35,843 nt of DNA. Source: Gammaproteobacteria bacterium (lineage in GTDB: Bacteria > Pseudomonadota > Gammaproteobacteria > Pseudomonadales > JAUIET01). Positions 1-35,843 of the stretch are shown here, piece by piece. Position numbers and translations under genes: made by a program. Positions within the stretch are counted from its first letter, which is position 1, and each line of letters opens with the position of its first letter. The notes under the pieces are model-generated. The model saw nothing but the letters and a program-made list of their open reading frames with translations. It was not told the origin of the DNA and made no database searches. Where the stretch lies: positions 1 through 35,843 of the forward strand of contig JAUIHW010000041.1 of the NCBI GenBank assembly GCA_030431775.1. Direction: 5' to 3'.

Positions 1-756
1 AACCTGACCAGCCAGGTGCGCCGCAAGGAAGTCGACGACCCGGACGCGCTGCTGGCAGCACTGCAGACAGAGCTGCGGGGTTTGCTTGCTTCGCATGAGG
101 CGCCATTGGCCGTCGATGCCGCCAAAGTTCCTTTTGTTATTCTGGTGGTTGGCGTGAATGGAGTGGGGAAAACCACAACTATTGGAAAACTGGCCAAACG
201 TTTTCAAAGCGAAGGCCATTCGGTTATGTTGGCCGCTGGCGATACTTTCCGGGCGGCCGCAGTTGAACAGCTGCAAGTCTGGGGCGAGCGAAACTCAGTT
301 CCGGTCGTTGCTCAGGGCACAGGCTCAGACAGTGCATCGGTGCTGTTTGATGCGCTGCAGGCAGCCAAGGCGCGTGATGTTGACGTACTAATCGCCGATA
401 CGGCCGGACGCCTGCACAACAAAAGCCAGTTGATGGATGAGCTTCGGAAAATAGTGCGTGTGCTGGGCAAGCTGGACGCTTCGGCCCCGCATGAAGTGCT
501 GTTAGTGCTTGACGCCGGGACCGGCCAGAATGCGTTGAGCCAGGCTCGCCAGTTCCGGGAAGACATTGGCGTTACCGGCCTGGCACTGACCAAACTGGAT
601 GGCACTGCTAAAGGCGGCATAATATTCGCGATCGCCAAGCAGTTGGACATCCCAATCCGTTTCATTGGCGTGGGTGAACAGGTTGATGATCTGCGGGTAT
701 TCAATGCTGATGACTTTGTGGCCGCACTATTTGCTGGTCATTCCCTGGAAGACTGA
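1..756 (+). CDS. ftsY: Signal recognition particle receptor FtsY, 3' part
   Basis: The reading frame is open from the first base, so the start and the acidic N-terminal A domain lie outside the window. The visible ~251 residues cover the NG GTPase domain. Visible motifs are the P-loop GVNGVGKTTT (from nt 151), DTFRAAA, the G3 box DTAGR (nt 397-411) and TKLDGTAKGG, which are diagnostic of SRP-type GTPases; the order and the C-terminal sequence fit FtsY rather than Ffh, which would carry a methionine-rich M domain. FtsY docks ribosome-SRP complexes at the inner membrane for co-translational insertion. The ftsE start follows the stop by 2 nt, the classic ftsY-ftsE-ftsX operon. Confidence 0.97.
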   Translation, partial: NLTSQVRRKEVDDPDALLAALQTELRGLLASHEAPLAVDAAKVPFVILVVGVNGVGKTTTIGKLAKRFQSEGHSVMLAAGDTFRAAAVEQLQVWGERNSVPVVAQGTGSDSASVLFDALQAAKARDVDVLIADTAGRLHNKSQLMDELRKIVRVLGKLDASAPHEVLLVLDAGTGQNALSQARQFREDIGVTGLALTKLDGTAKGGIIFAIAKQLDIPIRFIGVGEQVDDLRVFNADDFVAALFAGHSLED

Positions 757-758
757 CA

Positions 759-1445
759 GTGATTGTTTTCGATGCAGTCAGCAAGCGCTACCCGAACGGT
801 CACCAGGCACTGCAGAGTATCAGTGCTGAGATCGGCCGAGGTGAACTGGTTTTCCTAACCGGGCATTCCGGTGCTGGAAAAAGCACGCTTTTGAAACTGA
901 TCATGCTGATTGAGAGGGCCAGCGAAGGGGAAATTCTGGTTGGTGGTCAAAAGCTCAGCGAGTTTTCCAACCACCGTATTCCCTATTTGCGCCGCCAGAT
1001 TGGCTTTGTTTTTCAGAATCACCAATTGCTGTTTGATCGCAGCGTGTTTGATAACGTCGCCCTGCCATTAAAAATAGCCGGTTTTGAAAGTCGGGACATT
1101 CAGCGTCGGGTTCGAGCGGCATTGGCCAAGGTTGGTCTGGAAAATTACGATAAACAACGGCCGGAAAACCTGTCCGGGGGTGAGCAGCAAAGGGTTGGCA
1201 TTGCCCGTGCGGTGGTCAATCGCCCTAAAATTCTGCTGGCCGATGAGCCCACCGGCAACCTGGACCCGGCATTGTCGGCGGATGTCATGGATATATTCGA
1301 GCAGTTTAGCCAGGTGGGTGTCACGACATTGATTGCCTCCCACGACCTGGCCTTGATAGCGCGCTTACAGCACCGGATTCTGACCTTGCGCAGTGGCCAG
1401 CTTTTGCACGATGTCAACAGTCGCGACGGAACCGGCCATGAATAA
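759..1445 (+). CDS. ftsE: Cell division ATP-binding protein FtsE
   Basis: This 228-residue ABC ATPase starts at a GTG 2 nt after the ftsY stop. It has Walker A GHSGAGKST, a Q-loop (FVFQNHQLL), signature LSGGEQQR, Walker B LLADEPTGN and the H-loop SHD, and matches the usual FtsE length. FtsE pairs with FtsX in the inner membrane; in the family the complex links divisome assembly to periplasmic peptidoglycan hydrolase activation through EnvC-type partners. Its end overlaps the start of ftsX by 8 nt (ATGAATAA), implying translational coupling. Confidence 0.97.
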   Translation: MIVFDAVSKRYPNGHQALQSISAEIGRGELVFLTGHSGAGKSTLLKLIMLIERASEGEILVGGQKLSEFSNHRIPYLRRQIGFVFQNHQLLFDRSVFDNVALPLKIAGFESRDIQRRVRAALAKVGLENYDKQRPENLSGGEQQRVGIARAVVNRPKILLADEPTGNLDPALSADVMDIFEQFSQVGVTTLIASHDLALIARLQHRILTLRSGQLLHDVNSRDGTGHE

Positions 1446-2409
1446 CGAAACCAGTAGGCGCGGCGCCAGCCAGGCGGAAGCGGGCTTTGCCGCGCAGCTG
1501 AAATCCTACTACGCGCATCACTGGGTGACGTTCAAGGAGAGCTGGCGGCGACTCTGGAGTGCCCCGGTCAGTACCCTGTTAACCTGGTTGTTGGTGGGTA
1601 TAGCGCTGTCACTTCCAAGTGCGCTTTACCTGGTATTGCAGAACGCAGAACTGGTGCGCAGCGGTTGGCAGGGCAGCGCGCAACTGTCGGTGTACCTGGA
1701 CGGACAGCTCAGTGAGCAGAATAGCCAAACACTACTGACAGAATTGCAGGCAGATCCACTGGTGCAGGCTGCTCGCTATGTGTCCAAGCAGCAGGCCATG
1801 GAGGATTTTGAGGCGCTGTCGGGAATTCAGGGCGTTATTGAGGGCTTTGCCGAGAACCCCCTGCCCGCATCCATACTGCTGACCTTGTCTGGAGAGGCCT
1901 TACCCAGCCGCAGTCAACAGCTGGCAGAGCGAATAGGCAGTATGCCTGGAGTCAGTGATGTACAGGTAGACTTGCAATGGCTGGAACGCCTGTACCAGAT
2001 TTTGCTGCTCGGGGAGCGGGTTGCCTGGGTATTGGCACTATTGCTGGCCATTGCGATTGTGCTGGTGGTCGGGAACACCATTCGCTTGAGCATTGAAAAT
2101 CGCCGCGAGGAAATTTTGATCGTCAAACTGGTGGGCGCAACAGCTGCCTATGTACAGCGCCCGTTCATTTATTTCGGGCTGCTGTTTGGTCTTGGTGGTG
2201 GCTTGAGTTGCCTGCTGATTTTGTTGGCTGGCTACTGGTGGATAGGTACGCCAATGCGGGCGCTCAGCGAGGCTTATGGAAGCCACTTTGTGCTGCAGGG
2301 CCCAAGCCCACTGGATGCCTTTCTGCTGCTGGCATTCAGCACCGCTTTGGGGGTTCTCGGAGCCTGGACAGCGGTTGTTCGGCATTTGCGCGATATAGAG
2401 CCCAAATAA
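1438..2409 (+). CDS. ftsX: Cell division protein FtsX
   Basis: Membrane subunit of the FtsEX complex, 323 residues from the ATG at 1438. That ATG sits in ATGAATAA overlapping the ftsE stop; an in-frame upstream ATG at 1393 would bury 45 nt more in ftsE and adds no family-like sequence. The order is a cytoplasmic N-terminus, a first membrane segment (around STLLTWLLVGIALSLP), a large periplasmic loop (the PLD region, with QLSVYLDGQLSEQ), then three closely spaced C-terminal membrane segments, as in FtsX/MacB-like permeases. It is the last gene before a 107-nt gap carrying the rpoH control region. Confidence 0.96.
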   Translation: MNNETSRRGASQAEAGFAAQLKSYYAHHWVTFKESWRRLWSAPVSTLLTWLLVGIALSLPSALYLVLQNAELVRSGWQGSAQLSVYLDGQLSEQNSQTLLTELQADPLVQAARYVSKQQAMEDFEALSGIQGVIEGFAENPLPASILLTLSGEALPSRSQQLAERIGSMPGVSDVQVDLQWLERLYQILLLGERVAWVLALLLAIAIVLVVGNTIRLSIENRREEILIVKLVGATAAYVQRPFIYFGLLFGLGGGLSCLLILLAGYWWIGTPMRALSEAYGSHFVLQGPSPLDAFLLLAFSTALGVLGAWTAVVRHLRDIEPK

Positions 2410-2450
2410 GCGCTTTTTGCTCGGTTTTTTATCCCATTTCAACAATTTAG

Positions 2451-2477
2451 GGAACTTTTCATGGATTAGCACTCTAA
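2451..2477 (+). promoter_or_regulatory. Sigma-E-like promoter upstream of rpoH
   Basis: A -35-like GGAACTT (2451-2457) is followed after 15 nt by a -10-like TCTAA (2473-2477). This resembles the extracytoplasmic sigma-E consensus and the sigma-E promoters of E. coli rpoH and rpoE as I remember them; their spacer is one base longer. The predicted transcript would start near 2484, giving a leader of about 33 nt to the ATG at 2517. The match is by eye. Confidence 0.5.
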
Positions 2478-2492
2478 CTTTATGAGTGCTAG
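2466..2492. promoter_or_regulatory. CIRCE-like inverted repeat (HrcA operator) before rpoH
   Basis: The sequence reads TTAGCACTC-N9-GAGTGCTAG. The canonical CIRCE element bound by the heat-shock repressor HrcA is TTAGCACTC-N9-GAGTGCTAA, so 17 of 18 arm positions and the exact 9-nt spacer agree; only the last base differs. The left arm overlaps the -10 of the sigma-E-like promoter and the right arm covers the expected transcription start, an ideal position for repression. The element ends 24 nt before the rpoH ATG. HrcA is not encoded in this window. Confidence 0.8.
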
Positions 2493-2516
2493 AATAGTGG
2501 CATGAAGGGGGAATCA

Positions 2517-3377
2517 ATGGAATTCACACACAATCAGCTGCAAGCAGCTCCAATGCTGGTGCCGGGTGCTAACCCGGGCAATTATATTCAGTCCGTGAGC
2601 TCAATCCCGGTGTTGACGCGGGAGCGGGAACAGGAGCTTGCTGAGGCTTATTTTTACCACGAAGACCTCGAAGCGGCGCGGGAGCTGGTTATCTCCCATC
2701 TCCGGTTTGTCGTGCACATAGCCAAAAGCTACAACGGCTATGGCCTGCCCCAGGCTGACCTGATTCAAGAGGGTAATGTCGGCTTGATGAAGGCGGTAAA
2801 GCGCTTTAATCCTGAAAAAGGGGTGCGCTTGGTGTCGTTTGCCGTGCACTGGATCAAGGCAGAAATACATGAGTATGTCATCCGCAACTGGCGGATCGTC
2901 AAAGTGGCCACCACCAAGGCTCAGCGCAAGCTGTTTTTTAATTTGCGCAGCAGCAAAGAACGCCTTGCGTGGCTCACCCATGACGAGGCGAAGGCGGTTG
3001 CCGCCGATCTTGGCGTGGACCTCAAAGACGTGCAGCAAATGGAAGGTCGGCTGACGGCCAGCGACCTGACCTTTGATGCACCAGCCAACGAGGATGAAGA
3101 GCATGCCTTTGCGCCGGTACATTTTCTGCAGGACAGCAGCGCTGACCCGGCTGAAAAAGTGGAAGCTGAGGACTGGGAAAGCGCTACGCAGCAGCAGCTC
3201 TATCAGGCACTGGATGCGCTGGATGAACGCAGTCGGGAAATTCTCCGACAGCGCTGGCTGGGTGAAGGAAAGGCAACCTTGCATGAGCTGGCCGATTTGT
3301 ACGGAGTTTCCGCTGAGCGAATTCGTCAGTTGGAAAAGAATGCGATGAAAAAACTGAAGGCCGCGATCGCGGCCTGA
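2517..3377 (+). CDS. rpoH: RNA polymerase heat-shock sigma factor RpoH (sigma-32)
   Basis: This 286-residue group 3 sigma factor has a region 2 core ([44 protein letters not shown]), the RpoH-specific box QRKLFFNLR that separates sigma-32 from RpoD and RpoS, and a region 4 helix-turn-helix ending near [14 protein letters not shown]. The ATG at 2517 is chosen because AAGGGGG lies 6 nt upstream of it; an in-frame ATG at 2502 has no such site and would place the ribosome-binding site inside the gene. RpoH directs transcription of chaperones and proteases on heat or misfolding stress. Upstream lie a CIRCE-like operator and a sigma-E-like promoter, suggesting joint HrcA and envelope-stress input. 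Confidence 0.97.
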
Positions 3378-3383
3378 TCAACG

Positions 3384-3761
3384 ATGGCGAAGCTTGCGCT
3401 GCTGGCCGGCAGTGTGGCCGGAATGTTGGCTGTCGTGCTGGGTGCGTTCGGCGCACATGCCTTGAAGGCGCGCCTTGAGCCCGCGCAGCTTGATGCCTAC
3501 CAGACAGCTGTCAATTATCAGATGTATCATGCTCTGGCTCTGCTGCTAACCGGCCTATTGCTGTTGCACTTTAGGGAAGTTGCATTATTGCATTGGGCCA
3601 GTCTCCTGTTTATTGCCGGAATCGTACTGTTCTCTGGCTCACTGTATCTGTTGACCTTGACCGACATGCGCTGGCCTGGGCCGATAACGCCGCTCGGTGG
3701 CTTGAGTTTTATTGCCGCGTGGCTGTGCCTGGCCGTTGCTGGTGTTCGTTCCATTGGCTGA
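3384..3761 (+). CDS. DUF423 family small membrane protein (YgdD-like)
   Basis: A 125-residue hydrophobic protein beginning MAKLALLAGSVAGMLAVVLGAFGAHALKARL, where the GAFGAHALK motif is typical of DUF423. About four membrane helices can be seen, with MYHALALLLTGLLLLHF and a C-terminal GPITPLGGLSFIAAWLCLAVAG segment. Function is unknown for the family. The start lies 6 nt after the rpoH stop, so it is probably co-transcribed with rpoH. There is no clear ribosome-binding site, and a 16-bp palindrome at the end of rpoH sits just before it. Confidence 0.88.
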   Translation: MAKLALLAGSVAGMLAVVLGAFGAHALKARLEPAQLDAYQTAVNYQMYHALALLLTGLLLLHFREVALLHWASLLFIAGIVLFSGSLYLLTLTDMRWPGPITPLGGLSFIAAWLCLAVAGVRSIG

Positions 3762-4473
3762 GCAACGCGGCGGACCTGATAGCAAATCGCAGCGACGTCG
3801 CGCCGTGCGCAGTTTTGTGCTGCGCACAGGCCGTATGACCGATTCGCAAAGCAAGGCATTGGAACAACACTGGCCGCTTTATGGGCTGGAGCAAAATGCC
3901 GGCCTATTGGACCTCTCAGCCACCTTTCCCCGGCCAGCACCGCTAACGGTTGAAATAGGCTTTGGCATGGGCGACTCTTTGCTGACAATGGCGGACCAGG
4001 ATCGGCAACGGAATTTTATAGGAATTGAAGTGCATACTCCTGGCGTAGGTCGTCTGCTGGCCGGTGTGCATCGGCTTGGGCTGGATAATCTTCGGGTGTA
4101 CCGCAGCGATGCTATCGACGTATTGAAAAACTGTTTTCAGCCCGACAGCATTGACTGTGTGCAGATATTTTTTCCTGATCCCTGGCCCAAAAAACGCCAT
4201 CATAAGCGGCGCTTGATTCAACCAGCATTTCTGGAACTCATCGAGCCCTTGTTAAAACACCAGGCCAGCCTGCATATCGCAACTGACTGGCAAGCTTACG
4301 CAGAACATTGTCTGGAGCTGCTAAGCACTCGGCCTGGTTGGGCGAACAGCTCGCCGACGGATACCTGGGTGCCGCGCCCACAGGCGAGACCACTGACCAA
4401 ATTTGAGCAGCGTGGGCAGAAACTTGGCCATGGTGTGTGGGATATACTGTTCGTTCGAAATAAAAACCCTTAA
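3754..4473 (+). CDS. trmB: tRNA (guanine-N7-)-methyltransferase
   Basis: TrmB makes m7G46 in tRNA using SAM. The conserved N-terminal segment RRRAVRSFVLRTGRMT is present, followed by the SAM site VEIGFGMGDSLL, the IGIEVHTPGVGRLL strand and the hallmark FFPDPWPKKRHHKRRL; the C-terminal TKFEQRGQKLGHGVWDI closes the fold. The start is uncertain. I chose the TTG at 3754, overlapping the end of the DUF423 gene, because it gives 239 residues, the usual length; GTG at 3742 or ATG at 3712 would add 4 or 14 residues. No good ribosome-binding site is seen. The stop shares the palindrome TTAA with the convergent hemW stop. Confidence 0.94.
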   Translation: MAEQRGGPDSKSQRRRAVRSFVLRTGRMTDSQSKALEQHWPLYGLEQNAGLLDLSATFPRPAPLTVEIGFGMGDSLLTMADQDRQRNFIGIEVHTPGVGRLLAGVHRLGLDNLRVYRSDAIDVLKNCFQPDSIDCVQIFFPDPWPKKRHHKRRLIQPAFLELIEPLLKHQASLHIATDWQAYAEHCLELLSTRPGWANSSPTDTWVPRPQARPLTKFEQRGQKLGHGVWDILFVRNKNP

Positions 4474-5615
4474 GGTAGGAATTCGGCGACCACATCGTTG
4501 AGGTATAAGCGGCCCAGCTCGCTGGCTCGGACCATTGAGGAGTCTTGTTCAAGCAGGCCGCGTCGCTGCAGCCGCCTTACCCGCTCAACGATCGTTTGTG
4601 CGCCAACACCGGTTCGTTCCTCGAACAGCTCATATGAGAATCCCTTATTCAGACGCAGGGCGTTGAGCATGAATTCGAAAACCAGGTCGTTATGTTCCAG
4701 GGTGTTGTTGGCAACTCGTCGCAACGGTTCCCGCATATAGCTCGCTGGCTGACGCTGTTTGGCGTAGCGTTCCACGTGCAGTTTGCCGTTAGCAAAACGT
4801 GTGCGCTTGCCGTGTGCGCCCGCGCCTAGGGCAGCGTAGTCACCAAATTTCCAGTAGTTTTCATTGTGTCGACATTGCTGTTGTACGCTGCTTGCGAAGG
4901 CCGACACCTCATATTGATGCAGACCGCCAGAGAGCAGCGCGTGCAAACCGGCCGCCTGAATATCCGCCAGTTCATTGTCGTCCGGCAGTGTGGGTGGAGC
5001 GCTGTAGAAACGGGTATTGGGCTCAATGGTTAATTGATACCAGCTCAAATGAGGCGGGTGATAGCTCAGTGCCCGTTCCAAATCGTGCATAGCTTCGCTT
5101 TCCTGTTGCCCCGGCAAACCGTGCATCAAGTCGATATTCCAACGGGAGAAACCCGCTGCCTTAATGGCCTCTATCGCGGCGTCGGCATCGGCGGCACAGT
5201 GCACACGACCAAGCTTCACAAGCGCATCATCGTCAAAGCTTTGTACCCCCAGTGAAATCCGGTTGACGCCAGCATTGCGATAAGCTGCAAACCGCGCCGC
5301 GTCGCTGCTGCCGGGATTGGCTTCCAGAGTAATCTCAATGTCATCAGCAAACTGGAATTGCTGGGCCAGCCGGTCCAGCAGCCTGGCGATAACCTCGCCA
5401 CTGAACAGGCTGGGTGTGCCGCCGCCAATAAATATGGACCGCAAAACCCGTTCCGGAAAGTGTTCGGCTTCTGCTGCGGCGTCCTCTAACAGCGCGTGCA
5501 GGTAGTCGTTTTCGGGAATTGCCGCTGACAACGAATGCGAATTGAAATCACAGTATGGGCATTTTCGAGTGCACCAAGGTATGTGAACGTACAGCCCGAG
5601 AGGAGGCTGTCTCAC
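4470..5615 (-). CDS. hemW: Heme chaperone HemW (radical SAM, HemN-like)
   Basis: A 381-residue radical SAM protein with C15-x3-C19-x2-C22 (CTRKCPYC) for the 4Fe-4S cluster, the GGGTPS motif, and RHNENYW, the HNxxYW motif that marks HemW-type heme-binding proteins rather than the true oxygen-independent coproporphyrinogen oxidase HemN. The GTG at 5615 is preferred: it overlaps the rdgB stop as GTGA and has GGAAGAGGG just upstream, while the longer frame beginning at 5711 runs back into rdgB with non-family sequence. It is the last gene of the eight-gene minus-strand run. The stop overlaps that of trmB. Confidence 0.94.
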   Translation of the reverse strand: MRQPPLGLYVHIPWCTRKCPYCDFNSHSLSAAIPENDYLHALLEDAAAEAEHFPERVLRSIFIGGGTPSLFSGEVIARLLDRLAQQFQFADDIEITLEANPGSSDAARFAAYRNAGVNRISLGVQSFDDDALVKLGRVHCAADADAAIEAIKAAGFSRWNIDLMHGLPGQQESEAMHDLERALSYHPPHLSWYQLTIEPNTRFYSAPPTLPDDNELADIQAAGLHALLSGGLHQYEVSAFASSVQQQCRHNENYWKFGDYAALGAGAHGKRTRFANGKLHVERYAKQRQPASYMREPLRRVANNTLEHNDLVFEFMLNALRLNKGFSYELFEERTGVGAQTIVERVRRLQRRGLLEQDSSMVRASELGRLYLNDVVAEFLP

Positions 5616-6235
5616 AAGCCCTCTTCCAATGCCTGAACCAATTTTGCCAAGGCCTGGCCCCGGTGACTGATGCGATTTTTCAACGCGCGATCGAGCTGCG
5701 CGGAAGTACAAGACTGTTCCGGCAAATAAAACAGCGGGTCATAACCGAACCCCTGCGCGCCAACCGGCTGTTCGCTAATTTCTCCCCACCAACTGCCTGC
5801 GCAAATCACCGGTGTTGGATCAGCCGCATGTTGCATTAATACGAGCACACAACGAAAACATGCGCGACGGTCAGCGCCTTTGAGATCTGCCATGGATTGC
5901 AGAAGCTTGCGATTATTGTCCTCATCGGTCGACCCGCGACCTGCGTAGCGTGCGGAATAAATGCCTGGCTCGCCGTTTAGCGCCGGCACCTCCAGGCCAG
6001 AGTCATCTGCCAGAGCAGGCAGGCCGGTGTGTGTGCAGGCATTGCGAGCTTTTAATATGGCATTTTCAACAAAGCTCAAACCGTCCTCGACAGCATCTGG
6101 AACCTGCCGTTCCTGCTGCGGTTGACAGCTTACTCCAAACGGCTCGAGCAGCTGGCTGAACTCCTTAAGCTTTCCGGGGTTCGAGCTGGCGATCAGGACT
6201 TTGTTGAATGGGAGTTTGCTGCTGTGCTTATTCAT
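5612..6235 (-). CDS. rdgB: dITP/XTP pyrophosphatase (RdgB/HAM1)
   Basis: A 207-residue house-cleaning NTPase that removes dITP, dXTP and ITP from the nucleotide pool. The motifs are IASSNPGKLKEF at the N-terminus, FVENAILKARNA, ADDSGLEV (metal and substrate site) and GFGYDPLFYLPE, then SHRGQAL at the C-terminus, all standard for the Ham1 family. The ATG at 6235 is used; it overlaps the end of the DUF4426 gene by 8 nt (ATGAATAA). An upstream in-frame extension to 6322 lies wholly within the DUF4426 gene and is discounted. Confidence 0.96.
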   Translation of the reverse strand: MNKHSSKLPFNKVLIASSNPGKLKEFSQLLEPFGVSCQPQQERQVPDAVEDGLSFVENAILKARNACTHTGLPALADDSGLEVPALNGEPGIYSARYAGRGSTDEDNNRKLLQSMADLKGADRRACFRCVLVLMQHAADPTPVICAGSWWGEISEQPVGAQGFGYDPLFYLPEQSCTSAQLDRALKNRISHRGQALAKLVQALEEGL

Positions 6236-6683
6236 CAGCGTACAGTTTTTTGGAAAACTCAAACTCGAATAGTGGTTCTGCTGTGATCTGAACCTGCACG
6301 CTGAAGCGAGAAAATTCCTCATTCAATACTGCAAAATCACTTAGATAATAGATAGCGCCCTCTTCTCGGATTTCGGTAAATTCAAGTTCATAAGGACGGA
6401 TCAGGTCATGCCGCTGGGCACTTACCACAGCGGCCTGAGCTGCGGTTTCATTGAGTGGATCAGCGGGAGTTTTCCGGCGTACCGCAATGTTCAGTAATAA
6501 TCGGTTTTTCCCTCTCGTCAGGCCGTAGCTGGCTGCGGTGGCAGGCGGTATAAACGAGGTTGGCACAACGCTGTAGTGTACTTCGTAGTCCCCAAACTCA
6601 CGCATTTGCTCAGCCGTTAGACTGCCGCTTGCCAGCAATAACAGAAAGCTCGTGAATACTCTAATCGACGTGCGTGCGTTCAT
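6228..6683 (-). CDS. DUF4426 domain protein, predicted secreted
   Basis: A 151-residue protein with an N-terminal signal peptide ([24 protein letters not shown], cleavage near residue 24) followed by a single domain: FGDYEVHYSVVPTSFIPPATAASYGLTRGKNRLLLNIAVRR. This pattern matches DUF4426, known beside rdgB and metW in pseudomonads; its function is unknown. The ATG at 6683 overlaps the metW stop as ATGA, so translational coupling is likely. There is no lipobox cysteine, so a soluble periplasmic protein is expected. Confidence 0.85.
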   Translation of the reverse strand: MNARTSIRVFTSFLLLLASGSLTAEQMREFGDYEVHYSVVPTSFIPPATAASYGLTRGKNRLLLNIAVRRKTPADPLNETAAQAAVVSAQRHDLIRPYELEFTEIREEGAIYYLSDFAVLNEEFSRFSVQVQITAEPLFEFEFSKKLYADE

Positions 6684-7270
6684 TGGCTGATCCGGAAAAT
6701 CGCGTGGCTGGCAAACAGGTTTGGCCACTGACTCAGCAAGGGCCTGATGTTATTGTTGGCGCTCAGGAACTGGCGGTCAATAATCCGCACCTGCATTTGG
6801 GCGCATAAGTCTTCAAAATCCTTTACTGTGCACAGATGAATGTTTGGCGTGTTGTACCAGCTGTGGGGCATAAAGCGGGCAACCGGCATGCGGCCCCGAG
6901 TATTGAGATACCAGCGGCAACGCCAGTGAGCAAAGTTTGGAAACGTTACCACAACCTCACGGCCTATTCGCAGCATTTCCTGCATGGCTTTGTCAGGATA
7001 TTTGATCGCCTGTAGGGTCTGAGTCATCACGACTACATCAAAGCTGTTGTTCTGAAAAAGGCCAAGCCCGGTATCGATATTATGCTCCAGTACATCCACA
7101 CCCGCTGCCAGGGCTTCCGTAATACGATCAGCGTCAATCTCGATACCACAGCCTTGAACCTGCCGGGTCTTTTGCAAATGAACCAGCAGTTCACCATTGC
7201 CACAGCCAAGGTCCAACACCCGGGCACCGGGTGCAATCCATTGTTCGATGGCTGAAAGTTCGTATATCAC
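6680..7270 (-). CDS. metW: Methionine biosynthesis protein MetW
   Basis: A 196-residue class I SAM-dependent methyltransferase-like protein with SAM motif I at residues 19-26 (LDLGCGNG) and later [38 protein letters not shown], which is typical of MetW. In the family it is required with MetX for the homoserine acylation step of methionine synthesis in many proteobacteria; its methyl acceptor, if any, is unknown. It starts with GTG at 7270 inside GTGA overlapping the metX stop, so metX and metW are tightly coupled. SAM binding could make it a feedback element, which is an inference. Confidence 0.95.
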
Positions 7271-8433
7271 TGCGAGAGTCCTTCACAGTACGCCTGCACT
7301 CGCCGCATGTAGGCGTGTAATACGTCGAGATATCGGGGGATGGGTAACAGAAACGCATCGTGCCCCTCATGAGCCTCTATTTCAGCGTATGAAACGTTCT
7401 TACGAGCGCCCAGCAGAGCTTCAACGATTTCTCTCGAGCGTTCTGGTGCAAAGCGCCAGTCGCTGGTAAAGGAGACCACAAGAAAATCGCACAGCGCATG
7501 CGAGAATGCTGCCACCGGGTCATGATTGTATTCGCGGGCGAGGTCAAAATAGTCTAATGCCCGGCCCATCAACAAGTAGGTGTGCGCGTCGAAACCTTCA
7601 GCGAACACCGAGCCCTGATGCCGCAAATAACTCTCCACCTGGAATTCTATTTCCTCATCTTTGCCCAGTTCAAATGTTCCGGAACGCAACTCCCGGCCAA
7701 ATTTCTGCCCCATGCCGATATCCGACAGATAAGTTATATGGCCAATAATTCTTGCCAGTGATAGCCCATCGCTGGGGTGGCTGCCCTTCTTGAGATACTC
7801 GCCATTGGCAAATTTAGGGTCCGATTGAATTGCGCGCCTGGCCGCTTCATTGAAGGCAATATTCTGGGCAGTCAATTGCAGAGCGGCGGCAATGACAATA
7901 CAGAATCGAATGCGTTGCGGATACTCTAACGCCCAGCGCATCGCCTGCATTCCTCCCAGGCTGCCGCCTATCACGGCAGCCCAGCAGTCAATCTGCAAAT
8001 GATCGGCCAGCATGGCCTGCGAGTGCACCCAGTCGCGGGCGCGCAATGGTGGAAAATCGGCACCCCACTGCTCACCGGAATCCGGGTTTATGCTGCGCGG
8101 GCCAGTGCTGCCATGACAGCCGCCCAGATTGTTGCAGCTCACAATAAAAAACTTGTTGGTGTCCAGTGGTTTGCCAGGGCCAATGCAGCTATCCCACCAA
8201 CCGGGTTTGCGATCATCTTTGCTGTGATAGCCGGCAGCGTGATGGTGACCGCTGAGGGCATGGCATACCAGAATAGCATTACTGCGCTTGGCGTTCAGCT
8301 CACCATAGGTTTCATAAACCAGCTCAAAGCCTGGTAAACGGCGTCCGCAGGCCAGCTCAAACGGTTGCTCATTGTGCAGTACCTTGGGGGTGACCAGGCC
8401 TACTGAATCCGCCGGAAAGTCTGAGATAGACAT
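7267..8433 (-). CDS. metX: Homoserine O-acyltransferase MetX
   Basis: A 388-residue alpha/beta-hydrolase-fold acyltransferase that activates homoserine in methionine synthesis. The nucleophile elbow GGSLGG contains S158, and the C-terminal GHDAF gives H358; [12 protein letters not shown] and [12 protein letters not shown] are MetX signatures. Whether the donor is acetyl-CoA or succinyl-CoA cannot be settled by eye; gammaproteobacterial MetX proteins linked to MetW often use succinyl-CoA. The start lies 9 nt after the yggT stop, within the yggS-to-hemW run. Confidence 0.95.
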
Positions 8434-8442
8434 TGGTGCGAT

Positions 8443-9030
8443 TCAGAACCCCAGCACTAGCGAGCCGGGCACCCCAATAGAACGGGCGGCGCTGTACAGC
8501 AATATTTCGCATACGCCCAACGCCAGAAAAAAAAGAATTGGCGAAAGGTCCAGACCACCCATCGCGGGAAGTAATCGCCGCCAAGGCGCCAAAACCGGTT
8601 CGGTAACCTGCCTGATCAGTGTCAATGCCGGGTGGTCGCTGTAGGGGGCAATAAACGAGGCTACAATCGACACCAGTACCGCGATCCAGTAGATATCCAG
8701 AATCAACGCAATCAGGCCCAGGCCACCCCAGGCAATAATATTCGCAATTGGCGGCATGCCGAGCCCGCGCAACGCTAACAAAATGATAATGGCGAGTATC
8801 TGAATCAAGACTGCCAAAAGAATACCTGCCATGTCCAGGCCACCAAAACCCGGAATGATACGCCGCAGTGGTTTCAGCAGAGGATTGGTGACTTTCACAA
8901 TCGCCTGCGAGATCGGGTTGTAAAAGTCGGCCCGCGCGACCTGCAATAAAACGCGCAATAACACAAAAATGAGAAACAGCATCAGCACGCTGCGGACCAG
9001 AAAAATTACAACATCGGACGCGACTTCCAT
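8443..9030 (-). CDS. YggT family integral membrane protein
   Basis: A 195-residue hydrophobic protein made of two YGGT repeats, each with paired membrane helices followed by a conserved P-rich turn: NPLLKPLRRIIPGFGGLDMAGILL in the first repeat and EPVLAPWRRLLPAMGGLDLSPILF in the second. The family is widespread next to proC and yggS, and its role (osmotic or cell-division-related in various bacteria) is not settled. Its ATG follows the proC stop directly. Confidence 0.93.
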   Translation of the reverse strand: MEVASDVVIFLVRSVLMLFLIFVLLRVLLQVARADFYNPISQAIVKVTNPLLKPLRRIIPGFGGLDMAGILLAVLIQILAIIILLALRGLGMPPIANIIAWGGLGLIALILDIYWIAVLVSIVASFIAPYSDHPALTLIRQVTEPVLAPWRRLLPAMGGLDLSPILFFLALGVCEILLYSAARSIGVPGSLVLGF

Positions 9031-9882
9031 TCAGGACTCCTTCTCATCACTACTCAGCTCTTGTGCCATTTCGCGGGCGCGCAGTTGGGCCGCCTGCAAA
9101 GCGCTTTGCAGTACAGTTTGCAGACCACCTTGCTCCAGTTGATGCAACGCTGCCAGGGTGGTTCCACCCGGAGAGCTGACCCGGCGACGCAACTCGGCCA
9201 CATCAACATCACTGTCCTGTGCCATGCGCGCAGCGCCAAGAGCTGTTTGTTGAACAAAGCGCTGCGCCAGCTCGCTGTCCAGGCCCATGCTCTGAGCTAT
9301 CTCCTGCATAGACTCCATGATGGCAAAGAAATACGCCGGGCCGCTGCCGGAGACCGCGGTAACGGCATCCAGCAAGGCCTCTTCATTGACCCAGGCCGTG
9401 ATTCCAACCGCGCCCAGAATTCGCTCGCTTTGTTCGCGCTGAGCATCCGAGACCTGCTCGTTGGCAAACAGGCCGGTTGCACCCAGACCCAGTAAAGCCG
9501 GTGTGTTCGGCATGCAACGAACAATCGGCATCGCCGCACCCAGCCAGGCCTGCATGCTGGCAACCGGAATACCTGCAGCAATGGAAATCAGCAACGGCCG
9601 GCGCTCGTACAACACAGCTCGGCACTGCTGCAGGGCTTCCTGCATGACCTGGGGTTTGACCGCGAGAACAACCACATCGGCCAACGCCACTGCCTCGGCA
9701 TTATTACTGGCAATAGCAATCTGGTAGTCATTGGCCAGCCGATCCAATGATGGTTGATAAGGATCAGCGGCGATAATCTGATTGGCGGAAAAGCTGTTTT
9801 GCAACATGCCGCCGATCAATGCACCGGCCATATTGCCTGCGCCTATAAAGGTGATTTTTTCCGGAATGCTCTGCACAGCCAT
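9031..9882 (-). CDS. proC: Pyrroline-5-carboxylate reductase
   Basis: A 283-residue enzyme catalysing the last step of proline synthesis, reduction of P5C with NAD(P)H. The N-terminal Rossmann motif is FIGAGNMAGALIGG (G14-A19), followed by AVKPQ, MPNTPALLGLGATGL and the C-terminal signature with AVSGSGPAYFFAIME and SPGGTTLAAL. It lies 18 nt downstream of yggS and directly upstream of yggT, the conserved yggS-proC-yggT order. Confidence 0.96.
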   Translation of the reverse strand: MAVQSIPEKITFIGAGNMAGALIGGMLQNSFSANQIIAADPYQPSLDRLANDYQIAIASNNAEAVALADVVVLAVKPQVMQEALQQCRAVLYERRPLLISIAAGIPVASMQAWLGAAMPIVRCMPNTPALLGLGATGLFANEQVSDAQREQSERILGAVGITAWVNEEALLDAVTAVSGSGPAYFFAIMESMQEIAQSMGLDSELAQRFVQQTALGAARMAQDSDVDVAELRRRVSSPGGTTLAALHQLEQGGLQTVLQSALQAAQLRAREMAQELSSDEKES

Positions 9883-9900
9883 ACAACAGTGGTGTTTGAA

Positions 9901-10587
9901 TCAGGGTTTGCGCGGGCCGAACAGGGCCTCGCCCACGCGCAGCATTGTAGCACCCGCGCCAATCGCAATCTCCAGGTCGGCAGACATTCCCATAGACAGT
10001 GTATCAAGCCCCTCGAATTGACCGGCCAAGTCATCAAAAAGCTGTTTCATGGCCTGCATGGAGCGGCGGCGTTCACTCTCCGAGGCCTGCGCGGCCGGGA
10101 TGGCCATCAGGCCGCGCAGGCGCAAGCCCGGCAGGCGGCTGACCGCGGCGGCGCATTGCGCCAGCTCGTTCGGGTGCAACCCGCTTTTACTGGCTTCGGC
10201 ATCTATATTGACCTGCAAACAGACATTAATCTCTGGCTTTGCCGGGTCGCGTTGACTGCTCAGGCGTTCAGCCACAATCAGGCGATCGACACTGTGTACC
10301 CAGTCGAAATGCTCGGCAATCAACCGCGTTTTGTTCTTTTGGACATGGCCGATAAAGTGCCAGCAGATGTCCAGGTCGGCCAGCTCTTGTTGCTTGGTGA
10401 GGGCCTCCTGCAGATAGTTTTCGGCAAAATCTCGCTGGCCCAGCTGATACAACGCTCGAATTCGGTCGGCTGAATGGCGCTTGCTAACCGCGACTAATTG
10501 CACGTTTCCCAGTCGATTTGGCGTGTTTTTGCACGCTGCGGCAATGCGTTGCTGCAATTGTGTGAAATTGTCTTCAATCTTGCTCAT
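9901..10587 (-). CDS. yggS: PLP homeostasis protein (YggS/PLPBP family)
   Basis: A 228-residue TIM-barrel protein that binds pyridoxal 5'-phosphate through K36 in VAVSKRHSADRIRALYQLGQRDFAENYLQE. Later signatures are WHFIGHVQKNKTRLI, the H-S-V-D strand and LSMGMSADLEIAIGAGATMLRVGEALFG, where PLP phosphate is held. It has no known catalytic activity; it buffers PLP and affects amino acid pools. It is the first gene of the minus-strand run and is divergent from pilT. A TATAAT box lies about 49 nt upstream. Confidence 0.95.
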   Translation of the reverse strand: MSKIEDNFTQLQQRIAAACKNTPNRLGNVQLVAVSKRHSADRIRALYQLGQRDFAENYLQEALTKQQELADLDICWHFIGHVQKNKTRLIAEHFDWVHSVDRLIVAERLSSQRDPAKPEINVCLQVNIDAEASKSGLHPNELAQCAAAVSRLPGLRLRGLMAIPAAQASESERRRSMQAMKQLFDDLAGQFEGLDTLSMGMSADLEIAIGAGATMLRVGEALFGPRKP

Positions 10588-10635
10588 GCGCTACGTCGCC
10601 ACGGCGGGATAATAGGCCGCGAGGCAAAGCGCGTA

Positions 10636-10641
10636 ATTATA
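10636..10641 (-). promoter_or_regulatory. Possible -10 box for the yggS operon
   Basis: On the minus strand this hexamer reads TATAAT, a perfect -10, ending 48 nt before the yggS ATG. The hexamer 17 nt further upstream (CCAAGG) is a poor -35, so the promoter may be weak or need an activator. Confidence 0.35.
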
Positions 10642-10662
10642 GCCTAAGCTTGAAATAGCCTT

Positions 10663-10694
10663 GGCTGCACCGCGAATGTGCAGCCTGGCGTTTT
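10663..10694 (+). other. Hairpin with T-run in the yggS-pilT intergenic region
   Basis: Perfect 8-bp arms GGCTGCAC (10663-10670) and GTGCAGCC (10678-10685) enclose a 7-nt loop; TGGC-G and five T residues follow. It looks like an intrinsic terminator on the plus strand but lies upstream of pilT, where no plus-strand gene ends. It could be a leader attenuator, a barrier to antisense transcription, or an operator. Confidence 0.4.
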
Positions 10695-10741
10695 TATAAG
10701 CACAATATGATTCGCTCTTTTTGACAGCTCAAAGGACCGAT

Positions 10742-11776
10742 ATGGACATTACAGAACTGCTTGCTTTCAGCGCCAAGCAAGGCGCGTCGGACCTTCATCT
10801 CTCCGCCGGCCTGCCGCCAATGATACGGGTGGACGGCGATGTCCGCCGCATTAATCTGCCAGCCATGGACCACTCCGAGGTTCATGGCCTGATTTATGAA
10901 ATCATGAATGATAAGCAGCGCAAGGACTACGAAGAATTTCTGGAGACGGACTTTTCCTTCGAAGTACCTGGCGTGGCGCGTTTTCGTGTAAACGCCTTCA
11001 ACCAGAATCGCGGCGCCGGCGCGGTGTTTCGAACCATTCCGTCCAAAGTATTGACCATGGAAGAGTTGGGCATGGGCCAGGTATTTCGAGATGTGTCTCT
11101 GGTGCCGCGTGGTTTATGCCTGGTAACCGGACCAACCGGCTCGGGCAAAAGTACCACGCTTGCGGCAATGATGGATTTCATCAATGAGAACAAATACGAG
11201 CACATTCTAACCATAGAAGACCCGATTGAATTCGTTCATGAAAGCAAGAAATGCCTGGTGAACCAGCGCGAAGTACACCGCGACACTCATGGATTCAGCG
11301 AAGCCTTGCGCTCTGCTCTGCGGGAAGATCCTGACATTATCCTGGTGGGTGAGCTGCGCGACCTGGAAACCATTCGTCTGGCCCTGACCGCAGCAGAAAC
11401 CGGCCACTTGGTGTTTGGCACATTGCATACCACATCAGCGGCCAAGACTATTGACCGGGTGGTGGATGTGTTTCCGGCGGCCGAGAAGGCCATGGTCCGG
11501 TCCATGCTGTCGGAATCGCTGCAGGCAGTGATTTCGCAAACCCTATTGAAGAAAACCGGCGGTGGCCGGGTAGCGGCACATGAAATTATGATCGGCACAC
11601 CGGCCATCCGTAACCTGATCCGCGAAGATAAGGTCGCGCAGATGTACTCAGCAATTCAAACCGGTGGATCGTCAGGGATGCAGACCATGGACCAGTGTCT
11701 TATGGATTTGGTCGACAAACGACTGATCAGCCGCGATGCAGCGCGTGAAAAAGCGAAAATTCCAGAAAACTTCTAG
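10742..11776 (+). CDS. pilT: Type IV pilus retraction ATPase PilT
   Basis: A 344-residue secretion-type hexameric ATPase that depolymerises pili for twitching and DNA uptake. It has the N-terminal PAS-like domain (SDLHLSAGLPPMIRVDGDVRRI), Walker A GPTGSGKST at residues 130-138, the Asp box TIEDPIEFVH, Walker B DIILVGELRD, the His box HTTSAAKTIDRVVD, and the AIRNLIREDKVAQMYSAIQTG C-terminal motif that is specific to PilT. The ATG at 10742 has AAAGGA 6 nt upstream and begins the family-standard MDITELL; an upstream in-frame start at 10721 is discounted. pilU follows after 11 nt. Confidence 0.97.
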   Translation: MDITELLAFSAKQGASDLHLSAGLPPMIRVDGDVRRINLPAMDHSEVHGLIYEIMNDKQRKDYEEFLETDFSFEVPGVARFRVNAFNQNRGAGAVFRTIPSKVLTMEELGMGQVFRDVSLVPRGLCLVTGPTGSGKSTTLAAMMDFINENKYEHILTIEDPIEFVHESKKCLVNQREVHRDTHGFSEALRSALREDPDIILVGELRDLETIRLALTAAETGHLVFGTLHTTSAAKTIDRVVDVFPAAEKAMVRSMLSESLQAVISQTLLKKTGGGRVAAHEIMIGTPAIRNLIREDKVAQMYSAIQTGGSSGMQTMDQCLMDLVDKRLISRDAAREKAKIPENF

Positions 11777-11787
11777 AGGCCCGAGTC

Positions 11788-12990
11788 GTGCAAATCGATA
11801 AATTACTGTCTTTGATGGTGGAGAAAGGCGCATCGGACCTGTTCATCACCGCCGGCGTTCCACCGAGCATGAAAATCAATGGCCGGGTGATGCCAGTGAC
11901 CACCACGCCGCTGAGCCCGGAAAAAACCCGCGAAACAGTGCTCGGTGTGATGTCCGAACGACAGCGGCGTGAGTTCGCTGAACAGCGGGAATGCAATTTC
12001 GCCATCAGCGCCCGCGGCACTGGTCGTTTCCGGGTCAGCGCGTTTTATCAGCGTAATCTGGTGGGTATGGTTCTGCGGCGCATTGAAACCAATATTCCGA
12101 CAATCGAAGACCTGATGTTGCCGGATGTCATTGGTGATCTGGCCATGACCAAGCGCGGCTTGATTATTTTTGTCGGTGCAACCGGTACCGGTAAGTCAAC
12201 TTCGCTGGCCGCGATGATTGGCCACCGCAATCGCAATTCCACCGGCCACATTATCAGTGTCGAGGACCCGATCGAGTACATTCACCAGCATCAGTCCTGC
12301 ATTGTGACCCAGCGTGAGGTAGGGATCGATTGCGAAAGTTTTGAAATTGCCCTGAAAAATATGCTCCGTCAGGCACCCGATGTCATCATGATTGGCGAGG
12401 TGCGAACGCTGGAAACCATGGAGCAGGCAATTACCTTTGCGGAAACCGGTCACCTGTGTCTGTGTACCCTGCACGCAAACAACGCCAACCAGGCATTGGA
12501 CCGGATACTGCACTTTTTCCCGGCAGAGCGGCACAATCAATTGTGGATGGACCTGTCGTTAAACCTTAAGGCAATGGTCGCCCAGCAGCTTATTCCAACC
12601 GCAGACGGCAATGGCCGGCGAGCAGTGGTTGAGGTGTTGCTGAACACTCCACTTGCCCAGGACCTGATTCGCAAGGGCGAAGTACACGCGCTCAAGGAGC
12701 TGATGAAAAAATCCGGCGAACACGGCATGCAGACTTTCGATCAGGCCTTATACGAGCTTTATAAGGATGGCGAGATAACCTATGAAGACGCACTGTCCCA
12801 CGCCGATTCTGCCAACGATCTGCGTCTGATGATCAAATTGGGTAGTGACAAGCCACAGGCGTCCAACGAGTCTCGAAGCATCAGCACACCAAGGGCCTCT
12901 GAGGCGCCCTCGGCTGAGCCCTTGCACAGTGGTGGCTTAAGCCTTGAAGCAGATGAGGGTGGCGACCGCCCACAGATCCGCCGGCGCTAG
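11788..12990 (+). CDS. pilU: PilT-dependent retraction ATPase PilU
   Basis: A 400-residue PilT paralogue with a GTG start 11 nt after pilT. Residues 16-28 read SDLFITAGVPPSM, Walker A GATGTGKST is at 130-138, and it carries SVEDPIEYIHQH and TLHANNANQALDRIL. LMKKSGEHGMQTFDQALYELYKDGEITYEDAL is the expected PilU C-terminus. In the family PilU adds force to PilT-driven retraction. About 48 residues after residue 352 form a Ser/Pro-rich and then acidic tail ending RPQIRRR, which makes the protein longer than the P. aeruginosa protein (382 residues by memory). The stop lies in CTAG, shared with the convergent ruvX stop. Confidence 0.96.
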   Translation: MQIDKLLSLMVEKGASDLFITAGVPPSMKINGRVMPVTTTPLSPEKTRETVLGVMSERQRREFAEQRECNFAISARGTGRFRVSAFYQRNLVGMVLRRIETNIPTIEDLMLPDVIGDLAMTKRGLIIFVGATGTGKSTSLAAMIGHRNRNSTGHIISVEDPIEYIHQHQSCIVTQREVGIDCESFEIALKNMLRQAPDVIMIGEVRTLETMEQAITFAETGHLCLCTLHANNANQALDRILHFFPAERHNQLWMDLSLNLKAMVAQQLIPTADGNGRRAVVEVLLNTPLAQDLIRKGEVHALKELMKKSGEHGMQTFDQALYELYKDGEITYEDALSHADSANDLRLMIKLGSDKPQASNESRSISTPRASEAPSAEPLHSGGLSLEADEGGDRPQIRRR

Positions 12991-13421
12991 TCCGTCTGGC
13001 TGTCCAGCCAACCGTCAAGAATGAGTTTGGCGGCCAGGCTGTCGGCGGCCTGGCTGGCGCTTGCGCCCTGCTCGCCCAACAGTTCTTTGGCGGCTCGTGT
13101 GGTCAGCCGCTCATCAAAGAGTTCGACTGGCAGGCGTTTGCCGGCGATCGGCCGTTCTTGTAACTGGCGTGCGAAACGCTGCGCCCGCCGGGCAAGCTCA
13201 CTCTCGCTGCCATCCATATTCAATGGTAAACCGACCACGCACAGGTCAGGCTGCCATTCGGCCAGCAGAGCTTCAATACGAGGCCAGTCCGGTTTCTCTC
13301 GTGGGTTGCGAATCACGTGCAACGGTGTGGCAAAGCTTACGGCCGTGTCCAGGTAGGCAAAGCCAATTTGTCGGGTACCATAATCGATTCCGATCACCCG
13401 TCGGGCGGACTCTTTGCTCAC
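12987..13421 (-). CDS. ruvX: Putative Holliday junction resolvase / pre-16S rRNA nuclease RuvX (YqgF)
   Basis: A 144-residue RNase H-fold nuclease with VIGIDYGTRQIGFAY (catalytic D13), VVGLPLNMDGS and DERLTT, then an acidic helix near the end. YqgF proteins mature the 5' end of 16S rRNA in E. coli and have been proposed as alternative Holliday junction resolvases. It starts with GTG inside GTGA overlapping the yqgE stop, the conserved yqgE-ruvX pair. Confidence 0.95.
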   Translation of the reverse strand: MSKESARRVIGIDYGTRQIGFAYLDTAVSFATPLHVIRNPREKPDWPRIEALLAEWQPDLCVVGLPLNMDGSESELARRAQRFARQLQERPIAGKRLPVELFDERLTTRAAKELLGEQGASASQAADSLAAKLILDGWLDSQTD

Positions 13422-13990
13422 GCGTGACCGGCGTCTACGCCCAGTTTGCTCAAATCAAAACCAAGCTGACTTGCGGCCAGGTTGGTGCGTTGCTCAAGCG
13501 GTGTGTCAAAAATTATGGCTGGATCGGCGTTCACCGTTAGCCAGGCGTTGCGAGAAAGTTCGTTTTCCAGCTGGCCGGGAGCCCAGCCGGCATAACCCAG
13601 CACAATAAGGGCCTCATCAGGGCCTTCATCGGCGGCCAGAGAGCGCAGAATGTCTAGCGAAGTACTGATGCTCACCTGGTCGCAGACCGCCAGGGTTTCC
13701 TTCCAGCTACCGCTGCGGTGCAGGACAAAGCCCTGGTTTGGAGAAACCGGCCCGCCAGCCAGTACGGCGTCTTGAGCTTTGCTGCCATCGGAAGGCATTT
13801 CCAGCTGGGTGAACACCTCTTCAAGCGTCATGCCGATGGTTTTATTAATGACCAGACCGGCTGCACCCTCTTCGGAGTGCTCAAAAATGTAGGTTAAGCT
13901 ACTGGTGAATATGGAATCCTCAAGGCCGGGCATAGCCAATAGAAAATGATTCACCAAGCTTGGGAACTCAGGGATGGCGGCTTTATTCAT
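13418..13990 (-). CDS. yqgE: UPF0301/AlgH family protein YqgE
   Basis: A 190-residue protein of the DUF179 family, with LVNHFLLAMPGLEDSIFTSSLTYIFEHSEEGAAGLVINK at the N-terminus, AVLAGGPVSPNQGFVLH and LGYAGWAPGQLENELSRNAWL. Its molecular function is unknown; the name AlgH comes from a reported link to alginate control in Pseudomonas. It lies 40 nt downstream of the TonB-like gene and overlaps ruvX, so it probably belongs to one gshB-tonB-yqgE-ruvX transcript. Confidence 0.94.
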   Translation of the reverse strand: MNKAAIPEFPSLVNHFLLAMPGLEDSIFTSSLTYIFEHSEEGAAGLVINKTIGMTLEEVFTQLEMPSDGSKAQDAVLAGGPVSPNQGFVLHRSGSWKETLAVCDQVSISTSLDILRSLAADEGPDEALIVLGYAGWAPGQLENELSRNAWLTVNADPAIIFDTPLEQRTNLAASQLGFDLSKLGVDAGHA

Positions 13991-14030
13991 AGCCCATTAA
14001 ACGCTGTAGTGGGCATGCGTGCAAGCGGCT

Positions 14031-14942
14031 CTAGTTGTTCGTGCTGACCTTGCGAACGTTGGTGTCGAGATGGTTTTTCTGAAAGTGCCAGGTGCGAACG
14101 ATTTCCAGTTTGTCGATTTCCCGCGACATCTCGGCAGAAAAGGGCTCGAACGGTGCGGCCTTATTGACGATATTGATTGCCGCATCGTCCAGCACTTTAT
14201 GACCGGAAGACTGCAGCAGCTGAATATTGGACACTGCGCCGTTAGGTAGCACGGTCACCATTAGGCTGAGGTCGCCATACAGTTCCTGCAGACGGGCTTC
14301 TTCCGGGTAGTACTGGTTCCCGGTGCGTTCAATTTCACGCTCCCATTTCAATAAATAAAGAGCATCCATCGCCCGCTTGGTGGATACCGAAGTGATGCGA
14401 CGTACCCGGGGGCGTTTCGCCGCTTCTTCTTTATAGCGATCAAGCTTGGCGGCCAGTGAGGCCACTTCACCCATGAGCTGCTCTTCGGTCAGCATGTCAT
14501 AGGCGTCAACTTTCTGTTGCTCTTCGGCGCGCTCGGTCACCTGCAAGGTAGTCTCTGAGCTGCCCAGTGAAAACACTACGTTGTCGCGCTGAGCCTGGCT
14601 TTCTTCCTGGCGTTGCTGCATTGCGGCTTTGCTGACCTGATTAACCTGTACATCCTGAAAATCCGCAATTTCCGGAGACGACAACAGCGACTTCTCCAAT
14701 TCGGTTCCACTGGCCTGTTGGTTTTGGTCGGCCAGGAAATCCGCATCATCAGGGTTGTCTTCACTGAACTGGGCCAGTGTGATTTCCAGCTGCTGGGTTC
14801 GAATATTGTTGATCTCGGCGGTAAAGGTAATACCCAGTATCAGGGCGGCGTGGGCTGCCACGGCAAAAGACAAGGCCGTTCCCAACCGGTCAAGGTTGAA
14901 CGATACGTAGTTCAGGTTTTTTACGCCGGGGGCCTGTGGCAT
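14031..14942 (-). CDS. TonB C-terminal domain protein, TonB3-like
   Basis: A 303-residue protein with one N-terminal signal anchor (about residues 19-40, with a histidine, H31, inside it), a long polar alpha-helical stretch rich in Q and E, and a C-terminal TonB domain (ALYLLKWEREIERTGNQYYP through the PNGAVSNIQLLQSSGHKVLDDAA segment). The proline-rich spacer of classical TonB is missing; the middle looks like coiled coil. Its place between gshB and yqgE and next to pilG equals that of P. aeruginosa tonB3, which is needed for twitching motility. No exbB or exbD and no outer-membrane receptor is nearby. It starts 7 nt after the gshB stop. Confidence 0.86.
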   Translation of the reverse strand: MPQAPGVKNLNYVSFNLDRLGTALSFAVAAHAALILGITFTAEINNIRTQQLEITLAQFSEDNPDDADFLADQNQQASGTELEKSLLSSPEIADFQDVQVNQVSKAAMQQRQEESQAQRDNVVFSLGSSETTLQVTERAEEQQKVDAYDMLTEEQLMGEVASLAAKLDRYKEEAAKRPRVRRITSVSTKRAMDALYLLKWEREIERTGNQYYPEEARLQELYGDLSLMVTVLPNGAVSNIQLLQSSGHKVLDDAAINIVNKAAPFEPFSAEMSREIDKLEIVRTWHFQKNHLDTNVRKVSTNN

Positions 14943-14949
14943 AGCCTTC

Positions 14950-15918
14950 TCAACTGTTTTGTGCTGCTTTTTCTGACAGCTTATCTGCGATGCAATCCAT
15001 CAGTCGCCCGCCTATATCGGTTGCATACGCCGTATCAATTTCCCGAATGCAGGTAGGACTGGTTACGTTGACCTCGGTCAGGTAATCGCCGATCACATCC
15101 AGGCCAACGAATAATAGCTGGCTCTCTTGTAAAAATAGCTTAACTTTGTCACAAATCCAGCGGTCCCTGTCACTTAAAGGCTGGGCTCGGCCCTGCCCGC
15201 CCGCCGCGAGATTGGCTCGGGTCTCTCCCTGGGAAGGCAGCCGGGCAAGGCAATAATCAATCGGCTCGGCGTCGATCATCAGAATGCGCTTGTCGCCATC
15301 TGTTATTTCTGGAATGTATTTTTGCACCATGATGGTCTGCTGGCCGTGAACGGTCAGCGTTTCAATAATAACCCCCAGATTGGGCTCGTTGGCTTTTGCG
15401 CGGAAAATACCGGATCCGCCCATGCCGTCCAGTGGTTTGAGGATGATGTCCTGATGCTCGGCATGAAACTCCCGGATCAACTGGTCATTGGCGCTGACCA
15501 GGTGCGGTGGCGCACAGTCCGGGAACAGTGTTGCGGTGACCTTTTCGTTTGCATTGCGCAGACTTTGCGCTGGATTGACCACCCAGCAGCCCTGCCGCTC
15601 GGCCACGCTAAGTATGTAAGTGCTGTAAAGGAACTCAGAGTCGAAGGGAGGGTCTTTGCGCATGAGCACAACATCCAGGCTGCCCAGGTCGGCTCTCTCA
15701 GCTTCTGCCAATTCATAGTAGTGCTCAGGATCGCGGAAAACCTGTAATTTTCGCATCGACGCGCGTGCCAGGCCTCCTGTAATATACAAATCCTGCTGTT
15801 CCATGTAGTACAGGTCCCAGCCCCTGTCCTGGGCGGCCCACAACATGGCGAGCGTACTGTCTTTTTTGAAGTTGATATCCGAAATAGGATCCATCACGAC
15901 TCCAAGTGCTATTGACAT
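14950..15918 (-). CDS. gshB: Glutathione synthetase
   Basis: A 322-residue ATP-grasp enzyme that joins gamma-glutamylcysteine and glycine. It shows the N-terminal LGVVMDPISDINFKKDSTLAML, MRKDPPFDSEFLYSTYIL, the ATP-grasp lysine segment ILKPLDGMGGSGIFR, and LFVGLDVIGDYLTEVNVTSPT. The ATG start at 15918 gives the usual length. It is the first gene of the gshB-tonB-yqgE-ruvX run and divergent from pilG. Confidence 0.96.
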   Translation of the reverse strand: MSIALGVVMDPISDINFKKDSTLAMLWAAQDRGWDLYYMEQQDLYITGGLARASMRKLQVFRDPEHYYELAEAERADLGSLDVVLMRKDPPFDSEFLYSTYILSVAERQGCWVVNPAQSLRNANEKVTATLFPDCAPPHLVSANDQLIREFHAEHQDIILKPLDGMGGSGIFRAKANEPNLGVIIETLTVHGQQTIMVQKYIPEITDGDKRILMIDAEPIDYCLARLPSQGETRANLAAGGQGRAQPLSDRDRWICDKVKLFLQESQLLFVGLDVIGDYLTEVNVTSPTCIREIDTAYATDIGGRLMDCIADKLSEKAAQNS

Positions 15919-16123
15919 AGTGTTTCCTCTGGAAAATGTGTGCTGGGTAGCTTTTAACAGCTGAAAAAAGCGAAATAGCTTTATTTATGTACATTTGTGG
16001 GCTATTAATTTGTGTAGAAATTAGCACAATACACTCTACGTAGCGGCGGTAATTCTGTTAATAAGTGGTACGGCGTGGGGTAGAGGATATTGGCACAACC
16101 CGATATGCAGTGCAGGCGAAACC
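15919..16123. other. gshB-pilG divergent intergenic region
   Basis: These 205 bases lie between the start codons of gshB and pilG and must hold both promoters. The middle (about 15980-16035) is clearly AT-rich and contains a near repeat of ATTTGTG (two copies about 16 nt apart), but no sigma-70 box pair stood out with good spacing. A TTGGCAC at 16090-16096 resembles a sigma-54 -24 element, but the matching -12 GC is 3 nt too far. I see no ORF and no convincing hairpin. Confidence 0.5.
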
Positions 16124-16519
16124 ATGACAGCAAACCTAGATAAATTAAAAATAATGGTCATTGATGACAGCAAGACTATTCGGCGTACCGCTGAAACCTT
16201 GCTTCAGAAGGAAGGATGTACCGTGATTACGGCAATAGACGGCTTTGATGCCTTGGCAAAAATTGCCGACAACAAGCCAGATCTTATATTTGTCGACATC
16301 ATGATGCCTCGGCTGGATGGCTATCAAACCTGTGCCCTGGTGAAGAACAACAGTGAGTTCAAATCTACCCCAGTGATCATGTTATCCAGTAAGGATGGGC
16401 TGTTTGACAAGGCAAAGGGCCGAATCGTTGGCTCTGACCAGTATTTGACCAAACCCTTTAGCAAGAATGAGTTGTTGGGCGCGATTGAAGCGCAAGTAGA
16501 ATTGAAACAAGCCAGCTGA
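16124..16519 (+). CDS. pilG: Twitching motility response regulator PilG
   Basis: A 131-residue stand-alone receiver domain. Acidic pocket D14/D15, phospho-acceptor D58 (FVDIMMP), S88 at the switch position and K110 (TKP) are all present. It has no output domain. In the Chp system PilG is the CheY-like protein that ChpA phosphorylates to promote pilus extension and cAMP synthesis. It is the first gene of the pilGHIJ-chpAC run; pilH follows after 55 nt. Confidence 0.95.
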   Translation: MTANLDKLKIMVIDDSKTIRRTAETLLQKEGCTVITAIDGFDALAKIADNKPDLIFVDIMMPRLDGYQTCALVKNNSEFKSTPVIMLSSKDGLFDKAKGRIVGSDQYLTKPFSKNELLGAIEAQVELKQAS

Positions 16520-16574
16520 ACACCAGCAGGCTCCCGGGGTTGGCTGGAGAGCTCTTCCCCCACCAGGAGGTAAA

Positions 16575-16937
16575 ATGGCGCGTGTCCTGATAGTTGATGA
16601 TTCGCCAACCGAAACGTTCCGCATGTCTAGCTGGCTTAACAAAGCCGGCTTCGACGTTCTGACGGCCGAAAATGGAGAGAAGGGAATCGACCTCGCCCGC
16701 AACGAACACCCGGACCTGGTCTTAATGGACATCGTGATGCCTGGGCTCAATGGCTTTCAGGCGACCCGTCAGTTGAGCAAGGACAGCCGCACCACCGATA
16801 TACCGGTTGTCATTGTGACCACCAAGAACCAGGAGGCTGATCGCGTATGGGGCGAACGCCAGGGCGCCAGAGCGTTTCTGACCAAACCTGTGGATCAAAA
16901 GGTTTTACTGAATACCATTAACGCCCTGATTGCCTGA
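16575..16937 (+). CDS. pilH: Twitching motility response regulator PilH
   Basis: A 120-residue CheY-like receiver with D8/D9, phospho-acceptor D52 (LMDIVMP), T82 and K104 (LTKPVD). PilH in the family counteracts PilG, acting as a phosphate sink or promoting retraction. It has the strongest ribosome-binding site in the cluster, AGGAGGT at 16565-16571, 3 nt before the ATG. The pilI start follows 6 nt after the stop. Confidence 0.94.
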   Translation: MARVLIVDDSPTETFRMSSWLNKAGFDVLTAENGEKGIDLARNEHPDLVLMDIVMPGLNGFQATRQLSKDSRTTDIPVVIVTTKNQEADRVWGERQGARAFLTKPVDQKVLLNTINALIA

Positions 16938-16943
16938 TCAATA

Positions 16944-17492
16944 ATGGAAACGGCTGACGACCCTTATGCCATTCTCGCAAAAATAGCCGAACGCAGCACG
17001 CTCGGCGAGCGTGGCCTGCCTGAACAAACCGATGTCAAGGCACATTGGAGCGGAATTGGCTTCACTCTGGCCGGTCAGCGATTTGTCGCCCCTATGGCGG
17101 AAGTTGCTGAGTTGTTGGAGCGACCGAGCGCAACCCGCATTCCTGGCGTAAAACCCTGGGTGCGCGGCGTGGCTAATGTGCGCGGGCGGCTGCTTCCCTT
17201 GATAGACCTGGAGGTGTTTTTTGGTGGCCAACCAGGCACTAATCGCAAGAAGCAGCGGGTGTTGGCACTGGATATGGGTGACTTTTACTCCGGTGTATTG
17301 GTGAGTGAAGTGCACGGAATGCAACACTTTCCGTTAGAGAATTTTTCAGGCGATCCAGAGGATCAGAACAGGGAGACGCCGTTTGCGGACTATCTGCAAG
17401 GTGCTTACCATAACGAAGAGCAGAGCTGGCCGGTGTTCAGCTTGCATGCATTGGCTAAAGATCCGCGGTTTTTTAACGCCGCGGCACATTAA
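16944..17492 (+). CDS. pilI: CheW-like adaptor PilI
   Basis: A 182-residue CheW-domain protein: GFTLAGQRFVAPMAEVAELLERPSATRIPGVKPWVRGVANVRGRLLPLIDL is the typical CheW beta-barrel core. It links the receptor PilJ to the kinase ChpA. An N-terminal extension of about 35 residues precedes the barrel. It lies between pilH (6 nt) and pilJ (24 nt). Confidence 0.94.
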   Translation: METADDPYAILAKIAERSTLGERGLPEQTDVKAHWSGIGFTLAGQRFVAPMAEVAELLERPSATRIPGVKPWVRGVANVRGRLLPLIDLEVFFGGQPGTNRKKQRVLALDMGDFYSGVLVSEVHGMQHFPLENFSGDPEDQNRETPFADYLQGAYHNEEQSWPVFSLHALAKDPRFFNAAAH

Positions 17493-17516
17493 AGAGAGAT
17501 CGGGGGAGTCCGGCGT

Positions 17517-19652
17517 ATGAGCAGAACAGACAGCAGTCGCAGTGGTGATTCGGGCAACGGGGGAATAATTGCGCTCGGCGTAATATTTCTGGTTGCTTTG
17601 GGCGTCTTTGCCTGGAGCCTTTACGTGGTTAACAGGGATGCCGGTTATGACGCGCGTTATCAGGAAGTGACCGGCGATTTGCGTGTATTGGCGCAACAAC
17701 TGTCCTCCAGTTCGCGCCTTGCAATCGGTGGTGACGGGCAGGCCTTCCAGGATTTGAATGACGGCGCGGCCAAGTTCGACAGCAACCTTACTCTGTTGCA
17801 GCAGGGCGATGCCGCTTTACCGTCGCCTGGAGGTATGTTGAGCCAGGAGCTTGAGCAACTGAAGACGCAGTGGATTCCAGTGCAACAGGCTGCCGGTACG
17901 ATGGTTGCCAACCGCGACCGCATTCTGTTCCTGCACGAAGTTGCCAAAACACTTAACGACTCCATTCCCGAGCTCCAGCAGGAATACAATAACGTGGTGG
18001 AAATTCTGCTCGAAGGTCGTGCACCTTCAGATCAGGTCGCGCTGGCACAGAGGCAGTCGTGGCTGGCCGAGCGGATAGCACGCAACGTGGACAAAATGCT
18101 GGAAGGTGGTGAAGGCGCTGATCAGGCAGCCGACCAGTTCAACCTGGACGCCAGTCTGTTTGGTAGTGTTCTCGATGGCATGTTGAACCGCAATGCGGCA
18201 ATGCGCATCAGCCGGGTGACTGACGCTGATGCGCGTGCCAGTCTGGTGGAAATTTCCAAGTTGTTTGAGTTCGTCAGCGGTTCGGTTGATGAAATTTTTC
18301 AGGCTTCTCCCGACCTCCTGCAAGCCCGCGAAGCAGCCGATGCGATTGCGGTCGGTACCCCCCAGGTGATGGCCTCAACCAGCGCACTATCAGACGCGAT
18401 TGCCGGGCTGAGCGACCGTCGCCAGATTACCCCGCTTTGGGTCATGATCTCAGGCGCCGTGATGTTGCTGGCGCTGGCAGCGATCGGCATTCTTACCCTG
18501 CGCAATACTCGTAATCGCCTGTCGCATACAGCAGAAACCAATGACCAGAACCAGCAGGCTATTTTGCGACTTCTGGATGAAATTGGTGATCTGGCGGATG
18601 GTGACCTCACCACCAATGCGACGGTGACCGAAGATTTCACCGGTGCGATTGCGGATTCGGTCAACTACGCGATCGGGCAGCTGCGTGAGTTGGTGTCCAA
18701 GATCAACGACACCGCCGTGTCGGTGTCAGCCGCTGCCGAAGAAAACCAGCGCAGTTCTCTCAGCCTTGCACAGGCTTCGGAAAAGCAGGCCAGAGAAATT
18801 GCCGGAGCGTCCGACGCAGTGAACGAAATGGCCAAAACCATTGACCAGGTATCGTCGAACGCCAGCGAATCATCAAATGTTGCGCAACGCTCGGTAGAAA
18901 TAGCCAACAGCGGCGGCCAGCTGGTGCGAAATACCATTACCGGGATGGACAATATCCGCGAGCAGATCCAGGAAACCTCGAAGCGTATTAAGCGGCTTGG
19001 TGAAAGCTCACAGGAGATTGGTGACATCGTATCGTTGATCAACGACATCGCAGATCAAACCAACATCCTGGCACTGAATGCGGCCATTCAGGCCTCCATG
19101 GCCGGTGATGCCGGGCGCGGCTTTGCGGTCGTTGCTGACGAGGTGCAGCGTCTTGCTGAGCGTTCCGGTGCGGCAACCAAACAAATCGAAGCTCTGGTAA
19201 AAACCATTCAGTCTGATACCAATGAAGCGGTGATCTCGATGGAGCAAACCACGACTGAAGTGGTTCGTGGCGCACGTACTGCGCATGACGCGGGTGTCGC
19301 GCTGGAAGAGATCGAGAACGTCTCGACCAACCTGGCCGAATTGATTCAGAACATATCCAATGCGGCGCGACAGCAAGCCGTGTCGGCGGGTAATATTTCA
19401 AACACCATGGGAGTTGTGCAGGGTATCGCCAACCAGACTTTGGAAGGTACAAAAACTAGCGCGACATCGATCGGAGAGCTGGCATCAATGACCAACCAGC
19501 TCCGTGAATCTGTGGCCGGCTTCAAATTGCCGGCAGACAACGATTGGGAGCCGGAGCTGCCCCAGCAGACTGACCAACTGGAGGATATGGAGTCCTTTTT
19601 AGGAATTGAAGATAAAGATGAGGACGGCAACGCAGTAGTCAGTGCTGCATGA
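17517..19652 (+). CDS. pilJ: Type IV pilus methyl-accepting chemotaxis receptor PilJ
   Basis: A 711-residue receptor. TM1 spans about residues 15-38 (GIIALGVIFLVALGVFAWSL), a helical periplasmic region with PilJ-type sensor repeats follows, TM2 is at about 303-327 (PLWVMISGAVMLLALAAIGILTL), then HAMP and the signalling domain. The hairpin tip (around residue 513) reads ADQTNILALNAAIQASMAG, with S-M in place of the usual A-R, as I recall for PilJ in Pseudomonas. It senses pilus or surface contact and signals through PilI and ChpC to ChpA. It ends without a CheR-docking pentapeptide, and no methyltransferase gene follows. The ribosome-binding site is GGGGAG, about 9 nt upstream. Confidence 0.95.
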   Translation: MSRTDSSRSGDSGNGGIIALGVIFLVALGVFAWSLYVVNRDAGYDARYQEVTGDLRVLAQQLSSSSRLAIGGDGQAFQDLNDGAAKFDSNLTLLQQGDAALPSPGGMLSQELEQLKTQWIPVQQAAGTMVANRDRILFLHEVAKTLNDSIPELQQEYNNVVEILLEGRAPSDQVALAQRQSWLAERIARNVDKMLEGGEGADQAADQFNLDASLFGSVLDGMLNRNAAMRISRVTDADARASLVEISKLFEFVSGSVDEIFQASPDLLQAREAADAIAVGTPQVMASTSALSDAIAGLSDRRQITPLWVMISGAVMLLALAAIGILTLRNTRNRLSHTAETNDQNQQAILRLLDEIGDLADGDLTTNATVTEDFTGAIADSVNYAIGQLRELVSKINDTAVSVSAAAEENQRSSLSLAQASEKQAREIAGASDAVNEMAKTIDQVSSNASESSNVAQRSVEIANSGGQLVRNTITGMDNIREQIQETSKRIKRLGESSQEIGDIVSLINDIADQTNILALNAAIQASMAGDAGRGFAVVADEVQRLAERSGAATKQIEALVKTIQSDTNEAVISMEQTTTEVVRGARTAHDAGVALEEIENVSTNLAELIQNISNAARQQAVSAGNISNTMGVVQGIANQTLEGTKTSATSIGELASMTNQLRESVAGFKLPADNDWEPELPQQTDQLEDMESFLGIEDKDEDGNAVVSAA

Positions 19653-19686
19653 GCACGTTCATCACAGCCTATAGGCGAAGCATCAC

Positions 19687-22600
19687 ATGGCGGAACAGCT
19701 CGATTACGTAGCGTTTGAATGGGTAACCTCAGAGCTTGATGACACGATCAAGCAGGCTCGCCAGGCGCTGGAGGCCTATAGTCAGGATAGAACCGATTTT
19801 AGCAAGCTGCGTTTTACCCTAACTCATAGCCATCAAATCAATGGCACTTTACGCATGGTGCAGCTGGTTAATCTGGTTGCGCTGGCCGAGGAGATGGAGG
19901 CCGTTGCTCAGGCGTTGGTGAATCAGTCGACCACCGACGAGGATTCCGCGCTGGAAACGCTGATGACGGCACTGCTGCAGTTGCCCGGTTTGCTGGAGCG
20001 CGTCAAGAAATTCAAAGACGATATTTCACCCGCTGCATTGCAGCCCATCATCAATGAGTTAAAAACGGTGCGCGGCGCCGAGCCTGCACTTGCGCCAAAA
20101 ACAATAGATTTTTCAGCAGCGTTTTCCAGCCGGGTCAGCCGTGAAGAATTCGATGACCTGATGCTGAAGCTGCGCAAAATGTTTCGCGTGGCAGTTTTAA
20201 ACATTGCGCGAAATCTGGACGTCGAAAAGAATGTCCGCTATCTGGCTCAAATCGGCCAGCGTATCCACAAGATCAGTCAGAACACGGCGCAGGAGACTTT
20301 CTGGCGGGCCGCACTTGGCCTGTTTGAGGCTGTTGAAGAAGGCAGTCTGTCGATCAGCAATGAAGTGGCTGATCTGTTACTTGAGATGGACAAGCTGCTG
20401 ATAAATATTGCATCCACTGGACCGGAGGCAATGCAGGATACGGCACCGGACTCTGTGCACCGCTCGGTCAAGGCCTTGCTGGTGACCGTCGAATCGGAAT
20501 GTCCGCTGGTTAACGATTTACAGAAGCTGTGGTCAGAAGAGCTCAAGACGCCGAGCGAATTACAGGCCATGGGCCCGGACCGTGATACTTTGCAGTCAGT
20601 GGTCGATGCTCTGCTCGAAGAGTTAGCCAGTATCAAAGATTATATCGACCTGTTTGTGCGCAATCAAAACCATCAGGAAGTGGATCTAGAGCCGGCCCTA
20701 CCGGTGTTTCAGCGCGTCATCAACACAATGATGGTGCTGGGACTGGGCGATGCCCTGCGAACCGTAAGGCGGCAGGCTGAATCTGTTCAACAGATGGTTT
20801 CCGGTCAGCTAGAGCCGGGTCCGGATGCGTTGATGGAAGTCGCGGAAAACATCATCAGTGTCGAGGCAATACTTAAAGAATCGGTGGATCAGGAAGATGC
20901 TGCGGTCGCCAGTCAGACCAGCGAGCGCGATCGCCAGCTTGCCGCAGCCTTTGAATCGGTAGTCAGTGAAGCGCGCATTGGCATAGAACAGGCCAAGGAA
21001 GCGGTCATCGAGTTTATCGCTCATCAGTGGGACCATCAGCGATTAACCGGAGTGCCACAGTTACTGTCCGAGGTTCGCGGCGGTCTAATGATTCTGCCTT
21101 TGCAGCGAGCGGCCGATATTCTCGCCAGTTGCGAGTGGTATGTCTGTGAGGATTTACTGCTGGCACGTCGTGTGCCGGAATGGCAGATGCTGGATACATT
21201 GGCCGATGCACTGACCAGTGTTGATTATTATCTGGAACGGGTGGCACAGGATTCGCCCACCGAGAGCGATATGATTCTTGATGTTGCTGTGGAAAGTGTC
21301 GCCGCTCTCGGCTATCCCATCACCGACCTGCAGCGATGGGAGCGTCGGCCCGAGCTTTACGATACCAGCGATATCGGCGAGGACGACGATCTTCAAATTA
21401 CTGACTTTATGGTCCTGGATGACGATTTTGATCAGTTCGCCGCTGCCCGTCTTAAAGACGATATCGACGCCCGTGAGCAAGTAGTGTCAACAGAGCCATC
21501 GGCAAGTGACGCAGGCACGTCTATCAACGAGCCCGAGGCTACTGCGGAGGTCGATGCAGTAGAGACGCTGCGCAGTGCATCGGCAGCGACGGATGAGTCG
21601 GGCAACCAGGTCAACGCCGAAGTCGATGAAGAGATTCTGGAGATCTTCACCGAAGAGGTTACCGAGGTTCTCACCGAAGTAGACCAGCATATCGGTCGGA
21701 TGCATGACAAAGATGCACTGGTAGAGATCCGCCGTGGTTTTCACACCCTCAAAGGCAGCGGGCGAATGGTCGGTGCTAACGATGCTGGTGAGTTGGCCTG
21801 GAGTATCGAGAACATGCTGAACCGTGTTATCGATGGTTCGCAATCTCTGACTCCGGCCCATAGCGCGATTGTACGAAAGGCACGAGAGCTGATGCCTGAG
21901 TTGCTGGGGGATTTCAGTCGGGGTACAGCCCTTTCCAGTCGGGCTTCAGAGCAACTCAGTGAACTGGCAGATGCCGTCAGTACCGGGCAGAGCGATATCT
22001 GCTCAGCTGAGCAGGTAGACGCTGTTTGCGCCAGTATGGCAGAGGCCACGCTGGAAACCGAGCCGTCTGATTCAATTGAATCGTTAGCTCAGTTCGATGA
22101 CGAACTTGAACTGGACGAAGATGGACAGGAATTCGCAATAAATCTGCTAGCGGAAGACAGTACGTCTGAAGAAACGTTGCAAGAGCCTGCTGCCGAGGAG
22201 CTGATAACGCCGGAGAGCTCTCCGGGAGCAGAGTTAAGCGCAGCAGAAAACGATGCCGAAGACGCCGAGGAAGCGCTTGCATTGCAGGGTATTTTTACCG
22301 GAGAGGCGCTGGAGCATCTGCAAACCATCGACCAATATGTCGCAGACTATCGGCAAGGCTCGGCAAACTCGGTCAGCGAAAACCTACACCGGGCGCTGCA
22401 CACCATAAAAGGCAGCGCGCGAATAGCGGGTTTTGAGCACATCGCGGCATACGTGGCACCGACGGAGGAGTTTGTCCTCAGCCTGCACCAGCGGCGCCAG
22501 CCTGTGGATCATGCGGGTTTAGAATTGCTTGAGGCTGTCAGTGAGCAGCTGCGCCTGGATATCAAGCAACTACCGGAGCAACCACCTGAGTCTGTTGCGG

Positions 22601-25600
22601 CAGCCATGAAATTGCAGGAACGCGCACAGGACTTGCTGGCCGTTTCGGAGGCTGAGCACGAAACTCAGGCGTCTCAAAATGAAAGCAGTACAGAGTACGG
22701 ACAATTGCCTGCACTTGAATACCGGACGCTGCTCGCAGATCGAATTGGCGCCTGTGACAAGCTGCTCGCACAAGCTAAAGCCGGGCGTTCTGCCTGTGAT
22801 GCTCTGCTGCGAATTGCTGATAATCTGCGAGTAATTGCCGGGCATTCGGTCCAGCAACCTCAGATCGAACAGCTTGCCCTGGCAAATGCAGAGTTATTTG
22901 AGCAGGCGGCAACGCTTGACTGGTTGCCGGAAAGTTTCTTTGCGCTCGCCGATCAAGTTCAAGAGGGCATCTCGACCAGCGTGGACTGCTACGCCGCCGG
23001 CCAGGAGGTCCAAGAGCTGGACAGTTGGCAACAAGCGCTGCAGGTCGCCGAGGAATTCGACCTGTCCAGCTTTCAAAAAGAGCTGCATGACGTTGAGGAA
23101 GCCGTTGAGGAAGCCGAACAGCTTGCTGATGAGCAGATTGAGAGCAGTACAACTAGCAGTACCGATCTTTTGATTTCACGCTGGATGAAGGACCAGCTTG
23201 AAAGCCCTACGCCGCAGGAAATGGCCGAGCAGTTTTTTGAGGCAGAACCAAGTGGCGAACAGCGTGCTGTCCTGGACAGCCCGGACAAGACGGCTCCAGA
23301 GTCGCGCAACAATCGTTCCTTGTTTCTGGCCGCTACCGGCTTGCTTGGCAGACAGCAGCGCGCGGATGAACCCGTGTTGGCTGTGCAGCCCGAGCCCGAG
23401 CCCGAGCAGGAGAATATTGCGTCGCTGGAAAGCAATGCGGCGGGTACAGCCGACGCTGGGCAAGAGGCGGGCAGTGCGGAGGCCTTTGCTGAAAACGAAG
23501 CGAGCGAAGCTGATCTGGCATCGCCAGAAATGCCCTTAGCTGACAAGCATCAGGGTGATGCAATCAGTGAGTCTGCAATTGACGACGATAGGGTAGAGCA
23601 AAAGCAAGAGCAAGAGCAAGCTGCCGCTGAACAGCTTAACGATGAGGAGCCTGAGGTTCAGCCGGTACCAGTGACTGACGAGTCAGATGAGGAAGCTGAC
23701 AATGAAATTCTTGAGCTGTTTACCGAAGAAGCGGTAGACCTGCTAGAAGAAATTGATGAAGCGATTTACGCCTGGCGCGAATTACCCGAGCGAGGTCGGC
23801 ACTTTGAAGAAGTGCAGCGCTCCATGCACACCTTAAAAGGCGGCGCGCGGCTTGCCGATGTGACGCTTTTGGGTGATCTTGCGCATGAGTGCGAATCCTT
23901 TATTGAATCGGCAGACCAATCCGGGGGGCAATTTGACTCGGCATTTTTTCAGCAACTGCAGAGCTATGTTGACCGCATTACAACCGCGGTTGACCAGTTA
24001 AGAAACACCGGTGAAGTGCTTGCTGAAACAACACACAGCGACGCGACAGAAGTCCACAGCAGCACCAGTCTACCCGATGAAGATGAACCGACAGAGTATA
24101 CTGCTGGCGAGACGGTAACTGATAGCATGGCCGAAGAGCAGCCAACGCACCCGGCCGAAGCCCTGGAAGGGGAATTGCTTGACCCGCCCGCCGATGCCGA
24201 TCTACCGAATAATGTGGTGCAGATAGCGCCGTCTAGTGACGAGGACTTGTCGAGCCAGCCGGCCTTTGCGGCGGTTAGCGGTAGTTCAGCCGCACCGGCA
24301 ACGGCTGAGAGCAACAAGCGAGCTACCCAGGAGGTGGTGCGTGTGCCCAGCCAATTGTTGGAAAACTTGGTTAACCTCGCTGGTGAGACCAGTATTTCCA
24401 GGGCAAGAGCGGAAGAACAGGTTTCGGACTTCGGCTATTCTTTGGATGAAATGCAGGGCACGGTTGAGCGCTTGCAGGATAAATTACGACGTCTGGAAAT
24501 AGAAACTGAAGCACAGATCCTGTTCCGTCAGGAACAGGTTGCCCAGGAGGGCCTCGACAGTTTCGATCCGCTCGAAATGGATCGTTACTCGCAGCTGCAA
24601 ACTCTGTCACGATCCTTGATGGAGAGCGCCTCTGACCTTTTGGACCTTAAGTCCACGATGAGTGAAAAGGCGCGCGACATGGAGACTCTGTTGCTGCAGC
24701 AGTCGCGAATCAACACCGACCTGCAAGAAGGCCTGATGCAGTCGCGGATGGTACCCTTTTCCCGCCTGGTGCCACGTCTGCGGCGCATTGTTCGCCAGGT
24801 CAGTACCGAGCTTGGCAAACAGGTCGAGTTTGAGTTGCTGAATATTGAGGGTGAGATGGACCGTAGCGTGCTGGAGCGTATGTTGCCTCCGCTTGAGCAT
24901 ATGCTTCGTAACGCGGTCGACCATGGCATCGAGACCGCGGATATTCGCCGTGAATATGACAAATCACCGGTTGGCCACATCAGCTTGGGCTTGATGCGAG
25001 AAGGCAATGAAGTGGTCATCATATTGGAGGATGATGGCGCTGGTATCGATGTGGCCAGAGTGCGAGACAAAGCTATCCAGGCCGGTTTGATGAGCCCGGA
25101 TGCTGATTTGAGCGAGCATGAAATACTCCAGTTCATTATGGAAACAGGAGTCAGCACTGCCAGGGAAATTACCCAGATATCCGGTCGTGGCGTTGGACTT
25201 GATGTTGTCAGCTCGGAAATAAAACAGCTCGGTGGTGCGATAGAGATCGATTCGCGCCGTGGGCTGGGTACCAAATTTGTTGTTCGCTTGCCGTTTACCG
25301 TCTCAGTTAACCGGGCGCTGAACGTATCGGTTGGTAACGACATGTACGCCATTCCCCTGAACAGCATTGAAGGTATTGTGCGGGTGAGCCCTTTCGAGCT
25401 GGAAGCCTACTATCAGCCAGATGCCCCGCGCTTCGAATACGCTGGCCAACCCTATGATCTGCGCTATCTGGGCACCATGCTCGGGCTGGAAGCCGGGCCC
25501 AATGTGCGCAGCTATGCTGCGCCGTTGCCGGTGGTGCTGGTGCGTGCCGGTGATCACGCCGTTGCCATTCAGGTAGATGGTGTGCACGGTAGCAGGGAGG

Positions 25601-26175
25601 TGGTGGTTAAGTCGCTCGGGCCGCAATTTGGGATGGTACACGGAGTATCCGGTGCGACGGTTCTGGGTGATGGACGGGTGGTTGTGATTCTGGACCTGTT
25701 GGCGATTATCCGTCAGCAAGCAAGTATGAGCCAGCCGCAACGCGCACATCAGCTAACAAGCTCTGAGGAGCCGGATGTGCAAGACGACACCATATTGGTG
25801 ATGGTTGTTGACGACTCGGTAACGGTTCGCAAGGTCACCTCGCGCTTCCTTGAACGTCAGGGTATGCGGGTGTTGGTGGCGCGCGATGGGGTGGATGCGA
25901 TGGCTTTGCTGCAAGATAACACACCGGACGTGATGCTTCTGGATATTGAAATGCCGCGCATGGATGGATTTGAGGTGGCAAATCAGGTGCGTCATGACAG
26001 CCGCCTCAAGGATACTCCAATTATAATGATCACTTCGCGCACGGGCGACAAACACCGGGAGCGGGCTTTCTCAATTGGAGTGAATAAATATCTTGGCAAG
26101 CCGTACCAGGAAATGGAGTTGTTGGACGCGATTGTTGATCTGATAGGCGCTGAACGCCTGGAGCAGATAGGCTGA
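19687..26175 (+). CDS. chpA: Hybrid chemosensory histidine kinase ChpA
   Basis: A 2162-residue CheA-like hybrid kinase that controls pili and twitching. Three canonical Hpt sites are seen: H686 (HTLKGS), H905 (HTIKGS) and H1381 (HTLKGG). Degenerate Hpt-like modules lie before and between them: H49 with N52 for lysine (HQINGT), S461 in the His position (SEVRGG), and R1042 (RIADNL). The kinase core follows: CheA dimerisation from about 1550, N-box LRNAVDHG (1740-1747), G1 EDDGAGI (1781-1787), G2 GRGVG (1833-1837), CheW domain about 1874-2015, and a C-terminal receiver with D2042/D2043, phospho-acceptor D2086, T2116 and K2138. Linkers are highly acidic with short repeats. P. aeruginosa ChpA is longer (about 2470 residues) with more Hpt sites. 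Confidence 0.96.
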   Translation: MAEQLDYVAFEWVTSELDDTIKQARQALEAYSQDRTDFSKLRFTLTHSHQINGTLRMVQLVNLVALAEEMEAVAQALVNQSTTDEDSALETLMTALLQLPGLLERVKKFKDDISPAALQPIINELKTVRGAEPALAPKTIDFSAAFSSRVSREEFDDLMLKLRKMFRVAVLNIARNLDVEKNVRYLAQIGQRIHKISQNTAQETFWRAALGLFEAVEEGSLSISNEVADLLLEMDKLLINIASTGPEAMQDTAPDSVHRSVKALLVTVESECPLVNDLQKLWSEELKTPSELQAMGPDRDTLQSVVDALLEELASIKDYIDLFVRNQNHQEVDLEPALPVFQRVINTMMVLGLGDALRTVRRQAESVQQMVSGQLEPGPDALMEVAENIISVEAILKESVDQEDAAVASQTSERDRQLAAAFESVVSEARIGIEQAKEAVIEFIAHQWDHQRLTGVPQLLSEVRGGLMILPLQRAADILASCEWYVCEDLLLARRVPEWQMLDTLADALTSVDYYLERVAQDSPTESDMILDVAVESVAALGYPITDLQRWERRPELYDTSDIGEDDDLQITDFMVLDDDFDQFAAARLKDDIDAREQVVSTEPSASDAGTSINEPEATAEVDAVETLRSASAATDESGNQVNAEVDEEILEIFTEEVTEVLTEVDQHIGRMHDKDALVEIRRGFHTLKGSGRMVGANDAGELAWSIENMLNRVIDGSQSLTPAHSAIVRKARELMPELLGDFSRGTALSSRASEQLSELADAVSTGQSDICSAEQVDAVCASMAEATLETEPSDSIESLAQFDDELELDEDGQEFAINLLAEDSTSEETLQEPAAEELITPESSPGAELSAAENDAEDAEEALALQGIFTGEALEHLQTIDQYVADYRQGSANSVSENLHRALHTIKGSARIAGFEHIAAYVAPTEEFVLSLHQRRQPVDHAGLELLEAVSEQLRLDIKQLPEQPPESVAAAMKLQERAQDLLAVSEAEHETQASQNESSTEYGQLPALEYRTLLADRIGACDKLLAQAKAGRSACDALLRIADNLRVIAGHSVQQPQIEQLALANAELFEQAATLDWLPESFFALADQVQEGISTSVDCYAAGQEVQELDSWQQALQVAEEFDLSSFQKELHDVEEAVEEAEQLADEQIESSTTSSTDLLISRWMKDQLESPTPQEMAEQFFEAEPSGEQRAVLDSPDKTAPESRNNRSLFLAATGLLGRQQRADEPVLAVQPEPEPEQENIASLESNAAGTADAGQEAGSAEAFAENEASEADLASPEMPLADKHQGDAISESAIDDDRVEQKQEQEQAAAEQLNDEEPEVQPVPVTDESDEEADNEILELFTEEAVDLLEEIDEAIYAWRELPERGRHFEEVQRSMHTLKGGARLADVTLLGDLAHECESFIESADQSGGQFDSAFFQQLQSYVDRITTAVDQLRNTGEVLAETTHSDATEVHSSTSLPDEDEPTEYTAGETVTDSMAEEQPTHPAEALEGELLDPPADADLPNNVVQIAPSSDEDLSSQPAFAAVSGSSAAPATAESNKRATQEVVRVPSQLLENLVNLAGETSISRARAEEQVSDFGYSLDEMQGTVERLQDKLRRLEIETEAQILFRQEQVAQEGLDSFDPLEMDRYSQLQTLSRSLMESASDLLDLKSTMSEKARDMETLLLQQSRINTDLQEGLMQSRMVPFSRLVPRLRRIVRQVSTELGKQVEFELLNIEGEMDRSVLERMLPPLEHMLRNAVDHGIETADIRREYDKSPVGHISLGLMREGNEVVIILEDDGAGIDVARVRDKAIQAGLMSPDADLSEHEILQFIMETGVSTAREITQISGRGVGLDVVSSEIKQLGGAIEIDSRRGLGTKFVVRLPFTVSVNRALNVSVGNDMYAIPLNSIEGIVRVSPFELEAYYQPDAPRFEYAGQPYDLRYLGTMLGLEAGPNVRSYAAPLPVVLVRAGDHAVAIQVDGVHGSREVVVKSLGPQFGMVHGVSGATVLGDGRVVVILDLLAIIRQQASMSQPQRAHQLTSSEEPDVQDDTILVMVVDDSVTVRKVTSRFLERQGMRVLVARDGVDAMALLQDNTPDVMLLDIEMPRMDGFEVANQVRHDSRLKDTPIIMITSRTGDKHRERAFSIGVNKYLGKPYQEMELLDAIVDLIGAERLEQIG

Positions 26176-26199
26176 TGCGAGGTCGAAGCGCAGCGCACA

Positions 26200-26703
26200 A
26201 TGGAATCAGTTGCCATGTCTAGCTTTGCGACTGATCTGCCGAAACACGAATTGCCGGAGGAGCTCATCACGTTCCTGATTCCGGTCACCGGGAAGTATTT
26301 GATTCTGCCCAATGTTACAGTTGCAGAGATTATCCATTACCGGACACCCTTGTCACCTGAGGATGCACCAACCTGGCTCCTTGGCCAGCTGGAATGGCGA
26401 GGCCTAAAAGTGCCGATGGTCTCGTTTGAGGCGCTCAATGAGGAGCCATTTCAGGCAGAGGACAAGCGGCGCAACATCGCCATACTAAATGGCATTAATG
26501 ACCCGGAGCAGCTGCCGTACTTCGCGTTGTTAACCCAGGGTCCGCCCCGCTTGCTCAGAATCGGCCCGGATGAGATTGCCACCAATTCTGAAGATGAACG
26601 GCGCGGTCCTGCGGAAACCATGTTGGCGTCGGCGAACGGCGAAGTAGCGAGCATACCGAATCTTAACTACATCGAAGCCAGCATCATTGAGCTAAGTCGT
26701 TAG
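26200..26703 (+). CDS. chpC: CheW-like adaptor ChpC
   Basis: A 167-residue CheW-domain protein: ITFLIPVTGKYLILPNVTVAEIIHY, then APTWLLGQLEWRGLKVPMVSFEALN. Two in-frame ATGs (26200 and 26215) are possible; 26200 gives the length expected for ChpC. It starts 24 nt after chpA. In P. aeruginosa chpB, a methylesterase gene, lies between chpA and chpC; it is absent here. ChpC is thought to couple receptors other than PilJ to ChpA. The stop abuts the convergent rsmE stop with no gap. Confidence 0.92.
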   Translation: MESVAMSSFATDLPKHELPEELITFLIPVTGKYLILPNVTVAEIIHYRTPLSPEDAPTWLLGQLEWRGLKVPMVSFEALNEEPFQAEDKRRNIAILNGINDPEQLPYFALLTQGPPRLLRIGPDEIATNSEDERRGPAETMLASANGEVASIPNLNYIEASIIELSR

Positions 26704-27456
26704 TCAGCCCAGCTCCCCGGTCCAATGCTGAGCGATCGCCAGCGCTACTATCGGAGCCGTTTCTGCCCGTAAAATTCTCGGCCCCAGTGACCAGGCAAGA
26801 AAGCCCTGCTCTTCAAACATAGCCATTTCCTGCTCGGAAAAACCACCTTCCGGGCCGGTCGCCAGCACGAAGCCGTTCGGCCGTGCGGTAGCACTGCTGC
26901 CTGTTAAAACACCCGGCCTTCCAGTTGGGTGCAGCACAAGTTTGCAACCTTGCATGGAGTGGCTCAACCATTGGGCCAGGCTGCAGGGCGCAGATAACTC
27001 GGGTGGCAGGTTAAGACCGCATTGCTCACAGGCCGAATAGGTAACCCCGCGCCAGTGCTGCAGGCGCTTATCCAGCTTGGAGCCGGACGGGTTAACTTCA
27101 CAACGCTCTGTACGCAACAGCTGAATGTGGGTGACGCCGAGCTCGGTGGCTTTACGAAGCGCGTAATCCATTCTGTCGCCACGCAACAAGGCAAGCCCAA
27201 GGCGGAATGGATGTTCGGTTGCTCGATCCTCGGCCAGATGGCTCAGCAATTCAACGATTGTGGTGTGACGTTTATGGGCCAGGACACGAGCTTGAAACTC
27301 GCCACCTAGCCCATCGAATATCACCAATTCGTCGTCCGGCCGACTTCGGAGCACATGCTGTAGGTAGTGCGCTGCCTGACCCTCAAGGCAGTGCTCCTGG
27401 GGCAAAGCCCGATCGCGTGCGATTGGCGTCGGTGAGAATAACCGGCTGATTCGCAC
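26704..27456 (-). CDS. rsmE: 16S rRNA (uracil(1498)-N3)-methyltransferase RsmE
   Basis: A 250-residue SPOUT (knotted) methyltransferase: MRISRLFS at the N-terminus, YALRKATELGVTHIQLLRTERCEV, the SAM-binding knot FVLATGPEGGFSEQEM, and LGPRILRAETAPIVALAIAQ, which is diagnostic for RsmE. It makes m3U1498 of 16S rRNA. It is the last gene of the regulator-metK-ahcY-rsmE run, 24 nt after ahcY, so a SAM-consuming enzyme sits with the SAM-cycle genes. Confidence 0.95.
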   Translation of the reverse strand: MRISRLFSPTPIARDRALPQEHCLEGQAAHYLQHVLRSRPDDELVIFDGLGGEFQARVLAHKRHTTIVELLSHLAEDRATEHPFRLGLALLRGDRMDYALRKATELGVTHIQLLRTERCEVNPSGSKLDKRLQHWRGVTYSACEQCGLNLPPELSAPCSLAQWLSHSMQGCKLVLHPTGRPGVLTGSSATARPNGFVLATGPEGGFSEQEMAMFEEQGFLAWSLGPRILRAETAPIVALAIAQHWTGELG

Positions 27457-27480
27457 GGCAAACTCTGCTCCGCCAGAATA

Positions 27481-28899
27481 TCAATACTTGTAGCTGTCGA
27501 CTTTGTAGGGGCCTTCAATCGGTACATTGATGTACTTTGCCTGCTCATCGGTCATCCGGGTGATCACGCCGTCGAAGCCACCGACCATGTAGCGTGCAAC
27601 CTCTTCATCCAGATGTTTCGGCAATACAACAACATCGATCTTATTGGCCTTTTGCTGTGGATCGAGGTCAGCGAACTTGCGCTCAAACAGGTACATCTGC
27701 GCCAGAACCTGGTTTGCGAAAGAGCCATCCATGATTCGTGACGGATGGCCGGTTGCATTGCCCAGGTTCACCAGGCGGCCTTCGGCAAGCAGAATCAGAT
27801 AGTCGTCATCGGCCAGATCAATCTCGCCACCGGGTGCAGTTTGGCGATAGATTTTGTGAACCTGGGGCTTCACTTCCTGCCAGGCCCAGTTTTCCCGCAT
27901 GTACTGAGTATCAATTTCATTGTCAAAATGGCCAATATTGCAGATCACCGCACCCTTCTTTACGCTTTGCAACATATTCGCGTCGCAGACGTTAGAGTTG
28001 CCCGTTGTGGTAACGATCAGGTCAATCTGGCCCAGTAAATGCTTGTTGATCGAGGCCAGCGTGCCATCATTAATTCCATCTGTGTAAGGGGAATCCACCT
28101 CGAAACCATCCATGCAGGCCTGCATGGCACAAATCGGATCAATCTCCGATACCTTGACGATCATGCCTTCCTGTCGCAGGCTCTGCGCCGAGCCTTTGCC
28201 AACGTCTCCATAGCCAACCACAAGCGCCTTTTTGCCGGCTAACAAATGATCTGTGCCGCGCTTGATGGCGTCGTTGAGGCTATGACGGCAACCGTATTTG
28301 TTGTCGTTTTTTGACTTGGTGACTGAATCATTAACATTGATTGCAGGTACTTTAAGACTGCCTTCCTCAATCATTTCCAGCAAACGATGAACACCAGTAG
28401 TGGTTTCTTCCGTCAGCCCATGAATGTGATCCAGCATCTCAGGGTATTTTTCGTGCACCATCGCGGTCAGGTCGCCACCATCATCAAGCAGCATATTGGC
28501 GTTCCATGGCCTGCCATCTTTCAGGATTGTCTGCTCAATACACCAGTCGGCTTCCTCCAGGGTCTGTCCTTTCCAGGCATACACCGGCACACCGACGGCT
28601 GCCATGGCAGCTGCCGCATGATCTTGCGTTGAAAAAATATTACAAGAGGACCAGCGGACTTCGGCACCGAGCTCTCGCAAGGTTTCAATGAGCACCGCCG
28701 TCTGGATAGTCATATGAATGCAGCCTATGATACGGGCGCCTGCCAAGGGCTGTTCGGCGACGTATTTTTTTCGCAGCGCCATCAAAGCCGGCATTTCTGA
28801 TTCGGCAATTGCTATTTCCCGGCGGCCGTAGTCGGCCAGGCTGATGTCCGCGACTTTATAGTCCTGGTTCACGTCGACCAGTTGTTCATTTGCATTCAT
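27481..28899 (-). CDS. ahcY: Adenosylhomocysteinase (SAH hydrolase)
   Basis: A 472-residue enzyme that splits S-adenosylhomocysteine into adenosine and homocysteine. It contains [38 protein letters not shown], the NAD site [16 protein letters not shown], and the terminal DSYKY. The ATG at 28899 is supported by ACAGGAAAAC about 6 nt upstream and begins the known N-terminus; the frame upstream to 29025 runs into metK. The gap to metK is only 46 nt and holds no riboswitch-like structure, so ahcY is probably driven from the regulator's promoter. Confidence 0.97.
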
Positions 28900-28945
28900 G
28901 GTATGTTTTCCTGTCGGTTGTATTGTCAAAAGCGGGTTGGTGCAG

Positions 28946-30103
28946 TTATAACGCGGCGGCGAGCACCTCGGATTTGTCGGTATTTTCCCAGGTGAAGCCG
29001 TCACCGCTGCGGCCAAAGTGACCATAGGCTGCAGTCGGCTGGTAAATCGGCCGCTTGAGATCCAGCATGCTGATCAGCCCGGCTGGCCGCAGGTCAAAAT
29101 GTTCGCGAACGAGGTCAATAATTTTGTCATCGGGAAGCTTGCCGGTACCAAAGGTATTTATGCTGATAGACGTGGGCTCCGATACGCCAATTGCGTAGGA
29201 CACCTGGATTTCACAGCGTTCAGCCAGGCCAGCCGCAACGATGTTTTTGGCGACATAACGACCTGCATAAGCTGCAGAGCGGTCTACTTTTGATGGGTCT
29301 TTACCAGAGAACGCGCCACCACCATGCCGCGCCATACCACCATAGGTGTCAACGATGATTTTTCGCCCGGTCAGGCCGCAGTCACCCATCGGGCCACCAA
29401 TAATGAATTGTCCGGTGGGGTTGATGAAGTACTTGGTATTGTCCGATAACCATTCGGCCGGCAGGACGGGCTTGATAATTTCCTCCATAACGGCTTCCTG
29501 AAGATCTTTCAGGCTGATATCCGCACTGTGCTGTGTAGACAGCACCACTGCATCGATACCCGCTGGCTTGCCATCATTGCCGTAGCGGAAAGTGACCTGG
29601 CTTTTGGCGTCTGGCCGCAACCAGGGCAGCGTACCGTTCTTGCGCACGACGGATTGCTTCTCAACCAGGCGGTGCGCATAGGTAATTGGTGCTGGCATTA
29701 GAACGTCGGTTTCGCTGGTAGCATAACCAAACATCAAGCCCTGATCGCCGGCACCTAAATCTTTCTGATCCGCTTCGTCCACACCCATAGCAATATCAGC
29801 TGACTGCTTGCCAATGGCGTTCAGTACTGCACAGGACTCCCAATCAAACCCCATATCTGAGCTGTTATAGCCAATATCGCGAATCACGCCGCGAGCGATC
29901 TCTTCGATATCAACCCAGGCAGAGGTTCGTACCTCACCGGCAACTATCACCATGCCAGTTTTTACCAGAGTTTCCACAGCGACTCGTGAGTTGGGGTCGC
30001 TGGCAATGATGGCATCGAGAATCGCATCAGATACCTGGTCCGATACCTTGTCCGGGTGTCCTTCTGAGACGGATTCTGATGTAAATAAAGAGTACTCACT
30101 CAT
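28946..30103 (-). CDS. metK: S-adenosylmethionine synthetase
   Basis: A 385-residue enzyme making SAM from methionine and ATP. Conserved motifs are [36 protein letters not shown] (methionine/ATP loop), [34 protein letters not shown] and the C-terminal AAYGHFGR. A ribosome-binding site AGGTAAG lies upstream of the ATG. It starts 11 nt after the ArsR-methyltransferase gene. Confidence 0.97.
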
Positions 30104-30114
30104 ATTCTTACCTG

Positions 30115-31128
30115 CTACTTAGGGTTTGGAGGTTTGTTAAATTGTCGTATCTGTACCGTGAAGCCATTGCGCAGGCCAAGATATTGACCGTTGCCAACTT
30201 CCGACAGGCCGCTGTCTTCGGCCCAGTTGCTCATACTGCCGGGTTGAATTCCTAACCAGAGATCGCCACAGGACTGGGTTACCCAGTCCTGATCGTGATC
30301 GCACAGCTCAGCAATGAATACCTGTCCGCCCGGGGTAAGCAAGCGGCCAACATCGCTGATTAACTTGGCGGGAGATGGTACGTGGTGCAGCACCATGGTC
30401 AACACTGCATTCTGAACAGAAATACCACGCTTCAGCAACACCTCGGTATCGCCGAGCACAAATTCCACGTTGCGGGCGTGGGCCGCCAAACAGTTAGCCT
30501 GAGCGGCTTCCAGCATTTCCTGGGAGTTGTCCAGGGCGACCACCTGATCGAACATTTGGCTCAACTCCGGTAGCAGCTGGCCGCTACCAGGCCCGACTTC
30601 CAACATGGAGTGCTTTTGTTCAGCGGCCAGGCCGGCCATCAGCGCAAGTACGGGCTCGGCGTATACATCAAATGGACAGATTTGCTCCTGATGCCGGTGG
30701 AAGTGGTCAGCATTTTGTTCAAAAAACTGTTCAGAGTGACGTGCCCTGCGCGCCCGGATTGCCTGCGTGCGTCGCTGGATGGCACCGGGTAAAGGCAGCA
30801 AATCAGTCAGCTGTAACAGACTGAGCTGCAATTGGTTGAATGGCTCAACCGCAGCGCAATGTGCTCGGCTGTAAAAAATATTATTACCTTCACGTCGACG
30901 GGCTACCAAGCCAGCTTGGGCCAGCACTTTGAGGTGATGAGAAATACCGGATTGGCCAATTGCAAAGATTTCCACCAGCTCCATGACCGTGTAGGAATCG
31001 CATTGCAACACGCGCAGAATCTGCAGACGCAATTCGTCCCCGGCTGCTTTGTTAAAGCTGGCAAGTGCCGGTCGCAGGTCAGCGGTCGCGGTGCCTTGCT
31101 GGGAAAGTGCTGCGGGTGAAATAGTCAT
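30115..31128 (-). CDS. ArsR-family regulator fused to SAM-dependent methyltransferase domain (SahR-like)
   Basis: A 337-residue two-domain protein. Residues about 20-100 are an ArsR winged helix ([47 protein letters not shown], then [10 protein letters not shown]). The C-terminal part is a class I methyltransferase fold ([40 protein letters not shown]). It directly precedes metK and ahcY. Known SahR-type ArsR regulators respond to S-adenosylhomocysteine; here the fused domain probably senses SAM or SAH, which is an inference. The ATG at 31128 is preferred; a TTG at 31137 is also in frame. Neither has a good ribosome-binding site, and the predicted promoter leaves almost no leader. Confidence 0.85.
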
Positions 31129-31137
31129 GGTCGGCAA

Positions 31138-31166
31138 AGTATAAATGCTGCCGACAACTATATCAA
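31138..31166 (-). promoter_or_regulatory. Sigma-70 promoter of the regulator-metK-ahcY-rsmE operon
   Basis: Read on the minus strand, TTGATA (31166-31161) is followed after exactly 17 nt by TATACT (31143-31138). The predicted transcription start is about 2-3 nt before the ATG at 31128, so the first gene may be nearly leaderless. The -35 lies inside the 24-bp palindrome. Confidence 0.6.
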
Positions 31167-31181
31167 AATATTTTGATATAG
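31158..31181. promoter_or_regulatory. Perfect 24-bp palindrome, likely operator for the ArsR-type regulator
   Basis: The 12-base arm CTATATCAAAAT is followed directly by its exact reverse complement. It covers the -35 of the operon promoter, as expected for autorepression by a dimeric winged-helix regulator. An ATATCAA-type core resembles the SahR operators I remember, but I cannot verify that here. Confidence 0.75.
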
Positions 31182-31239
31182 ATTTACCGTTGGTCGTGCT
31201 GTGAGTAAGTCAGGGCGCGGCATTTTGTGCTCCAGCGCA

Positions 31240-31268
31240 TTGCTCCACTCCGGCGACTGAGGGACAAT
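31240..31268 (+). promoter_or_regulatory. Possible tkt promoter
   Basis: TTGCTC (31240-31245), a 17-nt spacer and GACAAT (31263-31268) form a moderate sigma-70 match about 43 nt before the tkt ATG. Both hexamers deviate from consensus, so this is tentative. Confidence 0.3.
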
Positions 31269-31310
31269 AGCGCGCCTTCAGCCTGCCCTCTTATTATCAG
31301 CGGAGCCCGT

Positions 31311-33302
31311 ATGCCCAATCGAACCGACCTAGCCAACGCTATTCGAGCACTCAGCATGGATGCTGTTCAACAAGCCAACTCCGGTCACCCCGGGGCACCC
31401 ATGGGCATGGCCGACATAGCAGAAGTGCTTTGGAACAGCTTCCTGACCCATAATCCGGCAAATCCGCAATGGTTCAACCGTGACCGTTTCGTCCTGTCCA
31501 ATGGCCATGGTTCCATGTTGCTGTATTCCCTGCTGCATTTGAGTGGCTACGATCTTTCAATAGAGGAAATACGGAATTTTCGCCAGCTTGGTTCGAAAAC
31601 ACCTGGCCACCCAGAGCATGGTTATGCCCCTGGCGTTGAGACCACAACTGGCCCGTTGGGGCAAGGGCTTGCCAATGCTGTTGGCATGGCGCTGGCCGAA
31701 AAAGTTCTGGCCGCACAGTTTAATCGCGGGGAACATAGCATCGTTGACCACTATACCTACGTATTTGCTGGCGACGGCTGTCTTATGGAGGGCATATCCC
31801 ACGAAGTCTGCTCGTTGGCCGGCACGCAGGAACTTGGCAAGCTGATTGTTCTCTATGATGATAATAATATTTCCATCGACGGAGACGTACAGGGCTGGTT
31901 TACTGATGACACCCCGCAGCGCTTTACCGCCTATGGCTGGCAGGTGCTCCCCGATGTTGACGGTCATGATCCGGAGGCGATCGCGTCTGCCATCGAGGCA
32001 GCGCGTGCCGAGGCACGGCAACCCAGCCTAATCTGCTGTAAAACAGTCATCGGCAAGGGGGCGCCAAATAAACAGGGCACGGCCGCAACTCATGGCGCAC
32101 CGCTGGGTGCCGATGAGGTTGCCGCTACTCGCGACAGTATTGGCTGGCCTTACCCGGCCTTCGAGGTGCCCGAAGAAATATACGCCGCTTGGAACGCCCG
32201 CCCACGCGGCGCCGACATAGAGCAGCGCTGGCAGGATCAGTTTGCGGCATACCAGGCGCAATACCCAGAGTTGGCTCGCGAGTTCAGCCGGCGCATGAAC
32301 CGCGAGTTGCCTGCCGGTTTTTCAGCTCAGTCGCTGGACTATCTGCACAGCGCGCAGCAGGCGGGAGAAAGCATAGCCAGCCGCAAGGCCTCGCTGAAAT
32401 CACTGAATGCCTTTGGTCCTTTATTGCCGGAGCTGCTGGGCGGCTCAGCGGACCTGACCGGATCGAACCTTACCCTCTGGGATGGCTCCAGCGTGATAGA
32501 CCGGGAAACGGCGGCTGGAAACTATCTGTATTACGGAGTGCGTGAGTTTGGTATGGCCGCGATTATGAATGGGATAGCCCTGCACGGCGGGTTCATTAAC
32601 TACGGTGCAACCTTTTTGATGTTTATGGAGTATGCGCGCAACGCCGTGCGTATGGCCGCCCTGATGAAGCAGCAGAGTCTTTTCGTATTTACTCATGATT
32701 CAATTGGCCTGGGCGAGGACGGCCCGACGCATCAGGCCGTTGAGCAATTAACCGCTCTGCGCTGCACACCCAATCTGCATACCTGGCGCCCCGGTGATGC
32801 GGTCGAGTCCGCCGCCGCGTGGCGGGCTGCCATCCTGCGTCAGGATGGCCCGTCAGCACTGGTCTTCTCCCGTCAGACCATCGCCCATCAGGCCCGCGAC
32901 GCTCAGCAGGTAGAAGCGATAGAACGCGGGGCTTATGTGCTGCGCGACGCTGTGGGCACCCCGGAGCTGATTATTATCGCCACCGGCTCCGAGCTTGAAA
33001 TCGCGATGCAGGCCGCCGCTGAGTTGGGTGATGCAGTTAGAGTAGTGTCAATGCCTTGCGCCGAGGTCTTCGATCAGCAGGATGAAAACTTTAAGGAAAG
33101 TGTATTGCCCAGTGGCGTACGCCGGCGAATTGCTGTGGAGGCCGCGCATGGTGACTACTGGCATAAATACGTCGGCCTGGATGGCGAGATTATTGGGATT
33201 AACCGTTTCGGCGAATCCGCTCCGGGTGGGGTGCTGATGGAGGAGTTCGGTTTCACGGCTGCGAATATTGCCGCAACCGGGCGCGCTCTGCTTGCCCGGT
33301 GA
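31311..33302 (+). CDS. tkt: Transketolase
   Basis: A 663-residue thiamine-diphosphate enzyme of the pentose phosphate pathway. [34 protein letters not shown] and [14 protein letters not shown] are followed by the ThDP motif [13 protein letters not shown] through NNISIDG. The middle domain has [18 protein letters not shown] and [15 protein letters not shown], and the C-terminal domain follows. The ATG at 31311 with CGGAG upstream begins the family N-terminus ([19 protein letters not shown]); the frame extends to 31227 without homologous sequence. It overlaps epd by 4 nt. Confidence 0.97.
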
Positions 33303-34306
33303 AGTCCGTTGCAATAAACGGATTCGGGCGAATAGGCCGTTGTGTATTACGCGCCTGGGTTGAGCGCCGTCATGAATTCAGCTTTTCGATTTCGGCAATC
33401 AATGAACCGGCCGACCTTGAGACGATCAGCTATCTGTGCCGTTATGATTCGACGCATGGCCGCTTTCCGGCCCGGATAACGCACAGCCCGGGTCAGCTAC
33501 TGGTCGACGAACACGCTGTTGCGGTGACTCACCACGGCGTAATTGACGATCAGCTGTGGCATAGGCAAAGCATTGACCTGGTGCTGGAATGCAGTGGCCT
33601 GTATGGTTCGCGATCCGAGGCCCTACAACATGTTCATGCAGGTGCGGACAAGGTTTTGTTGTCGCAGCCCGGCTCTGCCGACCTGGACTATACCGTCGTC
33701 TATGGTATCAACCACGCCGGCCTTCGCGCAGACCATCAGCTGGTCTCAAACGCATCTTGCACGACGAATTGCATTGTTCCGGTCATTGCTACACTGCAGC
33801 GCTCGTTCGGTGTTGCCGCCGGGCACATCACGACGCTTCATTCAATGATGAACGACCAGCCGGTTCTGGATGCGTACCACCATACTGATCTGCGTAAAAC
33901 ACGCAGCGCCAGTCAGTCCATGATTCCGGTTGATACCGAGCTTGCTCGCGGTATTGAGCGAGTATTACCTGGTATGGGCACGCTCTTTTCAGCCAGCGCA
34001 ATCAGAGTGCCTACCCACAATGTGTCGGCGATGGAGCTGGTCGTTCAGTTGGATTGTGAGGCCAACGCTGAGCAAATCAATGCCGCGCTGAGCGACGCCA
34101 GTGAACAGCAGTTGAAAGGCGTGCTCGGGGTCAGTACTGAGCCGCTGGCCAGTTGTGACTTCAATCATGATCAACGCTCAGCCATAGTAGACGCTGGGCA
34201 AACCCGTGTTATTGGTGGCCGCCTCGCTAAAATGCTGACCTGGTTTGATAACGAATGGGGCTATGCGAACCGAATGCTGGAGGTCTGCGAGCAATGGATT
34301 CAATAA
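33299..34306 (+). CDS. epd: D-erythrose-4-phosphate dehydrogenase
   Basis: A 335-residue GAPDH-fold enzyme; it starts at GTG in GTGA overlapping the tkt stop. NAD motif INGFGRIGR, catalytic C154 in SNASCTTNC, and [39 protein letters not shown], which is the Epd version of this region and differs from glycolytic GAPDH. Epd oxidises erythrose 4-phosphate, made by transketolase, towards pyridoxal phosphate, so tkt-epd coupling is metabolically sensible. A role as GAPDH cannot be ruled out by eye. Confidence 0.9.
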
Positions 34307-34370
34307 CCGAGCTGTGCACCGTGAAGCATGGGCCTGCTACACTAATAACGGTTCCCGGCCTGGAGTGAAG

Positions 34371-35552
34371 ATGAGCGAGCAAAACAGCATCACCCGAATG
34401 CAAGACCTGGACTTACGGGGAAAACGGGTATTGATTCGTCAAGACCTGAATGTCCCGGTTCGTGATGGAAAAGTGAGCAGCGATGCGCGGATTCTGGCGT
34501 CTTTGGCCACGCTGGAGCAAGCGCTGCAACAAGGCGCCGCGGTAATGGTAATGTCGCATCTTGGGCGACCGGAAGAAGGCGCAGGTAAAGTCGCCAATGC
34601 CGAGTTCAGCCTGCAACCGGTTGCTAACCGGCTAAGCGAATTATTGCAGCGCCCGGTTCCGCTGTTGGAAGACTGGCTGGATGGTGTAGAAGTAGCGCCG
34701 GGCAACATCGTATTGCTTGAAAACGTTCGTTTTAACGTAGGTGAAAAGAAAGATGATGAGGTGCTGGCCAAAAAAATGGCGGCGCTGTGTGACGTTTTTG
34801 TGATGGATGCCTTTGGTACGGCGCATCGAGCACAAGCCTCCACCCATGGGGTGGCGCGTTTTGCACCCAAGGCTTGCGCCGGGCCGTTACTGGCCAGAGA
34901 GCTCGACGCGCTGAGCAAGGCCTTGCATCAGCCTGAGCGGCCAATGCTGGCGATTGTCGGAGGTAGCAAGGTGTCCACCAAACTGACAGTGCTGGATACC
35001 CTGGCCGAGAAAGTAGACCAGCTAATCGTTGGCGGTGGTATAGCCAACACTTTCCTTGCCGCTGCCGGGTATCCGGTCGGCAAGTCGCTGTGCGAATCTG
35101 ATTTGATTCCTGAGGCTAAACGCCTACTGGACAAATCGTCGATCCCACTGCCCGTGGATGTGGTCGTTGGCAAGGAGTTTTCAAACAGCACGCCGGCTAC
35201 CGTCAAGGCGGTCAGCGAGGTGGCCGATGACGATATGATTTTTGATATCGGGCCTGAATCCGCGCGTCACCTGGCCGAACTTATTCTGCCAGCCAAAACC
35301 ATACTCTGGAATGGCCCGGTTGGCGTGTTTGAATTTGAGGCCTTCGCCTCTGGTACGGCAACGGTAGCGCGAGCAATCGCGGACTCGGCAGGATTCTCAC
35401 TGGCCGGCGGAGGTGACACCCTGGCCGCTATCGACCAGTTCGGAATAGCGGCTGACATTTCCTATATTTCCACTGGCGGCGGGGCGTTTCTGGAATTCGT
35501 CGAAGGCAAGACTCTGCCGGCGGTAGCCATTCTTCAAAATCAACAGTCATAA
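34371..35552 (+). CDS. pgk: Phosphoglycerate kinase
   Basis: A 393-residue glycolytic kinase. N-terminal substrate motif [44 protein letters not shown], hinge region [16 protein letters not shown], and nucleotide site [17 protein letters not shown], then GGGDTLAAI. The ATG at 34371 with TGGAG upstream begins the recognisable protein; an in-frame start at 34245 would lie inside epd. It follows epd by 64 nt. Confidence 0.97.
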
Positions 35553-35565
35553 AGGAACTTAAGCT

Positions 35566-35843
35566 ATGTCTACACAAACGGATCAGCTCAACAAGGTTGC
35601 TACTGCCGACGGGTTTATCGCGGCTCTGGACCAAAGCGGTGGCAGCACACCCAAGGCGCTGAAACTCTACGGCATCGAAGAAAACAGCTTTGACAGCGAA
35701 CAGCAGATGTTCGATCTGGTGCATGCAATGCGCACCCGAATAGTCTCTGATAGAGCGTTCGATGGCAGCAAAATACTGGGAGCGATTCTGTTTGAGAATA
35801 CCCTGGACAGGGAAATCGGTGGTAGGCCTAGCAGTCAGTATCT
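35566..35843 (+). CDS. Class I fructose-bisphosphate aldolase, 5' part
   Basis: The window ends after about 92 codons. The protein begins MSTQTDQLNKVATADGFIAALDQSGGSTPKAL and continues with KLYGIEENSF, MFDLVHAMRTRIV and AILFENTLDREIGG. This is the Schiff-base (class I) aldolase family in the form found in several bacteria, not the zinc-dependent class II FbaA that usually follows pgk in gammaproteobacteria. It has a strong ribosome-binding site (AAAGGAAC) and lies 13 nt after pgk, so it is probably co-transcribed. Confidence 0.85.
   Translation, partial: MSTQTDQLNKVATADGFIAALDQSGGSTPKALKLYGIEENSFDSEQQMFDLVHAMRTRIVSDRAFDGSKILGAILFENTLDREIGGRPSSQY

Follow-up and report, generated by a model that had tools for sequence, protein, structure and literature searches.

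Which regulators set the supply of sigma-32 in a gammaproteobacterium whose rpoH gene stands directly behind an apparent HrcA operator? In textbooks, sigma-32 of E. coli stands for heat-shock regulation, and its control is presented as mostly posttranscriptional. The initial annotation of the 35.8-kb stretch of DNA considered here (the window) read an inverted repeat upstream of rpoH as CIRCE, the operator of HrcA, embedded in a sigma-E-like promoter, and proposed that sigma-32 itself is a target of the repressor. This reading of an HrcA-controlled rpoH is largely supported by the comparisons below, HrcA binding and the resulting circuit being predicted from sequence.

A CIRCE operator between ftsX and rpoH

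The gene downstream of the repeat is indeed rpoH (2517 to 3377, forward strand), encoding a sigma-32 of 286 amino acids that matches TIGR02392 (E = 1.4e-121; 405 bits against a cut-off of 323) and contains Pfam sigma-70 regions 2 and 4. Its likely start is the ATG at 2517, which is preceded by GGGGGA, and an alternative in-frame ATG at 2502 is the start of the longest ORF. The upstream neighbor is ftsX (1393 to 2409, forward strand; TIGR00439, E = 1.4e-95).

The putative operator, which is assigned to neither strand, occupies 2466 to 2492 and ends 24 bp ahead of rpoH. Its full sequence, TTAGCACTCTAACTTTATGAGTGCTAG, is divided into TTAGCACTC-TAACTTTAT-GAGTGCTAG, the middle part being the spacer, and is predicted as an HrcA binding site of the form TTAGCACTC-N9-GAGTGCTAG. 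As the initial annotation had stated, it agrees with the canonical CIRCE, TTAGCACTC-N9-GAGTGCTAA, at 17 of the 18 arm positions with a spacer of exactly 9 bp, and the sole arm mismatch is the last base, a G in place of A. No other match with at most three mismatches exists in the whole window, and none was produced in 100 dinucleotide shuffles. A chance palindrome is ruled out by this absence from the shuffles and by the conservation over 66 and 89 loci described below.

An inverted repeat that lies between ftsX and rpoH, one arm mismatch away from the consensus, could also be a hairpin in RNA or DNA, serving as the ftsX terminator, an mRNA stabilizer, or a thermosensor rather than as an operator. 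This is highly improbable, since the arms preserve the HrcA consensus itself, beyond mere complementarity, and transcripts from the predicted starts, none of which precedes the right arm, would lack the left arm. Two specific forms of the hairpin were rejected: no T-run follows the repeat and none of the terminators sought by the scan was predicted on this strand, and the modelled fold of 2484 to 2600, the candidate leader thermosensor, is no better than those of shuffles (z = 0.85).

Predicted promoter elements interleaved with the operator

Promoters recognized by sigma-E (RpoE/AlgU) follow the consensus GGAACTT, 15 to 17 bp, TCTRA, and the P3 promoter of E. coli rpoH has a sequence of this type. 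The consensus is satisfied ahead of rpoH in the window by GGAACTT-N15-TCTAA on the forward strand, with the -35 element GGAACTT, read directly, at 2451 to 2457 and the -10 element TCTAA at 2473 to 2477 after a gap of 15 bp. The first two bases of TCTAA are the last two of the left CIRCE arm, an overlap that the initial annotation had described, and the remaining three are spacer bases 1 to 3.

A second promoter element, overlooked in the initial annotation, lies at the other end of the operator. The motif TGCTAGAAT (2487 to 2495, forward strand), which joins the final six bases of the right arm to three flanking bases, resembles the extended -10 of a sigma-70 promoter. A promoter scan of 2300 to 2620 reports only one sigma-70-type site, TTAGCA-N18-TAGAAT at 2466 to 2495, with a TG one base ahead of the second hexamer; its weak -35, TTAGCA (2466 to 2471, forward strand; 4 of 6 positions, spacer 18), lies inside the left CIRCE arm. 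Together, TGCTAGAAT and TTAGCA agree with the definition used for a sigma-70 extended -10, namely, TGNTANNNT with a -35 at 16 to 18 bp. Because shuffles of the same region contain 0.4 sigma-70-type sites on average, this match alone proves little, and the weight for the site is carried by its conservation. CIRCE thus overlaps two promoters predicted by sequence, one of sigma-E type and one sigma-70-like, and supplies the beginning of both possible -10s, two bases to TCTAA from the end of the left arm and six to TGCTAGAAT from the end of the right arm.

HrcA, RpoE, and further sites in the same genome

The absence of hrcA from the genome had been named as grounds for abandoning the proposal, and this objection is excluded by a single HrcA gene (PF01628, E = 2.6e-64), whose product has the C-terminal domain and a winged-helix DNA-binding domain (PF03444, E = 3.1e-7). 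The adjoining gene, on the opposite strand and cut by the locus end, is recN. The E. coli control genome yielded no HrcA match, in agreement with the earlier statement that E. coli lacks the repressor. The recommended search for further operators returned one more site, at groESL; genome-wide, CIRCE with at most three mismatches occurs twice, at rpoH and directly upstream of groES. Besides CIRCE, the groESL upstream region contains CTTGAAA-N13-CCCCAT (found by script), which we take to be a sigma-32 promoter of the textbook form. The genome also encodes RpoE (TIGR02939, 328.8 bits against a cut-off of 236.15), directly followed by the gene for an RseA_N protein, an RseA-type anti-sigma factor, and this RpoE-RseA pair strengthens the reading of GGAACTT-N15-TCTAA as a sigma-E promoter.

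Elsewhere in the window, the stretch from 17517 to 26175 contains an ORF resembling methyl-accepting chemotaxis proteins followed by a CheA-like ORF of 2,162 amino acids whose C terminus carries a response-regulator domain. Both score under the NCBIfam cut-offs, and the pair resembles a chemosensory cluster of the Pil-Chp type.

Conservation within the order

A total of 80 named rpoH loci were compared, the position of CIRCE relative to the rpoH start being estimated from the alignment. CIRCE with no or one mismatch was present in 11 of them, beginning 45 to 58 bp before the rpoH start; these loci belong to Haliea, Halioglobus, other Halieaceae, Parahaliea, Ketobacter, and two unclassified Gammaproteobacteria, and cultured strains such as Parahaliea mediterranea TN14-10 and Haliea sp. 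E1-2-M8 are among them. The remaining 69 have no such site, the best among them showing four mismatches (L048).

Among 194 genomes sampled from the order, 57 contain CIRCE (at most one mismatch), 55 contain HrcA, and 188 contain rpoH. Three of the 55 HrcA-positive genomes could not be judged, because rpoH was not found (G061), lay at a contig end (G185), or was partial (G022); of the 52 with a readable rpoH 5' region, 50 carry CIRCE (at most three mismatches) at rpoH. The two exceptions, G104 and G156, are congeneric, and their CIRCE-like sites are confined to groES, where those of G156 form a tandem pair of degenerate repeats with two and three mismatches before groES (L144, G156:C21:18105-18163). 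Only 5 of the 139 HrcA-negative genomes have CIRCE at rpoH (G016, G086, G090, G140, and G144), and the remaining 134 have no site with at most one mismatch anywhere. Three of the five (G016, G086, and G140) are 95 to 99% complete and carry the operator with no or one mismatch while HrcA was not detected. A tree-based independent-pairs test was run on 86 order-level RpoH proteins, 28 of the 35 HrcA-negative rows being best-scoring RpoH matches and hence a biased choice. It yielded three supported pairs (eight on all branches), which on average agreed with expectation (2.2 in the same direction and 0.0 in the opposite direction) but are too few to reach significance.

An ungapped alignment centered on CIRCE was made from 66 loci of the order with at most three mismatches, after 19 loci had been dropped as same-genome repeats; five with four or five mismatches (L021, L048, L131, L180, and L181) were left out. 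Named loci and order-sample genomes may overlap in this set, and L151 and L152 do not differ within the compared stretch. The conserved positions comprise GGAAC(T/C)TTT, both arms, the spacer bases TAA (T 0.74, A 0.77, and A 0.92 at spacer positions 1 to 3), and the three bases following the right arm, which end in T at 65 of the 66 loci. Weaker preferences exist for A just ahead of CIRCE (0.65) and for G at -4 (0.59), and purines are frequent where ribosome-binding sites fall; the remaining positions are near random. As promoter elements, GAAC at a spacer of 15 to 17 to TC is found at 61 of the 66 loci, TCNNA also at 61, and TGNTANNNT at 65, and all three sets occur together at 57. The conservation of the GAAC and TC..A elements at rpoH loci gives further strength to the sigma-E reading.

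Comparison with CIRCE at groES

If the conserved spacer TAA and the T after the right arm were part of CIRCE as such, they should recur at other targets of HrcA. The 35 groES CIRCEs used for comparison are the groES loci among those retrieved and not a random draw; GAAC is present at 0, TCNNA at 5, TGNTANNNT at 8, and all three sets at 0 of them. The extra bases at rpoH, being rare or absent at groES, therefore probably do not belong to the sequence recognized by HrcA and appear to behave as rpoH promoter elements, the right arm and its flank, TGCTA(A/G)AAT, probably forming the extended -10 of a sigma-70-type promoter. By eye, many groES sites instead have a TTGAC-type -35 and a TAT-rich -10 that ends just ahead of CIRCE.

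Conservation across the Gammaproteobacteria

The class was sampled with 143 genomes, one per family code, of which 101 contain HrcA, 104 contain CIRCE (at most one mismatch), and 131 contain rpoH. Upstream regions of rpoH were retrieved from genomes with a CIRCE somewhere and rpoH, which gave 96 loci from 95 genomes, the locus of the window being additional. CIRCE with at most three mismatches is present at 89 of the 96, perfectly in 49 and with one mismatch in 33. With the window included, 90 of the 131 rpoH-bearing genomes carry CIRCE at rpoH, which makes this a frequent arrangement in the class and not an oddity of the window genome. The repeat is conserved far beyond close relatives in both the order and the class samples, and this excludes a second objection named with the initial annotation, confinement of the repeat to close relatives.

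The operator mostly accompanies the repressor: CIRCE is at rpoH in 82 of the 92 HrcA-positive and 8 of the 39 HrcA-negative class genomes (Fisher's P = 2.7e-14, phylogeny being ignored). For these counts, 35 rpoH-bearing genomes, 31 HrcA negative and 4 HrcA positive, were scored as CIRCE-less from the lack of any site with at most one mismatch, by which weaker sites are missed. The 4 belong to the 10 HrcA-positive genomes without CIRCE at rpoH, and the other 6 were examined directly (G205, G218, G229, G264, G305, and G313). Among the 8 HrcA-negative genomes that keep CIRCE, 4 are 97 to 99% complete (G208, G286, G320, and G327) and carry it with no or one mismatch; for these, as for G016, G086, and G140 of the order sample, a recent loss of hrcA, a gene missed in the search or by an assembly gap, and another protein that binds the operator are possible explanations. 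In G224, which carries two rpoH genes (L286 and L287), CIRCE precedes only one, and a split into repressed and unrepressed copies of sigma-32 is possible.

HrcA may bind at rpoH and yet barely affect sigma-32 activity. CIRCE would then be a minor or growth-phase tuning input, and the main determinants of sigma-32 would be translation, binding by chaperones, and degradation by FtsH, as they are in E. coli, where control by chaperones and proteases is the best-known mode according to the available part of PMC6032397. We regard this as unlikely, because the near invariance of the CIRCE arms over the 89 class loci argues that the site matters to fitness, and because genomes in which HrcA is undetected mostly lack a near-perfect site.

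Over both the 66 and the 89 loci, each kept at no more than three mismatches, the arms are conserved and most spacer and flanking positions are not. The promoter elements are more loosely conserved in the class than in the order: GAAC at a spacer of 14 to 17 to TC occurs at 58 of the 89 class loci, TCNNA at 63, and TGNTANNNT at 79, and the three sets occur together at 39. Since GAAC is missing at that distance from 31 loci and the full set is confined to 39, the sigma-E half belongs to only part of the class. The loss of GAAC from 31 loci next to the retention of TGNTANNNT at 79 would suit a version of the model in which HrcA represses rpoH through a single real promoter, the GGAACTT/TCTAA or the TGCTAGAAT match being fortuitous: the core could be the sigma-70-like half, with the sigma-E half as an addition retained in some lineages, or, conversely, the fortuitous match may be the sigma-70-type one of the window, which by itself is within chance. 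We hold such a single-promoter arrangement to be doubtful, as the 57 order loci and 39 class loci with all three element sets speak against it.

The composite pattern was also searched as a whole, with matches in 93 of 369 class genomes and none in the controls, and all 30 of the 30 matching loci retrieved lie upstream of rpoH. When coordinates were compared by eye for the 31 genomes shared by both class samples, the composite site was before rpoH in 29; the remaining two are G285, without an rpoH call, and G264, where the site is elsewhere. In the latter, a composite of GAAC, CIRCE, and NNT (L364, G264:C8, about 855 to 900; by eye) precedes a gene for a ClpB-like protein, and rpoH has no CIRCE, the best match showing six mismatches. 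The operator may have shifted its target from rpoH in this genome.

Upstream regions of rpoH without CIRCE

A sigma-E-like pattern, GAAC..TC.NA, is present in 33 of 98 rpoH upstream regions that lack CIRCE, against a mean of 1.05 in shuffles. Twelve of the 33 represent one recurring motif near the start (-26 to -28), mostly at Pseudomonas loci, and were not taken for sigma-E promoters. The excess over shuffles is a second argument against a single-promoter arrangement at rpoH.

A possible trace of the left CIRCE arm was sought in 17 of the 33 matches, the 12 with the recurring motif, 3 near-copies, and 1 at -259 having been dropped. The seven bases ahead of the -10 in these 17 selected promoters agree with the left arm at 52 of 119 positions, compared with 28.9 (standard deviation, 4.6) in letter shuffles. 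This trace would fit the decay of an ancestral CIRCE, and it is suggestive only, because the rows are self-selected and related. In P. aeruginosa, the heat-inducible P3 promoter of rpoH needs AlgU, its sigma-E, and the other rpoH promoters are of the sigma-70 type (PMC13104619, available part), which adds to the case for a sigma-E promoter at rpoH in the window.

We lean toward the view that the composite element with two promoters and one HrcA operator is the ancestral form of rpoH control in the Gammaproteobacteria. The wiring of E. coli and Pseudomonas would then be a later simplification, produced when hrcA and its operator disappeared and the sigma-E promoter was retained, at some loci together with a visible remnant of the left arm.

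A proposed circuit for rpoH

The preferred reading, to which we assign a probability of about 0.8, is a composite promoter-operator in which two overlapping rpoH promoters, one of sigma-E type and the other most likely of sigma-70 type, are placed under one HrcA operator within a GroE feedback loop. From the observed sequences, their conservation, the presence of the genes, and the co-occurrence with hrcA, we infer HrcA binding, the sigma factors used, the direction of control, and the loop. In known systems, GroE stimulates HrcA binding, and repression is relieved by GroE titration or, in Helicobacter pylori, by heat itself (PMC6032397, in the sections available). In an unstressed cell of the window organism, GroE-activated HrcA on CIRCE would cover both -10s and keep RNA polymerase off the two promoters, whose transcripts would start near 2484 and 2502 as guessed from the -10 positions. 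Unfolded proteins that titrate GroE, or heat that inactivates HrcA, would open both promoters. The sigma-70-like promoter would then supply sigma-32 upon cytoplasmic folding stress, and under envelope stress, RpoE holoenzyme at GGAACTT/TCTAA would provide an additional input to rpoH. Through the presumed sigma-32 promoter of groESL, sigma-32 would raise GroE, by which HrcA would be reactivated, rpoH shut, and the loop closed.

If the circuit is real, most of the sampled gammaproteobacterial families (90 of 131 genomes) gate sigma-32 synthesis by a chaperonin-sensing repressor, and HrcA stands above, rather than beside, the sigma-32 regulon. The feedback of GroE on HrcA would reach rpoH, and the two classic heat-shock systems would form one nested circuit. 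The arrangement known from E. coli may then be a reduced form of a circuit that is older, and a comparison of lineages that keep hrcA with those that lose it could address the origin of the E. coli arrangement.

Relation to known systems

A search of the literature on HrcA, CIRCE, and rpoH yielded CIRCE at rpoH in PMC545781 alone, as far as the available text of each source goes; Permina and Gelfand (2003), on beta-, gamma-, and epsilonproteobacteria, may hold gammaproteobacterial cases. It is not described in the accessible parts of PMC10696704, PMC9866376, PMC10490939, PMC6032397, PMC13104619, PMC3989490, PMC11764788, PMC8762339, PMC4989314, PMC3557214, PMC5904260, PMC2758279, or PMC9959188. 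Within these sources, the operator, the repressor, and one predicted precedent at rpoH are known, and a class-wide composite with two promoters was not found described. The precedent is Geobacter sulfurreducens, for which Rodionov et al. (2004) predicted a perfect CIRCE 51 bp ahead of rpoH (PMC545781). As in the window genome, TTAGCACTC-N9-GAGTGCTAA stands at rpoH, hrcA is in the genome, and the site is a prediction from sequence. The case differs in being a single genome of a delta lineage, Table 8 of that report listing no rpoH site for G. metallireducens, and no overlap with a sigma-E promoter or an extended -10 is described in the part available.

The classical HrcA/CIRCE systems at groESL and hrcA-grpE-dnaK share the operator, the repressor, and presumed titration of GroE with the one proposed here (PMC6032397, in part). 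In contrast to the groESL CIRCE, the operator at rpoH contains putative -10 elements, and its target is the gene of a sigma factor. The rpoH genes of P. aeruginosa and E. coli resemble that of the window in having a sigma-E-type promoter, P3, and they have separate sigma-70 promoters in addition, for P. aeruginosa according to the available part of PMC13104619. The retrieved Pseudomonas-named rpoH loci, unlike the window, have no CIRCE. In Agrobacterium tumefaciens, RpoH and HrcA reportedly have differential and independent roles, as the primary paper of 1999 puts it in its title. According to the portion of a review that was available, that proteobacterium has the two regulators together, as the window genome does, and each of them acts on groE, whereas in the window genome HrcA would sit above RpoH.
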